The notes below the pieces were generated by a model, which saw only the letters and a program-made list of their open reading frames with translations, was not told the origin of the DNA and did no database searches. Source: Desulfobacter hydrogenophilus (GTDB taxonomy: Bacteria > Desulfobacterota > Desulfobacteria > Desulfobacterales > Desulfobacteraceae). Taken from it: a stretch of DNA of 64,000 bases. Location: NCBI RefSeq assembly GCF_004319545.1, contig NZ_CP036313.1, forward strand, positions 693,501-757,500, written 5' to 3'. This document shows, piece by piece, positions 1 to 64,000 of this stretch. Numbering within the stretch: position 1 is the stretch's first letter; every line of letters starts with the position of its first letter. The position numbers and the translations under genes are program-made.

Positions 1-975
1 TGGTTCAAACCCCAGATGATTGATCATTTCAAGGTCTTCTTGAAGTTGATTGCCTTTTGTGGTCAAATAATTGCCTGTCATTATACCGTTTGCACCGGCA
101 TGAAAGACAAAGGGATGAAGCATTTTTAAATTTGGTATTCTTCCGCCGCAAATAATGATGTCCGTCTCCGGCAGCACATATCTCATGATGGATATTATTT
201 TCAGACATTTTAACGGTGTCAGATTATTTTTCCCTTCAAAAAAAGTTCCCGGTATGGAGCTTAAAAAATTGATTGGAACAGCATCCACCTGAAGTTCCCT
301 TAATTCAAAAGCCAGTTCAAGGACCTGCGCCATACTTTCACCCACACCAAAAATACCGCCCGAACAAACAGATAAACCGGCATTTTTTGCTTTTTTAATC
401 GTATTAACCCGGTCATCGTAGGTATGGGACGTGCAAACAGCATCAAAATGGCTTCGACATGTTTCAAGATTATGATGATAGCGACCTATGCCGCAGCCTT
501 TCAAATAAGCCATATTTGCATCATCCAAAATTCCCAAAGAAACGCAATAGGACATTTTTTTTGACGGTAAGCCGCCCAGCGCATCCGCCACCTGTCGAAC
601 CTCATTTTCAGCAAGCCCTTTGCCGGTGGTCACAATGGAATAACGATGGACATTTGTATCCATAAGTTTGTATGCCCCTTTCTGAAGTTCAACTTTGGAC
701 ATCAAGGGATAAATTTCAATATCTGATGTATGAAATTTTGATTGCGAGCAGAATTTACAGTCTTCACTGCACATTCCTGATTTTCCGTTACAGATTGCGC
801 ATAGGTGAATTTCGCGTTTAAAAAAAGAGTCCCGGATCAGATCCGCACCTGCCATCAACGCGAACACGTCCTTATCCTCGGTCAACGCCAAGTGACGAAG
901 AATGCTATTTTCAGGGCGTTGACCCTCAATAATATTTTTTGCGATATCGATATATGACTCAATGGTATATTGCAT
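1..975 (-). CDS. bioB: Biotin synthase (radical SAM), runs off the left edge
   Basis: Converts dethiobiotin to biotin by radical-SAM sulfur insertion in the cytoplasm. Read on the minus strand from ATG 975, behind an AAGGAA Shine-Dalgarno. The radical-SAM motif CSEDCKFC gives a CX3CX2C cluster at about residues 69, 73 and 76. A biotin-synthase block GRYHHNLETCRSHF follows, and the last visible residues QLQEDLEMINHLGFEP match the usual C-terminus. About 325 codons are visible against a usual length of about 320-345, so only the very end is missing. It begins 8 bp after the broken bioD and shares its leader. Biotin control is suggested by the BirA-type operator at 1686-1718. The family assignment is secure. 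Confidence 0.93.
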   Translation of the reverse strand, partial: MQYTIESYIDIAKNIIEGQRPENSILRHLALTEDKDVFALMAGADLIRDSFFKREIHLCAICNGKSGMCSEDCKFCSQSKFHTSDIEIYPLMSKVELQKGAYKLMDTNVHRYSIVTTGKGLAENEVRQVADALGGLPSKKMSYCVSLGILDDANMAYLKGCGIGRYHHNLETCRSHFDAVCTSHTYDDRVNTIKKAKNAGLSVCSGGIFGVGESMAQVLELAFELRELQVDAVPINFLSSIPGTFFEGKNNLTPLKCLKIISIMRYVLPETDIIICGGRIPNLKMLHPFVFHAGANGIMTGNYLTTKGNQLQEDLEMINHLGFEP

Positions 976-983
976 CTTTTTCC

Positions 984-1655
984 TTAAGATATTGAAAATT
1001 CTTTTTGGGGAACATAGAGTCCGGCAATGGAAAACGTTGTGGAGACAGCCATTCCGCCAACGGCAAGCATGTCCATTCCCATAAGGTTGGCACCAAGCCC
1101 CAAAATGCCACCGACGATGATGGCCGAACAACACCAATGGCGATGAATGGTTCGCTTTTTCCTCATAATCAGGGCAACAGCCACCGGCGGCACGATATCA
1201 AACATAGCGCCTTCCATCCGGGATGCCAGATGAGGGGAACAGGGGGCGACAAATGACAAGGGCACCATATCCCTTATTTCGTCCTCATCCCGGATAAAGG
1301 ATGAGGCGCTGCAATAGACTTCAAAATCCGAAGAAACCGGATACCCGTCTTCGGTATAGCCGCCCCCGGTCTGAATCACTTTCATTGGCACTGCATCTAT
1401 TCCCTGTATTCGCATTTGACGCATCAAAGACACAGTAAGCCCCAAGTTCAAAATAAAACTTTCCATATGGTTTGCGTTTTCATCCGTCTTCTTCGTTGTG
1501 TCAATGGGTACATATATTTAATTTGCTCCCGTTGCCACGCCTTGAATACGAACGAAAAGTCTAAACCATATTTTGGAATGTTTTATTCCGATCATGGGCC
1601 TAACAAGTGTTTTACCCGCGTTTGTATCTGTTCCCGCAACAAAAAATCCGTTCAT
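984..1655 (-). pseudogene. bioD: Broken dethiobiotin synthetase
   Basis: A start at ATG 1655 with a GGAGG ribosome site gives MNGFFVAGTDTNAGKTLV, the P-loop N-terminus of BioD. The frame then loses similarity and stops at about 1518-1520. Downstream, an open frame of 160 codons (1466 to 984) resumes with BioD-like text: a helix LMRQMRIQGIDAVPMKVIQTG and then VAPCSPHLASRMEG, as in the 'P.SPHLA...EG' block. So roughly 150 bp of foreign or rearranged DNA separates the P-loop from the body. The last ~60 residues are hydrophobic (AIIVGGILGLGANLMG) and do not look like BioD. Without a joined P-loop no BioD activity is expected from this locus. An intact bioD elsewhere is possible. Confidence 0.7.
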
Positions 1656-1685
1656 CTGTCCGCCTCCGTAATCTCACGCCCAATC

Positions 1686-1718
1686 TGGTTAACCGAGAAC
1701 TTTACTAATAGTTAACCA
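1686..1718 (-). promoter_or_regulatory. BirA-type biotin operator
   Basis: TGGTTAACC, 15 bp, AGTTAACCA. The known bacterial BirA operator is close to TTGTTAACC-N15-GGTTAACAA, so this has one mismatch in the left arm, two in the right and the correct spacing. It lies 31 bp upstream of the bioD start and overlaps the proposed -10 region. Repression of the bio transcript by biotinyl-AMP-loaded BirA is inferred. Confidence 0.65.
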
Positions 1719-1731
1719 CATGGTTCGTCAA
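1705..1731 (-). promoter_or_regulatory. Promoter of the bioD-bioB transcript
   Basis: On the minus strand TTGACG (1731-1726) could be a -35 box. TATTAG (1710-1705) with a short 15-bp spacer, or TTAGTA with 17 bp, could be the -10 box. The BirA-type operator covers the -10 area, as expected for repression. Confidence 0.4.
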
Positions 1732-1842
1732 GGAAAATTTCGACAGGGGGGACAAAAAGACATTCCAATTGCTACGCGCCACCTAATGTCAAAAAGGTAA
1801 GATAATTTTAGATTAAAACCACGAAGAACACGAGGTTTAGTA

Positions 1843-1919
1843 GTTTAGGAATGAGTCCGGAATAGCTTAACCCGGGAGCGCGGGCGTCTCGCCCGCATCT
1901 TTAGGACCCGTTCCTAAAC
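1843..1919. repeat. Dispersed GC-rich palindromic repeat, copy 1
   Basis: An outer inverted repeat (GTTTAGGAA ... TTCCTAAAC) encloses GGGAGCGCGGGCGTCTC and its foldback GCCCGC. The same core recurs at 35656-35700 and twice, in opposite orientation, at 45791-45850. It is REP-like: short, palindromic, intergenic and repeated. It abuts the solute-binding-protein gene and could act as a transcript end or be inert. Confidence 0.65.
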
Positions 1920-2004
1920 CATGAATTACCGTGTTCACTCTTATCTGGACATTTCCCAAATTAAGATGCTAAACTGCTGCCATAAATCAAAAATGAGATC
2001 CCAG

Positions 2005-2787
2005 ATGACAAAATATATTAGATATTTAATATGTGTTGCTGCTATTTTTATCTCTTCGGCAAAATTGAGCCAAGCACAACCATTAGAAATAGAAAGCATC
2101 CATCCTAAAAAACCGCCGTTATTCATCGTCACAGAAGCCTTTGAACCCCTTATCTTTTCTTCGGATACCCAATTGCGGGGCATGGATTATGAAATAACCG
2201 AAGCAGTCTTCCGCATCTTGAATATCCCCATTATCATCGAATTCTATCCCTTCAAACGGTGCCTGATGATGGTAAAAAACAAGCAGGCCGATGCCGTCAT
2301 TGATCTGCTGGCCAATGAAAAACGACTAAAGTATATCTTCTTCCCTGATGAGCCTTTATCAGAAAGCCATGAAGCAATTTTTCATCTAAAAGACCATCCA
2401 CCTCAAATCAATACACTCGGTGATCTGAAATTTTATAAAGTCGGAACTCAGCTTGGATATGAATACCCCAATGGGCTTTCAAAATTCCTTGTTAATCCCG
2501 AAGAAGTTTCCACCCTGGAACAAAATTTAAAAAAATTATTGTTAAATCGTATTGATATCATTCTTGAAAATCGTATTGTCGGCCTCCATACCGCCAAACG
2601 GATGGGGATTTCCCATCGGATAAGCACTACCAATTTACCGGGGGAATTTTTAAACCGTTATTATTTGGGATTTGCCAAAAAACAGGAGTACAATCTTTTA
2701 GCAGACCAATTCAGCCAGGTATTGTCCAAATTCAAGCAAACGAAAGCCTATCATGAAATTTTAAACAGATACGTGCAGACTCAATGA
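2005..2787 (+). CDS. Periplasmic solute-binding protein, family 3-like
   Basis: A periplasmic binding-fold protein of about 260 residues. From M at 2005 a lysine-containing start and hydrophobic stretch (YLICVAAIFISSA) ending at QAQ-P look like a Sec signal peptide. Met codons at 1921 and 1993 lie further upstream, so the start is uncertain. The body carries the SBP_bac_3 pattern: FEPLIFSSD, GMDYEITEAVF, a 'YPFKRCLMMVKNKQADAVIDLL' region, and GDLKFYKVGTQLGYEY near the hinge. No ABC permease or ATPase lies next to it, so it may serve a sensor or a distant transporter. Many orphan proteins of this kind in deltaproteobacteria have no known ligand. The fold call is good; the ligand is unknown. 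Confidence 0.75.
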   Translation: MTKYIRYLICVAAIFISSAKLSQAQPLEIESIHPKKPPLFIVTEAFEPLIFSSDTQLRGMDYEITEAVFRILNIPIIIEFYPFKRCLMMVKNKQADAVIDLLANEKRLKYIFFPDEPLSESHEAIFHLKDHPPQINTLGDLKFYKVGTQLGYEYPNGLSKFLVNPEEVSTLEQNLKKLLLNRIDIILENRIVGLHTAKRMGISHRISTTNLPGEFLNRYYLGFAKKQEYNLLADQFSQVLSKFKQTKAYHEILNRYVQTQ

Positions 2788-2830
2788 TTCAGCCGGCTAT
2801 ATTTTTTAAAGGGGGCATTCCGTTCTAACT

Positions 2831-2965
2831 ATGGATGAGTACTGTTCACTTCTGATTGCTTCCTCCAGACCCTGCCGTTACCAGCAACGCCCTTGCAATT
2901 CGGATTGTCTTCCCCCTGGTCGAGGTGACGCCTGCTTACCGCAGACTGGGTTTACCCGCCATGCC
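2831..2965 (-). other. Possible group II intron domain I remnant
   Basis: The minus strand carries GGTAAACCCAGTCTGCGG, CAATCCGAATTGCAAGG and GGGTCTGGAGGAAGC in that order, which recall conserved stretches of bacterial group II intron domain I. No reverse transcriptase or domain V is adjacent. This is recognition from memory without alignment; a different structured RNA cannot be excluded. Confidence 0.3.
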
Positions 2966-2977
2966 GGGCAAACAAAA

Positions 2978-3005
2978 ATCCCGGTCCTTTGCGGGACCGG
3001 GATTG
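2978..3005 (-). terminator. Intrinsic terminator of hpf
   Basis: Perfect 11-bp arms AATCCCGGTCC and GGACCGGGATT with a 6-nt loop, followed on the minus strand by TTTTTGTTTG. It lies 27 bp past the hpf stop. Confidence 0.85.
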
Positions 3006-3031
3006 GGTTAAATTATATGTCAGACAAATGT

Positions 3032-3382
3032 CTATTCGCTATCAACAGCATCCATCAATTCATCTTTGATACTTTGTTTGTCACCAGCCAGGTGCCGTTT
3101 TTGCTTTTCTTTGAATTTGGTAATCTGAATTTTAATTTTTTCGGCCACACTGTCAATAGCTAAATACATGTTGTTGTCTTCAGCCTCGCCTCTGGCATGA
3201 ATTTTAAGCTTACCGCAGGTCAGATTTATTTCAGCAATGCTGTGTAATTTTTCCTCTGACAAGACAACCTGAGCCTCGGCCGGGGATTCCAGCATCCTAT
3301 CTAATTTATTTAATCTCTTTTCGATATGGGATTTTACAGCGTCAGATGAAGGGACGTTCTTGAAAGTGATTGAAATGTTCAT
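3032..3382 (-). CDS. hpf: Ribosome hibernation promoting factor, short form
   Basis: Binds the 30S decoding region in stationary phase and stabilises inactive ribosomes. The 116-residue protein starts MNISITFKNVP and contains RLNKLDRML, an AEINLTCG-type strand, HARGEAEDNNMYLAIDSV and a basic helix KIKIQITKFKEKQKRH, which together are the S30AE/RaiA domain. There is no long-form dimerisation tail, so it is a short HPF/YfiA type. An AGGAG site lies before ATG 3382. It is often found next to rpoN; here it stands alone with its own terminator. Confidence 0.9.
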   Translation of the reverse strand: MNISITFKNVPSSDAVKSHIEKRLNKLDRMLESPAEAQVVLSEEKLHSIAEINLTCGKLKIHARGEAEDNNMYLAIDSVAEKIKIQITKFKEKQKRHLAGDKQSIKDELMDAVDSE

Positions 3383-3500
3383 GGGCTCTCCTTTTTATTG
3401 GTGAGATGATGGTTCAAAAATAACACAATCCCTGCTATGACTCAATGATAGATCGTTATATAATTAAAGTAAATCAGCAAACGACAAGCGACTTATTTTT

Positions 3501-3797
3501 TTAAGATTCTTTGTCAGGTTCCGGGGTCTTATTTTTCGAAACAACCTTGGGAAAAAGGTCTTCCAGGTTCAATCCCTTGATTTTTTTCAAACAGTCTGAA
3601 AGCGCGTCGCTCTCGGTGCTGCCAACACCCTGATGCCCGGATTCTGCAATGATGTTCACAAGGTTGGGCACGGCAATATAATCGCCTGCCAGATTGCCCT
3701 GAATCTTTTTATGAACATCAATATAGATCATTCTGCCATTGCGGATCAGATTGTACCGGGTTACCCGTGTTAAAATATCTTTAACATTAAGTTCCAT
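3501..3797 (-). CDS. Small conserved-looking protein of unknown function
   Basis: A 98-residue ORF with a strong AAGGAG site before ATG 3797. It has no signal peptide and no membrane segment. Its sequence (VKDILTRVTRYNLIRNGRMIYIDVHKK) suggests a small alpha/beta domain, with a lysine-rich tail KNKTPEPDKES. It is divergent from the decarboxylase gene at 3966 and lies on the same strand as hpf, about 120 bp upstream of it. I do not recognise the family. Confidence 0.6.
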   Translation of the reverse strand: MELNVKDILTRVTRYNLIRNGRMIYIDVHKKIQGNLAGDYIAVPNLVNIIAESGHQGVGSTESDALSDCLKKIKGLNLEDLFPKVVSKNKTPEPDKES

Positions 3798-3965
3798 TTG
3801 ATTTTCTCCTTATTTTAAGGTAGACCTGCCATATTTTAAGATTGTTTGCAAGTTTAATTAAAAAGATGGCAGCCGCAGAAGGCGGCAGGCCCAATGCAAA
3901 ACAACATAAGCCGGACAGCACAAGCCGGACAACCGATTTTAAATTGAAGGAAAGACCTTCACAAT

Positions 3966-5642
3966 ATGTCATCCTCTTTTTCATTTTTTTCATTGCCTGG
4001 AAACAGCACCTGGACTCAAGGCCATAAAAACTTACGAAAAACAACCGGGCAATTGATCGCAGACCGCAAGTCCCTGGACCGGGTATTCATCCGTCCCGAA
4101 GATGAGAACAGCAAAAAGACCCTGGTTAAATATATGGAGCAGATCCTGTTCGGACTGCACGATTTCCTTAACCGAAATGTGGGCGTCACCGACGAAATCA
4201 GTCTTACTGAACTGGCTAAAAATTACATGGATGTCGAGATCAGCGATCATCCCCAGAAAAATCTGGGCCAGGTTATTGAAGATATCATCAAAGACATTGC
4301 CCCTAAAGCGGTGAATGTGGCATCGCCTTACTTCATTGGTCACATGACCTCTGCCCTGCCCTTTTTCATGGTGCATCTTAAAGCCATTACCGCAGCCTTG
4401 AACCAGAATGTCATTAAAATGGAAACCTCCAAGGTGCTCGCTGTCATTGAAAGGCAGGTGCTGGCCAAAATTCACCGCCTGATTTTCAAACAAAGCCATG
4501 ACTTCTACCAGGCGCATGTCCAAAATACCCGTACGGCTCTGGGCGCATTTACATCTGGTGGCACCACGGCCAACATGACAGCCATGTGGGTGGCCAGAAA
4601 TCGCCTGTTCCCGCCTAAAGATGATTTTTCAAGCATTGAAGAAGACGGCCTGTTCAAGGCCATGCGTGTCCATAACACGGACCGGGTGGTGATCCTTGTC
4701 TCCCGGCGGGGGCACTACTCTTTGAGAAAAGCAAGCGGTATTCTGGGCTTGGGCAATAAAAACATCATTATCATAGATGTTAAACCGGATCACACCATTG
4801 ATACAGACAAACTTAAACAGATTATTCAGGACCTGAAGCAGGAGGGGCGTACAAAAATTGCTGCAATCGTGGGTATTGCCGGGGCCACGGAGACAGGGAC
4901 CATTGATCCATTGCAAGAGATGGCCGATATCTGTGAACAGGAGCAGATTCATTTTCACGTGGATGCCGCATGGGGTGGGCCCATATTGTTATCCCAAACC
5001 TATGCCCACCTGCTTTCAGGCATTGAACGGGCAGATTCGGTCACCATTGACGGCCACAAACAATTTTACATGCCCATGGGAACAGGCATGGTTTATTTTA
5101 AAAACGCCCTTGCCCTTGACGCCATTGCCTACCATGCCCGGTACGTCAACCGAAAAGGCTCTGTGGATTTAGGCATAAAAACCCTTGAAGGCTCCAGGGA
5201 GGCCGCCTGCCTGATATTGGATGCATCCTTAAAAATCATGGGCGCCAAAGGGTATGCCCTGATGATTGATCACGGTATTGAAACGGCCAAGGCATTCGCC
5301 GAAAAAATAGACGCTCGGCCGGAATTTGAACTTGTGACTCCCCCTGTACTCAATATCCTGACCTACCGACTGGTCCCCATGGTCTTCCGGCAAAAACTGA
5401 AAACGGCCCGGGGGCAGACGCGTAAACACTTAAACCAGGAGCTTGACGAGATTAATATTCGCATCCAGCGCATCCAGCGAGAAGCTGGCAAAAGTTTTGT
5501 CTCCAGAACCCGACTCAAACTTGTGCCGGAAGATGATTTCATGGTAGTGGTACTTCGAAGCGTTATCATGAACCCCTATACCACCGAAGCCATTCTGGAT
5601 GACATCCTGGATGAACAGGAACAAATTTATCATCAACTTTAA
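3966..5642 (+). CDS. PLP-dependent decarboxylase, PanP-like (aspartate 1-decarboxylase candidate)
   Basis: A 558-residue group II pyridoxal-phosphate decarboxylase. Substrate contacts are implied by FTSGGTTANMTAMWVARN, the cofactor pocket by HVDAAWGGP, and the Schiff-base lysine by TIDGHKQFYMPMGTG, near residue 365. The length and the N-terminal region (YFIGHMTSALPFFM) resemble the family annotated as PLP-dependent aspartate 1-decarboxylase, a replacement of PanD for beta-alanine and pantothenate synthesis. Glutamate decarboxylase is the alternative. AAGGAAAG lies about 11 bp before ATG 3966. The first ~30 residues are low-complexity and the true start could be slightly inside. No pan genes are adjacent. 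Confidence 0.8.
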   Translation: MSSSFSFFSLPGNSTWTQGHKNLRKTTGQLIADRKSLDRVFIRPEDENSKKTLVKYMEQILFGLHDFLNRNVGVTDEISLTELAKNYMDVEISDHPQKNLGQVIEDIIKDIAPKAVNVASPYFIGHMTSALPFFMVHLKAITAALNQNVIKMETSKVLAVIERQVLAKIHRLIFKQSHDFYQAHVQNTRTALGAFTSGGTTANMTAMWVARNRLFPPKDDFSSIEEDGLFKAMRVHNTDRVVILVSRRGHYSLRKASGILGLGNKNIIIIDVKPDHTIDTDKLKQIIQDLKQEGRTKIAAIVGIAGATETGTIDPLQEMADICEQEQIHFHVDAAWGGPILLSQTYAHLLSGIERADSVTIDGHKQFYMPMGTGMVYFKNALALDAIAYHARYVNRKGSVDLGIKTLEGSREAACLILDASLKIMGAKGYALMIDHGIETAKAFAEKIDARPEFELVTPPVLNILTYRLVPMVFRQKLKTARGQTRKHLNQELDEINIRIQRIQREAGKSFVSRTRLKLVPEDDFMVVVLRSVIMNPYTTEAILDDILDEQEQIYHQL

Positions 5643-5733
5643 TCAGGGCCGGCCAGGCAGCACCTGGGCCCATGGAATAAATTTACAAACGGGTATAAAT
5701 ATGTTTGTCAGCCTGATTACTTCAATATCCGAA

Positions 5734-5857
5734 TTACCATCGGTCATAAAGCGTTTTTAAACCCATGGCCATGTAGTTGAGTTTGCCTTCATAGTGGGTT
5801 CCGAGAATGGACTGGGGGCAGCCTGAAACCGTGTGTGCTGATGTTTATTTTTTTCAT
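5734..5857 (-). pseudogene. Flavin-reductase-like gene remnant
   Basis: On the minus strand a strong AAAGGAGG site precedes ATG 5857, followed by a short start region. A frame change then gives GCPQSILGTHYEGKLNYMAMG, which resembles the start of flavin reductase-like proteins, and the frame stops at TAA 5734. Only about 40 codons remain. The call rests on a short match. Confidence 0.35.
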
Positions 5858-5907
5858 TTGTTCCTCCTTTTTTATATTTATCATGGAAATCAATAATTGC
5901 CACTTCA

Positions 5908-6003
5908 TTGACGATCTTAAAGTCATCCCCAAGAAAGACATTTGATGAGATTACCTATATGGTCGGCTATGGGGACAGCAGCACACGAAAAAAGGCAGGA
6001 CGA
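5908..6003 (+). pseudogene. AraC-family regulator remnant (C-terminal helix-turn-helix)
   Basis: A short frame contains FDEITYMVGYGDSST, very close to the AraC/XylS signature 'xxEIxxxVGYxDSSTFRRxFKR'. It then loses the phenylalanine and the rest of the second helix-turn-helix and runs into the 3' end of the HAD gene. Nothing upstream encodes the rest of a regulator. A decayed fragment. Confidence 0.55.
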
Positions 6004-6006
6004 GCT

Positions 6007-6570
6007 TTACGTCCGGTAGGTGCCCTGTTCAAGCATTCGGGCGACAGAAATAGACTCTGCCAGGATCTTTTCCGTCCAGTTGTCGTCCAGCGGGTCGACG
6101 ATCAAAACCCGGAAATGAAAACGTTTCCCCTCAATAAATACCCCTTCGGAGTTGTCGATATGCAGCATGGCGTTCACCCGGTTGGGAAGCTTAGAGGGTT
6201 TTCTCTTCACCAGGAGATTTTTTATGATTTTCTCATGCCGATCCTGGTTAATCACCAAATCCAGCTTGAGGCCGTGGAGGTTGAACAGTCTTTTAATGTA
6301 TTTGGGCTTGCGGTGGGAAGTGGTGTAAATTCCTATCTGCCAACCATAATTTCTCAACTGCTTGAAAAGATGAACGGTCCCGTAGCGCAGGGGTTCAATG
6401 TTGAGCCACTTATGGTGCCAGGGTAGAGTCAGATACTCGGTAGGGATTTCCGGTTGCCAGCAAATGAGGGTATCGTCAAGGTCGAAAGTTATCAGGGGCT
6501 TGGTTATTGCTTGGCCCAGAAGGGCTGTAAATTTTGATTGCTCAATTCCAACCTGTTGATATTTTAGCAA
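6007..6570 (-). CDS. HAD-superfamily phosphatase-like protein
   Basis: A 187-residue protein with the HAD nucleophile motif ITFDLDDTLICW near residues 28-38 (aspartates DLD), motif II as GIYTTSHRKPK, a conserved-position lysine (LVKRKPSK), and HIDNSEGVFIEG as a likely motif IV area. The family hydrolyses phosphate esters through a phospho-aspartate; the substrate cannot be read from the sequence. The first in-frame initiator is TTG 6570 with a weak ribosome site, so the N-terminus is uncertain. It stands alone between remnants and a MITE. Confidence 0.7.
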   Translation of the reverse strand: MLKYQQVGIEQSKFTALLGQAITKPLITFDLDDTLICWQPEIPTEYLTLPWHHKWLNIEPLRYGTVHLFKQLRNYGWQIGIYTTSHRKPKYIKRLFNLHGLKLDLVINQDRHEKIIKNLLVKRKPSKLPNRVNAMLHIDNSEGVFIEGKRFHFRVLIVDPLDDNWTEKILAESISVARMLEQGTYRT

Positions 6571-6732
6571 ATTTAATCTCTCGATTTTATTAAATGGTTA
6601 ATGGTGTGGGTGTGTGCACTTAAAACCAAGCCCATTATCAGAATTAACATTATATGTCTTGTGTTAGAAAAATATTAGAAGGGTAATAATTTATCCGCAA
6701 GTGATAAATAATTAAACGGCTACATTTTACTG

Positions 6733-6953
6733 ACTGAAGTTTCCTGATTTTTATCAGCCTATTGATTGTCTATGATGTGGGATTGTAGCAGGGTCGAGTT
6801 TAATTTTGATAGGTTTTGCCATGTAAATAGCAAAACCCCATTTTATTCTCCCTGTTCATACAAATCCCGCTGATAGAAAAATATCATATAATTTCAATAC
6901 TATATACAATTTAGTCCAAAATAACAGTAAAATAAAAATCAGGAAACTTCAGT
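6733..6953. mobile_element. MITE-like element, 221 bp
   Basis: Perfect 22-bp inverted ends (6733-6754 and 6932-6953, beginning ACTGAAGTTTCCTGATTTTT) flank about 180 bp of AT-rich non-coding DNA. The 5-bp sequence TACTG is directly repeated on both sides (6728-6732 and 6954-6958), as for a target-site duplication. It occupies the otherwise empty stretch downstream of ppk1. The outer end motif CTGAAGTTTCCTGA recurs at 56475-56488. Confidence 0.8.
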
Positions 6954-7045
6954 TACTGATCATCTTTGGCAAAAACTCGATTTTTTTTTCGAATTAGCTA
7001 TCCAAATTGTCCTCTTGGAAAATTTAATTGTTTTGTAACGCCATC

Positions 7046-9241
7046 TTACTTTTTCTTCTTACTTTTCTTCACCACCATCCTGTGTGTCATTTTCAGCCTC
7101 TTTTCCGCATTTTTGATCAGGTGTTCAAAAGAACTGTGCGCATCTTCATCCTGTTGTGCCTGCAGTTGGACATAACTACCGTCACTTTGCATTTCCCAGC
7201 AATTGTGCCTGTCATTCAGCTGGATATCAATCATTTCCCGCAATAAGGCCTGCAGGCGTGGAGATTCGACAGGCGTGCAGATCTCAACCCGACTCTCAAG
7301 GTTTCGTTTCATCAGGTCTGCCGAGGATATAAAGTATTCTTCCTTACCACCATTGCGAAAATAAAAAATTCTTGAATGCTCCAGAAACCGACCGACAATG
7401 GAAATAACTCGAACATTTTCAGACAGTCCTGGAATGCCTGGCCGCAGCCGACAGGTATCACGGACAATGAGATCAACGTGAACACCGGCCTGTGAGGCTT
7501 TGTACAATGCCCTTGTAATATCTTTATCTTCAAGGGCATTTGTTTTTAATTGGATTAGTCCTTCCTGCCCTTCAGCCTGCAACCTGCACTCCCGGGCAAT
7601 CTTCTCCAGTAATTTTTTTTTCAAAATATTTGGGCAGGGTAGAAGCTTCTTGTATTTACGGGTGCCCGTATATCCGGTCGTCAGATAATTAAATAGCTCT
7701 GTGAGGTCGGAACCGATGACTGAATCACAGGTAAAAAGACCAAGGTCGCTGTATCCCCGGGCAGTACCCGCATGATAGTTGCCGGTTCCTATATGTGCGT
7801 AGCGATGCAAGCCGTCAAAATCCTTGCGTACCACAAAAATAACTTTTGAGTGGGTCTTCAAATCCACAACCCCGTAGGTCACATGAATCCCCACCTCTTC
7901 CAACGATCTGGCCCAGCGGATGTTGGCAGACTCATCAAAACGCGCTTTCAGCTCTACAACCACGGCGACCTGCTTACCATTCTGGGCTGCATCAATCAGG
8001 TACTGCATGACTCTGGATCGCTTGGCTGTCCGGTAAAGCGTCATTTTAATGCCCATAACTTTGGGGTCCAGACTGGCCTCCTTTATAAACCGTTCCACGG
8101 AGGTATCAAACGATTCGTATGGATGCTGCAGGAGAATGGAACCTTTTTCCTTTATGACATGGAAGATATTAGGATCCTCTCCAAGCAATTGCGGATTATC
8201 AACGGGTTGATGAAGCGGAAAGTGCAAGTCCTGACGGTCAAGTTCGGCAATCTGCATCAGGTGCCTGTTAGCCATGATTCCCTCAACTTCAAAAAGGTCC
8301 TCTTCTGCATCAATGTTGAGTTGTGCAGCCAACATACCTCGTAGAGACAGGCTCATATTCGTGTTCACCTCAAGCCGAACGATCTCAGCAAATTTTCTGT
8401 CGCGGAGGGCGGATTCGATCATAGATAAGAGATCATTCGCCTGCTCCTGATCTCGTTCAGTAATGGCATTCCTGATCACTCGGAAAAAATCGCATGATTC
8501 AATCACTATACCTGGGAAAAGCAAGTCAAGGTTGTTGGCGATAACATCCTCTATTGGTACATATAAATCTTCTTGGCCAATCTTTATAAATCGCGGAGTA
8601 AGCCCGGAGTCCACCGGAACCTTAATTCTGTTGAGATACGCGTGTTCCGTATCAGGATAGCTTACCTTGACCAGAAGGTTCAAGGATAGGTTGGAAATAA
8701 AAGGAAACGGATGTGCCGGATCCATTCCCTGGGGCGTTAAGAGTGGATATACATTATCGAAAAAAAAATTGTTGGCAAATGTCTTCTGCTCTTTTGTCAA
8801 TTGGTCGTAGCCGATAAGAACAATGCCCACGTCAGCAAGCAGTTTCTTCAACTCCACTTCCAACATTTGGTTCTGTTTTAAAATGTCCTGAACAGGAATA
8901 TGACAATCGTCGATCTGCTCTTGGGGTGTCCGCCCGTCCACACTTAATTTTTTGACCCCGGCCCCTACCAGGTGTTTGAGCCCACCGATACGTTTCATGA
9001 AAAACTCATCAAGATTCGAGCCAACGACTGATAGAAAGAAGACCCGTTCCAGAAGGGGGTTACGTGAATCCTGCCCTTCATGGAGGACCCGACGGTTGAA
9101 TTCAAGCCAGGTCAACTCCCTGTTTAGAAACCATTCCGAAGATTTCAGGTCAAACTCCGGGGAAATTTGTTGTTCCACCTGGGTCGGCTCACTTTCTATG
9201 ACATTTTTTTGCTCATCATTTTTCTGCTCATCAAGGGACAT
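7046..9241 (-). CDS. ppk1: Polyphosphate kinase 1
   Basis: Makes polyphosphate from ATP reversibly. The 731-residue protein has all PPK1 blocks: the N-terminal SSEWFLNRELTWLEFNRRVL, FLSVVGSNLDEFFMKR, the head domain, and the phospholipase-D-like catalytic domains. The catalytic histidine region is LKTHSKVIFVVR, followed by YAHIGTGNYHAGTARGYSD, then RFLEHSRIFYF and SSADLMKRNLESRVE. ATG 9241 with GGAG 8 bp upstream is preferred over the TTG four codons earlier. It ends in a lysine run (KKSKKKK). It is the first gene of a polyphosphate-themed neighbourhood on the same strand, but 265 bp separate it from the CYTH gene, so it is probably transcribed separately. Confidence 0.95.
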   Translation of the reverse strand: MSLDEQKNDEQKNVIESEPTQVEQQISPEFDLKSSEWFLNRELTWLEFNRRVLHEGQDSRNPLLERVFFLSVVGSNLDEFFMKRIGGLKHLVGAGVKKLSVDGRTPQEQIDDCHIPVQDILKQNQMLEVELKKLLADVGIVLIGYDQLTKEQKTFANNFFFDNVYPLLTPQGMDPAHPFPFISNLSLNLLVKVSYPDTEHAYLNRIKVPVDSGLTPRFIKIGQEDLYVPIEDVIANNLDLLFPGIVIESCDFFRVIRNAITERDQEQANDLLSMIESALRDRKFAEIVRLEVNTNMSLSLRGMLAAQLNIDAEEDLFEVEGIMANRHLMQIAELDRQDLHFPLHQPVDNPQLLGEDPNIFHVIKEKGSILLQHPYESFDTSVERFIKEASLDPKVMGIKMTLYRTAKRSRVMQYLIDAAQNGKQVAVVVELKARFDESANIRWARSLEEVGIHVTYGVVDLKTHSKVIFVVRKDFDGLHRYAHIGTGNYHAGTARGYSDLGLFTCDSVIGSDLTELFNYLTTGYTGTRKYKKLLPCPNILKKKLLEKIARECRLQAEGQEGLIQLKTNALEDKDITRALYKASQAGVHVDLIVRDTCRLRPGIPGLSENVRVISIVGRFLEHSRIFYFRNGGKEEYFISSADLMKRNLESRVEICTPVESPRLQALLREMIDIQLNDRHNCWEMQSDGSYVQLQAQQDEDAHSSFEHLIKNAEKRLKMTHRMVVKKSKKKK

Positions 9242-9518
9242 GATGCACTCCAACGTTACTGGGATAAAGTAATTTTTTAATCATACCACGCAGCTACTGA
9301 ACGTGATCAAATAACCTGAGGCAAATATAAACTAAGAATATAAGAATAGTGTTAGCGGCTTACCCCAATATATGAGCGTTCATCCCTCACAATTGTGGAA
9401 AGCCTTTAGAGACAGGAGGTCTAAAATTTTAAAAATAACGGATTGAGTACACAGGGCCACAGTCGGTGCGTTTCCCAGATCTTTTTGAATAGGTCAATCT
9501 TTTGATCTGTATCGTTTT

Positions 9519-9980
9519 TTAAGGAATACCGTTTTCGGCAAGACTTTTATTTTTATACCGGCCATCTTCAGTCACATCCAGCCCAAACCATGGGGGCGGA
9601 ACAAAGGTTTCGGCCTGGGCTTGGTCACCGAATTCCACCTCGCATAAGAAAAGACCTGCAAGGCCACCTGAAAATTCATCAATTTCAGCGACAAGGCCGT
9701 TTTCAAGGGGGGCTTGGGACCGTTGTTTTTCCACCTGCCGCCCCTGGGTCAAAGGCCACAGATAATGAAAATTGGTTTCATCAATCCTGATTTCCGCTTC
9801 ATTCCGTACAAGTCCCTGGCCCCGTTTAAAGGTCATGAAAAATGCATCGCCTTTCTGGCGAAGTCTGATCTCAACAGAATCCAGGGATTTGGAAATATAG
9901 CCCTGGCGGATACTGGTGGTGGACTGCAAAGCAATTTCCGGCATCTTTGTGAGCAGGAACTTTCGTTCTATTTCTTTCAT
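9519..9980 (-). CDS. CYTH (triphosphate tunnel metalloenzyme) domain protein
   Basis: A 153-residue stand-alone CYTH domain. The signature EIERKFLL (ExExK) is at residues 3-10, followed by IRQGYIS, VEIRLRQKG, FFMTFKRGQG, NEAEIRID, LVAEIDEFSG and LCEVEFGD, which alternate as the eight tunnel strands. Members hydrolyse or bind triphosphates, including tripolyphosphate. Its start overlaps the ParA stop (TAATG), so it is translationally coupled to ParA and CHAD. With CHAD and PPK nearby, a polyphosphate or tripolyphosphate substrate is likely but unproven. Confidence 0.88.
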   Translation of the reverse strand: MKEIERKFLLTKMPEIALQSTTSIRQGYISKSLDSVEIRLRQKGDAFFMTFKRGQGLVRNEAEIRIDETNFHYLWPLTQGRQVEKQRSQAPLENGLVAEIDEFSGGLAGLFLCEVEFGDQAQAETFVPPPWFGLDVTEDGRYKNKSLAENGIP

Positions 9981-10729
9981 TAAACCCTATCCCCTTGATT
10001 CTGAACTTCCTGCCACAATTGTGAGTAGGCCGCCACAGGCCCTTCTTTTCCGGCATAATACAGGGCCGGAGCCCTATGAACGCCCATGCGCTCAATATGT
10101 GTGGAAAAAGGTATCCAGGTGTTCATCACCTGTTCATTGCCGGCCCGGATCTCTTCCATGGTGTCAAGGTGCAGGGATTTACTCTGCTGGACCATGGAAA
10201 AAAACGGGAAAATCTTGGATGACTTGTAACCCTGTTTTTTAAAAAAATCATACAGTTGTTCAAGGGTTCTTTGGGACAATGTGGTGGGGATCACCGGTAC
10301 CACAATACGGTCAGCCACCTTGAAGACATTTTCCGAAAGCAGGGAGATATTTGGGGGACAGTCCAAAAGAACAATGTCATATTCACCATCAACCGGTTTC
10401 AACGCCTTGTTCAGCCGAGAGCGGCTCTTTTTCATCCGGGACAAAAAAATATCAAAATCCCTGAAACTCATGTTAGCCGGCAAAAGGTCCAGACCTTGAA
10501 AATCAGTTTCTCTGATGGCATTTGCAAATTTTTTTGTACCTTCAAAAAAGGTATTATTTTTTAGTTTTTCGGACGGCTTCACACGAAAATAAAATCCTGA
10601 GGCACCCTGGGGATCAAGGTCGCACAAAAGAGTCCGGTTGCCGCTTAGCGCACTGGCATATGCCAAATTAACCGAAGCTGCGGTTTTTCCCACACCGCCT
10701 TTGTTGGAATAACAAGCTATAAGTTTCAC
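9980..10729 (-). CDS. ParA/MinD-type ATPase of the polyphosphate operon
   Basis: A 249-residue deviant-Walker ATPase. KGGVGKT is at residues 10-16 with the signature lysine K10, the A' motif is DLDPQGASG, and Walker B is IVLLDCPPNIS. There is no N-terminal DNA-binding domain, as in small ParA, Soj, McdA and MipZ-like proteins that position cargo on the nucleoid. It starts with GTG 10729 behind AAGGAG, 14 bp after the CHAD gene, and its stop overlaps the CYTH start. No ParB or parS is visible; the small RHH protein two genes upstream is the obvious partner candidate, as in type Ib partition systems. Its role on polyphosphate granules is inferred from context. Confidence 0.88.
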   Translation of the reverse strand: MKLIACYSNKGGVGKTAASVNLAYASALSGNRTLLCDLDPQGASGFYFRVKPSEKLKNNTFFEGTKKFANAIRETDFQGLDLLPANMSFRDFDIFLSRMKKSRSRLNKALKPVDGEYDIVLLDCPPNISLLSENVFKVADRIVVPVIPTTLSQRTLEQLYDFFKKQGYKSSKIFPFFSMVQQSKSLHLDTMEEIRAGNEQVMNTWIPFSTHIERMGVHRAPALYYAGKEGPVAAYSQLWQEVQNQGDRV

Positions 10730-10743
10730 GAAATAATATCTCC

Positions 10744-12288
10744 TTATGAATCAGCCTGGGTGTTGGTTTTTTTAAAGCCTGTGTTCTTCAATTCAAACAG
10801 GGCGTTAAACGCATCCTGTGTATCGGGGCTGTAAAATTGGGACAGGTTATCAATAATCATCCTGCGTTCTGCCAGCTGTTTGCGATAAAGCATGGCTGTC
10901 AACGCCCCGATGCTTTCGGCCAGAGCTTTGGCATTGGGGCCGGTGCCCGGGTAACGCTCCAGGCACTGGGCCAGGGTGGCCTGCTGGACAGACTGGTCAT
11001 TGAAACTTCCCAGATGCTCCTGCAACCCTTTAAGGGTTTTAAGCAGGCGTTTTACTTGTTTGACGTCAAATAAAGGCTGGGCAGATTCCATCAGGTACCG
11101 CAATTTTTTGCACTGGATACGTAGTTCATGAATGGTATCATCCGGGGTCTTATCCGTTATACTCTCGGCAAGTTTGCACACCTTTTTATATCGTTTCAAA
11201 ACCAGATCTGCGGCAAAAACCTTGGACGGAGCATCGGCCTTGGGGCCTTTGGGCAGGCCTTTGGGATTTTCAAATAATTTCTGAATGAATTTTATCTGTT
11301 TTTTGTAAGCCTTGGATTTAAGCATGGCTTCAACCTTTCCAAAGGCCTCATCCCGATCCTGTTGCAACAAATCAAAAAGGACCCCAAGGCCAGGATGGGC
11401 CTGGGGGGGAACCAAGGCAAAATAATCGTCCTTGGATAATAGGTAAACATCCCGGTCCCGCATCAGGTTGGTATCCTGCATAATATCCCTGAAATCCTGC
11501 TTCAACTGATTAAGGGTTTCAGAGGCCACCACGCCTTTAAACAGGGTAAGCACGGATCGCACTTTGCGCAGACTGACCCGCCACTGATGGAGAAACTCGG
11601 TGTCCAGATCATCAATAAGCCCGGGTTCGTTGTGGCGTGTGACCTGTAAAAATGTCTGGACAATGCGACAAAGGCTTGTCCTGGCAGGGGCCTTTTCAGA
11701 CAAACGAATAACCGGCTTGGATGTATAATCCGAAATTTTCAGTTTAAGTACATCTGCAGGAAGGCCCGGGGGCTCCATTTTTTTCAAAATGTCACAAATC
11801 AGCGCATGGCTGCCCATATAACCTCGCATGGGAAGGGTCCGCAGCCAGGACCAGGTATTTTCCCCGCGGCTCAAAAAAACCGATGCAACGCGGCAGCAGG
11901 TTTTTTGTTCGTCATCCAGAAGGGATAATGTATCCCGGATGATGCTCACCTGACCTGCCGGTGTAAACGCCCGCAAAGGCGATTGATCCAAAAGCAGATC
12001 CCTGACAGGGCCCTGGGGAAGCTCCCGGGGAAATTGCCATTCGAATACCGGCGCAGTCTGTGTCATTAAATCACCAGACCAGCCGATCCTGACCAGATCG
12101 GATTGAGTCTGAATTAAAAGGGCATCCGACTTGTAAACCGCAGCATCAAAGGTATCCAGAACAGTCCCCTCTTCGGGCTCACATGCATTGCCCATAAGGG
12201 TCATATTTGAACTCTTGAGTGCGGCATTTATCTTTTTGACATTAATGCCGGCCGACAGCGTAAATGTTTGCGAAGGAGGCAAATTCAT
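10744..12288 (-). CDS. CHAD-domain protein with degenerate CYTH-like N-terminus
   Basis: A 514-residue protein. The C-terminal ~300 residues form a CHAD domain: two helical halves with conserved histidine/arginine faces, FLHQWRVSLRKVRSVL at 232-247 and IHELRIQCKKLRYLM at 386-400. This is the basic polyphosphate-binding surface known for the family, which localises to polyphosphate granules. Residues 1-200 resemble a decayed CYTH fold, lacking the ExExK signature. Its ATG overlaps the TGA of the RHH gene, and ParA follows after 14 bp. It would be the natural adaptor linking granules to the ParA ATPase. Confidence 0.88.
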   Translation of the reverse strand: MNLPPSQTFTLSAGINVKKINAALKSSNMTLMGNACEPEEGTVLDTFDAAVYKSDALLIQTQSDLVRIGWSGDLMTQTAPVFEWQFPRELPQGPVRDLLLDQSPLRAFTPAGQVSIIRDTLSLLDDEQKTCCRVASVFLSRGENTWSWLRTLPMRGYMGSHALICDILKKMEPPGLPADVLKLKISDYTSKPVIRLSEKAPARTSLCRIVQTFLQVTRHNEPGLIDDLDTEFLHQWRVSLRKVRSVLTLFKGVVASETLNQLKQDFRDIMQDTNLMRDRDVYLLSKDDYFALVPPQAHPGLGVLFDLLQQDRDEAFGKVEAMLKSKAYKKQIKFIQKLFENPKGLPKGPKADAPSKVFAADLVLKRYKKVCKLAESITDKTPDDTIHELRIQCKKLRYLMESAQPLFDVKQVKRLLKTLKGLQEHLGSFNDQSVQQATLAQCLERYPGTGPNAKALAESIGALTAMLYRKQLAERRMIIDNLSQFYSPDTQDAFNALFELKNTGFKKTNTQADS

Positions 12289-12446
12289 TTTTCTGATTTT
12301 CCCTTGTTCTTTTTAATATATTCATGGATCAGATTTTCAATAATGGCCTGAACGCTGGTCTCTTTTTCAATGGCCAGGATTTTAAGCGCCTTGAGCACTT
12401 TTTTCTCCAACCTTAGGGAAGTATTCACCTTTTTAATTTTTACCAT
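12285..12446 (-). CDS. Small ribbon-helix-helix protein, putative ParA partner or autoregulator
   Basis: A 53-residue protein from ATG 12446. A strand KKVNTSLRLEKKVLKALKIL is followed by AIEKETSVQAIIENLIHEYI, the strand-helix-helix pattern of the MetJ/Arc family, and a lysine-rich tail. It is the first gene of the operon, overlapping the CHAD start by 4 bp (ATGA). In type Ib partition loci and many plasmid systems such proteins are the ParA partner and also repress their own promoter. The palindrome AATGACGTCATT in the 55-bp divergent promoter region is a plausible target. The fold is clear; the partner role is inferred. Confidence 0.75.
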   Translation of the reverse strand: MVKIKKVNTSLRLEKKVLKALKILAIEKETSVQAIIENLIHEYIKKNKGKSEK

Positions 12447-12482
12447 ATTAGATCCTTGTTAATCTTTGTTTCATGCCTTGAT

Positions 12483-12529
12483 ATAATGACGTCATTAAAT
12501 TATGATGTCAACTATTATGGATTTAATGA
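12483..12529. promoter_or_regulatory. Candidate RHH operator in the divergent promoter region
   Basis: The perfect 12-bp palindrome AATGACGTCATT (12485-12496) is followed by an imperfect half ATGATGTCA (12502-12510) and a third TTAATGAC (12522-12529). It sits between the RHH operon and the Ppx/GppA gene. A 13-bp identical copy ATAATGACGTCAT lies inside Ppx/GppA at 12904. Operator function is inferred. Confidence 0.5.
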
Positions 12530-13488
12530 CAAAATACGCAGCCATCGACATTGGTTCAAATGCCGTTCGCCTGCTTTTAGCCATGGTGTCGGAAGAAAAG
12601 TTTGAACTTCGAGTAAAAAAAATTTCCTGGATGCGCATGCCCATCCGACTGGGTGAAGATGCCTTTTTACAGGGCACGATCTCGGATGAACGGGCCTCCA
12701 AACTGACAAAAACCATGGCTGGCTTTGCAAAACTTATTGATGCGTACCAGCCTGTGGCGATCAAAGCGTGTGCCACTTCGGCCATGAGGACTGCCCAGAA
12801 CGGCCGGCAGGTATGCCACAGAATCAGGGAACAGACTGGTATCGACATTGAAATCATCAACGGTGGGCAGGAAGCCCGGTATCTTTTCCAAAACCGCCAC
12901 AAAATAATGACGTCATCGGAAAAATCAGCTTTGTTTGTGGATGTGGGTGGCGGGAGCACTGAAATTACGTTGTTTTGTAACGGCAGGGTCCAGGCCAGTC
13001 GTTCCTTTAACCTAGGCACCATCCGCCCGCTCAACAACCGGGCCCGGCAGCAGGACTGGGATTGTATGAAATCTTGGTTGAAAAAAAATACCCAGGGACA
13101 TGAGCCTGTGGAGGCCATTGGCAGCGGTGGAAACATTAACAAGCTGTTTAAGCTGGCCAAGGGCCGTCCCGGGACATGGGTGAGCCGGAAAAAAATAAAA
13201 AAAATCCGGAATGAACTAGCTGATTATGCGTTGGAAGAACGGATGCGCCGCTTTAATTTAAAACCTGACCGGGCAGACGTTATTATCCCGGGAGCACGAA
13301 TCTATATTAAAGCCATGGCCTGGGGCCGGTGTGAAAAAATCCATGTCCCCATGCAGGGACTTGCCGACGGCATAATACGGGTCCTACACGCCCAGAGGAT
13401 GCAGGCGCAGTCCGAGGATATCCCGAAGAGAACGGACCGTTCCGATGATACTATGCCCCTTGCTGAGCATGACACATTCGACTTTTAG
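12526..13488 (+). CDS. Ppx/GppA-type exopolyphosphatase
   Basis: Cleaves terminal phosphate from polyphosphate or (p)ppGpp. ASKHA-fold motifs are present: YAAIDIGSNAVRLLLA at the N-terminus, ACATSAMRTAQNG, FVDVGGGSTEITLF, and AIGSGGNINKL. About 320 residues, matching short Ppx2/GppA forms without an HD domain. ATG 12526 is preferred because MTKYAAIDIGS is the usual beginning; upstream ATGs at 12502, 12505 and 12517 are in frame and cannot be excluded. It is divergent from the RHH-CHAD-ParA-CYTH operon across the palindrome, which suggests shared control. The last 30 residues are charged and poorly conserved. Confidence 0.88.
   Translation: MTKYAAIDIGSNAVRLLLAMVSEEKFELRVKKISWMRMPIRLGEDAFLQGTISDERASKLTKTMAGFAKLIDAYQPVAIKACATSAMRTAQNGRQVCHRIREQTGIDIEIINGGQEARYLFQNRHKIMTSSEKSALFVDVGGGSTEITLFCNGRVQASRSFNLGTIRPLNNRARQQDWDCMKSWLKKNTQGHEPVEAIGSGGNINKLFKLAKGRPGTWVSRKKIKKIRNELADYALEERMRRFNLKPDRADVIIPGARIYIKAMAWGRCEKIHVPMQGLADGIIRVLHAQRMQAQSEDIPKRTDRSDDTMPLAEHDTFDF
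12904..12916. promoter_or_regulatory. Second copy of the ATAATGACGTCAT palindrome
   Basis: Identical over 13 bp to 12483-12495, here inside the Ppx/GppA coding region about 400 bp downstream. It could be an auxiliary operator or a nucleation site for the RHH protein. Chance is possible but unlikely for 13 bp in 0.5 kb. Confidence 0.4.
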
Positions 13489-13667
13489 GACCGCAGATTA
13501 AATAAGTTGGACAGAAACAACTCCGATTCTTCTATAGTCCTGCCGTTGGCAACACAACAAATGATATCTTAATTATATTTCAATAGGTTATTATTCATAA
13601 CATGGGTTTAAGCATTTAGACGATACAAAAATTGACTTCAACCATTTAAAAAAGGAGAATTGAACGT

Positions 13668-14055
13668 ATGAAAACCCATAACCTGAGGTTCCCGCATCGG
13701 CGACAACAGGGAACTCAAACACGCACTGGAATCTTACTGGCGGGGCGCAGGAAACAAACGGATCACCACAGGATCGGTATTTCCGTACAGCCCGGGGGCA
13801 GTCCACAGACGATGGAAAAGACAACCAGATTTCAGCCGGAGAAATGACCAAGTGGTTTGACACCAATTACCACTACATTGTCCCGGAATTTGATCCATCC
13901 ACCGGTTTTTGCCTGGATGCACAATCTCTGCTGGACCAGTTACAGGAGGCTCAAAAGGTAGGCGTAAGGCCCAAACAGGTTATTATAGGCCCCGTAACCT
14001 ATCTTTTTTGGGGCAAGGCAGAAAATGTTGACAAAATAAACCTGCTGAATAAAAT
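13668..14055 (+). pseudogene. metE: 5' remnant of cobalamin-independent methionine synthase
   Basis: AAGGAG precedes ATG 13668. The start reads MKTHNL; after a one-base shift the frame gives RIGDNRELKHALESYWRGAG, the MetE N-terminus. A large internal deletion follows. From 13844 a third segment encodes MTKWFDTNYHYIVPEF and VRPKQVIIGPVTYLFWGKAE, both strongly MetE-like. Similarity ends at about 14050 in the integrase remnant. Frameshifts, deletion and truncation exclude function. Confidence 0.8.
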
Positions 14056-14511
14056 GGTTTTGTCTCTGATGCCTTTCAGCGTTTCTGCATCGGGTGTGTC
14101 TAATATTTTTCTGACTTCATGGGGTGTCATCACTTTGGCTTCCACCCGGTCGGAATTGACCGGCATGCGACGAACGCCCTGGGCCACATTGATTTTGACG
14201 ATCTGTTTATCTATCAAATGATTGAACAGCGAAGATATCGCGCTTAACCGATTGTTAATCGTCCTGGGACTGTGACCCAAATTTTGAAGATATTTTTTAA
14301 AGGCAATCACATGACCATGTTCAACATCCCGCAATTGCTCCGGGGCGCTTACGCCAATAAAAGACAAAAAGGAATGAATGGCTTTGTCGTATGTCTCAAT
14401 GGAATTGTCAGAATTAAAATTGGCTTTCCATAAAAGTTCTTCCGGAATTTCTTTGATCGCCTTGAGGAGAGAAATTTTATTTTTCGGACTGGGTATCAGA
14501 TCGTGATTCAT
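14048..14511 (-). pseudogene. Tyrosine recombinase 5' remnant
   Basis: ATG 14511 begins a frame with the N-terminal core-binding domain of XerC/D-type integrases: SIETYDKAIHSFLSFIG, HVIAFKKYLQNLG and SPRTINNRLSAISSLFNHLI. It then has the first residues of the catalytic domain, MTPHEVRKILDTPD and GIRDKTIL. There it joins the inverted metE remnant and ends within 20 codons of unrelated sequence. The catalytic R-H-R-Y residues are all missing. Confidence 0.8.
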
Positions 14512-14578
14512 TTTTTCACCCTAACGGTTTATGGTTTTTTATACCTGATATATAGGGCTGAAATAAATCATGAAAATA

Positions 14579-14606
14579 GTTAGACATAATGCCTTTTATG
14601 TCTAAC
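14579..14606. repeat. Palindrome upstream of hipBA
   Basis: Perfect 11-bp arms GTTAGACATAA and TTATGTCTAAC around a 6-bp centre. It lies about 225 bp before hipB and 70 bp from the integrase remnant. Related text (TTATAGACATA) occurs just before hipB at about 14803-14813. It may be a HipB operator or a terminator; there is no clear T-run. The rest of 14512-14831 shows no gene. Confidence 0.4.
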
Positions 14607-14831
14607 TATGATCCATCAAGAACCCGGCCAACTTTTTTTTATGAAATATTATTATATAGGGACGATTTTGAAATGGGAGAGGTGTGAGAACCTATCCCTA
14701 AAGTATTGAGTGAAAAGGCAGTCATGTTTTTATGAGGCACATATGGCGAAAGCGGCATAAAATAAAAATATGGCGTTTTAAACATAATTTGATATTATGC
14801 CGTTATAGACATATTTTATTTGGAGGAAGGG

Positions 14832-15104
14832 ATGCAGCAGATAATGGTCTCCCCCAGGGATCTTGGGGTAACGCTTAAAGAATTGAGGAAACAAAAGGGG
14901 ATGACCCAGACAGCCTTGGGTAAACGGGTGGGGCTTGACCAGAAACGGGTCTCCCTGATGGAGAGCGGCAATCCCAATATCCGAGTGGCCAGCCTGTTCA
15001 GACTGCTTTCCGCTCTGGACGTGGGCATGGCCCTTGAGCCCAAGGCCATTGACGGTACGACTCCAGTCCAAGGGAACCAGGAAGAGAATAAGGATGAATG
15101 GTGA
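14832..15104 (+). CDS. hipB: HipB-type antitoxin, XRE helix-turn-helix
   Basis: A 90-residue DNA-binding antitoxin. The XRE domain reads LGVTLKELRKQKGMTQTALG, RVGLDQKRVSLMESG, NIRVASLFRLLSALDVGMAL. ATG 14832 with GGAGGAAGG directly upstream is preferred over the in-frame TTG at 14820. It overlaps hipA by 7 bp. In the family HipB neutralises HipA and represses the operon. It sits in the accessory island between broken genes. Confidence 0.88.
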   Translation: MQQIMVSPRDLGVTLKELRKQKGMTQTALGKRVGLDQKRVSLMESGNPNIRVASLFRLLSALDVGMALEPKAIDGTTPVQGNQEENKDEW

Positions 15105-16459
15105 TGGGAAAGGCAAAAAATCTCAGCGTCCTGATGAACGGTGCGCCTGTGGGGTGGCTGGCCCGCAGTGCCAAAGGGATTGTCTCTTTTGGTTACGACG
15201 AGAATTGGCTTTCAGACCGCAACAGAAGACCCTTGTCCCTGTCCCTGTCCCTGCCTCTTACAGCCCAGGTTTATTCTGGTGATCGGGTTGAAAATTATTT
15301 TGATAACCTGCTGCCGGATAACATGACATTGCGTAACAGGCTGCAGGCCAAGGTCGGGGCTTCGTCCACCCGGGCCTTTGACCTGCTTTTCCACATCGGC
15401 AGGGATTGTGTAGGGGCCGTGCAGCTTGTGCCCGAAGGGGAAACGCCAAATGTCAAAATGGTAACCGCAGATCGGGTAGATGAAGCGCAGATAGAGACAA
15501 TTCTCAAGTCCTATGCCGCCATGCCCCTGGGGGTGGACATTGATGCCGATTTCAGGCTTTCCGTTGCCGGGGCCCAGGAAAAAACCGCATTCCTCAGGAT
15601 GCAGAACGGCTGGTACCGCCCTTCCGGGGCCACGCCTACCAGCCATATTTTCAAGCTGCCCATGGGGCGACTGGGTCAAACCGGCTTAGATTTGTCAGGC
15701 AGTGTGGAAAACGAATGGCTCTGCCAGAAGCTTTTGGGGGCCTTTGGCATGTCTGCGGCTGACACCCGGATGGCAAACTTCGGTAGCCAGAAGGTGCTGG
15801 TGGTGAAGCGGTTTGACCGGCGCTGGTCCTCTGGCAGCACCTGGCTGATCCGGCTGCCCCAGGAAGATATCTGCCAAGCCACGGGAACCCCTTCGGCCCT
15901 GAAATATGAGGCGGACGGGGGACCAGACATGACCGCGGTTATGGATCTGCTTCTGGGCTCCGACAAGGCTCATGAGGACCGAACCACCTTTATGACATCT
16001 CAATTGCTTTTTTGGATGTTGGGGGCCATTGATGGGCACGCCAAAAATTTCAGCATCTTTCTTCGGCCCGGCAGCCGGTTTCACCTGACCCCCCTTTACG
16101 ATGTCATCTCAATCTATCCTTTGGCCAGGGCTGGCCAGATTTCCATGCACAAGGTGAAGATGGCTATGGCCGTGTCAGGGAAAAACCGCCATTACAGATG
16201 GAACAGCATAACCAGAAGACATTGGTTGGATACGGCAAAAAAATGCAGGTACCCGGAAGATGAGATGAAGCAGATTATTGAAAAATGCTGTGATATGGCA
16301 CAAGGATGCATAGATCAGGTCAGTGACGCCATGCCCCCGGGGTTTTCTGAGCAGATTTCAGCAGCAATTTTTTCTGGAATACACCAGGCAAGGGAACGGT
16401 TGATTAACAATAAAAAGGGTTCGCGACTTCCCGGTAATGAATGTAACCATCGATTGTAA
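15098..16459 (+). CDS. hipA: HipA-type serine/threonine kinase toxin
   Basis: A 453-residue HipA-family kinase; relatives phosphorylate glutamyl-tRNA synthetase or other targets and cause persistence. It has the N-terminal domain MNGAPVGWLARSAKGIVSFGYD, RVENYFDNLLPDN, then FRLSVAGAQEKTAFL, HIFKLPMG, NEWLCQKLLGAFGM, VVKRFDRRW, the catalytic loop AIDGHAKNFSIFL and metal site LTPLYDVIS. All kinase motifs appear intact. A CCCTGT-type repeat at about 15232-15255 encodes an LSLSLSL stretch. The gene overlaps hipB. The C-terminal 25 residues read into DNA next to the Tn3 remnant and may be altered. Confidence 0.9.
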   Translation: MVMGKAKNLSVLMNGAPVGWLARSAKGIVSFGYDENWLSDRNRRPLSLSLSLPLTAQVYSGDRVENYFDNLLPDNMTLRNRLQAKVGASSTRAFDLLFHIGRDCVGAVQLVPEGETPNVKMVTADRVDEAQIETILKSYAAMPLGVDIDADFRLSVAGAQEKTAFLRMQNGWYRPSGATPTSHIFKLPMGRLGQTGLDLSGSVENEWLCQKLLGAFGMSAADTRMANFGSQKVLVVKRFDRRWSSGSTWLIRLPQEDICQATGTPSALKYEADGGPDMTAVMDLLLGSDKAHEDRTTFMTSQLLFWMLGAIDGHAKNFSIFLRPGSRFHLTPLYDVISIYPLARAGQISMHKVKMAMAVSGKNRHYRWNSITRRHWLDTAKKCRYPEDEMKQIIEKCCDMAQGCIDQVSDAMPPGFSEQISAAIFSGIHQARERLINNKKGSRLPGNECNHRL

Positions 16460-16564
16460 AGATGGAAAAGTTGCTAAATCCGTATTAGAAATTCAATTTG
16501 ACGCTCGTATGGTGGGAAAAATCAAAGAAATGTTGGGTGCAATTAAACATTTAGAGGGAAATCC

Positions 16565-16822
16565 ACAAGCGATACAGAGAGGGGGCAGGAGGATCAACTC
16601 AGTGCTCTTGGCCTCGTGCTTAATGCTTCAGTGCTTTGGCAGACATTATATATGGATCAGGTAGTGGAAGCGTTACGGAGTCAAGGAAGGAAGATTAATC
16701 CCGAGGATTTAGCTCGGACTTCACCATTGGTGCACTCGAATTTAAACGTGCTTGGCAGCTATTCATTTGATTTATCTCCAGAGGTGGAAAATGGCGAAAT
16801 TCGGCCACTGAGAAAGATTTAG
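16565..16822 (+). pseudogene. Tn3-family transposase C-terminal remnant
   Basis: In one frame YREG is followed after a one-base G-run insertion by EDQLSALGLVLNASVLW, QTLYMDQVVEALRSQG, DLARTSPLVHSNLNVLG and SYSFDL, ending PLRKI. This matches the conserved end of Tn3 TnpA. About 80 codons of the ~1000 remain. DNA after the stop (to ~16850) may hold a degenerate terminal repeat. The 100 bp between hipA and this piece encode nothing I recognise. Confidence 0.8.
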
Positions 16823-16849
16823 GTCTTGCAAAAAAATCTGAGTTTTATT

Positions 16850-19329
16850 GCTTAACCCGGTTTTCTGTTCCATTACTGCCCAAACCCCGTATGGTTCAGA
16901 CAATCCCCAAACCACACAATTCCATTATGATGCCCTGGGCCGCCCGGTTCAGGCAATCCGTCCGTTAGGGGATTATACCGAAACCGAGTATGACGCCGTG
17001 GGCAACCGGCGTTTTGCCCGAAGATACGATCGCAACGGCACACTGCTGGAAGAAAGCGAATATGAATATGATGCCCGCGGTCTATTAACCCGAACCACAG
17101 ATCATATGGGATCTGTCACGCAAATCACATATGATGACGCCGGCAGAAAAATTGAACAGACAAATCCTGAAGGCCAGTCGGTTCAGTATGATTATGATGA
17201 AGTGGGCAATGTTGTCCAGACCATTGATGCCATGGGAGGTCTCTACCGATTTTATTATGATTTGAACAACCGGAAAGTACGTTCCGTCAATCCTCTGGGA
17301 GAGACCACAGCCTTTGTTTACGATCCCAACGGAAACCAGACGACTGTCATCTTGCCTGATCAAAGCACGGCCCATTATTTCTACGATGCCGTAAACCGGA
17401 AAATCGGGGAAGAAGACAGGCTGGGTTTCCTTCAACTTTTTGAATATGATGCATCCGGCAATATGACCACCCATACGGATGCCAAAGGCTACGCGTCCAC
17501 ATATGAATACGACGCAGCCAACCGGCCGGTCAAAATCATTGATGCCGCCGGCCATGAAATCACCGTCACCTATGACGAAGCCGGCCGAAAACTCCAGCTT
17601 ACCGACGCCCGGGGTGCTGTCACAGACTTTCTATATGATGTCCAAGGGAACCTGATCCGCAAAGCATGACCCAAATTTCCTATCCGTCAGGCAGAACCGT
17701 TGATAAATACTATGACGAAACCAACTTCCTTGCCACGGTAGACTACCTGGGTAACCAGGCCGCTGCATTCACACCGGATGAAAACGGCCGGATCATTTTT
17801 GCCGGTTATGGCAATGATACCGATCTGACCCTGACCTACGACACCATAGGCAGGGAAGAGAGCAGAACGTTTGCCACACCGGGCTCTGATCCGCTTTTCA
17901 CTGTGTCGGACATGACATATGACGGCCGGGGCAGTCTTACTGCGCAGACCGAGACTTTTGATGCGGTAACAGCAGTTGACGCATTCACCTATGATAACCA
18001 GGACCGCCTGACCGCCCGCACCCGGAACCTCACCCCGGCCGGGGAATGGGACTATGACCTTGTGGGCAACTGGGAATATACCAACCAGAACGGCACGGCT
18101 GAAACCAGGACAGTCACGGGTGACAACGAATACACCAATGTCGGCGGTTTACTCCCGGTCCATGACGGCCGGGGCAACATGACTTTTGACGGAGACCTGG
18201 ATTATGAATACGACTGGGCCAACCGGCTGATCAGGGTGGCTTCCGGTGCCACCGTGCTGGGTGAATACACCTATGATGCCCTGAACCGGCGGGTGACCAA
18301 AGCCGTGAACACCGTCAGCACCACCTTCGTTTATGATGACGATGCCGTGGTTGAGGCGTATGAAAATACCGTTCTGCGCCGGACCTATGTCTACGGGAAT
18401 GCTGTGGACGATCCGATTCTGGTTGAAACCGGCAGCCAGGTTTACTATTATATCGCCGATATCCGCGGCAGCATCCGAGCTGTCACAGACAGTTCCGGTG
18501 CCCTGAAGGAATACTATGAGTACGGCCCCTTCGGGCTGATGGCGATCTTTGACAATCAGGGGCAGGATATTACGACCACCGGCTCCACTATCGGCAATCC
18601 CTACGGTATACCGGCAGGCGGTGAGATAGCGAGTCCGGGCTCTGGCATTACCGGAACCGGATGTACTCTGCTGAATTGGGGCGGTTCCTGCAGCGTGATC
18701 CTGCCGGGTATGTGGATGGGGTGAATCTGTATGCCTATGTCTTAAATAACCCACTGAGGTACACTGATCCTGACGGGTTGATGGCACGGGAGGCTTATGA
18801 TTGGACTATGGATACAGCCTTGCCGGTTGTTTCTGATGTCTCTGCTGGTTTTGGCGATACAATCACATTTGGTGCTACAAAAACAGTAAGGGACATGTGG
18901 AATGAAACCTTCTGGGATGGCCAGGATAGTGTGAATTACGATTCAGGAGCATATAAACTTGGTACCGGAAAAACAACCTTAGACGCTGTAACAAATTTAG
19001 GAGCTCCTGATGTTCGTTTTGGACTTGATTCGCCGATAGGTGGCATGACAACCACATTGCCTTTTGGTAGTGGAGGGAATCCAACGACTTCTCGTACTAC
19101 ACCATCTATCAATACACCGCTTGCTCCAGGCGTAAACATGAAAATTGATGGAAAGACAAATGTCGATACTAAAAACATTGGTCTCAGAACTAGTATATCA
19201 ACTCCTTTGGGAGGCGGTAAATTAAACACGGATATCTCATCTATGCAGATGAATTTTAATTTAAGAGGTCCTCAAATGAATTTTCCTTTAGGTTATGGAG
19301 CAAATGCGTATATAGGTATCCAGTGGTAA
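16850..19329 (+). pseudogene. Rhs/YD-repeat protein gene, 5'-truncated and frameshifted
   Basis: More than a dozen YD repeats (ITYDDAGRKIEQTNPEG, YEYDAANRPVKIID and similar) run through three frames. The first frame begins without a natural start directly after the Tn3 remnant. A frameshift at about 17665 splits LIRKA from TQISYPSGR. A missing base at about 18602 and an in-frame TGA at about 18622 disrupt the core YTGRRxD. Beyond that, MYSAELGRFLQRDPAGYVDG and NPLRYTDPDGL mark the RHS core end. A unique 180-residue tip follows, rich in G/T/N with no catalytic motif I recognise. Intact relatives are large wall- or surface-associated delivery proteins. This copy cannot make a full product, though the last frame (18661-19329) is open. 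Confidence 0.85.
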
Positions 19330-19342
19330 ATGAGGGGGATGA

Positions 19343-19540
19343 ATGTTAAAAATAATTCTAATATATGGCCTTATATATTTGTGTTGTGTCTTTTTTATGT
19401 TTGTAAGTGAGATTACATATAAAAAAAAATCATTGAGTGCAGTTTTGAAAGATTACAAAAGTATTATAATTAAATGTACTTTAATATTCGGTGTCTTTGT
19501 CATAGCCTCGGCTGTTTATCATGTTATGGGTATTTCGTAA
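19343..19540 (+). CDS. Small two-helix membrane protein, possible Rhs-tip immunity
   Basis: A 65-residue protein with a strong GAGGGGG site before ATG 19343, 13 bp after the Rhs stop. Two hydrophobic stretches, IILIYGLIYLCCVFFMFV and CTLIFGVFVIASAVYHV, flank a basic linker (TYKKKSLSAVLKDYKS). The position directly after a variable Rhs tip is where immunity genes lie, so a membrane immunity protein is possible. There is no family match. Confidence 0.5.
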   Translation: MLKIILIYGLIYLCCVFFMFVSEITYKKKSLSAVLKDYKSIIIKCTLIFGVFVIASAVYHVMGIS

Positions 19541-19589
19541 TTCTGAGGTATCGGGAACTATGATATTGAGTGTGTGAGGTCAAGTCTTT

Positions 19590-19690
19590 AATTCCGGGTA
19601 GAGTAGAGCACTGGTTCAGCAAGTTTCTCCGGTCTTTCGGTATCCTTTCTTCCCCAGTGCTCCCTCATCAAACCGTGCATACGGTTCTCC
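19590..19690 (-). other. Possible group II intron 3'-end remnant
   Basis: On the minus strand GAACCGTATGCACGGTTTGATGAGG recalls a domain V that has lost its middle (20-nt-limited view: GAACCGTATGCACGGTTT). An 8-bp stem AGCACTGG/CCAGTGCT then leads to CTACTCTACC, like the domain VI end of bacterial group II introns. It abuts the left end of the RIT element. Low certainty without a covariance search. Confidence 0.35.
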
Positions 19691-19784
19691 CGTACATTAT
19701 GTGAAGGCCGCGCTTATGTTGCCTTGGCTATGCAATAGCCTGTTTTGTAAACAATTTTAGGTTTGCGGCCATCACATAAGTAAA
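19691..19784 (+). repeat. Left end of the RIT element
   Basis: Contains two blocks repeated in inverse orientation at the right end: TTATGTGAAGGCCGCGCTTA (19698-19717) and ACATAAGTAAA (19774-19784), with an ATTTTAGGT stretch between them shared as well. Confidence 0.8.
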
Positions 19785-19797
19785 GTGTTTTTTGCGG

Positions 19798-20799
19798 TTA
19801 CAGTGATTTTAGGAATGCCATAAATTCCGGATTATTGGACCAATTATCGATAGTATCCGAAGCTGATGCCGGAACCTCGCATTGAGCGAGTGCTTTAGCC
19901 TTCATTTCAAGATCTATCTCTGCATAGATGTGAGTTGTATCGAGGGACACATGTCCGAGCCAGGCGCGGATCGTATTAATGTCGACACCAGAACGTAGTA
20001 GATGCACTGCAGTTGTGTGGCGGATGGTGTGAGTGCTGATCCGCTTAGTAGACAAAATAGGCAACTTTTGACTCGCAGTTTGGGCAGATCGTTTGACAAC
20101 AGCACAGATTCCGAATCGTGTGATTGGCTGTTTTTGACGGTTTAAAAAAACTGGTTCATCCGCCCGGCGTCCGACAACGAGAGCAGCTAATTTACCGGCC
20201 GTGTGTGGCCATAAAGGACATCGTCGTACCTTGCCTCCTTTTCCCAGGAGTATGACCGATGAAGGAGAACCGAGGTCCAGATCCGCGATAGTAAGGTTTG
20301 CCGCTTCGCTTGCCCGGGCTCCTGAGTTATACAAAAAAAGCAACAAGGCATGATCCCGCAGACCTTGTGGGGTGTTGCGATTGGGAGCATTAAGCAATGC
20401 GTCCATCTCGCGCTTGTCGAGATAAGTCATGGATGGTTTTGAAATTTTTTTGAAGGGTATTGAACGGACCAGGGTAAGCCAGGTGATGTGCTCTGGGCTA
20501 CGTTCGCCAATAAAACGTGCCAAGGCATGAATCGCAGCAAGACGCTGATTTCGGGTAGAGACGGAACATCCGCGTTGTTTTTCCAATCGAAGCAGGAATT
20601 GGCGGACAATATCTGCAGAGATATCCTCGATCGACAGCTAATCTACCGACTTGTTCAGGTTTTTGGCCGTGAATGGAAGAAATAAAACCAATGTATCACG
20701 ATAGCTTACTTGAGTGTTATGCGCGAGGTTGCGTTCACCGACCAGATATTCCAGAAGGAAACGACGGATCCATGGCCCCAAAACTTTATTTTTATTCAT
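19798..20799 (-). pseudogene. RIT recombinase C with premature amber codon
   Basis: From ATG 20799, overlapping the RitB stop by 4 bp, the frame reads MNKNKVLGPWIRRFLLEYLV. It has one in-frame TAG at 20640-20638, in a VD-stop-LSIEDI context where relatives have an arginine, then continues for 265 codons. Motifs of a tyrosine recombinase are present after the stop: GARASEAANL, LGKGGKVRRCPLW, HTIRHTTAVHLLRSG, WLGHVSLDTTHIYAEI. The catalytic R-H-R-H-Y set therefore lies intact beyond the stop. Confidence 0.8.
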
Positions 20800-21740
20800 G
20801 ATTCACCTCCTTCCGTTGCGTATCGTTGAAAGCGCACACTTGCTTCATGCAGAAGTTCTGGGGTCATCGCAAGGTAGCGTTGGGTAGCCGCCACATTTAT
20901 GTGGCCCAGGTAGGTAGCCAAAAAAGGTAGAAGCCGTTGCACGTCCGCACCCTCGCGGTACCAGGATATCAATCGGTTTAAGGCAAAGGTGTGGCGAATG
21001 TCATGAAGACGCGGTTGGAACCGTCCTCCGTCCTTTCGACGAATATCAGCGCTTTCACAAAGTAGACGGAAAATCCGTTCTGTACTGCCTCGTGTCAGCC
21101 CCTCTCCCTGTCGGGTAGCGAAGAAGGCAGAGCGATTCCGTGCTAGGCGTGGGAGCTGTCGTCTTGTCTTTACGTAAGTGACTAGTACAGCGGTTAATTG
21201 AGGGCCTATTGGTACCCATCTACTCTTGAAGAATTTGGTATTGCGAATGGTGAGCAGGCTTGCCGGTAGATCGACGTCGGCCAGAGAAAGTGACAATGCT
21301 TCGCCGATTCGAAGCCCTGTGCCATAAAGGAGAAGCAGGAGTGTGCGAAATGTGGCAGGTTGAACCTTAAATCTTCGACTGCAGCCCAGGATATCGGTCA
21401 TCTCAACTAATCGGCGGAATTGGTCATGCGTGTAGATATAGGGCTGGAACAGCGCTGGACGTTTGGGTATTGTCGTTGGTAACGGAAATAATGAAACGTG
21501 ACCTCGGCTAAGTGCAAACCGGTAGAATCCGCTAAGTGCGTCGAACTTTCGATGCCAAAACGTAGTAATCGGCCCCGTTCCGGTGAGATAATCCTTTACG
21601 GCGTTGGGAGTGACCTGAGTAATGTCAATATCCCCCATTGCCCGGCAAAAGGCTTTCAGTATAACGGATTCCGCCCGAAAGCGCATGCCCATGGATTGTT
21701 TAAAAATTATATATTCGGTAGCAAGCTGGGAAAGGTTCAT
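20796..21740 (-). CDS. RIT recombinase B (tyrosine recombinase)
   Basis: 314 residues from ATG 21740, which overlaps the RitA stop. An N-terminal core-binding domain (LATEYIIFKQSMGMRFRAES) is followed by a catalytic domain with LYGTGLRIGEALSL (first Arg), FFKSRWVPIGP, LHDIRHTFALNRL (His-x-x-Arg), and TYLGHINVAATQRYLAMTP (His and nucleophile Tyr). All catalytic residues are visible and no disruption is seen. It acts with RitA and RitC in DNA strand exchange; the division of labour in these trios is not known. Confidence 0.88.
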   Translation of the reverse strand: MNLSQLATEYIIFKQSMGMRFRAESVILKAFCRAMGDIDITQVTPNAVKDYLTGTGPITTFWHRKFDALSGFYRFALSRGHVSLFPLPTTIPKRPALFQPYIYTHDQFRRLVEMTDILGCSRRFKVQPATFRTLLLLLYGTGLRIGEALSLSLADVDLPASLLTIRNTKFFKSRWVPIGPQLTAVLVTYVKTRRQLPRLARNRSAFFATRQGEGLTRGSTERIFRLLCESADIRRKDGGRFQPRLHDIRHTFALNRLISWYREGADVQRLLPFLATYLGHINVAATQRYLAMTPELLHEASVRFQRYATEGGES

Positions 21741-22984
21741 GACAGCCCTCCCAAATCGACATCTGCTACCAGCCGCAGCTCTGGGAGGTTCACCTTGGCA
21801 TAGATTCGTGTGGCAGAGGTGCTGCGATGCCCCAGATGGTCGCCGATTTCCTTGAGTGACAAACCCTCTGTTACCAAATGCATTGCGCAGGCGTGGCGCA
21901 ATGCGTGCGGGCCTCGATGTATAGGATGAAGTCCGACGTTTGCCATGCATCGACTTACAACATTGTAAAGACCGCCTACCGAGAGCGGTTTAATGGGTGC
22001 TTTAAGCGTAAGGAATATCTCGTGACGGCAATTTTGCGGTCGAACGCTTCTTAAGTAACGGATGATTGCGTTGCCGACGATGGGTGTCAATGGATAGGTC
22101 TGGGTTCTGCGCTGTTTGGGACGGAACACGGATATCCGGTTGTTTTCCCAGTCGATATCCTCAAGGCTAAGGCTTGCGACCTCGCTCGACCGCAAAGCAT
22201 AGATCACGAATAGTAAAATAATGGCACGGTCACGGATATTCTGAGGTCGATCGGTAGCCACATTGTCAATCAGGCGATTCACATCCTTCCACGTTGGACC
22301 AGAAGGCAAAATTTCCTGGGAAAATAAACGGGGACCCTGAATTGCAGGAGCTATTGCAGGAAGACACCAGCCCCGTTGTGCTGCGTAGCGGAAGAATGTT
22401 TTGAGCGCTTTGGCGGTGGTGGCGACAGAGACTCGGGACCATCCCTTGTCGCCGCATGAGGCAAGAAACGTGTCAACATCCAAGATCTCAACTGTGGAAA
22501 CAGATCGGTTATGATCTTCACACCAATGCAGGAACTTTTTGACATACCAACAATAGTTGCGGATTGTTCTCAAAGACAGACCTCGTTCGGATTCCATCCA
22601 CTTGGTGAAATCTTCGATCAAGCCCGCAAACAATGGGGGCTCTATGACAACCTCCTCCAGACGCCCAAGGAATCAGAGCCACTCGGTTGCCACCTGAATA
22701 AACAACTTACGGGACCACTTCAAAGTGTGGACACGTCCACGGCGACATTGCTGCCTTGCCCATCGGTCGGCTGCTGCTCTGATATGTTCAGGCGTTACGT
22801 TCGATGTGGAAGGAATATTGAGTATTTGAACGACTTGGAGAAGCTCCCGGGCAATACGTAACAGAGTTTCATGAGCGCACCCATCGTCTGCACGATATGC
22901 AAGATAGCTATCACGCTCATCAAATAACGGTGCCTTTCTGTGACGGGCAAGAACGGCTGGGTAGTTAAATAGTTTTTCTAAAAT
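21737..22984 (-). pseudogene. RIT recombinase A with premature opal codon
   Basis: AGGAGG precedes an ATT at 22984 where relatives begin with Met-Leu. The frame (LEKLFNYPAVLARHRKAP, TLLRIARELLQVVQ, AAADRWARQQCRRGR) reaches WL then TGA at 22675-22673, then FLGRLEEVV and the recombinase body. The body holds YALRSSEVASLSLED, HALRHACAMHLVTEG, and LGHRSTSATRIYAKV with the catalytic Tyr. A CGA-to-TGA change fits the expected WLRFLGRLE. A shorter product from TTG 22633 (298 residues) remains possible and would keep the catalytic domain. Confidence 0.78.
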
Positions 22985-23034
22985 GGTTGGACCTCCTATA
23001 TTTGAATTAATGGATGTTCAACCACTTAACCAAG

Positions 23035-23130
23035 TTTACTTATGTGGTGTCCACTGAAAATAAAGACCTAAAATACAGCACACTACGCGTTGCACATAAC
23101 ATAAGTGCGGACTTCACATAACGTACACGG
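23035..23130 (-). repeat. Right end of the RIT element
   Basis: Inverse counterpart of 19691-19784: TTTACTTATGT at 23035-23045, then ACCTAAAAT, then AACATAAGTGCGGACTTCAC with continuing ATAACGTAC at 23098-23126. Confidence 0.8.
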
Positions 23131-23830
23131 CTTTCCGATGTTCTTCATCGTAAGGCTTGCGCTATTTTCCCTGCTTGGCCTTACAATAGAGCTTCCCCTG
23201 TAGTGTCCTGATTCTAATTGGAGTTAATAGCATAATGCAATCTCCGAATCCTCCGCTCGTTGGTTGCTTGAACAAAGTAGGGTCCCTTTCTTCGGCCTGG
23301 GTTATGTTGTCCCTTGGCCTCAAACGGTACTATGAACCCCTCCGACTCCCAATACGACCCGATGGAATTTCGGATACCCTTATATCCATCGGTTGATGGT
23401 CCTACACCACCGCCGTATTGGGTCTTCCGCACTGTACTGTACTTCTTCCGATACATGCCATCCCTGCTACCCCGGAAGATCACCTGGAATGCTTCCGTTT
23501 TCCCATTCCAGATGCAACTGCCTTCCCTTAATGTCCAGAAAGTCGGCATCTTCAATTAGTTGACGAGGCTACATATCGGTTCACTCTCGTTACGGCCTGC
23601 ATCTTTGCCCATGGGAAACTTACAACCCCTGGTTACCCAGACGCTGCTTCCCGGTGCTAAGGAGGCGTACGGACAACGCCCCCTACAGGACTTTAACCTG
23701 TTAGAACAACAGCCGATTACGGCATACGAACATTATATTTTTATCTGATATTTTAGTAGGATACAACTATTTTCAAAAAATGGGGACAAAATAGCCCAAA
23801 CGTTTCGGAAGGAGAAACTAAGGGCTAAGC
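23131..23830. other. Non-coding stretch between the RIT element and the IS66 tail
   Basis: About 700 bp. A minus-strand open frame of 113 codons (23555-23214) has no ribosome site and resembles the small spurious frames often annotated near group II introns (ESEGFIVPFEAKGQHNP). The text after 23200 may therefore be intron-derived. No recognisable gene, promoter or RNA could be supported. Confidence 0.35.
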
Positions 23831-24196
23831 GTGGCACATTTCATTGGCTGTAAATGCTTATCTGGCGCGGCTTTAAATCACCCTATTGCACGATATTGCA
23901 GGAATTGGTTCCGCGCCTCGGATAATAATGTGGTTGAAAATGCCATAAGACCCTTTGTCGTCGGTAGAAAAAACTGGTTGTTTTCGTGTACGCCCGCGGG
24001 TGCCAGGGCCAGTGCCTGTATTTACAGCCTCATCGAAACCGCCAAGGCCAATGGTTTTGAACCTTACTGGTACCTCAAATATCTCTTTGAAAATTTACCG
24101 GAAGCCATGACGGAAGATGAATTTAAAGCCTTGATGCCACAAAACGTGGATAAAAATTTGCTGGAATCCAACTATACAACACCCCGCCAGGCTTAA
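23831..24196 (+). pseudogene. IS66-family transposase C-terminal remnant
   Basis: The frame encodes RASDNNVVENAIRPFVVGRK, NWLFSCTPAGARASACIYSL, IETAKANGFEPYWYLKYLF and EDEFKALMP. This is the end of the IS66 TnpC DDE domain (the E of the triad in VVENAIRP) and its C-terminal tail. The first two-thirds of the gene and TnpA/TnpB are absent. It marks the downstream edge of the toxin-immunity pair. Confidence 0.88.
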
Positions 24197-24218
24197 AAAG
24201 GTGTGGTTCATACACCGC

Positions 24219-24704
24219 TTACGATTTATTGTTATTGTCCTGAAATTCATTATATTCATTCTCATTTAGAGAAGAATTCAATTCCAACCAGTTATCCGTG
24301 TCCTGACTGACAATCCAGTTTGAAAATTCCTGAATTAAATTTTTAAAGCGAAACCACTCTTCACCGGACAAAAGTTCCCAGCGCTCCAGCAATAATTCAT
24401 CAAGTCGAAATATTTTTGTCCCAGCCAGAGAGCTGATAAGCTTGGACTCAAATTCCAGTACCTTTTTTTGTTCAGCAGTATCCGTTAGAAATACCGAGTA
24501 TTTTGCGGAAAGCCACAAAACAGTCACGAAACCTGAAAGCTCAACTGAAAATTCGACACTGCTGTCAGATAATTTTCCATCCCATAGACTATCGGTTTCC
24601 AAAAGTTCTGCCAGCTCACCAGGTAATGCACGAAATAAAGGGTCCATCAAACGATTAAAATAATGACCTGGCTGGTATATAATATATGTTATTGAATGGC
24701 TCAT
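24219..24704 (-). CDS. Putative immunity protein for the adjacent toxin
   Basis: A 161-residue acidic cytoplasmic-looking protein with no signal peptide, starting at ATG 24704 and overlapping the last base(s) of the toxin gene. It is rich in W, E and L (LDELLLERWELLSGEEWFRF) and ends in an N/E-rich tail. There is no family match. The position immediately downstream of a variable toxin tip, with tight coupling, is the usual place for a polymorphic-toxin immunity gene. That role is inferred from position alone. Confidence 0.6.
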   Translation of the reverse strand: MSHSITYIIYQPGHYFNRLMDPLFRALPGELAELLETDSLWDGKLSDSSVEFSVELSGFVTVLWLSAKYSVFLTDTAEQKKVLEFESKLISSLAGTKIFRLDELLLERWELLSGEEWFRFKNLIQEFSNWIVSQDTDNWLELNSSLNENEYNEFQDNNNKS

Positions 24705-27700
24705 TAGAAATACACCACTTTAAATTTTCCATCCCCAAAAATAAAGAGAATCTTGCCGGATACGATGGGTGCACCCCTTTCAATCCGCCTAGGGAGTGAC
24801 ACACGCTTAAATGTCATAAATCCGGCGTTAAATGTTTTTTCACTCATTCCTACTCCTGATCCATCAATTACCACAACATCGCTTTGTTTGGTACCTTTCA
24901 TTATGGCGGTCTGCGCTGCACGTTCTGTGTTTGCTGTAAGTCTCTTGCTTTCTGCCTTTACATTTTCACCAAATCCCTTGAATGAGATCTCCAACTCCCC
25001 GATTTCCACACCTTCGCCATGGACCTTTACTCTAAATCCTCTCATTTTAAGAGCCTCGCCGGTCTCAATGAGCTGATTCAGCTTTGCCTGTTCGGCACTG
25101 CTCTTCATCGCAAAAGTTTGGGCTTTTTGCGAAACAGATAGTGAACCTCCTTTGGGTGATGTTAATAATTTAGAGGGTGCGGCTGGTCCGGATTGAAGAA
25201 CCCCCTTGGTTACTGGTATTTTACGGAGTATGGCCCGATACACAGGGGTGGTGTCGGACAGGTTCGGAATACCAAATCCGGAATGGGGTGCAGCAGCCCC
25301 GCGGGTAGTGCGGGTTAGATTGACCAGTTCAAATTTAAATGCACCTTGCCCTGGCTGTATATGCACCTGCTTAAGTATGCTTTTTACCTCAGATTGTATG
25401 GATTTTTCCCAGAAGACTACCTCCAGTGTACCCCCTGGTTTCAATCGTTGAAGTGCATAGGGTGCAAAATTAGGCAATGTTTCAGCACTTGCTGTAACTT
25501 GCTTCATTGCCTGATCCATCAGTAAATTACTGCTCACTCCGGAATTGGCCTTTTGGAGATCATTAAAAACAGACATTACTTGAGGACCTGCACCACGAAT
25601 AGCTTTGGAATGGGGAAGCGGGAATCTGACGTAAGCTTTGTCCAGGGTGGAAGGAAAAATGCCTGCGGGTTGATTCTCCGGGAAAAATGAACCGCCGGCT
25701 CGATGTAATCGAGTAATATTCGCTGGAGAAGGGGGCATCAGACCTTCTGCGGCTATGACCCTGCTTCCGGGATATAATGACATGAGATGAAATGGACTTT
25801 TCACCGAAGGTCCGATATAGGGCTCCATAATTAGCGGATGGGATCTGCGGGGAAAGTATCCACCGCCTCCTGAACCACGAGCAAGCGCGCCCGTACCCGA
25901 GCTTCCACCACTTGCCGGAGAAGCTGCCTTAACCCATGAGTTCTGACCCACAACCTTCATTCCGTTTCCTGCGGGAAGCATGGCTCGCCAGCCATTTCTA
26001 TCAAGAATCATCATGCCGGGATGCCCCCGGTGGGTAAGGCGTATTATACCTTCACCAACCTTTTCAACAATCACTTCCTGACCCAGATTAGGCGGCTTAA
26101 AATGTGGTGCCTCAGAGGCAAGTACCAGACTACGGTTTACTTTTCCCAGCTCCACTGCCCGACCAGCGGCCCCGAAGAATGCCCCCAGACCAAATCCCAT
26201 TGCAGTGCCAATGGCTATTTGTTTTCCGCTCCATTGCCGCTGCTGCCAGAGAGCCTGTGCCATGGGGTCATTATATTTAAAAAACCCTGAATAATAAGAT
26301 TCAAAACCCATTGATCCAAAAGATGTTAAAGCTCCGGCTGTACCCCATACAAGTCCGGAACGAACGATACCTCCTCCAGCGGCCAGAGGTGCTCCCAATC
26401 CAAATGTTGCAATGGTAAGAACCAGGGTAACTCCTCCTGTTACCCAGGCCCGGGTTTCTGAGTCGTCTATAATTTTTTCCATTGCATTATTTGATACCAT
26501 CCCCCTTCGATATGCCCGTACGGCATCCCCTTTCGTATCCTGATGCCCCATTGTAAAAAGGTTGCCAAGCCCCTGCCACAAAGCCGTGGAAAAACCTTCA
26601 GCATACCAAAAGCTACCTGTAAAATATCCGGTACCGCCTCTATTCCAGTCTCTCCTGGCTCTTGTGACAACCCGGGTACCATAGTCTTCGTACAATTCAG
26701 AATTTGTTATTTCCGGTTGAGTCCGTCTGTGATAAGTTTTTGCTTTTGCCATCAGCGGCTGCATTTTAGTTCCATAAAATACAGACAATTTTTTTTCAAC
26801 ATCACTTAAAAGGTTTGCAATCTTTACCTCTTTTTTTGAATTAAGCCGAATTGTACTCAAAAGTTTGGCAACCGCTTTTCCTTGAGCCAGTACAGACTTT
26901 AGCGCATGGTCTCCCAGCCTGGAACCTACATCTGAAACATAGTTTTCGCCAATGCGAATTGCTTTGTTAGCCTGGCGGTTCAATGTACCCGCGGTTGCAA
27001 GGGTCTGAAATTCTTTTCCCACCTGCTTGATATGTTTTTGCAAAGTTCCGGAACCCGCTTTATCAAGTGCATCAATCCATAATGCCCCGTCAATGGTGTA
27101 AACGGGTTTATTGTTAACCTGAAACGTCAGCATTGCGGGTCCATCTGTTTTACCTTCAGGATCTATCAGACCAATCACAATGCCACTGGCTTGAAGGGAC
27201 AGATTCTCAAGCAGCCAGCGGGTGGTAATTTCATTTCTGACAAATTTTGCAAGTATTGCACGGTCAGGTGAAGGAGCGATGAGGAATATCCAGACAGCAT
27301 CAGCAAAGTTATTTATGGTTGAAAATATTTTTGGCCGCATTAAAAAATTAAGAGGAATCAATTCTTCACTAACAGGTCCCGCTTGATTGCGCAGCCTGTT
27401 CACTTGCGCCTGATCTGATTTCTGGCCTTTACGAACACGTTGGGCCAATGTCCGGGCACGTGCAAGATCAGAAAATCGTTTCCAGCTTGATTCTGAAAGC
27501 ATGGTTTTAAGTACGGTATATTGTGCAAGGGGATCTGGGTTCATAACTGTAACTTGAATGCTGGAAAGCCCACGCTGGGGGTATAAAGATAAAGAATTTT
27601 TATTGTTAGTTCCAGATTTTGAGAACCTTTGAAGAAATAGAGGTACGCCTTGACCCGGGTTATCCTGTTGAGAATCATGATTTATTTTTTGGTGAGATGA

Positions 27701-27757
27701 TGATTTAATATCAGATTTTTTTTCAGGTTCTTTTTTTTTCGGGATCCTGGTCTGCAT
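24704..27757 (-). CDS. Large polymorphic-toxin-like protein with nuclease-like C-terminus
   Basis: About 1017 residues from ATG 27757; an upstream in-frame start at 27796 is less likely. The N-terminus is lysine-rich and disordered (PKKKEPEKKSD), then GVPLFLQRFSKSG, a peptide style seen at the start of secreted effector-like proteins. The middle has helical regions and two hydrophobic stretches (GGVTLVLTIATFGLGAPLA and the next 30 residues). Further on, a methyltransferase-like piece (AYVRFPLPHSKAIRG, LQRLKPGGTLEVVF) is followed by a low-complexity G/S linker region. The last ~130 residues (KVHGEGVEIGELEISFKGFG, SDVVVIDGSGVGMSEKTF) resemble the restriction-endonuclease-like tip of CdiA-type tRNA nucleases. 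No secretion apparatus is encoded nearby. Function is inferred. Confidence 0.6.
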   Translation of the reverse strand: MQTRIPKKKEPEKKSDIKSSSHQKINHDSQQDNPGQGVPLFLQRFSKSGTNNKNSLSLYPQRGLSSIQVTVMNPDPLAQYTVLKTMLSESSWKRFSDLARARTLAQRVRKGQKSDQAQVNRLRNQAGPVSEELIPLNFLMRPKIFSTINNFADAVWIFLIAPSPDRAILAKFVRNEITTRWLLENLSLQASGIVIGLIDPEGKTDGPAMLTFQVNNKPVYTIDGALWIDALDKAGSGTLQKHIKQVGKEFQTLATAGTLNRQANKAIRIGENYVSDVGSRLGDHALKSVLAQGKAVAKLLSTIRLNSKKEVKIANLLSDVEKKLSVFYGTKMQPLMAKAKTYHRRTQPEITNSELYEDYGTRVVTRARRDWNRGGTGYFTGSFWYAEGFSTALWQGLGNLFTMGHQDTKGDAVRAYRRGMVSNNAMEKIIDDSETRAWVTGGVTLVLTIATFGLGAPLAAGGGIVRSGLVWGTAGALTSFGSMGFESYYSGFFKYNDPMAQALWQQRQWSGKQIAIGTAMGFGLGAFFGAAGRAVELGKVNRSLVLASEAPHFKPPNLGQEVIVEKVGEGIIRLTHRGHPGMMILDRNGWRAMLPAGNGMKVVGQNSWVKAASPASGGSSGTGALARGSGGGGYFPRRSHPLIMEPYIGPSVKSPFHLMSLYPGSRVIAAEGLMPPSPANITRLHRAGGSFFPENQPAGIFPSTLDKAYVRFPLPHSKAIRGAGPQVMSVFNDLQKANSGVSSNLLMDQAMKQVTASAETLPNFAPYALQRLKPGGTLEVVFWEKSIQSEVKSILKQVHIQPGQGAFKFELVNLTRTTRGAAAPHSGFGIPNLSDTTPVYRAILRKIPVTKGVLQSGPAAPSKLLTSPKGGSLSVSQKAQTFAMKSSAEQAKLNQLIETGEALKMRGFRVKVHGEGVEIGELEISFKGFGENVKAESKRLTANTERAAQTAIMKGTKQSDVVVIDGSGVGMSEKTFNAGFMTFKRVSLPRRIERGAPIVSGKILFIFGDGKFKVVYF

Positions 27758-28270
27758 TATTATTCCATTCTTTTTTTGATATGAAATTCCTACCAAGGTA
27801 TTGCAATCAGGGGCGTTTCATTGTTCGTTGCGGCCGAAAGTCATACCCCGCTGCGGCCGTAACGCTTATAAGGGGTTTGAAGCCCAACGGAACGAAAACC
27901 TACGCTAAGCAAATATGTGCAATAACAAATAGCCGTAAAAATGGCCAATTCGAACGTTTTTTATATCCTTAGGCGAACAGCAATTCTCAGTGAACATTAG
28001 TAATTTCCTGAAGGTTCTCAGTTTCACAGATTTTGATCTCTGTTAGCGTGCCATTTCAAGTAAGGCCGTTTGTTTTTTTGGAAAATTTTATCACAATCGA
28101 AATATTTGTAAACGACCTGATTGCCAAAGGCAACAAGAATCCGAATACCGATTTTGACAAATCAGCATGCTGAATGTACCAAGATGAACACTAAAAGCTG
28201 GGTGGGGCACAAATATGGATCAGGGAGCCCTGATTTCAGAAGAATCTTTAGTAAGAAGATGCAATAAAGA

Positions 28271-29517
28271 TTACCAGTTACGAAATATGATGACTCGAAT
28301 AGTACAGCGTAATTGGTTCCAGAATTCTTTACGTGCACTGAATTTGGCCCTGGCTTTTTTGAAAAGTGGGTCAGTCAATTCGAGAATGTGGTGCATGAAA
28401 AATGCAATCAATATGAATATAAAAAAATTGAATGACAGGTTCTTTTGGCCATGACCCAAATTATGTTCAATGTTATACCCGTGATTTTTCAAGGTGTTAA
28501 AATTTTCGTTTTCAATTTTCCATTTGGCTCGGCCCGCCTTGACAAGCTCTTTGACATTAACGTGAGTTACATGAATATCGGTCACCCAGCTTGTTAGTAT
28601 CGCTGACTGTGTCCTCATCCTTAAAAATGGTATATTCGAAAAAATTGACGGTCGGGGATGTCTCACTACCATTTAACCGCAGATGATTTATCCATTCATA
28701 TTTATGAAGTCGTCCTTTTTTATCTTCCCATTCTATTATGTTGGCTTGCTCCATGTCCTCTTTATTAAAAACCTGTTGAAAAAGAATCTTGTGATCGGCC
28801 GGCTTTGCAATAAGAATAAACGACATTCGCTGCTGCCGAAGCGTCTCAATGAAGGGTCCCTTTGAATATAGGCCATCTGCGGTAATAATAATGTTTAGTT
28901 TTGGGTGATCGTTCCGAATCCGCTCAAGGATTCGTTTTCCGGCATTGATTTCACAGTCCTGCTTTTTAGAACCATCCGTGTTTTTAATTGGTTCCGGCGC
29001 CAATGGAAAGACATGACGTTTATCAGGACTAATAATAGCTGCGCACAGTGCTTGGTGGGAATAGCTGACCGTCCCATTGCGATGTTTTTTTGTTAGGCAG
29101 GAGAAACAGCTTATTGTTTCCGATTTAAAATACTGCGTTCCATCTATAGGGATCAGATACCATTCATCCAGAACACGATAAGACTGAAGGTGGTTGCCGC
29201 GTTGAAGCAAACGGAAAAAGTCTGTAAAAATTGGGTATAGTTTTTCAGAAGAAACATTATCGATAACATCCCGTATCTGGTTGTCTTTGGGAATATCCGA
29301 AACATTAAACATTGTTTGCAGATTATTTCGCTGCACCTCATCTTGAAGACGTCTTTGAAATTCAAGCATTGAGGGATCTTGGAAAAACATCATGCCCAAG
29401 GAGCTGAGACAGACATCATGCAGAGAATATTTTATTTTCCCACTCTGACGGGACTCAGAAATCTCAATGATTCTTTTTGAGACATTTTTTCTGAGATTTC
29501 CAAAACTGAGTTTTTTT
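28271..29517 (-). pseudogene. DDE transposase of the IS, frameshifted
   Basis: The frame is open from 29517: SFGNLRKNVSKRIIEISESR, SLHDVCLSSLGMMFFQDPSM, VLDEWYLIPIDGTQYFKSE (first Asp) and IITADGLYSKGPFIETL (second Asp). Near 28600 a one-base shift moves similarity to the next frame: VTDIHVTHVNVKELVKAG, AKWKIENENFNTLKNHGYN (Glu) and EHNLGHGQKNL. The expected ATG is not present before SFGNL. It belongs to the IS4/ISNCY-like DDE group; the exact family is not certain. The frameshift lacks a slippery heptamer, so decay is more likely than programmed shifting. Confidence 0.8.
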
Positions 29518-29661
29518 CAGCGCCCAAGTCGATAGCCCCTATATGTTATACGCATCACAAGAAGGCTATCATAAAATATGTAAAAAATATAGGTTTTTAT
29601 TTAGTGTAATTTCAATAGGTTAAAATATTTTCTTAGGGATTTTTATAGTAAAAAGGCCTCC

Positions 29662-29694
29662 CGCAGGTATTCACATTTTTTGTGAATACCTGCG
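29662..29694. repeat. Strong hairpin in the IS leader
   Basis: Perfect 14-bp arms CGCAGGTATTCACA and TGTGAATACCTGCG around TTTTT. It lies inside the IS, between its right end and the transposase. Such a structure could block read-through transcription or translation of transposase from outside promoters. The rest of 29518-29908 shows no gene. Confidence 0.7.
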
Positions 29695-29908
29695 CCATGA
29701 GGGATGCTCATGGTCAAAATATGAATGGTTTTGGTAGTAAAAGATTGCGATAATCAAATTTAAAAAAACGTTTTGCGCCCTTTAAAATCAAGGGGTATGA
29801 AATTCACTGAGAATTGCTGATATGATATCCACTCTCCCAACGTACCAACCGTAGATTTTATTGTGACCAACGAAGTAATCGGCAAAATTTACGATTTTCA
29901 GGCGGGCA

Positions 29909-32383
29909 CTATTTAGCAATTTCAATGTTCCAGATGTTCCGGGCATACTCCTTGACAGCTCTATCACTGGAAAATTTTCCCATATTTGCCGTATTTAAAA
30001 TCGAACATCTGGTCCATTGCTCCTGATCCTGATACAGGGCACTGACCTTTTCCTGGGCCTGGATGAAAGCGCGAAAATCCGCAAGGACAAAATATTTATC
30101 TCCAAGGGCCACCAGCGAATCCCAGATGGGCAGAAAAAGATTGGGCTCTCCGGGAATAAAATGATTAAGCCTGACCATATCCAGTGTGGTTCTCAGCTCT
30201 TCATCGCTGTTGTAATAATTCCAGGGATCGTATCCTTGGACTCTTTTCTTTTCCACCTCTTTGGCTGTCAGGCCGAAAATAAAAATATTGTCTTCACCCA
30301 CCTCTTCCATCATCTCTATATTGGCCCCGTCAAGGGTACCGATGGTAAGTGCACCGTTTAAGGCAAATTTCATGTTTCCGGTACCTGACGCTTCAAGCCC
30401 GGCTGTTGAAATCTGTTCAGACAGATCGGTTGCGGGTATGATTTTTTCCGCCTGGGACACACAATAATTCGGCAAAAAAATAACCTCAAGCTTATGGTTC
30501 ACGTCCGGATCATTATTCACAAGGTCTGCAACGGAATTAATCAGCTTGATGATCAGTTTTGCCTGGACATAGGAAGGTGCCGCCTTACCGCCAAAAATAA
30601 CCGTCCTTGGCACAATATCTTTGGCCGGATCCTTTTTGATCCGGTTATACAGGGTGATGACATGAAAAATATTTAAAAGCTGACGTTTGTATTCGTGAAT
30701 CCGCTTCACATGAACATCAAACAGCGTATCAGGGTTTACATCTATGTCCACTTTCCGCTTGATATATTTTACCAAACGCGCCTTGTTCCCCAATTTTACC
30801 TGGCGCCATTTTTCACGGAATTCAGGGCTGTCTGAATAGGAAATAAGCTTTTTGAGCTGGTCAAGATCGGTAATCCAGTCCGGTCCAATGGTATCGGTGA
30901 TCAGGGATGATAAAGCCGGGTTTGCCTGGAGCACCCACCGTCGAGGTGTCACGCCGTTGGTGACATTGATAATTTTCCCGGGAAAAATAATGTCAAAATC
31001 ATTAAATAATTTCTCTTTGATAATCCTGGAATGAAGGGCAGCCACGCCGTTAACCGTGTGGCTGCCCACGATGGCCAGGTGGGCCATGCGCACCCGTTGT
31101 TCCGGGCCGTCTTCAATAATGGAGACCCGGCGTAATAACTCGGGGCTGTCCGGATACTGTTCTTCCACCATGTTTAAAAACCGTCTGTTTATCTCGTAGA
31201 TGATTTCCATATGACGGGGCAGCAACTTTGAAAGAAGGCGAACCGACCAAGTTTCCAGGGCTTCGGGAAGCACTGTGTGGTTGGTATAGGCAAAGGTTTT
31301 TACTGAAATTTCCCAAGCGCTATTCCATTCAAGGTCTTCCTCATCCAGCAACAAGCGCATGAGTTCGGGAATGGCAATGGCAGGATGGGTGTCGTTGAGC
31401 TGGACAGCAACCCGGTCAGGCAACAACTTGAAATCGGCGTTGTGCTTTTTAAACCTGCGCACAATGTCCTGGAAAGTGGCGGCCACAAAAAAATACTGCT
31501 GTTTGAGGCGAAGTTCCTTGCCCCCCTCTTTCTCATCACTGGGATAAAGCACCTTGGAGATATTTTCCGTGAGCACCTTGCTTTCCATGGCACCGATATA
31601 ATCGCCCTGATTAAACTCGTGCAAAGAAAACTCCTGGCTGGACATGGCTGCCCACAGCCGCATGTTGTTCACATTCTGGGTACCGTACCCCGGGATCAGA
31701 ATATCACAGGCCATGGCATTAATGTCTAACGTATCCACCCACCGGTAACAAAGTTTGCCCTTACTGTTTTTATAGCGTTCAGACCTGCCGTAAAATTGAA
31801 CATTGTATAAAAATCCCCGGCGCTTGAATTCCCAAGGATTGCCCCAGCGTACCCAGTTATCGCATTGTTCAACCTGGTACCCGTTGACAATGGTTTGATA
31901 AAATATACCGTAATCATACATGATACCATAGCCATATCCCGGAATATTTAAAGAAGCCATGGAGTCCATGTAACATGACGCAAGCCTGCCCAATCCACCG
32001 TTGCCAAGGCCTGCATCCCACTCCTGCTCCTCAATTTCTTCCATGGTAAACCCGGTTCCTTCCAGGGTTTTTTCGCACGCTTTGTTCAATTGCATATTGG
32101 TGACATAATTCATTAAAAACCGACCGGGCAAAAACTCAAGGGAAAGATAATAGACACGTTTCGCACTTCTATCGTAGAAAGAACGCTGGGAGTTAAGCCA
32201 CCTTGTCACCAACCGGTCACGGACACTGTAGGCCAGTCCCTTGTAATAAGTGTCTTTCCTGGGGGGATAAAAATCGTTCCCCATGGTTGTCATGATGTGA
32301 TGTTTAATATCTTCGTTGAGATCTGTAGCGGGCTGGTCATTGTTTTCCGGAGCCTTGCCCGGATAACTTCTTTGGTTTTCCAT
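29909..32383 (-). CDS. glgP: Glycogen/starch phosphorylase
   Basis: Releases glucose-1-phosphate from alpha-glucan with PLP as cofactor. About 824 residues: YYLSLEFLPGRFL, LGNGGLGRLASCYMDSMASL, YGYGIMYDYGIFYQ, VQLNDTHPAIAIPELMRLL, TNHTVLPEALETW and FDVHVKRIHEYKRQ. The PLP lysine block is EASGTGNMKFALNGALTIGT, with GANIEMMEEVGEDN following. ATG 32383 (MENQRSYPGK) behind GGGGAAG is preferred over the GTG five codons upstream. It is 40 bp downstream of the DsbC-like gene and could be co-transcribed, though no functional link is evident. Confidence 0.96.
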   Translation of the reverse strand: MENQRSYPGKAPENNDQPATDLNEDIKHHIMTTMGNDFYPPRKDTYYKGLAYSVRDRLVTRWLNSQRSFYDRSAKRVYYLSLEFLPGRFLMNYVTNMQLNKACEKTLEGTGFTMEEIEEQEWDAGLGNGGLGRLASCYMDSMASLNIPGYGYGIMYDYGIFYQTIVNGYQVEQCDNWVRWGNPWEFKRRGFLYNVQFYGRSERYKNSKGKLCYRWVDTLDINAMACDILIPGYGTQNVNNMRLWAAMSSQEFSLHEFNQGDYIGAMESKVLTENISKVLYPSDEKEGGKELRLKQQYFFVAATFQDIVRRFKKHNADFKLLPDRVAVQLNDTHPAIAIPELMRLLLDEEDLEWNSAWEISVKTFAYTNHTVLPEALETWSVRLLSKLLPRHMEIIYEINRRFLNMVEEQYPDSPELLRRVSIIEDGPEQRVRMAHLAIVGSHTVNGVAALHSRIIKEKLFNDFDIIFPGKIINVTNGVTPRRWVLQANPALSSLITDTIGPDWITDLDQLKKLISYSDSPEFREKWRQVKLGNKARLVKYIKRKVDIDVNPDTLFDVHVKRIHEYKRQLLNIFHVITLYNRIKKDPAKDIVPRTVIFGGKAAPSYVQAKLIIKLINSVADLVNNDPDVNHKLEVIFLPNYCVSQAEKIIPATDLSEQISTAGLEASGTGNMKFALNGALTIGTLDGANIEMMEEVGEDNIFIFGLTAKEVEKKRVQGYDPWNYYNSDEELRTTLDMVRLNHFIPGEPNLFLPIWDSLVALGDKYFVLADFRAFIQAQEKVSALYQDQEQWTRCSILNTANMGKFSSDRAVKEYARNIWNIEIAK

Positions 32384-32423
32384 GATACACTTCCCCACTT
32401 ATAATACGGTTATCCCATAAAAA

Positions 32424-33293
32424 TTAATCTTCCTCGGCCTTTTTACAGCCGCCGCCTTTTTCGCCGGTACCCGGATCCAATCCCAGGTGCTCACGTACGC
32501 TGCAGATATCATTGCCCTCCACCACCCAGGAACCGTCCTGGGCAACCACCAGAGGCACAAAAGAGATCTCAGCCTTTTTGAGCAGTTCAAAAATTTTGTT
32601 TATGCGTTGGTCCGCCTTTTCACAACCTTGTACTGTGCCATCCTCCTTCAAAGTTTTATATGCACCATATCCCAGGTGCCTGCAGATGACATGAGCCGCC
32701 ATGGTTTTACTTTTTTCTCCCAGAATCGGATATATGACCAGTTTCAGAGCAAGGCCCGTTTCCGCAGCAACTTCTTCCAGACTATCAAGCAGGGTCTTGC
32801 AGTGGCCGCAGGCCGGGTCTGAAATAACATATATAAATTTATCGGACGCCCCGCTCGGCGCAAAGCTCAAAGAGACCAAATCTGCCAGGTCTGCGGCATG
32901 GGTTTTAAAAAACGCTTTACGCATCTCAACAGCCTCTGCCTCTCTTTCCTTGGCTTTTTTTCGTTCGGCATCAGCAACGTCAGACAGGCTGGACATGGTC
33001 ATCCGGGTGATGGATACACCATTTTTATACAGACTGCCGGCCACAATGAAATCCTTGCCCGCGTATACCGGCGCAAGACCGCCTTCAAGGGAGAGTACGG
33101 CTTCACAAATATCACCCTGCTCTTTTTTAAATACCAATTTTGCATCTTTAGGCACAGGCACCTGGGATTGTACCCACGATAGAGTCACATGGTCGCATAC
33201 CGATTCTGCACGGCCCGAAGAGACACCGGCTAAAAGTACGAAGAGTCCCAGCATAAAAACAGCAAGGAGCCTAAAACACATCTTGAATGTCAT
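32424..33293 (-). CDS. DsbC-like periplasmic thioredoxin-fold protein
   Basis: 289 residues. The signal peptide is MTFKMCFRLLAVFMLGLFVL ending near GRA-ES. The C-terminal thioredoxin domain has the redox motif DPACGHC (Cys162, Cys165) and a downstream FVPLVVAQDG with the cis-proline. The first ~100 residues correspond to a DsbC-type dimerisation arm, joined by a charged coiled linker (ADAERKKAKEREAEAVEMRK). It may isomerise or reduce disulfides of exported proteins such as the multihaem cytochromes encoded further on. The tail KGGGCKKAEED contains an extra Cys. It starts at ATG 33293. Confidence 0.8.
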   Translation of the reverse strand: MTFKMCFRLLAVFMLGLFVLLAGVSSGRAESVCDHVTLSWVQSQVPVPKDAKLVFKKEQGDICEAVLSLEGGLAPVYAGKDFIVAGSLYKNGVSITRMTMSSLSDVADAERKKAKEREAEAVEMRKAFFKTHAADLADLVSLSFAPSGASDKFIYVISDPACGHCKTLLDSLEEVAAETGLALKLVIYPILGEKSKTMAAHVICRHLGYGAYKTLKEDGTVQGCEKADQRINKIFELLKKAEISFVPLVVAQDGSWVVEGNDICSVREHLGLDPGTGEKGGGCKKAEED

Positions 33294-33411
33294 GATCTTA
33301 ATTCTTCACTCCTTTTTTTACTACGAAAGTCTCAATACGTTGCTAAATTACTTTTCATGTTTTGTTGTTGCTTGAGTCTGGGTATTGATAGACCGGGTCA
33401 GCCCATGGTTG

Positions 33412-35553
33412 TTATGAGTACTCCGGCACCATTGAAAGACGTGGACTGGGGTTAGAAAAAACCTCCATATTGTCAATGTACAAAAAGGAATGCCGAATCC
33501 TTGCGGATTTGATCCGTGCCTTTTCCACGCTTTGGGCCGGTATGTTGTTCTTCTGATACCACAAATTCGGATCTGATAAAAATTCAATCAGATGGGTTTC
33601 AGCCTGTTCCGCATTCTTACAGGATTTTACAAGGTGAGGAGTAAACGCCGGCCCGTATTGTTTATCTGCGATTTTCTGGGTCTGCTTTCTGGCATCTTCC
33701 CATAAATTATCCGGGTCCAAAAGAATAATGGGGGCCAGAGGATTTTCATGGATTTTCATGGATGTAATGGTGATGCTCAACTCCTCGGCACTACCGTACC
33801 CACCCGTGTTGATGACAGGCAGGTTGCTCAGTTTCTGCAGATGATCCTGACGGGATAAACGCTGGCCTTCATTATATTTAATCAATCCGTCACAGGTGGT
33901 TAAAGAGGCCTGGTTTTCCCCTTCCAACTCAATGGCGATGCCCACGCTCATGATATTATGCCGGCGGGCCAGATCATTGGCTTCCTTCATCAGGCCGGGG
34001 CCGCCACCATGAACAATGCCCATTTCATCACCTAAACTCAGGGCCAGACGATTGATCAAGTCAATGGTCAGGCGGTTGTCCACAGCCTTTGTATGTGACC
34101 CGTAAAAGGCAAACCAGAACCTTACCCGGTCAAAACGCTCCCAGTCGTCAGGCTCCATGAAGCACCCATGATAAAATGAATACAGCTTGCCGATCACAGG
34201 ATCGTACCGCATGAACTCACACCTGGCCTGCCCGGCATGGGTCAAAGAGATCATGTGCCGTATATCGTCGTCGGCGAAACACGGATTTTCCGCATTTATA
34301 AGAAATGTGCATAACCCGGTTCTTCGCAATGCATCCACCACTTCCCGTTCAGGAAACTGCCGGCCGATGAACACCCGGGAATTCACCCCGCCCAGAACGG
34401 ACAGCTTACCAAGGGTCTCCTTGAACCTGTCGCCTATCGTATGCGGGATAGTGGGTTCATGGCGGCGCTGGGCACTTTTTGCCAAACAGTTTTTAATAAT
34501 CTCCAGCTGGGCCTCTCCTTTGGTATCCTGGGCCCGGGGCACCTGGATGAAATTACCCTTGTTCAGGATCAGGCCCATGGCATTTTCATCCAGAATATCA
34601 AACAGATTGGAGACCTCGGCATGGGTGAGCAGATCGCACAGCCGGTACCCTTCCTGTACCCTGGCTTTTTCCAGGGGGACGGTCAAGGGATTGTTACTTC
34701 TGAAAAACCGGATGCGGATACGAATATCACTCAAGGGAACAGGCGTTTCCCCGAGATGATAAAGTTCCACCTGCCGATTTCTGAAGGTGCGGAAAGGATC
34801 CAGCACCCTGGCAGGCAGATGGATAATATCATCTTTTTCCGGGGCGACCACGGCATCAATGATCCCGTAAATGTCACCCAAAGAGATCTTGATGGCCCCC
34901 ACAAAAAGCGCCCCAGGATTGAGGAGGGTATGCGCCGGATCCATGGGCACCCTGGACCGGATGGCATTCAGGGCGCTCCGACCCTTTTTAATCACCGCGC
35001 CAATACTGGATCGGATTATGGCTGCCGGTTCAAAACAATACTGGAAAGACGAGAGCGCCACCTCAATATAATCGCAAGTTTTTCCGGTTAACGCATCGGT
35101 TTCCTGGCAGATATCAAACCCTTCATAATAGCCCTTGCCCACCCGGTTACCCACAAAAAGCCGTTTATGAAGGTAATGGCGGACATCCCGGATGCGTAAT
35201 TCCGGGTCCATGACCACCAGCCGCCCGATCTCATCCCCGGTCTCAAAAGAATCCAGGGCATTGGTCAAAAGAGGATTCAAATTTCGAATCATACCGGAAA
35301 GCAGAATCTTTGATCCGTCAATTTCCGGCGCTGGCGGGGATTCACCGGGCATGTGGGTGTCCGTAAGCAGGCCCATTTGAGCATTACCGCTTCTACCGGA
35401 AAAAAACCAGGGTTTGCCTTCCTTTAAGGATGACACAATATAATCCGACACTTTGGGAAACAAAAACCGAACATCCATCTGTTCTTCTCCGGACGTACGA
35501 GGGGCAATGGTATCAATATAACCGTCCGGACTGACTATCTGGGGTATGTCCAT
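33412..35553 (-). CDS. LOG-domain (PpnN-like) nucleotide nucleosidase with long N-terminal region
   Basis: About 713 residues from ATG 35553 (AAGG 9 bp upstream). The C-terminal third carries the LOG fold: FWFAFYGSHTKAVDNRL, MGIVHGGGPGLMKEANDLAR and NTGGYGSAEELSITITS, the counterpart of the family's PGGxGTxxE. This domain cleaves base from nucleoside 5'-monophosphates in PpnN and cytokinin LOG proteins. The N-terminal ~450 residues have no domain I recognise and are much longer than in PpnN (~450 total). Long LOG proteins of this size occur in deltaproteobacteria; the role of the extension is unknown. Confidence 0.72.
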   Translation of the reverse strand: MDIPQIVSPDGYIDTIAPRTSGEEQMDVRFLFPKVSDYIVSSLKEGKPWFFSGRSGNAQMGLLTDTHMPGESPPAPEIDGSKILLSGMIRNLNPLLTNALDSFETGDEIGRLVVMDPELRIRDVRHYLHKRLFVGNRVGKGYYEGFDICQETDALTGKTCDYIEVALSSFQYCFEPAAIIRSSIGAVIKKGRSALNAIRSRVPMDPAHTLLNPGALFVGAIKISLGDIYGIIDAVVAPEKDDIIHLPARVLDPFRTFRNRQVELYHLGETPVPLSDIRIRIRFFRSNNPLTVPLEKARVQEGYRLCDLLTHAEVSNLFDILDENAMGLILNKGNFIQVPRAQDTKGEAQLEIIKNCLAKSAQRRHEPTIPHTIGDRFKETLGKLSVLGGVNSRVFIGRQFPEREVVDALRRTGLCTFLINAENPCFADDDIRHMISLTHAGQARCEFMRYDPVIGKLYSFYHGCFMEPDDWERFDRVRFWFAFYGSHTKAVDNRLTIDLINRLALSLGDEMGIVHGGGPGLMKEANDLARRHNIMSVGIAIELEGENQASLTTCDGLIKYNEGQRLSRQDHLQKLSNLPVINTGGYGSAEELSITITSMKIHENPLAPIILLDPDNLWEDARKQTQKIADKQYGPAFTPHLVKSCKNAEQAETHLIEFLSDPNLWYQKNNIPAQSVEKARIKSARIRHSFLYIDNMEVFSNPSPRLSMVPEYS

Positions 35554-35655
35554 AAGAAACCTTATTCTCAAATGAGCCGATGCAAAAAAAACTGAACAAT
35601 TAAGGGACAAGCATAAATCCGGGCCACTTGCACGTCAAGAAAAAATACTTTTAGC

Positions 35656-35700
35656 AATGAGTCCGAAAGAACTGAACCTGGGAACGTGGGCGTCTCGATC
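35656..35700 (+). repeat. Dispersed GC-rich palindromic repeat, copy 2 (degenerate)
   Basis: AATGAGTCCGAAAGAACTGA then ACCTGGGAACGTGGGCGTCTC: the left half of the family seen at 1843-1919, in the same orientation, with the foldback half lost. Confidence 0.55.
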
Positions 35701-35763
35701 GTATTATTGCAATGCTTGCAGAATATCCAAAACGTTTTCTCATAGGAATTAATTGTGCTTTTC

Positions 35764-35777
35764 TTGACTTGAATCAA
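35764..35777. promoter_or_regulatory. Fnr/DNR-type site
   Basis: TTGACTTGAATCAA matches TTGAY-N4-ATCAA. It lies 130 bp upstream of the sirohaem/ferredoxin gene in the otherwise gene-free stretch 35554-35906. Compare 37314 and 48910. Confidence 0.5.
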
Positions 35778-35906
35778 GGATTATACGTTTTTTTTCAGGC
35801 ATATTTATTTTTAAAGATTTGAATGAAAGATCATATATTTGTTGCGTTGCAAAAAAAATTATCATCGAAAGCTGCTGTGTAAGGGTTTTTCCCTGAAAGG
35901 AGAATT

Positions 35907-36701
35907 ATGAAATGGGCTTGGGATGCTGAAAAAGAAGTATCAAAGAGTCCCTTTTTTGTAAGAAAAAAGGTTCGCAAACGGATAGAAAAAGAGGCTGCGG
36001 AACGCGGACACTCCATGGTTTCATTGGATGATGTTCATGCCACACGAAAACGCTTTTTATCCAACATGGAATCGGAAATTAAAGGGTATCAGATCGAGGC
36101 CTGTTTCGGCCAGGAGGGATGCCCCAACAGTTGCGTTGAAAAAGATACTTTGACGGCGCGGCTTGAAGCTCTGCTTCTATCAGAAGACCTTTTGGGATTT
36201 CTGCAGGAAAGCGTTCCGGGAAAGCTCAGATTCCACCATGAATTTCGAATCAGTGTTTCCCACTGCCCCAATGCCTGTTCCCAGCCACAGATCAAGGATA
36301 TTGGTATCATCGCCGCCATCTATCCCAGGGCGAAAGAGACGTTGTGCAACGGATGCATGTCCTGTGTCAATGTTTGCAAGGAGAATGCCGTTGCCTTGTC
36401 TAATACCCCATTTCCTCTTATTGATACCCAGGCTTGCCTTGGCTGCGGTGCCTGCATTCACGCCTGTCCCACGGGGTGTATCCTGTCAGAAAAAAAAGGA
36501 TACCGTGTTCTGCTCGGCGGTCGGTTAGGACGGCATCCCAGGCTTGCCCGGGAGTTGCCCCACCTGTTTACCGAAGCCCAGGTCCTTGAAGTCGTCAAAG
36601 CCTGCCTGACGTATTACAAAAAAAACAGCCGGGCAGGCCAGAAATTTTCCGCCCTGCTGGGTGACAGCGAAATTCCCCGGGACATTCTTCAAGTTATTTA
36701 A
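35907..36701 (+). CDS. Small sirohaem-type reductase/ferredoxin with PCP_red domain
   Basis: 264 residues. Residues 1-40 (SPFFVRKKVRKRIEKEAAER) form a PCP_red domain as in protochlorophyllide-reductase-like proteins. The sirohaem-[4Fe-4S] ligands appear as CFGQEGC (CX5C) and HCPNAC (CX3C), as in nitrite/sulfite reductase and AsrC. Two ferredoxin clusters follow: CNGCMSCVNVCKENA and CLGCGACIHACPTG. AAAGGAG precedes ATG 35907. Single-chain proteins of this design occur in anaerobes and are thought to act on sulfite or nitrite, or as electron carriers; the substrate is not known. The upstream Fnr-type site fits anaerobic control. Confidence 0.82.
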   Translation: MKWAWDAEKEVSKSPFFVRKKVRKRIEKEAAERGHSMVSLDDVHATRKRFLSNMESEIKGYQIEACFGQEGCPNSCVEKDTLTARLEALLLSEDLLGFLQESVPGKLRFHHEFRISVSHCPNACSQPQIKDIGIIAAIYPRAKETLCNGCMSCVNVCKENAVALSNTPFPLIDTQACLGCGACIHACPTGCILSEKKGYRVLLGGRLGRHPRLARELPHLFTEAQVLEVVKACLTYYKKNSRAGQKFSALLGDSEIPRDILQVI

Positions 36702-36750
36702 TCTACGGTCCTTCGTCCCGGCAATTTGGTTTTCCCGCCGAGCGGTTTCA

Positions 36751-37071
36751 TCAAATCGGCGGGGCAATGGTGACGATGATCCGCATTCTGGTGTCTGCCA
36801 TAACCCCGTGGGGTTCCCTGATTTCCGAAACCAAAATATCCCCCTCATTGGCCGGAATTTTTGTATCATTCTCTCCCAGAAACCACCCCTTTCCCTCAAG
36901 AACCTGGATGGACAATTCTCCGTCCAGATCGTGGGAGTGCACTGGAAACGTTACGCCGGCATCAAGATTAAAATTGATGATTTTGAAAAATTCTGACGTT
37001 TGAACTAAAAAAAATCGCTTCATAGCTCCAGGGTTAAATTCGTTTGTTTCTGTGAGTTTTAAAACTTTCAT
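36751..37071 (-). CDS. Small cupin-domain protein
   Basis: 106 residues from ATG 37071 (AAAGGA upstream). A single cupin barrel: metal-site motif 1 is PVHSHDLDGELSIQVLEGKG (H-x-H ... E) and motif 2 is EPHGVMADTRMRI (H). Such proteins bind Fe, Mn or Zn and may act as enzymes or sensors. It is convergent with the sirohaem gene, 49 bp apart. The function is not identified. Confidence 0.8.
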   Translation of the reverse strand: MKVLKLTETNEFNPGAMKRFFLVQTSEFFKIINFNLDAGVTFPVHSHDLDGELSIQVLEGKGWFLGENDTKIPANEGDILVSEIREPHGVMADTRMRIIVTIAPPI

Positions 37072-37313
37072 GGTTTTTCCTTTCACATTTATTGCCTTTG
37101 ATTTAGGCTTGGGATCAGATTAAAATCGTCCAAATAAGACTTAGGGTTTTAAGTCGTATTAAAGGCGCGTGCCGTAATTATATTGTTCCTGATGTCCAGT
37201 GGCGCAACGCGGAAGACGGCTTAAAAAGGCAAGTCTTATGTGCAGTTTTATTTTCATTGCGAGCCTTAAGTTGTCATCCTGATTTTTTTTATCAAAAATA
37301 CCAGATTGTTTCA

Positions 37314-37327
37314 TTGATATATATCAA
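37314..37327. promoter_or_regulatory. Fnr/DNR-type site
   Basis: A perfect TTGATATATATCAA. It lies between the cupin gene (240 bp upstream of its start, which reads away) and the sigma-54 activator remnant. If the remnant once had a promoter here, it was probably under Fnr-type control. Confidence 0.5.
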
Positions 37328-37346
37328 ATTCTCAAAAAAAAATTTG

Positions 37347-37625
37347 ATGAACAGTGAATTGTTCGGACACATTAAAGGCGCATATACGGGAACCGTATTG
37401 GATAAGCAGGGCTTTTTTGAGGCTGCCCAGCACAATAAGTAGATAGATCAAATATCCTGCGATGCTTTAAAATTGATGGAAAAATACAATTGGCCCGGAA
37501 ATGTGAGAGAGATAGAGAACATTATTGAAAGAGCCACTTTATTTGAAGAAAGCCCTGTTAACCGTAGTAAGCCTTCCCAGTATTTTCAGACATGCTGTAT
37601 CAAAAAAAACACTCATTTAAAATAA
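37347..37625 (+). pseudogene. Remnant of a sigma-54-dependent activator
   Basis: The first piece encodes NSELFGHIKGAYTGTVLDKQ, the 'ESELFGHxKGAFTGA' loop that contacts sigma-54, and ends in a stop at 37440. In a following frame YNWPGNVREIENIIERATLF marks the end of the AAA+ domain. The rest of the AAA+ module, the sensor domain and the Fis-type DNA-binding helix are missing or unrecognisable. It is decayed by deletions. Confidence 0.8.
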
Positions 37626-37639
37626 ACCCCGCACCTTTG

Positions 37640-37673
37640 GGTGCAATCTGCACCGATGTTGCATTCTGCGACA
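37640..37673. promoter_or_regulatory. Candidate enhancer (upstream activator) sites
   Basis: Two adjacent dyads: GGTGCAATCTGCACC (37640-37654, perfect) and TGTTGCATTCTGCGACA (37657-37673, imperfect). A further GCACC half-site sits just upstream. They resemble NtrC-type boxes and lie about 80-110 bp before the sigma-54 promoter. Confidence 0.5.
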
Positions 37674-37748
37674 CTTTAACAACAGTTTCGAATATTTATC
37701 CCAATAAAAAATATCGTTTTTTCAGTCTATTAGGCAGGCTTTAGGCCT

Positions 37749-37764
37749 TGGTACACTCCTTGCT
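37749..37764 (+). promoter_or_regulatory. Sigma-54 (-24/-12) promoter
   Basis: TGGTACACTCCTTGCT: GG and GC are separated by exactly 10 bp, as in TGGCAC-N5-TTGCW. It lies 85 bp upstream of the HEAT-like gene start at 37849. Confidence 0.6.
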
Positions 37765-37848
37765 TCTATCATAACCAAACCAACCGGCGTCGTTGGTACG
37801 AAAAATCGAAGCGGCTGATAAGCAGTCTGTTTTTAAACTGGAGGAAGG

Positions 37849-38298
37849 ATGAAAGATCACATTTTTGGAAATTTAATGGACTGGTGTAATGCGCTAAACA
37901 CATTGACACGTCTGAGAGATTCAGCAACTTTGGACGATCATCAGGACGCGCTGATCCATCTACTTTGCTATGACGAAAATTGGCTGCTGCGTGAAGCTGC
38001 TGTTGAGGCTGCCCTGACATTAAGAAAACCTTCTATTGAGACAGTGAAGCAAATCGTTCAACTAGTTAAAAGAGATGATCTTTACTACAACATTCGTATT
38101 ATGGCGACAGAAGTTTTGTCAACACTGATTCCGATGGTTATGGAGAACAAAAAACTCAACAAAGACCTTGTCCGCGTGTTCATCAATGAGGCAAACCAAA
38201 ACGTATCGGCACTATTGTCTTCGCCGGCACCGCCGATTTTCCATGATGCGTTGGACGTTACATATAAACAAATCCAGAAGGTTGTTGAAACGGCTTGA
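37849..38298 (+). CDS. Small HEAT-like helical protein
   Basis: 149 residues with a strong GGAGGAAGG site. Helical pairs such as HQDALIHLLCYDENWLLREA, AVEAALTLRKPSIETVKQIV and NIRIMATEVLSTLIPMVMEN resemble degenerate HEAT repeats, so it is probably a protein-binding scaffold. It is the first gene after the sigma-54 promoter and overlaps or abuts the next small genes. No family name can be given. Confidence 0.65.
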   Translation: MKDHIFGNLMDWCNALNTLTRLRDSATLDDHQDALIHLLCYDENWLLREAAVEAALTLRKPSIETVKQIVQLVKRDDLYYNIRIMATEVLSTLIPMVMENKKLNKDLVRVFINEANQNVSALLSSPAPPIFHDALDVTYKQIQKVVETA

Positions 38299-38357
38299 TT
38301 TACCAACGCCTGATTTTCAGGGCAAAGGACCGCATTCGGCGGATAATTATTATTAAT

Positions 38358-38582
38358 ATGGAGACCATGTACAAGATGTTTCTAAATGATATGGAACCAG
38401 CCGAGAATCTGTCAACCTGGTATTTTTGCCCGCATTGTCAAAAAAGACTGTTCAAGGGGAATATTAAAACGTTGAGAATGACCTGTCCAAATTGCAACCG
38501 GCTTATCGAGTCAGATGGTAAATCTTCTCTGAGTTTAAAAAAAAGAGGATCTAAATTAGTTCCTGGAGAGCAGCAGATCTAA
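38358..38582 (+). CDS. Small zinc-ribbon protein
   Basis: About 75 residues from ATG 38358. YFCPHCQKRLFKGN and MTCPNCNRLIE supply a CX2C...CX2C zinc knuckle. The tail is basic (SLKKRGSKLVPGEQQ). It follows the HEAT-like gene by 59 bp and is probably co-transcribed. The start is not supported by a good ribosome site; ATG 38367 is an alternative. Function is unknown. Confidence 0.6.
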   Translation: METMYKMFLNDMEPAENLSTWYFCPHCQKRLFKGNIKTLRMTCPNCNRLIESDGKSSLSLKKRGSKLVPGEQQI

Positions 38583-38614
38583 TGATCTGTTTAAATCATA
38601 ATTAAGGAGGCAAT

Positions 38615-38686
38615 ATGACTTTAAAAACTGAGGTTATTCGATGGCTGCGGCAAACTTGGGCAAGAAAAGCAGTCTCCTTGTTTTGA
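38615..38686 (+). CDS. 23-residue small ORF with strong ribosome site
   Basis: TAAGGAGG sits 5 bp before ATG 38615. The product MTLKTEVIRWLRQTWARKAV plus SLF is a basic amphipathic helix candidate. It is the next unit in the small-gene cluster. It may be a real microprotein or the start of a decayed gene. Confidence 0.4.
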   Translation: MTLKTEVIRWLRQTWARKAVSLF

Positions 38687-38695
38687 TAAAAATAA

Positions 38696-38857
38696 ATGAA
38701 CATTGGAGATAAGTACCGCATCAGGTCATAAAATATTCATGACCAGTGTCTCGAAACGGCAAAGGTATTCAACAGGAAAGGCGACTATATGTTCGGTGTA
38801 AATGTTGCCCGATTCCGCCGAGTGGCTGATGCCATAATTGATCAGGGGAGCGTATAA
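38696..38857 (+). pseudogene. Small ORF interrupted by TAA
   Basis: ATG 38696 reads MNIGDKYRIRS, then TAA, then in the same frame NIHDQCLETAKVFNRKGDY and MFGVNVARFRRVADAIIDQG, ending at 38857. A 22-residue product from ATG 38789 (AGGAAAGG upstream) is still possible and abuts the next start (TAA-ATG). Confidence 0.4.
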
Positions 38858-39022
38858 ATGAGTTCATTTTTTCTGACTGGAAGCATAGGCACAAGTGTCC
38901 CTCTTAAGCGGGTGTGCCCAAAGTGTTTAATTGCTCAAATTGTAGCCTTCAGCAAAAGACATCAATTCGTTAAATGTAAATTTTGCGGCACGAATATTCC
39001 GCCCAGGAAAGGCCGAAACTAA
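38858..39022 (+). CDS. 54-residue zinc-ribbon protein
   Basis: ATG 38858 follows AGGGGAG. RVCPKC and KCKFCG give a CX2C...CX2C zinc site, with basic residues at the end (PPRKGRN). It abuts the preceding small ORF. A second zinc ribbon within 0.5 kb points to a related small-protein operon, possibly nucleic-acid binding. Confidence 0.55.
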   Translation: MSSFFLTGSIGTSVPLKRVCPKCLIAQIVAFSKRHQFVKCKFCGTNIPPRKGRN

Positions 39023-39068
39023 TAAAGTCGAAAAATTTGAAGTGACTGAATCATTCAAGGAAATTGAA

Positions 39069-39482
39069 ATGGAAAAGGAACTATTGATAACAAAATTTGA
39101 TTTAGACCGTCTGGAGAGCCTTTTGGATCTGTACTGGGGCCATAATGGCTTTGATGAAAAGAACTTAGAATCCCTGGAAAAAAAGATCTCTAATTGTATT
39201 GTTGTGCCACCTGAATTTATTCCAAATAATATTATTACAATGAATTCGACCTTCACGGTTGAAAATGAGGTCACGAATGAAAAAAAGACCTATACGTTAG
39301 TTTTTCCGGAAGATGCAGATATCAAGGGGAACAAAATTTCGATTCTGGCTCCCATAGGTATTGCAATCCTTGGGCATAAAGTGGGGCAGTCCATAGAATG
39401 GGTTGCCCCCTCCGGATTAAAAAAATTAAAATTCATAAAAATTCATTATCAACCCGAAACCTGTGGACAGTTCAATTTGTAA
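39069..39482 (+). CDS. rnk: Rnk-type GreA/GreB-like RNA-polymerase-binding regulator
   Basis: 137 residues from ATG 39069 (AAGGAA upstream). A short N-terminal coiled region (KFDLDRLESLLDLYW) and a C-terminal FKBP-like GreA/B domain: MNSTFTVENEVTNEKKTYTL, VFPEDADIKGNKISILAPIG and AILGHKVGQSIEWVAP. This is the layout of Rnk, which binds RNA polymerase without the cleavage-inducing coiled-coil tip. It is the last gene of the small cluster. Confidence 0.8.
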   Translation: MEKELLITKFDLDRLESLLDLYWGHNGFDEKNLESLEKKISNCIVVPPEFIPNNIITMNSTFTVENEVTNEKKTYTLVFPEDADIKGNKISILAPIGIAILGHKVGQSIEWVAPSGLKKLKFIKIHYQPETCGQFNL

Positions 39483-39624
39483 TCAAAAGTGTTCACCTAT
39501 AGGCCGCAGCAAATGAGTAACGGTATGAAAACCGTTGCCAGAAATCAGAAACCGTTATGTTTGTGAGTTGAAGCAGGTCTTTTAAAAATGATCCAAGGGA
39601 GGAATCTCTTCTGAAATCGACATT

Positions 39625-42600
39625 TCAAACGAGGCCGGGTTTCGCATTCAGATAGTATAAAAAATTGCGCAGCAGTTCCTTGTTTCCATTATGATCGCTA
39701 CCGTCGAAGACCAAATTGAGCACCGGAATCGGGTTGGATTTTGAATCTCCAAGCTGTCTTGTAATAATGCCCGTATTTTCGTAGGCCGATCCGATTTCAA
39801 GGATGCCGTGGGGGGCGGTCTGAGTGAATCGTTTGGCCAGGCGATAGCGACCGTTGCTGCCGGAAAAAAGCGGTAAAATATTATCGGCAACAGTTCCCAG
39901 GGTTTCAGGATCGGGTTCAAAGGCTCCTGCAGTCCCCAATACGCGGGCGACCCTGATCATCAGTTGCCGGCACAAGTCGAGATGTTTTTGAATGCCAGGG
40001 TCCTTTTGGCGGTTGTTCCAGTCTTCCCAGAGCAGATAAAGCACCTCGGAAAGGGGTTGCCAACAGATCCGGGCCGGAACAGTATCTAGAAAAAACTGGT
40101 GATTGAAGGAATTGAAGACCACCGCAGGCTCGCCTGTCACCAGAAGCTTTAGATTATCCGGATCAACAGCGGCGGCTGTACGGGTGGCAAGATCAAGCAC
40201 AGCATCGGTATTTAGATCGTTTATGGACGCAATCACCTGTTCCAGAGCCTTTTTGCGGCCATGGACCGGTCCGGCCAAAATAATGTCGCCCGCTACCAGG
40301 GGAAGGAAAAAGCGGGGAAAAAAATCCGGGGCCAGAATCGCATCTTCCAGAAAAGGCGCATAAATGCGGGTGTCGGGAAAATTATCTCCAAGCAGCGAGG
40401 CAATAACCTGGGCGTAGAGGCCCTCCACTTCCGCCCCTTCGGTCTGGGGGATGAGCAGGGCTCCGGGCATACCGGTCATGGCATCTTTTTTGGCATCGCC
40501 CATGAGGCTGACAAAGGAGAGATATTCCTTGGAGGCGCTCAGCCGCTTTCCCAGTTCAAGGCTGTCTGAGTCCGTGGGACTGAGGGTTCGGGCCCGGATT
40601 CCTTTGGTCTTCAGAATGGCACAGGCCAGCTCCGAAAAGGGAAACAAGGGGGGGATGGCCAGTGGAAGGTCTTTATTCAATGATGACAACAATCGGCCCG
40701 ACGTATCCGGGAGCGATTTGGGGACAGCCTTTTTGTCAAAACTCAAGGCAAAAGCCTCCAGACGGGTGATGATCCCTACCTTTGAACTGTGTTCGTCCAC
40801 CTCCAGGTGGAGAAAGGGTTTCCCGGCCATCTCCCTGCGGAAAAGATGAAGCAGGGCCGTGTCCGGACCGCAGCCGTGATTGGTCAGGTAGACGGCAAAA
40901 AGGTGAGGGGTTTGCCGGATCTTTCTGGCACCGGCAAGAATGTGCTGGGCAAATGGCCAGTAAAGGTTGGGATAATCCTTGTCCATCCCTTCTTCTTCAG
41001 CTTCCAGAACGAAAAAGGGCATGACCCGGTATCCCATGGCCGAAAGATGCTCCGGCACAGACATATTCAGCACCGGATCATTCATGCCGTAGGGTCTTGT
41101 GATGACAACAAATACAGGGGTGCCTGACGGTATGGATGATAAAAAAGATTTGCCCAGCCGGACCAGACTGCGATTGTACCTTATAAAAGTCAAAGCGGCC
41201 TTCTGCATGGCCCGGATGGTGGATAGTCTGGACTTGCCCAGGGTCTTTCCCAGGTCCAGGATGGTTTTAGCAATGTACCTGGTGCCGAATTTAAATGAAA
41301 TCTGGGGGCTGAGCAGGGTGACGCCTCTGTCCTCAAGATTCAGGGCATGTTCGGTCAGTTTGGCTGCAGTTTGAAAATACAGACAGCCATAGTCCTTTCT
41401 TGCCCAGGAACCTGAATGCTTCATGGTGAAGATCCGGGGCAGAAAAATATAATCCACCCCTTTTTGGAGCAGGTCCTCCACATGGCCGTTGACCAATTTC
41501 ACGGGGTAACAGGTTTCCTCTAAAGCGGTTTCCCTGCTTTGGTTGACCATATCCCGGTTTGTGGGATCGGAAAGAAGAACGTTGAAGCCAAGTTCTGTAA
41601 AAAAACGGTTGAACAACACAAAGAGCTTGTGGAGAAACAAGACCCTGGGAATGCCGATGGTCGGGCGACCAGGAAAACGGTTGGGTTCATAGCCTTCCAG
41701 AAACAGGTCCCGGGAACGGGCCCAGATATCGGGCACGGTTTCCAAAAATTCCGGCCGGTTTTGTGACGCATCCCGGGCAGCCTTGGTAGTACCGGCTCCG
41801 GGATTTCCGGAAAATGCCCCGATGGTGCCGGATTCAAATCTGGATTGGGACAGAAGTGCCATCCCCAGAGCGCCGGTAACGCTGAAATAAGGGGGGACGG
41901 TGACCGGCCGGCAAAGAAGGGAGCGGAAGGCATTGACCACACCCTGGTTATGGGCGATACCGCCCTGAAGAAAAATATGATCTCCCAGGGAACGGTCACC
42001 AACCACCCGGGTCAGGTAGTTTCTAACGATGCTGTAGGCCAGGCCCGCCACGATGTCGGCCTTGGCCTCTCCCCGTCCCAGGGCCTTGGATAGCGCCCCC
42101 TCAATAAACACGGTGCAGCGTTCTCCAAGGTCCAATGGGGCTGCAGACTTGAGTGACAGGGGGCCGAAGTCCCGGATATCCACCCCTATTTTTTGGGCCT
42201 GCTCTTCCAGAAAGGAACCCGTACCAGCTGCGCAAACGCGGTTCATTTCAAAATCTGTGATCACCTGATTTTCAAGGCGGATAAATTTGGCATCCTGGCC
42301 ACCGATTTCCAGGATAGTGTCTGCCTCCGGGTTCTGGAACAGTGTACCTTCGGCCTGGGCCGTAATCTCGTTGACTACTATATCCGCCCCGATGGATTTG
42401 CCGACCAGATAGCGTCCGGACCCGGTAACCCCGATGGACAAAAGGGAAAAGTCTTTTCCCATTTGCTGTTTAAGCAGCATCATGCCCGAATGTACCGTTT
42501 CCACAGGGGTACCCCGGGTGCGCAGGTACTGCCAGTGCAGTACCTGCCTGTCCGGGCTGATGAGTACCAGATTAGTTGATGTGGAGCCCACATCAACACC

Positions 42601-43620
42601 CAGATGTCCTGCCGAGGAAGGACAGGATGTTTTAATTGGATGCAGCCCTTCCTGATCGTCGTCTCCAAAATCGGATAGGGGCCGGGCTGTGCCTGGGGAT
42701 TTTGATCCGGGCACTCCTGTGTCTGAAAAACGGCAGATCCGGGACAATTCCAAAGCCTGTACCGCCGATGGCACCGCCAGCGCTGCGCCCATGGCGTTGG
42801 CGTAGGTATGTTCCGGTTCCAAAAAAAAATCATCGGCAGACAGGTTAAAGGTTTTGGCCAGGGCTTGGCGTACCCCGTGGATTTCCATGACCCGACCGGT
42901 CAGGAACACCGGCGGGGAAACCGGATTGCGCTTAACCACGTTGGTCTTATAATTTCTGACCATGGCATGGATCAGACCCAGGAGAATGTCCGGAATTTTG
43001 GCTCCGTCCTGCTGGAAGTGGATCATGTCGGTTTTGGAAAACACTGAGCAGCGCCCGGCAATGGGCAGCACCTTTGTTGCCAGGCGTGTTTGCCCGGACA
43101 GCCCGGAAATCGGTATGGCAAGCCGCTGGGCCTGTTCCTCAAGAAAGGAACCGGTGCCCGCCGAACAGCTTGAGTTGAAAAAAAACTTCACTCGTGTGGC
43201 ATCTTTTTTTGAAAAATTAGTAATAAAGCTTGCACGCGCCGCACCGATCTCCATGATGCACCTGGCGTCAGGAACCATGGCAAGACATCCTTCGACCACC
43301 GCCGGTACCATATCCAGCAGAAAAACGCCAGGATCCGGGTTGATGCTGTCAGTTTGTGCCTGCAAATCCGAATGCCCGGCGAATTGTTCGGCCGACACTT
43401 TTTTTATCTTTTCGGCAACAGGTTCGGCCAGGCTGCCGGTCATTCCCAACCGAGCCTTGGGAAATCTTGAGGCGGTTTCGGACAACAGTGTTTTCAAACA
43501 GGCGGCAGGAGAGCCTGAATGCTTCTGGAAGCGGGAGTACACCCTGTTTTTATTCGCATCCAGGACCACCAGTTTGATTGCGCTGGTGCCCATATCAACC
43601 CCCATGACAGGAAAATTCAT
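39625..43620 (-). CDS. Giant acyl-CoA dehydratase activase-like ATPase with DUF2229 region
   Basis: 1331 residues. There are two tandem ASKHA ATPase domains of the BadF/HgdC type. The first begins VMGVDMGTSAIKLVVLDANK and holds NSSCSAGTGSFLEEQAQRL; its phosphate loop EIGAARASF is diverged. The second begins HLGVDVGSTSTNLVLISPDR and has ILEIGGQDAKFIR and VCAAGTGSFLEEQAQKIG, each domain with one cluster cysteine. From about residue 660 follows a DUF2229/HgdB-like region (GIPRVLFLHKLFVLFNRFF, ETCYPVKLVNGHVEDLL). In relatives a [4Fe-4S] ATPase drives low-potential electrons into dehydratases or corrinoid proteins. GGAGAG precedes ATG 43620, 12 bp after the TonB receptor. The partner is unknown. 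Confidence 0.88.
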   Translation of the reverse strand: MNFPVMGVDMGTSAIKLVVLDANKNRVYSRFQKHSGSPAACLKTLLSETASRFPKARLGMTGSLAEPVAEKIKKVSAEQFAGHSDLQAQTDSINPDPGVFLLDMVPAVVEGCLAMVPDARCIMEIGAARASFITNFSKKDATRVKFFFNSSCSAGTGSFLEEQAQRLAIPISGLSGQTRLATKVLPIAGRCSVFSKTDMIHFQQDGAKIPDILLGLIHAMVRNYKTNVVKRNPVSPPVFLTGRVMEIHGVRQALAKTFNLSADDFFLEPEHTYANAMGAALAVPSAVQALELSRICRFSDTGVPGSKSPGTARPLSDFGDDDQEGLHPIKTSCPSSAGHLGVDVGSTSTNLVLISPDRQVLHWQYLRTRGTPVETVHSGMMLLKQQMGKDFSLLSIGVTGSGRYLVGKSIGADIVVNEITAQAEGTLFQNPEADTILEIGGQDAKFIRLENQVITDFEMNRVCAAGTGSFLEEQAQKIGVDIRDFGPLSLKSAAPLDLGERCTVFIEGALSKALGRGEAKADIVAGLAYSIVRNYLTRVVGDRSLGDHIFLQGGIAHNQGVVNAFRSLLCRPVTVPPYFSVTGALGMALLSQSRFESGTIGAFSGNPGAGTTKAARDASQNRPEFLETVPDIWARSRDLFLEGYEPNRFPGRPTIGIPRVLFLHKLFVLFNRFFTELGFNVLLSDPTNRDMVNQSRETALEETCYPVKLVNGHVEDLLQKGVDYIFLPRIFTMKHSGSWARKDYGCLYFQTAAKLTEHALNLEDRGVTLLSPQISFKFGTRYIAKTILDLGKTLGKSRLSTIRAMQKAALTFIRYNRSLVRLGKSFLSSIPSGTPVFVVITRPYGMNDPVLNMSVPEHLSAMGYRVMPFFVLEAEEEGMDKDYPNLYWPFAQHILAGARKIRQTPHLFAVYLTNHGCGPDTALLHLFRREMAGKPFLHLEVDEHSSKVGIITRLEAFALSFDKKAVPKSLPDTSGRLLSSLNKDLPLAIPPLFPFSELACAILKTKGIRARTLSPTDSDSLELGKRLSASKEYLSFVSLMGDAKKDAMTGMPGALLIPQTEGAEVEGLYAQVIASLLGDNFPDTRIYAPFLEDAILAPDFFPRFFLPLVAGDIILAGPVHGRKKALEQVIASINDLNTDAVLDLATRTAAAVDPDNLKLLVTGEPAVVFNSFNHQFFLDTVPARICWQPLSEVLYLLWEDWNNRQKDPGIQKHLDLCRQLMIRVARVLGTAGAFEPDPETLGTVADNILPLFSGSNGRYRLAKRFTQTAPHGILEIGSAYENTGIITRQLGDSKSNPIPVLNLVFDGSDHNGNKELLRNFLYYLNAKPGLV

Positions 43621-43632
43621 CTTTTACTCTCC

Positions 43633-45738
43633 TTAAAAATGGACCCGCATACCGGCAAATATATAGGGTCCCACATTTGACCCAAGGGATTCGTCCACAG
43701 CTTCGTCCAGAATGTTGTTCACGCCGCCATAAAACGCATACTGTTTTTTGTTGCCAAAGTGTTTGAGAAAACTAATATCCACCAGCTCGTAGGAGCTTAC
43801 CTTTTCCGTCTCGCTTTTGTACTGACTGCCGATATGCCGTGCCGTAAGTGAGAGGGAAAGCGTCTGGGTGGCCTGATAATTCACGCCCAGAGAAAGGGTC
43901 CGTTCCGGGTTGTAAAGCAAATCTTTTCCGGTTTGACCGTCTTCGGTGGAAAGCTCCGTCCAATTGAAGTCGGTGGTGACCCCGTGCCCGAAATCATATC
44001 CCAGGTTCACCTCTAGGCCTTTGATATCAACATCCGGCTTATTAACATAGGTCTGGTAATCGTCACTGCCGTCACCGTCGGCGTCCACCCGTTGGATTTC
44101 AATCTTATCATTGACATCATTGTAGAAGAGTACGACTTCGTAACTGAATCCTTGATACTCTCCGCCGATTCCAAGCTCATAGCTTCGCAAAAATTCAGGA
44201 GCCAGTTCGTGCACTGTTGTTTTGGTGCCGTATACGGCTTCGGCGCCAATCTTTGGGATGTCGCCCGGTGTCGGGGCGACCACATAGAGCTCTGCCGTAT
44301 CCGGTGCCCGGTAGCCTTCGGCGTAGTTCACGCGAACTTTGAACAGGGGGGAAAACTGCTTGGCCAGTCCGGCTTTAAAGGTGGCTTTGTTGTCCGCATC
44401 GGACATATCATCGTACCGGGCACCAAAAATGGCATTAAGGCCTGAAGTAATCTGCCACTCATCCTGGAGATAAACCGCCTTGAACAACTGGGTGTCGTTT
44501 ACAAACGCGTAACTTGTAGGGTCTGGGTTGATGGCGGCGGAATTTCTCGATATTTCCCGGTACTCGGCACCGCCCACCAGAAGATGATCAGACGTGGCTG
44601 CCCAGGTAGATTCCGCCTCGTATCCGGTGATATCCACATCTGCGCTGAATTTGGTATTCGTGGCTGCCGTAAAATTTTTTGCCCGGGTTTTGTTGCGTTT
44701 TTCATACTCCGACCGGTAGACCCCTATCCGGCCTGTCAGGGTATCTGTGAATCTGTACTTAAGCGCGGTATTGGCATCCAGTCTATTGTTGTCGTCGGCT
44801 GAGTCCACGGGCGTATCCAGAACCATGACCGCGGACGGGGTCTGTCCGGGTCTTGCCTTTTTAAATCCGCCGGCGTATGTGCCGTCCCGGTTTTCTTCAA
44901 AGTAATTCAGACCCATCTGTGCATTCAGCGCATCGGTCAGATCCGCATCCAGGGAAATTCCTGTGGAAAAAACTTCCGAGGCATCGCGATAGGTGACGTC
45001 AATATCACCGGTTTCCGTGTGCTGGGGATCCGAGGTGACAGGCTGGCTGGTCTGAGGGTTCAGGGCTTTTGAAAAATAGGTTTCAGTTTCCGTATAGGGC
45101 CTGGTCTTATTGTAGTTGGTATACAGGGTATACCCAAGTTTTCCCATCCGTCCCCGGGCATTGACACCGGCCTTGTAGGATTCCCCGTCCCCCTGGTCGT
45201 TCATCCCTGTGGAGACATCCATGTCCATGGCAAATTTCTTCCGGCCGGCCTTTTTGGTGATGATGTTGATCACTCCGCCCAGGGCATCTGATCCGTAGAG
45301 AGTGCTCATGGGGCCTTTGACGATTTCTATCCGCTGGATCATGCTGGCCGGAATCCTGTCCATCTCGTAGGTGCTCTGGGTCTCTCCTGCGGTACGCCTG
45401 CCGTCAATGATCAGCAGGGTGCCGTTGCCCCCCATGCCGCGGATGGAGATGGTGCTTTTGGACTTAGCGCTTGAATGGGCAAACTGGCCGTACTGCAGGG
45501 TCAGGCCCGGGGTTTTTTCCATGATGTTTTTCAGGGTGGATGCGCCCATCATCTTGATCTCCTCTGCGGTAATCACATCCACTGACGCCGTGATCCCGTC
45601 AACCTCTTTTTCCGTCTTGGTTGCGGTGATCACCAGGGGATCTTCCTGGACGATATCTTTTTTTTCGGCCAAAGCTGCATCGGCAACCATGGCGCTCAGT
45701 ACTGCCGCATACAGACAGGCCATCATTTTTATTTTCAT
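43633..45738 (-). CDS. TonB-dependent outer-membrane receptor
   Basis: 701 residues with a signal peptide ending at ALA-EKK. A TonB-box-like DPLVITATK comes first, then the plug domain (STISIRGMGGNGTLLIIDGR, RIEIVKGPMSTLYGSDALGG, VINIITKK). A 22-strand barrel ends YIFAGMRVHF with the terminal phenylalanine. It is closest in style to BtuB/CirA/haem receptors. The cargo is not readable; neighbours (cytochrome, FmdE-like, activase) suggest a metal, haem or corrinoid. AGGAG precedes ATG 45738. It is separated from the upstream cytochrome by 135 bp holding the palindromic repeat. Confidence 0.92.
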   Translation of the reverse strand: MKIKMMACLYAAVLSAMVADAALAEKKDIVQEDPLVITATKTEKEVDGITASVDVITAEEIKMMGASTLKNIMEKTPGLTLQYGQFAHSSAKSKSTISIRGMGGNGTLLIIDGRRTAGETQSTYEMDRIPASMIQRIEIVKGPMSTLYGSDALGGVINIITKKAGRKKFAMDMDVSTGMNDQGDGESYKAGVNARGRMGKLGYTLYTNYNKTRPYTETETYFSKALNPQTSQPVTSDPQHTETGDIDVTYRDASEVFSTGISLDADLTDALNAQMGLNYFEENRDGTYAGGFKKARPGQTPSAVMVLDTPVDSADDNNRLDANTALKYRFTDTLTGRIGVYRSEYEKRNKTRAKNFTAATNTKFSADVDITGYEAESTWAATSDHLLVGGAEYREISRNSAAINPDPTSYAFVNDTQLFKAVYLQDEWQITSGLNAIFGARYDDMSDADNKATFKAGLAKQFSPLFKVRVNYAEGYRAPDTAELYVVAPTPGDIPKIGAEAVYGTKTTVHELAPEFLRSYELGIGGEYQGFSYEVVLFYNDVNDKIEIQRVDADGDGSDDYQTYVNKPDVDIKGLEVNLGYDFGHGVTTDFNWTELSTEDGQTGKDLLYNPERTLSLGVNYQATQTLSLSLTARHIGSQYKSETEKVSSYELVDISFLKHFGNKKQYAFYGGVNNILDEAVDESLGSNVGPYIFAGMRVHF

Positions 45739-45790
45739 CTGAAGTCTCCTTTAGGAATGGGTTTTAAATAACTTACCCATTTTGTTATAT

Positions 45791-45850
45791 CCGGGAGCGC
45801 AGGCGTCCCGCCTGCAGTAACAATGCGGGCGAGACGCCCGCGCTCCCAGG
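45791..45850. repeat. Dispersed GC-rich palindromic repeat, copy 3 (paired halves)
   Basis: CCGGGAGCGCAGGCGTCCCG at 45791-45810 and GCGGGCGAGACGCCCGCGCT with CCCAGG at 45825-45850 form a head-to-head pair of the family core. It sits between the cytochrome and TonB genes and could attenuate transcription. Confidence 0.7.
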
Positions 45851-45873
45851 TTAAATTATTTGGCTCCCATTCC

Positions 45874-46995
45874 TTAATGCTTTTCATCTGTAGTTATCTT
45901 TTCGGATTGCTGTTTTTGAAGCGCCATGGTCGCACGCTTGAAATGGATCAGCTCCAAAAGGACTCCTTCGGGAAACTGATGAAATGCACTGACGTACATG
46001 CCTATCCGCTGGGCGTGCATCTTGTCCCGGATAAGCCAGAAGTATTCCTTTTGATTCAAAACACCTTGTTCTTTGAGCTTATCAGCAGACTTAATGAATT
46101 CGGCAGCCAGATGATTGGCCTGGGCAACAATTCCGTCACAGGCGGCCAGATTCTCCCGGACCCGGGACCCGGCATGGCATTGGCTACAAACTTCCACCAT
46201 GGCATTTCTTTGTTCAGTCCATTGGGCCATATCTGGCCGAAAGCTGTCCGGGGCCAAAATCGGACCGAGCATTTCCACTGCCCCTTTAACGGTGTTCTGG
46301 TCAGCAGAAAGCTTGGGATCCGATTCCTCGCCTCGAACCCCCAAAAACCCCCAACTAGCTTTAACCATGTGATCACCGCCGGGCATGTGGCAGGTCGCAC
46401 ATGTGGGAACACCACTGTCCAACCCCCGGGAGCGGTACAAGGCACCGTGCTTTGAATTTTCATAGGCTTCATACTGGGGATGATTGCCCATGTGGCAGGG
46501 AAGGCAGGCTTCGGGTTTGAGCGCCTCCCGGGCGGAGAACCTGTGGCTACCGTGGCAGGCGTTGCACTGCCCCCCGTCCTTGCAGATGCCGTTGTGGCAG
46601 GTCGCGCAGGTTTTATCAAAAATGCCGGGAGCCTGGGCTTTGACCTTTTTACCCATGGTGGCTATGGATAGCGCGGCTTCGGCTTTGCCGTGCTTGCCCA
46701 TGGTAAACCGTTCCGCCTGTTCTTTGTGGCATGTCCCACACACTTTGATATTCGGCATGATGGCCTTTTTTGAATCGGTTTCATTGGTGTGCGCGGAACC
46801 ATGACATTGGGTACAGTCCATACCTGATTTAGCCATGCTGGATAGCTTCCAGTCTTCAACCAGGAAAGGTGTGAGTTTCGTGTGACATTGGATGCATTCG
46901 TCCGGTGCATTGCCCCGGGCAACGGCAGGCGATATCAAATCGCTCCACAGAACTGCCACCAGCATACCGATTATAAAAAAAAGTTTTTTATCCAT
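45874..46995 (-). CDS. Octahaem c-type cytochrome
   Basis: 373 residues from ATG 46995. The signal peptide is KKLFFIIGMLVAVLW to AVA-RGN. Eight CXXCH haem sites: CIQCH, CTQCH, CGTCH, CATCH, CNACH, CLPCH, CATCH, CSQCH. Spacing and length resemble the hydroxylamine-oxidoreductase/octahaem group, periplasmic enzymes or electron relays for nitrogen or sulfur oxyanions. A C-terminal helix (SADKLKEQGVLNQKEYFWLI) resembles that family's helical end. The start overlaps the FmdE-like stop by 8 bp, so the two are co-translated. The substrate is unproven. Confidence 0.88.
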   Translation of the reverse strand: MDKKLFFIIGMLVAVLWSDLISPAVARGNAPDECIQCHTKLTPFLVEDWKLSSMAKSGMDCTQCHGSAHTNETDSKKAIMPNIKVCGTCHKEQAERFTMGKHGKAEAALSIATMGKKVKAQAPGIFDKTCATCHNGICKDGGQCNACHGSHRFSAREALKPEACLPCHMGNHPQYEAYENSKHGALYRSRGLDSGVPTCATCHMPGGDHMVKASWGFLGVRGEESDPKLSADQNTVKGAVEMLGPILAPDSFRPDMAQWTEQRNAMVEVCSQCHAGSRVRENLAACDGIVAQANHLAAEFIKSADKLKEQGVLNQKEYFWLIRDKMHAQRIGMYVSAFHQFPEGVLLELIHFKRATMALQKQQSEKITTDEKH

Positions 46996-47725
46996 TGGTA
47001 TCCTGATCCTTTTTGGCCGGTGCGGCAAATTCAATGACCTCAATCACCCGGTCCGATTGCTCGAATAATTGTTTGACCATATTCTGGAACCGTTCCGGAA
47101 AGGATCTCTTGCTTTCAGGCGTTGCATCCGGGCCGATGGCACTCATCAGGATGGCTTTGGGATTCACCGCTCTCTCAGAGTGGTAATTGATTCCCACCTG
47201 GCGGTTTGTGTCCAACCGGGTAAACCGGATATCCGTATCAATGGGTGCATTATAAAAAAGCAAATTCCGCCGGTTGAACCGTCCCCCGGGAAGCCCTTCG
47301 AATCCGAAATCTGTGGTCGCCCCAGTTATATTGGAAATCACGGAACCCACAACGCCGGCATTGTCTTGGGTGACCCCATGTCTGATTTCAACCTTTATTT
47401 CCCCCCTCCGGGGCAATTCTTCTCCATATAAAGCCTTGAGCCCTTCCCGGGCTGCAAGATAGGCCCCGCCTACGACGGCACAACTATGGCCCGCCATTTT
47501 CACCGTGTCCACATAGGTGATTTCTAAGATACCTCCCTGGCTTGTCCCGATAAATTCGCCTAAAGGATCTTTCAAAACGATGGGATTGATTTTGTCAAAA
47601 AAGGCCGGGTACTGCATCTTTGGGTAATTTTCCGCTCCGTTTGCCGTCCCGACAACGGGAATAACCATAGATAACAAGGCAATCGCCAACATTCTCCAGC
47701 TTTGTTTTTCCATACTAATTTTCAT
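46988..47725 (-). CDS. Secreted FmdE-like protein
   Basis: 245 residues with a signal peptide (MLAIALLSMVIPVVG to NGA-ENY). The FmdE motif region is VKMAGHSCAVVGGAYLAAREGLKAL, whose His/Cys pair binds metal in FmdE relatives. The C-terminal zinc ribbon of classical FmdE is absent. AAGGAG precedes ATG 47725. It is the first gene of the leftward cluster with the octahaem cytochrome, TonB receptor and activase. Exported FmdE-like proteins near TonB receptors are known in anaerobes but have no assigned role; metal or cofactor handling is a guess. Confidence 0.75.
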   Translation of the reverse strand: MKISMEKQSWRMLAIALLSMVIPVVGTANGAENYPKMQYPAFFDKINPIVLKDPLGEFIGTSQGGILEITYVDTVKMAGHSCAVVGGAYLAAREGLKALYGEELPRRGEIKVEIRHGVTQDNAGVVGSVISNITGATTDFGFEGLPGGRFNRRNLLFYNAPIDTDIRFTRLDTNRQVGINYHSERAVNPKAILMSAIGPDATPESKRSFPERFQNMVKQLFEQSDRVIEVIEFAAPAKKDQDTNG

Positions 47726-47746
47726 TTTTTCTCCTTATTTAAATAA

Positions 47747-47794
47747 CGGCCATAGCCGACCTGGTCTTTCACCGAGATCAGACCACAACAAATC
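47747..47794 (-). promoter_or_regulatory. Leader hairpin A of the FmdE-like operon
   Basis: On the minus strand GTTGTGGTCTGATCTCGGTG leads into a stem closing with AGACCA and then GTCGGCTATGGCCG. It is an imperfect copy of hairpin B at 47836-47890. The stem GGTCT/AGACC here corresponds to GGGCTGA/TCAGCCC there, so the pairing is kept while the bases differ. Confidence 0.4.
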
Positions 47795-47802
47795 ATTAAA
47801 AA

Positions 47803-47818
47803 AACTAACCGGTTAGTT
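47803..47818. promoter_or_regulatory. Palindromic operator, TetR-like
   Basis: The perfect 16-bp palindrome AACTAACCGGTTAGTT lies midway between the two hairpins, 78 bp upstream of the FmdE-like start. The form is typical of TetR-family operators. No TetR gene is adjacent; the one at 59661 is 12 kb away. Confidence 0.55.
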
Positions 47819-47835
47819 CAATTTTTTCATATAAA

Positions 47836-47890
47836 CAGCCATGGGCTGACTTGATCTATCAGCGCCCAGGCTCAGCCCACAACGAAATCA
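47836..47890 (-). promoter_or_regulatory. Leader hairpin B of the FmdE-like operon
   Basis: Minus strand GTTGTGGGCTGAGCC ... TCAGCCCATGGCTG with 7-bp arms GGGCTGA/TCAGCCC. It shares the flanks GTTGTGG and the terminal CATGGC/TATGGC motif with hairpin A. Could be an RNA element or paired protein sites. The remaining DNA to 48076 shows no gene. Confidence 0.4.
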
Positions 47891-48076
47891 AGAAAGTAAT
47901 TCGACATTTTATTGAGACTTTCTTATAAAAAATAGGGTTAAGCATATGCTGCATTATACCTGCTGGCTTGGCCCTGTCTTTGCGTTGCAGCAAGGTTTAA
48001 CTAATTTTTTAAAAAAAATAATAAAACTTAGGGCAGGAAGAAGAAATATTTCCAAAGGAATAATTTGAGGATAGTA

Positions 48077-48886
48077 TTAATTATTGTTTACAAAAGCTTC
48101 CAGGGCCTTAGGATCGGTAATCGTGACACTTTGACGAGAGGATTTTAGCCAGCCGCTTTTTTCCCAATCACTTAAAATACGGCTGACTGTAAACATTGAG
48201 GCGCCGATATGGTCCGCGATATTCTGCCGGCTCAAAGGAATATCAATGTACACCCCGTTTCCCTTTTTCCGGCCTGTATTGGTCATAAGGCTGATCATGA
48301 ATTTTGCGATGCGCAAGGGGGCCTGCTCCGAACATAGTTCCATATAGCGTTGTTGCAAGGCTTCCAGACGTTCGAAAAGCAGAGTGATCAAGTCCAGAGA
48401 CATTTCTGGACATTTCTGGACGATTTCAAAAAAGCCATTTCTGTCCCAGGAAATGACTTCTGTCTCTTTTATTGCCTGGGCTGTCACTGGATAAACGCCA
48501 CCTTTAAGGACAATGGGGGTGGCCGTCATTTCCCCGGAAGAGATATAACGAAGAATGACTTCCCGGCCTCGAACATTGAGTTTTGACAGCTTCAGACATC
48601 CTTCAACCACCAGATAGCATCTTGTGGCAGGCTCCCCTTCGTGAAATAGATACCCCTTAGGTGAAATGCGTTTATTTATACCATATTTAAGAACATCCCT
48701 GTAGTTGTGGGAAAGCAGTGTCTTAAAAAAATGTGGATCAGGTTCTTTCTTTAATTGCAATGCTTTTTCCTTTGTACTTGGGAGTATCAGCCTACACATC
48801 AGTGTGTGTTTAGCATTGTTCTTATTACATAATAATGTTTGAAATAAAAGAAATTGTTTTATAATTGTCCAATTAACATAGATCAA
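48077..48886 (-). CDS. Crp/Fnr-family transcription regulator
   Basis: Up to 269 residues; ATG 48799 is a likelier start because the first 29 residues are unlike the family. A cyclic-nucleotide-binding-type beta-roll (KGYLFHEGEPATRCYLVVEG, GEMTATPIVLKGG) precedes a long dimer helix and a winged helix IPLSRQNIADHIGASMFTVS with RILSDWEKSGWLK. There are no Fnr-type N-terminal cysteines, so it is not an FeS sensor; NnrR/DNR/HcpR-like NO or redox sensing is possible. It is divergent from the NapH-like gene, with a TTGAT-N4-ATCAA site between them. Confidence 0.88.
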   Translation of the reverse strand: MIYVNWTIIKQFLLFQTLLCNKNNAKHTLMCRLILPSTKEKALQLKKEPDPHFFKTLLSHNYRDVLKYGINKRISPKGYLFHEGEPATRCYLVVEGCLKLSKLNVRGREVILRYISSGEMTATPIVLKGGVYPVTAQAIKETEVISWDRNGFFEIVQKCPEMSLDLITLLFERLEALQQRYMELCSEQAPLRIAKFMISLMTNTGRKKGNGVYIDIPLSRQNIADHIGASMFTVSRILSDWEKSGWLKSSRQSVTITDPKALEAFVNNN

Positions 48887-48909
48887 GGTCTCACAAAAAA
48901 AGCGAAAAC

Positions 48910-48923
48910 TTGATTTATATCAA
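48910..48923. promoter_or_regulatory. Fnr/DNR-type site in the divergent promoter
   Basis: Perfect TTGATTTATATCAA, 24 bp from the longest possible regulator start and 64 bp before the NapH-like start. Likely the binding site of the adjacent regulator, controlling itself and the NapH-like gene. Confidence 0.65.
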
Positions 48924-48986
48924 TGAAACAACTCGCTATCTTTGATAAGAAAGATTAAGAATAGCAACTCAAAGAAATGGCATTAA

Positions 48987-50084
48987 ATGAAAATAACACC
49001 ATTATTAACCAAACGCTTTATCCAGATATTCTTTTCAGGTATTGTTGTTTTTATCGGTATCAGATTTTATTTGTTTGTCTCCTGTCTTGAAAACGGGGGA
49101 ATCCCCGGGTTTGAAAGGCCTGCCGGAGTTGAGGCGTTTTTACCCATTAGTGCCCTTGTGAGCCTGAAACACTGGCTTTATTCCGGTACCATTAATTCAA
49201 TTCATCCATCAGCACTTGTGCTGTTCCTTATCATCTGTGCCACTGCAGTCTTTGCAAAAAAAGGGTTTTGCAGTTGGGTCTGCCCGATTGGCTTCTTGTC
49301 AGAAGGTGCAGCCAAACTGAACAGGAAACTGTTCAAAAAACCGCTGAAGCTGCCGCTCGTTTTTGACCTTTTATTACGCTGTTTAAAGTATCTGGTTGCC
49401 GGTTTTTTTATCTACCAGATCTTCTATAAGATGCCGGGCCGCAGTATAGAGCAGTTTATTCATAGTCCCTATAATCAATTTGCCGATATCAAGATGCTCA
49501 AATTTTTTACGGATATGTCCACAACGGCTTTCATTGTTATCGTTGTGCTGGCTTGCTTGACAATCATTATTCGAAATTTCTGGTGCCGGTACCTGTGTCC
49601 ATATGGTGCTTTGCTTGGGATCATCGGATTTTTCAGCCTGGGAAAAGTTCATCGGCACCCTTCCCATTGCGTCGATTGTGGTAAGTGTGAGACCGTCTGT
49701 CCCGGCAACATTGCCATTCGGCAGAAAACATGGATCAATTCTCTTGAATGCTCGGCGTGTATGAGCTGTATTGAAGCCTGCCCGGAAAAACAAGCGTTGC
49801 ATTTTGAGTTGCTTCCCAGCCGCAAGCCCTTGGGGGCTATGGTTATGGCAATATTTTTCGTATTAATTTTTACAGCAGGTATTACCATTGCCAGATTGAC
49901 CGGACACTGGCAGAACGACATTCCACTTCAGGTATATTTGCAGTATACTGCTCCTAAGGCTCCGCCAGCTAAAACGTTTGATCACATCAGTCCGGAAAAA
50001 ATGGAGCGGATGATCCTGATGATGAACCAAGTCCAGGCGCAGAAGATGCAAAATTTACAAAAATCAGAGAAGCCTGAAAAATAA
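48987..50084 (+). CDS. NapH/NosR-like membrane ferredoxin
   Basis: 365 residues. Hydrophobic segments (IFFSGIVVFIGIRFYLFV, ALVLFLIICATAVFA, YLVAGFFIYQIFY, AFIVIVVLACLTIII, MVMAIFFVLIFTAGITI) form a four-to-five-helix membrane core. Two CX3CP motifs, CSWVCPIG and CRYLCPYG, face the cytoplasm. Two [4Fe-4S] sites follow: CVDCGKCETVCPG and CSACMSCIEACPE. This is the NapH/NosR/RdxA family that passes quinol electrons to periplasmic redox partners. With the octahaem cytochrome and Crp/Fnr regulator it suggests an anaerobic nitrogen or sulfur oxyanion pathway. The proline-rich C-terminus is periplasmic or cytoplasmic linker. Confidence 0.88.
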   Translation: MKITPLLTKRFIQIFFSGIVVFIGIRFYLFVSCLENGGIPGFERPAGVEAFLPISALVSLKHWLYSGTINSIHPSALVLFLIICATAVFAKKGFCSWVCPIGFLSEGAAKLNRKLFKKPLKLPLVFDLLLRCLKYLVAGFFIYQIFYKMPGRSIEQFIHSPYNQFADIKMLKFFTDMSTTAFIVIVVLACLTIIIRNFWCRYLCPYGALLGIIGFFSLGKVHRHPSHCVDCGKCETVCPGNIAIRQKTWINSLECSACMSCIEACPEKQALHFELLPSRKPLGAMVMAIFFVLIFTAGITIARLTGHWQNDIPLQVYLQYTAPKAPPAKTFDHISPEKMERMILMMNQVQAQKMQNLQKSEKPEK

Positions 50085-50305
50085 CGGTTCCGGGGATATG
50101 CTGAACACGGCGATGGCAGTGATTTCCCTTCCAAGGCACAAAAAATTTTAACATCTTTTCCTGTAAAATCTGAGCCGATAATTAGGGCGTCAATCCGGTT
50201 CAAAAAGCCAACGGCCATTTGCCGCCATAGACTTTGAATGAAGGCATTGTTAAGGTTAAACCAATGAAATGTATTAATATATTATAGCGGAAAGATAGAT
50301 ACTAT

Positions 50306-50572
50306 ATGAAGGATAAGATACGCATTAAAGTCATTGACAGGCTGGGCAAAAAAGGTTGCCACAGAGGACATAAATTAGGCGATTGTTTTGATTTTGACTC
50401 GGAAAGAGGAAATCTATGCCCTATGGCAATGCACTGCGCCTTCCCATATATTGACATTTTAAGATACGGCGGCAAACTACCGTTAAGCCGAGAGGGAGAT
50501 ATTCGTTTTTGCTGCTCTGATGCAGACACAGCTCTGGTTTTTAAGTTAGAAATTGTAAAACCGGGGAGGTAG
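50306..50572 (+). CDS. TIGR04076-family small protein
   Basis: 88 residues from ATG 50306. It shows the pattern of this family: KVIDRLGKKGCHRGHKLGDC, CPMAMHCAFPYIDILRYGG and a late FCCSDADTALVFKLE. The conserved cysteines and histidine suggest metal binding; no biochemical role is known. It stands alone between the NapH-like gene and the efflux operon. The 220 bp before it contain no gene. Confidence 0.75.
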   Translation: MKDKIRIKVIDRLGKKGCHRGHKLGDCFDFDSERGNLCPMAMHCAFPYIDILRYGGKLPLSREGDIRFCCSDADTALVFKLEIVKPGR

Positions 50573-50657
50573 GATTCAAACAGCCCCTACCTCTCCATGT
50601 ATGCTGGATAAACTGGATTTTTCATCCGCCGTTTTTTTATTCATTGATGATCTCCTT

Positions 50658-51914
50658 TCATTTATTTTGCATAGCCCTGGATCCTGCTTTGATTTCCCTC
50701 TCTGCTACCTTGGTGCCGTCAGTCAACGCCGATGAAGGATAGAGAATAACCCGGTCACCCAGCTCTAAACCGCTGGAGACCTGTGCCTCGATACCATTAT
50801 TTTGTCCGATCTCTACCCGTCGAAAAGTTGCTTTCCCGTCTATGACCTGAAAAACTGCCCAGTCTCGACCAGCCCGAAAAAGTGCACTGGAAGGGACAAC
50901 CAGGGCGTCCGCCTTCTCCCAGACGACGATTTTTGCTTCAACACGAAAGCCATGGCCGAGTTTTTTCCATGTTTGCTGCGGGTCAGTGAACCGGATAATG
51001 GTATTGACCCGTTGTTCTTCCACGCCCAGGGCGGAAACCTTGGTGAAGCCCCAGGGCTCAATACGTTGGACAATACCTTCCAGGTTGCCTGGACCACCCC
51101 AGCCTAAAAAAATAACCCGATTACCGGGGGAAACCTGCACGGCATCGGAAGACAACAGTTCAACCACTACCTCAAGATCACTTTCTACGTTGCCAATTTC
51201 CACGATAGGGGTGCCTGCGGCCAAGGTCGATGCACTTTCCTGCAAAAGACGAAGCACCTGACCATTTACCGGCGCATAAAGAGAAAAAACTTTTTCTGTC
51301 CTATCGCCTGGATGGTCCGCTACGCCATTATCGTTTTGACTAATCAAACGGGCACGAGCATTATCAATTTCTGCCTCCCGCATGGTAATAGTCGCTTGAG
51401 CCGCCTGGAGAGCCGCCTCGGCGACATACGCTTGCCGTAAGGCAAGATCGAGTTCTGACTGGCTCATTACATTGGATTTCTGAAGGTGGCGTGTGCGGCG
51501 CAGTTCAACTTCCGCCAGTTTTTTATCCGCGACGGCTTTATTGCGATCGGCGTGGGCAGTCCTCAATACAGCTTCGGCTGTGGCTATTGCCGCCCTGATT
51601 TCCGCCACGGTTCTGACATCAAGCGGCGGAGCTATTTCCGGCAACATTTCAGCGACCACACTCTTTTTTCCTATGACTTGATCCCCAGGCTCAACATGTA
51701 CTCGCAAAATGCGGCCGGCAACAGGAGTTGAGACAATATAAGCGTCATGCACGCGGGTCTTCCCCTCTTCGTCAATGGTGATGACCAGATGATTGCGTAC
51801 CACTTCACCCATATCCACCATCAATGGACGCGGCCAGAAAGCGAAAGTCAGCAAGGCCACGATCAAAATAAGGATGCTGATCGTTAAATAATTTCTGGAA
51901 TTCTTCTTGGCCAT
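50658..51914 (-). CDS. HlyD-type periplasmic adaptor of an ABC exporter
   Basis: 418 residues. An N-terminal anchor helix (YLTISILILIVALLTFAFW) and a first biotinyl-lipoyl half (VSTPVAGRILRVHVEPGDQV) come first. Long coiled-coil helices (IRAAIATAEAVLRTAHADRN, LDLALRQAYVAEAALQAAQA) follow, then the second lipoyl half (LYAPVNGQVLRLLQESASTL), a beta-barrel and a membrane-proximal domain. It bridges the inner-membrane ABC transporter to an outer-membrane channel. Last gene of the ATPase-permease-adaptor operon, 5 bp after the permease. No TolC gene is adjacent on this strand. Confidence 0.9.
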   Translation of the reverse strand: MAKKNSRNYLTISILILIVALLTFAFWPRPLMVDMGEVVRNHLVITIDEEGKTRVHDAYIVSTPVAGRILRVHVEPGDQVIGKKSVVAEMLPEIAPPLDVRTVAEIRAAIATAEAVLRTAHADRNKAVADKKLAEVELRRTRHLQKSNVMSQSELDLALRQAYVAEAALQAAQATITMREAEIDNARARLISQNDNGVADHPGDRTEKVFSLYAPVNGQVLRLLQESASTLAAGTPIVEIGNVESDLEVVVELLSSDAVQVSPGNRVIFLGWGGPGNLEGIVQRIEPWGFTKVSALGVEEQRVNTIIRFTDPQQTWKKLGHGFRVEAKIVVWEKADALVVPSSALFRAGRDWAVFQVIDGKATFRRVEIGQNNGIEAQVSSGLELGDRVILYPSSALTDGTKVAEREIKAGSRAMQNK

Positions 51915-51919
51915 GTCCG

Positions 51920-54283
51920 CTACTCCCTCGTTTTAAGAGCGGAAACGAGATCCGCCCTGTCCATATCATGTTTAACAAGCCAGCCGGAGATTATCGTTGC
52001 GGCAATCACCGCAAATGCCGCAGCCCCATAACTTTCCGGCGAAAAAATGGCGGGTATCTGGTAAAGATCTGAGCTGAACCCGGCGGCAATGGCAAAAGAC
52101 AGATAATAGCCGATAAGCGATCCGACAGGCAGAGCTACAATGGTGATGACGGCCAGTTCCCCAAGAAGAACAAAGGCCACCTCCCCTTTGGTAAAGCCAA
52201 TTACCCGCAGGCTTGCCAGATCCCGGGCGCGTTCGGCATAGGCAATCCGTGCGGCATTATAAATGATGCCGAAGGTGATCACCCCGGCTATTGCGGCCAT
52301 GACAAAGCGCATCATGCCCGCACCCGTATCCATTTGCTTCTGGAAGGCGGCTCGTGCGTTCTTTTTCACGCTTACTCCGGCAACCGTTGGCATGTCTTTC
52401 AGGGTCCGGTAAATCTTACCCTCCATCATGCCATCGATGCGCAGGTAGGCTCCGGAAATTCGGTTTGGCTCATGCAGTGCACGGTTCAGCACCTCCATCT
52501 CTATAAAGGCGGGTGAACCCAGGAGAGTCTCGGCGACACCGGCAACAGGAATGGAGATTATCGGCCGCCGGCCCTCGCGTACCTCAACCGTCAGTACCTC
52601 TCCAGGATAAATAGCCAGAATATCAGCCAGGGCCTGCGCTAAAATGATGCCGCCTTTGCCTAAGTGGATAGTAGCCAGTTCACTGTCCACGGCCCGGTTC
52701 AGGCGTGGCAAGGGGACCAAGCCATTGACTGCGCCGCGATGACTCTGCAGACCGTGTCGGAATATTACCGGGACGATACGTATCGGTTCCACTTCAATGA
52801 CACCCGGAATGCGCTGCAGCTCGAAGACGGCCTTGTTCGACACTGCTTCATTGAAGGTAACAGTCACATCACTGCGATCAATCGCGGTAAAGGTTTGCTC
52901 GACCGTTTGGTCAAAGCCCGCCATAATCCCGATCATCGCCACCGATAAGGCCATGCCCGCCGCTATGCCGATCATCGCACCAATCATTCTTCCCGGCTGA
53001 CGGGTCAAACGGCGCAACACCATCCTGCTGGGTTGGTCGAGAACGAAATTCAGTGCCTGGCCGAAACGACCGGTGCGACTATAGTCCGGGGGAGCAGGCG
53101 GGCGCATGGCCGATGCCGGGGTGAGGGCGAAGACCCGGCGCAGTACAAGGAGCCCACCGGCCGACGCGGCCCCCACGCTCACCAGAAAACCGGTCACGAA
53201 AGAGGCGGGATCAAGCTGGAATATCAAAAAAGGAAATTTGTAATACTCCAGATACAGATTAATCATCGCCCGACCGGCAGCGATGCCAAAGAGACAGCCG
53301 GCAGCAGCACCTCCGGCGGCGATGGCAATTATCAACTTGAAATAGTGCGAACCAACCTCAAAATCAGTATAACCAAAAGCCTTGATGAGGCCTATCTGTT
53401 CCCGTTCGGACTCCACCAGGCGGGAAATAACAATGTAGAGCAGGAAGGCTGCGACAGCCAGAAAGATCGGCGGGACACTGGTGCTGCTTGCCCGCAGGCC
53501 GTCGATTTCTTCACTGACGAAACGGTTGGAGGTCTGATCCTCCCTGCCGTAGGCTCCCAGCCCGCCGTAGGATTCGAGAATCCGATCGGCGGCATCGAGT
53601 ACTGCGGGAAGACGGGCGTCAAGTCCGACAGACAGGAGTGCTTCGTTAAAGGCCCCTTCCATATCATAGGCGGCGGCAAGCGCTGTACGGCTCATCCAGA
53701 TGACGCCAAACCTGGCATTGTCGGTTATCAGCTCGCCAGGTGCGGTGGTGTAGAGAAATTCCGGTGCCTGGGCGAGGCCGACAATACGCAGGCTGCGCCT
53801 TTTGCCGTTCATGGTGACGGACAGGCTGTCGCCGGGACGCAGCTCGTTTGCCGCAGCAAAACTCTTCAAGAGCAGAATTTCGTCGGCGTGATCGCTCTCC
53901 AGCCTGCGCCCATCGGTCAGGTAGATATCGTTTAAGCGCGGGGTGCCGAAATCCGGCAGTGAAACCGCCTGGGCCTGCAACGGCAGATCGCGGCCGGGCA
54001 GGTCAATCAGAGCGCTGCCGACAACCCGTCCTTCGGCGGAAGAGACACCTGGGATTGCGGCAAGATCGGTAATCCGGTGTTCAGGAACGCGATTAACCGG
54101 AACGAATACATCGGCAAGGCGATATCGTTCATAATAGGTACGCCGCGTTTCATCCAGTGACGTAACGAGTCCGGTCATCATGACCAGCAGCAGCACGCCA
54201 ACGGCGATGACGGCACCAATGGCCACCGCCTGGCCCTTAATGCGCCAGAGGTCGCGCACCAGCTTGCGGTTGAGTGAATTCAT
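51920..54283 (-). CDS. FtsX-type ABC permease with two FtsX domains
   Basis: 787 residues from ATG 54283 (MNSLNRKLVRDLWRIKGQAV). An N-terminal helix and MacB-type periplasmic region are followed by three helices (FLAVAAFLLYIVISRLVESE ...). A second copy follows: VLRRLTRQPGRMIGAMIGIA, periplasmic domain, and three more helices (FVMAAIAGVITFGIIYNAAR ...). This duplicated layout is the DUF214/FtsX exporter type found in lipoprotein or lipid export and macrolide-like efflux. It lies 7 bp after the ATPase gene. The cargo is unknown. Confidence 0.88.
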   Translation of the reverse strand: MNSLNRKLVRDLWRIKGQAVAIGAVIAVGVLLLVMMTGLVTSLDETRRTYYERYRLADVFVPVNRVPEHRITDLAAIPGVSSAEGRVVGSALIDLPGRDLPLQAQAVSLPDFGTPRLNDIYLTDGRRLESDHADEILLLKSFAAANELRPGDSLSVTMNGKRRSLRIVGLAQAPEFLYTTAPGELITDNARFGVIWMSRTALAAAYDMEGAFNEALLSVGLDARLPAVLDAADRILESYGGLGAYGREDQTSNRFVSEEIDGLRASSTSVPPIFLAVAAFLLYIVISRLVESEREQIGLIKAFGYTDFEVGSHYFKLIIAIAAGGAAAGCLFGIAAGRAMINLYLEYYKFPFLIFQLDPASFVTGFLVSVGAASAGGLLVLRRVFALTPASAMRPPAPPDYSRTGRFGQALNFVLDQPSRMVLRRLTRQPGRMIGAMIGIAAGMALSVAMIGIMAGFDQTVEQTFTAIDRSDVTVTFNEAVSNKAVFELQRIPGVIEVEPIRIVPVIFRHGLQSHRGAVNGLVPLPRLNRAVDSELATIHLGKGGIILAQALADILAIYPGEVLTVEVREGRRPIISIPVAGVAETLLGSPAFIEMEVLNRALHEPNRISGAYLRIDGMMEGKIYRTLKDMPTVAGVSVKKNARAAFQKQMDTGAGMMRFVMAAIAGVITFGIIYNAARIAYAERARDLASLRVIGFTKGEVAFVLLGELAVITIVALPVGSLIGYYLSFAIAAGFSSDLYQIPAIFSPESYGAAAFAVIAATIISGWLVKHDMDRADLVSALKTRE

Positions 54284-54290
54284 CGACCGG

Positions 54291-55076
54291 TCACCATTCG
54301 ATATCTTCGGGGCCCAGTTTAGTCTTGTTGACGACAATCTCACGAATGGCGCCATCAGCAAAATGGATAACCCGATCCGCCATATCAGCAGTGGCGGCGG
54401 CATGTGTGACGATAAGCACCGTTGCGCCGAGGGTTTCGTTTATGTCTTTTAATACCTGCAGCACAGTTCGTCCGGTGGTGCTGTCAAGCGCCCCGGTGGG
54501 TTCATCGCAGAACAGCACCGTTGGTTGCTTGGCCACCGCCCGGGCAATGGCGACCCGCTGCTGTTCGCCACCGGAAAGCTGAGAGGGAAAATGGTCGGCC
54601 CGATCACGTAGCCCGACCAGTCCAAGTGCTTCTTCCGGATCCATGGGATCGCTTGCTATTTCAGTCACCAGTTCAACATTTTCATGGGCGGTAAGGCTGG
54701 GCATCAGGTTATAAAATTGAAAGACGAAGCCGACATGGTCACGCCGGTACCTGGTCAGCTGCTCATCAGTCATATCACTGAGTTCCTGGTCCTGAAAAAA
54801 AACAGTCCCCTCTGATGCCCGGTCCAGACCACCGATGATGTTGAGCAGGGTTGATTTTCCGCTGCCGGAGGGGCCGAGCAGCACAACCATTTCACCACTT
54901 GGAATCTCCAGGTCGACCCCGCGCAGGGCATGCACGGCCGCCGCCCCCTCACCGTAGATTTTGGTGAGGGCTTTGGTGGTGAATGCCGGTAAAGATTTTT
55001 TTAGTGGTTGGTCCTGCACAATAATTTCCTTCGATGTCTTTACATCTGATAGGCCCAGTGGAAGCGAGGCTGTCAT
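54291..55076 (-). CDS. ABC transporter ATPase, LolD/MacB-like
   Basis: 261 residues from ATG 55076; an upstream TTG is less likely. Walker A is [14 protein letters not shown], the Q-loop [12 protein letters not shown], the signature [15 protein letters not shown], Walker [14 protein letters not shown], and the H-loop IVTHAA. It matches the LolD/MacB/FtsE ATPases that work with FtsX permeases. First gene of the operon; its start lies only 15 bp from the decayed transposon genes, so the native promoter may have been displaced by the insertion. Confidence 0.92.
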
Positions 55077-55091
55077 GAGAGGCAAAGTAGA

Positions 55092-55331
55092 TTATACCTC
55101 ATTAATATCCTTGGCAATCAACGACTTGACGATCTCTTCAGTGACAGGCTTTGTGCCTATCTTGTAAGCCTCTTCTCAATATATTCCCTTTTGCTGGCCA
55201 CAATACCATCCATGGTAAAAATATCAGCACGAGATCCAATTTCCTCTAAAATTGGCCGTTGTAAATCGCATTTCAACTTTGGGTGGCCGGCTATCAGTAT
55301 CGAGAGACATCCACCATCCATATTGATGGTT
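55092..55331 (-). pseudogene. TniB-like AAA ATPase remnant
   Basis: Minus strand text GGCLSILIAGHPKLKCDLQR, PILEEIGSRADIFTMDGIV and ASKREYIEKRLTR resembles the end of TniB/ExeA-type transposition ATPases ('IAGHPKLKNDLRRPTMEEIG'). A stop and frame change lead to VTEEIVKSLIAKDINEV, ending at 55092. The Walker A region is gone. Confidence 0.65.
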
Positions 55332-55727
55332 TCAAATAATCGTACTTTTCTTGATCATTCCTTTCGGCGGCTTGAGGTATCCATAGGGAGTATCCACGCC
55401 ATGTATTTCCAAAATCCTGATAATTTCAGCTGTCGAGAGCCTGTGCCCCTTTCTATTGCTTGATTTAATCTTTATCGCCGCGATCACCTCACAGTATTTT
55501 TTCAAATCCTTTTTTTCGATGGATCTGGGATTGCCGTAATCAGATCTTCGAAGCGATTTGGGTTTTTTACGTTCCCGCAATCGCCTGTAGACCGTGTTTA
55601 TAGAAACGCCATAAAGATCAGCAAATTCAATGATGGTTTTTTTTCTCTCTGAACTCCTGAAAGGCAGTGGTTCAATTGGATTGATTAATTCGAACAATCG
55701 TTCTTCAGGAATCCTTTTTTGAGGCAT
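55332..55727 (-). pseudogene. TniA-like transposase, N-terminal fragment
   Basis: ATG 55727, 4 bp after the resolvase stop. Two helix-turn-helix regions (IIEFADLYGVSINTVYRRLR and STAEIIRILEIHGVDTPYGY) fit the DNA-binding N-terminus of Mu/TniA-type rve transposases. The protein ends at PPKGMIKKSTII just where the DDE catalytic domain should begin, and TniB-like text follows at once. A deletion of about 1.5-2 kb between tniA and tniB is inferred. Confidence 0.6.
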
Positions 55728-55731
55728 TGCT

Positions 55732-56304
55732 TTATCCAATATCCGGCATAGAAACATACCGGTACAATGTAGCCCTTGAAATATTCAAGGTTTTACAAAT
55801 ATCATTTATTTTCATATTTTTATCGGCATGTAATTTCTTTGCCGATAACACTTTCGGGTTATCCGGACGGATCGGCTTGCGGCCGCCAACAATCCCGCGG
55901 GATCTCGCGGCGGATAATCCAGACTTTGTTCTTTCCCGGATCAGTTCCCGTTCAAATTGGGAAAGAGCTGCAAAAATATTGAAAACAAGTTCACCGGATG
56001 CAGATGTTGTATCAATAACACCGTCATGCAGCGATTTAAAACCGATACCCCTGGATTTAAGATCATTAATAATGGTAACCAAATGCGGCAGAGATCTGCC
56101 CAATCTGTCCAATCGCCAGACAACCAAAGTGTCTCCCTTTTTAAGGGACTGCAAACATTCTTCTAACCCTGGTCTTTTACTTTTGGCACCACTGGCAATA
56201 TCGAAAAAAACGTGGACGCAATTATAAGAGTTCAGTTCATGAACTTGAGATTGTAGATTTTGGTCACCCGTACTTATTCTGGCATAGCCTATAATTCGTC
56301 CCAT
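55732..56304 (-). CDS. Serine recombinase (resolvase/invertase family)
   Basis: 190 residues from ATG 56304 behind AAGGAG. The catalytic domain begins MGRIIGYARISTGDQNLQSQ (Ser11 in RISTGDQ) with RPGLEECLQSLKKGDTLVVW and RLDRLGRSL, the long E helix AALSQFERELIRERTKSGL, and a C-terminal helix-turn-helix MKINDICKTLNISRATLYRY. It resolves cointegrates of the Tni-type transposon to which the two neighbouring fragments belonged. It appears intact. Confidence 0.92.
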   Translation of the reverse strand: MGRIIGYARISTGDQNLQSQVHELNSYNCVHVFFDIASGAKSKRPGLEECLQSLKKGDTLVVWRLDRLGRSLPHLVTIINDLKSRGIGFKSLHDGVIDTTSASGELVFNIFAALSQFERELIRERTKSGLSAARSRGIVGGRKPIRPDNPKVLSAKKLHADKNMKINDICKTLNISRATLYRYVSMPDIG

Positions 56305-56692
56305 ATGCTGCTCCTTGAACCTAATAGTCTCATCTATTTTTGGCATTGTCAAGATAATGTGATTTTGATTTTTAAGACTTAATTTGAGACATAAAGAGGG
56401 TTGTTTTTTCGTTTTAAATAGCCAGAATAAGATCAGTACCATCAAACGAGCGTTTTTTGAGACTTAATAAAAAGCTGAAGTTTCCTGAAAATTAGAATCG
56501 GTTTGAGAAAGCCTCAAGATGCAGTTGGCATGGAAATTGAGTTTCATTTTTCATGCCAAATTTAAACGGTTTATTGAAATAACATGCTGAATTTATTTAA
56601 AATAATCGATAAATAGATCTTGGAAGGTAGGCGCTCCTATGGTATATTTTAATTGGCTAATTAATTGAAATTAATCGGAGCGGAGTAGCGGA
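56305..56692. other. Resolvase leader and AT-rich spacer
   Basis: No gene. A possible resolvase promoter on the minus strand is TTGACA (56352-56347) with GACTAT 17 bp on (56329-56324). The direct repeat GACTTAAT (about 56377 and 56461) could belong to a res site. CTGAAGTTTCCTGA at 56475-56488 matches the end of the MITE at 6733. Confidence 0.4.
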
Positions 56693-56813
56693 GGGGTCGG
56701 ACCAAGCAAATTATTGCAACCTATTGTTAATAAAAAGGAAAATTTTTAAATATTCAATAAAACAGCTCTTAGCGGCTTTGTTTTGACACCAAAATAAACC
56801 TTTTTAAGGGTGA

Positions 56814-56839
56814 TTTATATCATGAGAACATGATATAAA
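56814..56839. promoter_or_regulatory. Palindrome before the RAYT gene
   Basis: Perfect 11-bp arms TTTATATCATG and CATGATATAAA around AGAA, ending 8 bp before the start codon. It would hide the start region in RNA or bind a protein, limiting transposase production. Confidence 0.5.
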
Positions 56840-56847
56840 CAATTAAC

Positions 56848-57651
56848 ATGGCTCGCGCAAATCGACATTTTCTATCTGGATACGCATGGCATATAACTCA
56901 TCGCTGCCATAATAAAGAATTTTTGCTTAAGCTGGTTAAAGATCGACAACGCCTATTATACTGGTTCTTCCAGGCAAAAAAGAGATATGGGCTTTGTATT
57001 TTAAATTACATTATTACCTCGAATCACATTCATCTGCTTGTTTATGATAAAGGCCGCAGTCCAGATCATATCCCAAGATCAATACAATTAATTGCAGGAA
57101 GAACGGGACAAGAATATAACCAACGGAAAAATCGTAAAGGTGCCTTTTGGGAAGATCGATATCATGCCACAGCAGTGCAAGATGATTCTCACTTAATAAA
57201 ATGCATCAACTACATTGACTTGAATATGGTTCGTGCCGGGGTTGTGGATCATCCAATAAAATGGAAGCAATCTGGTTTTAATGAAATCCAAAATCCCCGC
57301 AAAAGATATGGATTAATAAATTATGATTTTCTGATGAAACTGTTAGGTTTTTCCGATTACGATTCGCTAAAAACGGCTCATAATCAATGGATTGAGTTGG
57401 CTTTAGATCAAACAAACAAAAAAGATCCTGCGTGGACAAGAAGTATTGCTGTTGGGGATAAACAATTTATAGAAAAGACCAAAGCACTTCTTGGGGACAA
57501 GGCCAAAGGACGCGAAGAAATTAAATCAGGAACTGGGTTTGAACTAAAAGAAGAACAAGCACCTTATGGGAATTTTGAATTAGATTTCGATAATAAGTTT
57601 TATTGGGATATAGACGATTTTCTTAGAAAGCCCTTTTTGATATCAAAATAG
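56848..57651 (+). CDS. REP-associated tyrosine transposase (RAYT, Y1 family)
   Basis: 267 residues. The HUH motif appears as SNHIHLLVYDK and the catalytic tyrosine region as IQLIAGRTGQEYNQRKNRKG. The start ARANRHFLSGYAWHITHRCH and GAFWEDRYHATAVQDDSHL are hallmarks of this family, which cuts single-stranded palindromic DNA. No good ribosome site is seen before ATG 56848. It may be linked to the GC-rich palindromic repeats in this window, which is testable but unproven. Confidence 0.88.
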   Translation: MARANRHFLSGYAWHITHRCHNKEFLLKLVKDRQRLLYWFFQAKKRYGLCILNYIITSNHIHLLVYDKGRSPDHIPRSIQLIAGRTGQEYNQRKNRKGAFWEDRYHATAVQDDSHLIKCINYIDLNMVRAGVVDHPIKWKQSGFNEIQNPRKRYGLINYDFLMKLLGFSDYDSLKTAHNQWIELALDQTNKKDPAWTRSIAVGDKQFIEKTKALLGDKAKGREEIKSGTGFELKEEQAPYGNFELDFDNKFYWDIDDFLRKPFLISK

Positions 57652-57901
57652 CCCTTCTAAGAGGCTGAAACGGTAGGTAAATCAAATTATTATTTATAAT
57701 ATTAAATAATTAGGTTGTCTTGCTTGGTCCGACCCCAAAATACAAAATACACAAAATACCAAAATAAAAATAAAATGTGACCCAAAATAAAATGTGAGCC
57801 CAGGAGCTAACAGAGCAACGTATAATCAGAGCCCAAAATCGGAATTATTCCGAGCCGTTACAGGTAGTATATCCGCAACATTAAGCGAAAAAGGGGATGC
57901 T

Positions 57902-58669
57902 ATGAACAAATCAACCGCAGCAAAAAACCGTCCGTTAAAGATCAGCCCGGAGCAAACCGTCCGCGAACTGGTGGTACAGCACCCTCAGCTGCGTTCGGAG
58001 TTGGAAAAGCTTGGGATCGACTATTGCTGCGGTGGACTGCACCCTCTGTCCGCCGCGGTGCAGGCGGCCGGGCTGAAATGGCGCACGGTTGAAGACAAAC
58101 TGAAACAGGCCTGGAGTTCCGCGCAAAAAGAGGAACCTGCGACGGACTGGAATGCGGCCACGCTCACCGTCTTGACCGACCATATTCTCGATAAGCACCA
58201 CGCCTTCACAAAGGAACAGCTATTGCGTCTCGACGGACTGCTGCAGAAGGTTCAGCGCGCTCACGGCGAAAAACACGGCGAGCTGCTGAATCAGCTGCGG
58301 CAACTGTTTGACGGGCTCGCTGAAGAACTCTCGGCGCACCTGCTGAAAGAGGAGCAGATTCTCTTCCCAGCCATCAAGGGCATTGATGCCTTTATGTCGG
58401 GAACCGGCCCTCGGCCGGTCGTCCACTGCGGAACAATTGAAAACCCGATTCGGCAGATGATGCTGGAGCATGATCACGCGGGGAATGTCTTGGTAGACAT
58501 CCGCAAGCTGACCGGAAATTACCGGCTTCCCGCCGATGGGTGCCGGACCTTTGCGGCGCTCTACGACGGACTTCAGGCTTTGGAGGCCGACCTGCACGAG
58601 CACATTCATCTGGAGAACAACATCCTGTTCCCGAAAAGCACGGCGCAGGAAGCGATGATCAATTCCTGA
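57902..58669 (+). CDS. ytfE: RIC family iron-sulfur cluster repair protein
   Basis: 255 residues. A ScdA_N domain (EQTVRELVVQHPQLRSELEK, LGIDYCCGG with the YCCGG motif) is followed by a hemerythrin-like di-iron domain with spaced histidines: TDHILDKHHAFTKEQLLRLD, LSAHLLKEEQILFPAI, MMLEHDHAGNVLVDIRKLTG and DLHEHIHLENNILFPK. It repairs FeS clusters damaged by NO or peroxide. ATG 57902 after AAGGGGAT is chosen; an in-frame upstream extension of 36 codons is unlike the family. The palindrome CGGAATTATTCCG at about 57839 might be an operator. GC content is higher than the flanking AT-rich DNA. Confidence 0.92.
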   Translation: MNKSTAAKNRPLKISPEQTVRELVVQHPQLRSELEKLGIDYCCGGLHPLSAAVQAAGLKWRTVEDKLKQAWSSAQKEEPATDWNAATLTVLTDHILDKHHAFTKEQLLRLDGLLQKVQRAHGEKHGELLNQLRQLFDGLAEELSAHLLKEEQILFPAIKGIDAFMSGTGPRPVVHCGTIENPIRQMMLEHDHAGNVLVDIRKLTGNYRLPADGCRTFAALYDGLQALEADLHEHIHLENNILFPKSTAQEAMINS

Positions 58670-58868
58670 TCCCGGAGTCGAGCGTTTGGTGGGGCCTTTT
58701 CCGGTAAGGATGAGTAACATATAGAATACAGGAGGCATTTAATGAATCGAAACATAGCACAGAATATTAGGGTGTGGCCCAACTTTTACATAAGATGATT
58801 GTTTAATTTGACAAAGCAGGCTTAAAATTAAGCCGTTATCAAATTTTATGAAAATACAAATCAATATT
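58670..58868. other. Short spacer with a gene start remnant and a palindrome
   Basis: AGGAGG precedes ATG 58742, but the frame stops after about 18 codons, so it is probably the start of a lost gene. The palindrome GGCTTAAAATTAAGCC is at 58819-58834. Nothing else is seen. Confidence 0.4.
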
Positions 58869-59345
58869 CTAGCCTAATTTCTTACAATAGACATTTGAGA
58901 AGAGTGATCGAAATAACATTCTGTGCAGTCCGATGAAGGTGAACAACCAGGCTAAAAGTGCTAAATAGATAAAATAGTGGGGGATTAGCATTAGAAATCT
59001 GAAATCAAGAGCGTCGGCCAGCTGATAGGTGCAGGTCGTGTACATTCCTAACGGGAAGACCATTCCCCAGTATTGAGGTTCATACTTGATCCGCACACGA
59101 CGGACAACCAGTTTCCAAATCTCAAGAATAAATAAAAACGGAATCCACGAATAAGTGGCTCCCCGGGGACAACCACGGGGTTCGTGGTTGGGATAACCTT
59201 ATCCGCAATCCGGATAATCCGTATTCTGAGTTTCCCAAACCAGGATGCCATTTTTAACATAGACATCCCAGGAACAGGACCCGGTGCAGTTGACGCCATG
59301 GGTGGAGCGGACTTTTTTACTGCTTGCACTGAGAGTTTTTATTTA
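58869..59345 (-). pseudogene. Fusion remnant: narG 5' piece joined to a TDT-transporter 3' piece
   Basis: Minus strand [15 protein letters not shown] and [20 protein letters not shown] match the FeS/Mo-binding N-terminus of respiratory nitrate reductase NarG. After a stop and frame change, PNHEPRGCPRGATYSW continues NarG. It is then fused to IWKLVVRRVRIKYEPQYW and GMVFPLGMYTTCTYQLADAL, the last two helices of a TehA/TDT-type transporter, ending CKKLG at 58869. A large deletion between a nitrate reductase and a transporter gene explains it. No function is expected. Confidence 0.8.
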
Positions 59346-59596
59346 AAAGCTTTATGATCTTCATCATTCGTCTATTTTTGCTTTTAAATCAAACACTTTT
59401 TTTGGGATAAGAAGACGCTTTTTGTCAAAAAAAATATACTGAATCAATAAAAGTCCTCAAAGACCGGAATTTGAGAATCTGCGGTCCTAACACCAAACCA
59501 GTCCTAATTTAAAGGGACTTTAAAACGCATCTGTCATACGTCCTGAGAATTGGCCTGGGCCGACAAGGAGTTACAACTGTTTTTTAAAAAAACGGG
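59346..59596. other. Gene-free stretch before the TetR promoter
   Basis: AT-rich; no ORF, repeat or RNA was supported here. Confidence 0.4.
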
Positions 59597-59638
59597 TTGA
59601 CAAATCCCGCACAAGGGCTAAATTGATAGTAATCAATT
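59597..59638 (+). promoter_or_regulatory. TetR-type promoter/operator of the efflux operon
   Basis: -35 TTGACA at 59597-59602 and -10-like TAAATT at 59619-59624 (16-bp spacer). The dyad AATTGAT-AGTA-ATCAATT (59621-59638) overlaps the -10 and start region. Likely autorepression by the TetR protein encoded 23 bp downstream. Confidence 0.6.
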
Positions 59639-59660
59639 ACTCACTTTTATGGAGATTCAG

Positions 59661-60269
59661 ATGAGCGCATCAAACAAATATCTTCCGGCTGAAGAACGAC
59701 GGGCGGTGACGGTAGAGGCGGTGGTCGAGTTGGCTGGTGAACAAAACCCGAGCGAGATTACCACGGCTGCCATAGCCAAACGCATGGGATTGACTCAGGG
59801 TGCACTTTTTCGTCATTTCAAAAACAAGGATGCCATCTTACAGGCGGTTATGGAATGGACGACCGAACGGTTAATGTCCCGCATCGAAAAAGCAGTACAC
59901 GCAGAATCCTCTCCCCTTGCCGCACTAAAAGGCATGTTTATGGCGCATGTGGGCTTTATAACAGAGCATCCCGGTATTCCACGCATGTTGTTTGGTGAAT
60001 TGCAACGCTCGGAAGAAACTGCGCCCAAGAGAATGGTGCAAACGCTCATCCGCCGTTATACGGAGCACCTCAATCGTTTGTTTGAACAGGGAAAAACCTG
60101 CGGTGAGCTTGATGGAAAGCTTGATAACGAGGCTGCGGCTTCCCTCTTCATCGGCACCATTCAAGGATTGGTCATGCAATCGTTGATAACCGGAGATGTG
60201 GGCCATATGCGCCGCAATGCGCCGAAAGTATTTACCATATATCAAAGGGGCATCAGGAGGGCATCATGA
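59661..60269 (+). CDS. TetR-family repressor
   Basis: 202 residues from ATG 59661, chosen because GGAG lies 7 bp upstream; ATG 59649 is four codons earlier. The N-terminal helix-turn-helix is ITTAAIAKRMGLTQGALFRHFKNKDAILQAV. The ligand domain (AHVGFITEHPGIPRMLFGEL, FIGTIQGLVMQSLI) is of the AcrR/SlmA-like sort seen beside efflux operons. It overlaps the HlyD start by 4 bp, so it is the first gene of the operon it presumably represses. Confidence 0.92.
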   Translation: MSASNKYLPAEERRAVTVEAVVELAGEQNPSEITTAAIAKRMGLTQGALFRHFKNKDAILQAVMEWTTERLMSRIEKAVHAESSPLAALKGMFMAHVGFITEHPGIPRMLFGELQRSEETAPKRMVQTLIRRYTEHLNRLFEQGKTCGELDGKLDNEAAASLFIGTIQGLVMQSLITGDVGHMRRNAPKVFTIYQRGIRRAS

Positions 60270-61417
60270 AAAAACTGCCTTTAAAAAAACGGTCATTGGC
60301 ACTGATAGCGGTACTTGTTCCTCTGCTTGCTCTTTTTATCTATGTGGCCTTGCGTTCCGGGCCGCTTGCGCCGGTATCCGTTGTATTGGCCACGGTCGAG
60401 AATAAGAGCCTCTCACCGGCACTATTCGGCATCGGAACCATTGAGGCCCGTTACACCTACAAGATTGGTCCAACGGTTGCGGGGCGAGTCAAACGCCTGG
60501 ACGTACACGTAGGTGATCGTGTCAAGGCTGGCCAAGTGCTTGGTGAAATGGACCCGGTGGATCTTGATGAACATATCCGGGCTCAGGATGCCACGCTGAA
60601 ACAAGCAGCCGCTCAATTAAACGAAGCGCAGGTGCGTCGGGATTATGCGCAGACACAGGCTTTGCGTTACGAGCAGTTACTTCAAGCGCGGTCCACCAGT
60701 GAGGAAGTGGTAGCCACTAAGCAACACGACCTGTTGGTTGCAAAAGCGGGGCTGACTGCAGCACAAGAGGAGCTATCCCGTTTACGTGCCGAACGGGAGG
60801 CGTTAGCGGCGCAGCGCAATAACCTGTCTCTTATTTCGCCAGTTAACGGCCTGGTCGTTTCGCGTGATGCCGAACCGGGAACTACCGTGGTCCCAGGTCA
60901 GGCTGTCGTGGAACTGATCGATCCGGACACCCTCTGGGTCAATGTCCGCTTCGATCAGATTCGTGCGCAGGGTCTCGCCCCAGGCCTATCCGCCCAGATC
61001 GTATTACGTTCCCAGGCAGGGGAACAAAAGGCCGGACGTGTACTGAGGATCGAACCCCTGGCAGATGCGGTAACAGAAGAAACCCTTGCCAAGGTTGTCT
61101 TCGATCAAATTCCTGATCCACTGCCGCCTGTCGGCGAACTGGTCGAAGTCACGGTCACCTTGCCGACCCTTGGGGCAACGCCGATTGCCCCCAATGCCGC
61201 CATCCACCACCTTGACGGCAGACTGGGCGTGTGGCAGGTCACCCATGACGATCTTCACTTTACACCCGTTTCACTGGGGATTGCCGATTTGGAGGGCCGT
61301 GTGCAAATACAAAAAGGGCTCAAGGCGGGTGACCGGATAGTGGTCTACAGCGAAAACACCTTGAATGCGCACAGCCGGATTCACATCGTTGACCATATTC
61401 AGGGGGTGACGCAATGA
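60266..61417 (+). CDS. HlyD/DevB-type membrane fusion protein
   Basis: 383 residues. Signal anchor KRSLALIAVLVPLLALFIYV, lipoyl half 1 (IGPTVAGRVKRLDVHVGDRV), a coiled-coil hairpin (DATLKQAAAQLNEAQVRRDY ... QEELSRLRAEREALAAQ), lipoyl half 2 (LISPVNGLVVSRDAEPGTTV) and a beta-barrel (VVELIDPDTLWVNVRFDQIR). It links the following FtsX permease/ATPase to the NodT-like outer-membrane protein. Start and stop both overlap the neighbouring genes by ATGA, showing tight coupling. Confidence 0.92.
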   Translation: MKKLPLKKRSLALIAVLVPLLALFIYVALRSGPLAPVSVVLATVENKSLSPALFGIGTIEARYTYKIGPTVAGRVKRLDVHVGDRVKAGQVLGEMDPVDLDEHIRAQDATLKQAAAQLNEAQVRRDYAQTQALRYEQLLQARSTSEEVVATKQHDLLVAKAGLTAAQEELSRLRAEREALAAQRNNLSLISPVNGLVVSRDAEPGTTVVPGQAVVELIDPDTLWVNVRFDQIRAQGLAPGLSAQIVLRSQAGEQKAGRVLRIEPLADAVTEETLAKVVFDQIPDPLPPVGELVEVTVTLPTLGATPIAPNAAIHHLDGRLGVWQVTHDDLHFTPVSLGIADLEGRVQIQKGLKAGDRIVVYSENTLNAHSRIHIVDHIQGVTQ

Positions 61418-62604
61418 TCAGTTTAGCAGGACGCGACATCATGCACTCCTGGGGAAAGTTCGTCTTTACCGGTATGGGTCTTGGGCTGCTCATCGGCATC
61501 ACACTGTCCATGGCGGGGATTTATCGTGGTATGGTGGACGATGCCAAAGTGTTGCTCGACAACAGCGGTGCTGATCTCTGGGTGGTACAGAAGGACACCC
61601 TTGGGCCCTACGCTGAGTCATCAAGTCTCTACGATGATATCTGGCGTGGGATTCGAGGCATGGCGGGGGTGGAACGGGCGGCAAACATCACTTATCTCAC
61701 CATGCAGGTGGGCAAACAAGAGGGTGACGTGCGTGCCATGGTTACCGGCGTCACGCCCGGCGGGCCAGGAACACCCGGTTGGCCACCCCATCTCATTGCG
61801 GGTCGCCAGATTACCCGAAGCCATTACGAGGCTGTTGCCGATATCGCTTCCGGATTTAAACTGGATGAACGTATCCAGATCCGCCGTAACCAGTACACCG
61901 TAGTCGGGCTGACCAGGAGGATGGTCTCTTCCAATGGAGACCCGATGGTGTTCATTCCGCTTAAAGATGCCCAGGAAGCCCAGTTTCTCAAGGATAATGA
62001 CGCCATCCGAGGGCAGCGTCGACGCACGGCCGAGAACCCTGCCCTCAATCCCCTGCTTGATGCGGTTATTGCCTCGCAAACCACCAACCCTTACGTCAAT
62101 GCGATTTTAGTGCAGGTTGAAGCAGGCCATGACCCGGAAAAAGTCGCTGGGTCGATCCGTCGCTGGAAGCGCTTAACCGTCTACACCCGCAGCCAGATGG
62201 AGGAGATTCTGGTTGGTAAGCTGATCGCTACCTCCGCCAGACAGATCTTCATGTTCCTGGTAATCCTTTCGATTGTCAGCTCTGCCATTGTCGCCTTCAT
62301 CATCTACACCCTGACGCTCGGGAAAATTCGTGAAATTGCCGTCTTAAAACTACTCGGCACCAGGAACCGCACCATTGTCGGCCTGATCATGCAACAGTCC
62401 ATCGCCCTGGGTTTGATCGGCTTTGTGGTGGGCAAGATCTCGGCAACTTTATTAATGGCGCCAATCTTTCCCAAATATGTACTGCTGCAACCGCTCGACT
62501 CCGTTATGGGTTTTATGGCCGTGGTCATAATCTGCGTACTATCGAGCATTATCGCCATTCGTGCCGCGCTCAGGGTCGATCCGGCCGAGGCCATAGGGGG
62601 ATGA
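61414..62604 (+). CDS. FtsX/DevC-type ABC permease
   Basis: 396 residues. First helix FVFTGMGLGLLIGITLSMAG, a periplasmic domain (SGADLWVVQKDTLGPYAESS, GRQITRSHYEAVADIASGF), then three C-terminal helices (MFLVILSIVSSAIVAFIIYT, IALGLIGFVVGKISATLLMA, FMAVVIICVLSSIIAIRAAL) with the coupling segment LGKIREIAVLKLLGTRNRT. This is the single-FtsX DevC/MacB-type architecture. The cargo is unknown; organisation with HlyD, ATPase and NodT suggests tripartite export. Confidence 0.9.
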   Translation: MISLAGRDIMHSWGKFVFTGMGLGLLIGITLSMAGIYRGMVDDAKVLLDNSGADLWVVQKDTLGPYAESSSLYDDIWRGIRGMAGVERAANITYLTMQVGKQEGDVRAMVTGVTPGGPGTPGWPPHLIAGRQITRSHYEAVADIASGFKLDERIQIRRNQYTVVGLTRRMVSSNGDPMVFIPLKDAQEAQFLKDNDAIRGQRRRTAENPALNPLLDAVIASQTTNPYVNAILVQVEAGHDPEKVAGSIRRWKRLTVYTRSQMEEILVGKLIATSARQIFMFLVILSIVSSAIVAFIIYTLTLGKIREIAVLKLLGTRNRTIVGLIMQQSIALGLIGFVVGKISATLLMAPIFPKYVLLQPLDSVMGFMAVVIICVLSSIIAIRAALRVDPAEAIGG

Positions 62605-62605
62605 C

Positions 62606-63316
62606 ATGACAGCAAAAGGTATTCGTATTGAGGGGGTAAAAAAACGTTATGGCAGCGGAGATACTGCCGTTGATGCCCTGAAGATGGTCAACATGCACGT
62701 TGCGCCGGGTGAAGTTGTTGGACTGATAGGTCCTTCTGGATCTGGCAAAAGTACGCTCCTTAAATGTTTGGGCGCGGTGATCGAGCCGACCGCCGGAAAA
62801 ATGATACTCGGAGATGACATCATTTATGACGACGGCTGGAAGGTCAAAGATCTTCGTGCCTTGCGGCGGGACCGGATCGGCTTTGTATTCCAGGCACCTT
62901 ATCTGATTCCCTTCCTCGACGTCACCGACAACGTCGCCCTTCTGCCCATGCTGGCGGGAATGCCAAACACCGAGGCGCGTAAACGGGCAATAGAATTGTT
63001 TAAAGCGCTTGATGTGGAACATCGCGCCAAGGCCATGCCCTCTCAACTCTCTGGTGGAGAACAGCAACGCGTGGCTATTGCACGGGGACTGGTCAATCGT
63101 CCCCCGGTAATACTGGCGGATGAACCGACCGCTCCGCTGGATAGCGAGCGCGCCCTGGCTGTAATCCGAATATTGAACGACATGGCTCAAAAATTCGAGA
63201 CCGCCATTATTGTCGTCACCCACGATGAAAAAATCATTCCCACCTTTAAACGCATATATAACATCCGTGAAGGGGTGACCTATGAAGAAGAAGGTGAAGG
63301 ACGTGTTTTCAAATGA
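62606..63316 (+). CDS. ABC transporter ATPase, DevA/LolD-like
   Basis: 236 residues. Walker [19 protein letters not shown]-loop FVFQAPYLIPFL, signature [15 protein letters not shown], Walker B VILADEPTAPLD, H-loop VVTHDEK. It powers the permease encoded 1 bp upstream. A glycine-to-proline replacement in the D-loop region (TAPLDS rather than TGALDS) is slightly unusual. Confidence 0.93.
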   Translation: MTAKGIRIEGVKKRYGSGDTAVDALKMVNMHVAPGEVVGLIGPSGSGKSTLLKCLGAVIEPTAGKMILGDDIIYDDGWKVKDLRALRRDRIGFVFQAPYLIPFLDVTDNVALLPMLAGMPNTEARKRAIELFKALDVEHRAKAMPSQLSGGEQQRVAIARGLVNRPPVILADEPTAPLDSERALAVIRILNDMAQKFETAIIVVTHDEKIIPTFKRIYNIREGVTYEEEGEGRVFK

Positions 63317-63363
63317 GGTTAATCCAGAAAGGCCATTTAGAAAAACCTTCAAGGAGCATTTTT

Positions 63364-64000
63364 ATGGAAAATAATAATAAGATTGTTCATTATGCCTTAA
63401 TAGGAGTGTGTCTTCTGACGTTTGCGGGATGTGCTGTTGGGCCTGACTTCCAGCGTCCAGCCCCCCCTGATGTGACTGGTTATACGTCCACCCCGCTGGC
63501 TGCAAATTTAAATTCCTCCCCCACCATGCTGGGTGATCCACAAAACATTATTAAAGAAGAACGCTTAAATAAATATTGGTGGCGAGCGATGGGCTCCGAA
63601 CAACTAGAAACGCTCATCTGTGAAGCCCTGGAACATAACCCAACCCTGATGGCGGCAGAGGCTACCTTACGTCAGGCGCAGGAACTTTATGCGGCGAAGG
63701 CTGGTTCGACACTTTATCCCCAGGCTGACGCCAACCTCACCGGCCAGCGCCAGAGATTCAACCCCAATTCATCGGGGCTGACCGACGACGCCAGGGAATT
63801 CGGTCTTTACAACGCCGGCGTAGGCGTTACATATACATTTGACCTGGCCGGAGGTAATCGTAGGGCGTTGGAAGCTCTGGCCGCCCGAAGCGATTATCAG
63901 CAGTTCCAATTAGAAGGCGCTCGCTTAACACTGGTGGCAAATATCGTAACAACGGCTATTACTCAGGCAAGCCTGAAAAGGCAGACTGAAATTATAGAAA
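63364..64000 (+). CDS. NodT-type outer-membrane efflux lipoprotein, runs off the right edge
   Basis: AAGGAG precedes ATG 63364. A lipoprotein signal peptide ends in the lipobox LTFAGC. Family text follows: AVGPDFQRPAPPDVTGY, KYWWRAMGSEQLETLICEAL, EHNPTLMAAEATLRQAQELY, and GVTYTFDLAGGNRRALEAL. It completes the tripartite exporter as the TolC-like channel. Only the first ~212 residues of about 480 are in the window. Confidence 0.92.
   Translation, partial: MENNNKIVHYALIGVCLLTFAGCAVGPDFQRPAPPDVTGYTSTPLAANLNSSPTMLGDPQNIIKEERLNKYWWRAMGSEQLETLICEALEHNPTLMAAEATLRQAQELYAAKAGSTLYPQADANLTGQRQRFNPNSSGLTDDAREFGLYNAGVGVTYTFDLAGGNRRALEALAARSDYQQFQLEGARLTLVANIVTTAITQASLKRQTEIIE

Follow-up and report, generated by a model that had tools for sequence, protein, structure and literature searches.

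Why is a ParA-family ATPase encoded between a polyphosphate (polyP)-binding CHAD protein and a CYTH enzyme, next to further genes of polyP metabolism? This arrangement is found in a 64,000-nucleotide stretch of Desulfobacter hydrogenophilus DNA (contig NZ_CP036313.1, positions 693,501 to 757,500), here called the window. The original prediction envisaged a possible system that positions polyP granules. The features of the locus are as follows.

7046-9253, minus strand: ppk1 (polyphosphate kinase 1; PF02503/PF13090/PF17941, NCBIfam), starting 265 bp past the end of the CYTH gene
9519-9980, minus strand: CYTH / triphosphate tunnel enzyme gene (153 aa; ExExK is EIERK, residues 3-7)
9980-10729, minus strand: ParA-family ATPase gene (249 aa, GTG start; AAA_31 E 3e-38), of the CHAD-linked branch
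10744-12288, minus strand: CHAD gene (514 aa; PF05235 E 2.6e-58); an N-terminal CYTH/TTM-like domain without ExExK (~5-184) and a C-terminal polyP-binding CHAD domain (~188-501)
12285-12446, minus strand: RHH gene (53 aa; Pfam RHH_4 E 5.6e-6, RHH_1 E 5e-5), predicted autoregulator
12478-12506, plus strand: ppx promoter-like site TTGATA-17-TATGAT (consensus match only), palindrome within the spacer
12483-12511, minus strand: operon promoter-like site TTGACA-17-CATTAT (consensus match only), palindrome overlapping the -10 element
12484-12497, no strand: palindrome TAATGACGTCATTA, predicted RHH operator common to both divergent promoters
12502-13488, plus strand, divergent: Ppx/GppA phosphatase gene (PF02541 E 1.4e-34); translation may begin slightly downstream, by a few codons

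Organization of the locus

The RHH, CHAD, ParA and CYTH genes form a tight minus-strand operon, divergent from the Ppx/GppA gene and near ppk1, just as had been predicted; coordinates, overlaps and gap are as claimed, and Pfam confirms the RHH, CHAD, ParA, Ppx/GppA and ppk1 genes. RHH and CHAD share an ATGA overlap, CHAD and ParA are separated by a 14-bp gap, and ParA and CYTH share a TAATG overlap. The gap between CYTH and ppk1 is 265 bp; therefore, ppk1 need not be on the operon transcript. Promoter-like consensus sites of the kind listed above number 10 in the stretch, with 6.4 expected. No Rfam RNA element reaches the gathering score between 8900 and 13900. A defence system was considered and discarded, as PADLOC returned one weak match covering the first 39 residues of ParA.

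Elsewhere in the window lie a pyridoxal-dependent decarboxylase family gene (PF00282, 3966-5642) and, by eye, a HipBA-type pair, in which a small HTH-like frame overlaps a 453-aa HipA-like frame (14820-16459), a YD-repeat (Rhs-like) gene apparently broken into several frames (16848-19329), and two tyrosine-recombinase-like frames on the minus strand (13999-14511, probably a fragment, and 19798-20586).

Conservation of the CHAD-ParA pair

A scan of genome contigs with ParA yielded 34 loci, 32 of which have a CHAD gene directly upstream of ParA (one of them, L049, has a CHAD frame that is broken up in the draft sequence); the exceptions are L059, with CHAD elsewhere in the genome, and L065, a generic ParA (31% identity). 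Because selection of close kin was to be avoided, groups were then sampled, namely 395 Desulfobacterota genomes and 274 genomes of the class of Nitrosomonas europaea, with ParA presence in both called at E <= 1e-45. Among the Desulfobacterota, 22 of 395 genomes carry the ParA (23 matches), and CHAD is directly upstream in 19 of the 23, window included; the remainder comprises L069 at a contig end and three matches without CHAD (L084, L085, L086). In the N. europaea class, 39 of 274 genomes carry the ParA and 31 of these 39 have CHAD directly upstream, a count composed of 27 loci by CHAD profile and three by Pfam among 38 fetched regions, plus the N. europaea locus L054. The three diverged CHADs (L175, L178, L185) were missed by the profile, spotted by eye and confirmed by Pfam. 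Eight class loci have no CHAD upstream: L184 has ppk1 in this position, and seven of the 38 fetched regions (L160, L168 at a contig end, L170 and L180-L183) have neither gene.

The two genes also co-occur at the genome level. CHAD matches are present in 90 of the same 274 class genomes, that is, in 36 of the 39 with ParA versus 54 of the 235 without (Fisher 5e-17, uncorrected for kinship); the numbers were counted by hand from two lists, and one of the 36 is a broken CHAD trace (G610), without which the value is 6e-16. Some ParA genomes contain no CHAD at all (G393, G475, G621, G722), and no ParA-CHAD fusion was found among the frames scanned. In G393 (L112), CHAD is missing from the locus and from the rest of the genome, and ParA retains two neighbour families (judged by eye to be ArgJ-like and MFS) that flank CHAD-ParA in relatives; in G610 (L184), ParA directly follows ppk1 without CHAD, and the genome's sole CHAD trace has stop codons.

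The search for a conserved gene order bore out the prediction: the complete RHH-CHAD-ParA-CYTH order recurs in eight loci outside Desulfobacter (L036, L043, L050, L051, L053, L057, L064 and, on a Paracoccus plasmid, L088), and CHAD-ParA, kept across phyla, in many more, so that the order is not a product of chance. The core of the system is CHAD plus ParA, a pair conserved in bacteria of several phyla.

PolyP genes in the neighbourhood

Frequent neighbours of the pair, named mostly from BLAST matches, are ppk1, ppk2, ppx, SixA and NUDIX genes. ppk1 is nearby in L034, L094, L096, L099, L101, L106, L107, L154, L158, L163, L165, L171, L176 and L184; ppk2 in L103 and L111 (Pfam) and in L153, L154, L155, L163 and L165 (BLAST), directly after ParA in L155; and NUDIX and SixA-type phosphatases in L064 and L108 (Pfam). 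On one Paracoccus plasmid the pair sits behind pst-phoU-phoB. In the class sample, ppk1, ppk2 or ppx lies within the fetched stretch in 9 of 38 regions, and many class regions therefore show none of these genes within that stretch.

The CHAD-linked ParA branch

A quick ParA tree with midpoint root comprises 64 rows, 61 of them different (three linked rows are duplicates), and some long end branches. All 44 CHAD-linked rows fall on one 46-row branch with moderate support (SH-aLRT 83), which also holds two unlinked rows, L059 and L084. Next outside this branch are the unlinked rows L018, L085, L086 and L089; ordinary Soj-type ParAs are distant. The ParA of L089 (5001-5747 of Marinobacter nauticus plasmid pMAQU02) adjoins phbB and pyruvate kinase genes, and the same plasmid has a CHAD match ~6.6 kb from ParA.

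The window ParA is 92% identical to that of D. vibrioformis. The Desulfobacter ParA groups with L014 of the same family, Pontiellaceae and a Desulfobulbaceae record, and then with alphaproteobacteria and others (55-71% identity), apart from the other Desulfobacterota ParAs of the 395-genome sample (41-53% identity). This grouping with distant taxa suggests that the operon has moved between phyla as a unit.

The modelled ParA structure adopts the canonical ParA fold, with ParA/Soj as nearest folds by Z. A deviant Walker A motif, KGGVGK with the signature lysine, and an LDCP motif (K10-K15 and L122-P125) are invariant in 38 of 38 sequences. The DNA-contact stretch of Soj (IPRN-V/I-R/K-L), whose basic residues contact DNA, is replaced in the CHAD-linked ParAs: position 211 is D/E in 32 of 39 and position 208 is F/Y in 34 of 39. 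Basic residues elsewhere are nearly constant in the same proteins: K184 (39/39), R/K214 (38/39) and R/K219 (38/39).

CHAD and CYTH proteins

CHAD binds polyP chains, and the polyP-contact residues of CtCHAD have been probed by mutation (PMC6537752). Their equivalents (CtCHAD H253, R256, R260, R296, R418 and Y419) are invariant in all 37 aligned CHAD proteins, which is consistent with the predicted role of CHAD as a candidate granule adaptor. CtCHAD (6qv7/6qva) and other phosins have the same CHAD domain and the same polyP residues as the window protein, and the CtCHAD crystal numbering (207-522) is compatible with a two-domain protein like that of the window. ParA does not occur as a whole word in the main text of the CtCHAD paper. 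In R. eutropha, as recounted in PMC6537752, overexpression of CHAD shifts granules to the poles and its depletion gives no apparent phenotype. Known ParA partners are described as usually binding ParA through a basic N-terminus (PMC12204374); the CHAD N-terminus is not basic, with a mean net charge of -0.6 over 20 residues and no K/R among the first 15 residues in 11 of 38 proteins. ExExK is absent from its CYTH/TTM-like domain.

The window CYTH protein, which retains ExExK, matches PF01928 below the cut-off (E 2e-4; 21.7 versus 23.2 bits) and the solved NeuTTM (2fbl) at E 6e-45. NeuTTM is a specific inorganic triphosphatase (PMC3440374), and the CYTH protein of the N. europaea CHAD-ParA-CYTH locus (L054) is identical to 2fbl (NE1496) over 151 residues; this solved enzyme of unclear role thus belongs to the operon. 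The pages of PMC3440374 devoted to NeuTTM, a relative of the window CYTH, handle it as a lone enzyme, with CHAD unmentioned. A processing role for CYTH, as predicted, fits this kinship and the ExExK motif; the gene is not a constant member, a profile match lying beside the pair in just 2 of 38 class loci.

A predicted local autoregulator

The RHH protein was scored in 83 CHAD-ParA loci whose upstream sequence was long enough, 82 of them distinct (L032 is identical to L122); eight others were left out because too little sequence lay upstream, and a further 17 because the profile found no CHAD. An intact RHH gene is present in 26 of the 82 distinct loci (27/83 with the duplicate), a count that very diverged RHH proteins could escape. 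The exact word TGACGTCA occurs near the start in 25 of these 26 (26/27 with the duplicate), the remaining locus, L053, having AGACGTCAT. Among the 56 loci without intact RHH, the word occurs in two, L037 and L054, both of which carry decayed rhh remnants and have kept CHAD-ParA-CYTH. Eight control palindromes gave zero matches in the 83 loci. The 26 RHH loci are not independent, since 11 are of Desulfobacter type; both states, with and without RHH, are found within Rhodobacterales.

The window's genome holds five exact ATGACGTCAT sites, two of them in the RHH-CHAD-ParA-CYTH locus. A wider RHH regulon was considered and set aside, as the two outside sites examined, of three in all (L130, L131), fall inside coding frames, and a second operator copy inside ppx (12907-12916) was treated as chance, the exact word not being retained there in other Desulfobacter loci. 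No array of RHH sites was found in the loci examined, which have one or two palindrome copies upstream of rhh. Of 16 other RHH loci tried, in a comparison without shuffled controls, 9 have their best sigma-70-like site ending at the palindrome and 7 do not fit this position (for L040, a copy elsewhere in the locus was taken).

Because its presence tracks a promoter palindrome with few genomic sites and no array, RHH is predicted to be a local autoregulator acting at that palindrome, not a centromere binder. The original prediction had left the choice between ParA partner and autoregulator: the latter half agrees with the association of gene and palindrome, and the former was dropped as the default, RHH being missing from most loci and hence no constant partner of ParA.

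A model for granule positioning and its alternatives

The CHAD-linked ParA is very likely tied in function to CHAD and polyP. Positioning or partition of polyP granules by the pair is, in our judgement, probable; it is the best inference from the ParA family. The cargo of this ParA/MinD-type system would be the polyP granule. CHAD would coat the granule via its polyP-binding face, judging by the conserved residues and the literature, and another part of the protein, perhaps the inactive-looking TTM domain, would engage the ATP-bound ParA dimer. By analogy with the family, this dimer would bind the nucleoid or another scaffold, and the granules would thereby be spaced out and divided among daughter cells. 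The CYTH enzyme may clear tripolyphosphate remaining from polyP turnover; NeuTTM hydrolyses tripolyphosphate in vitro (PMC3440374). RHH would repress the operon, and probably also ppx, from the palindrome in the shared promoter region, an association observed for a predicted binding site.

Adjacency and co-occurrence of CHAD and ParA, the single ParA branch, the canonical ParA fold, the polyP neighbours, the invariant polyP residues, the polar shift of granules upon CHAD overexpression in R. eutropha and the place of NeuTTM in the N. europaea operon support granule positioning. The replaced Soj contacts, the non-basic CHAD N-terminus, ParA loci and genomes without CHAD, the lack of a phenotype upon CHAD depletion and the lack of a fusion count against it. 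Of the predicted polyP system, the genetic tie of ParA to a polyP-binding protein and polyP enzymes, in an order kept across phyla, has thus held, and RHH as ParA partner has not.

The most serious competitor, which we consider rather unlikely, is a regulatory role in polyP metabolism: comparable with BcsQ in cellulose synthesis or FleN acting on a regulator, the ParA ATPase would bind CHAD or PPK1 and thereby control how polyP is made, without any positioning; however, the closest folds are ParA/Soj, and in most loci the gene directly upstream encodes a granule-binding module rather than an enzyme. It is less probable still that the pair governs the number or nucleation of granules, as an ATP-controlled condensate assembly, rather than their position. 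Lacking ExExK, the N-domain of CHAD could bind phosphate and leave it uncleaved, and the binding of polyP chains by CHAD (PMC6537752) would suit such a role, but nothing in the sequence demands it. No ParA is known to control condensate nucleation or granule number.

A ParB-like role of RHH, anchoring ParA or the granule at a site on the chromosome in the manner of type Ib partition, would explain why RHH is found beside ParA with a predicted RHH site in the same locus. Against this stand the 56 of 82 distinct loci without intact RHH, its decay in L037 and L054 while the other three genes stay, and the scarcity and partly coding location of the exact sites; we regard it as very improbable. Accidental capture of a plasmid partition gene beside polyP genes is scarcely credible: some copies do reside on Paracoccus plasmids, but the pairing is conserved across phyla on one ParA branch, and on the Paracoccus plasmid examined the copy accompanies phosphate genes (pst-phoU-phoB).

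Returning to granule positioning, the fuller picture is more tentative, and we lean slightly against holding all of it at once. In it, polyP granules would be partitioned by an ATP-driven machine that moves horizontally and spans several phyla. Its adaptor would join an inactive triphosphatase-like domain to CHAD, and its ParA would have exchanged the usual Soj DNA contacts for a different set of basic residues, almost invariant, and might thus travel on the nucleoid, or on the surface of the granule, in a manner unlike that of other ParA systems. The pair provides a named two-gene candidate for polyP granule placement, found in culturable organisms and not rare (39/274 genomes in one class; 22/395 Desulfobacterota), and places NeuTTM, whose structure is solved and whose role is unclear, in the same pathway as relatives of CtCHAD, likewise solved.

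Comparison with known systems

Clusters of ppk, parA and CHAD in Acidithiobacillus were noted in 2019 and 2024 (PMC10892726, PMC6416229). The folD-ppk-parA-CHAD cluster brings these genes together as here; however, it concerns one genus, and the passages describing it call ParA a plasmid/chromosome partition protein, without granule positioning. Among the matches listed from the open PMC literature, no proposal of ParA-driven polyP positioning was found. A 2025 review (PMC13052382), in its section on polyP positioning, names AlgP, refers to Caulobacter proteins as unidentified and leaves ATP dependence open. AlgP of Pseudomonas aeruginosa acts in the spacing of polyP granules, as proposed here for CHAD-ParA, but is a histone-H1-like DNA-binding protein and not a ParA (PMC9239181). 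Type Ib partition combines ParA with an RHH ParB and a centromere; the constant RHH and the array of RHH sites are both missing here. McdAB carboxysome positioning likewise employs the ParA/MinD family; here CHAD, which lacks a basic N-terminus, would take the place of McdB as cargo protein, and polyP would be the cargo.
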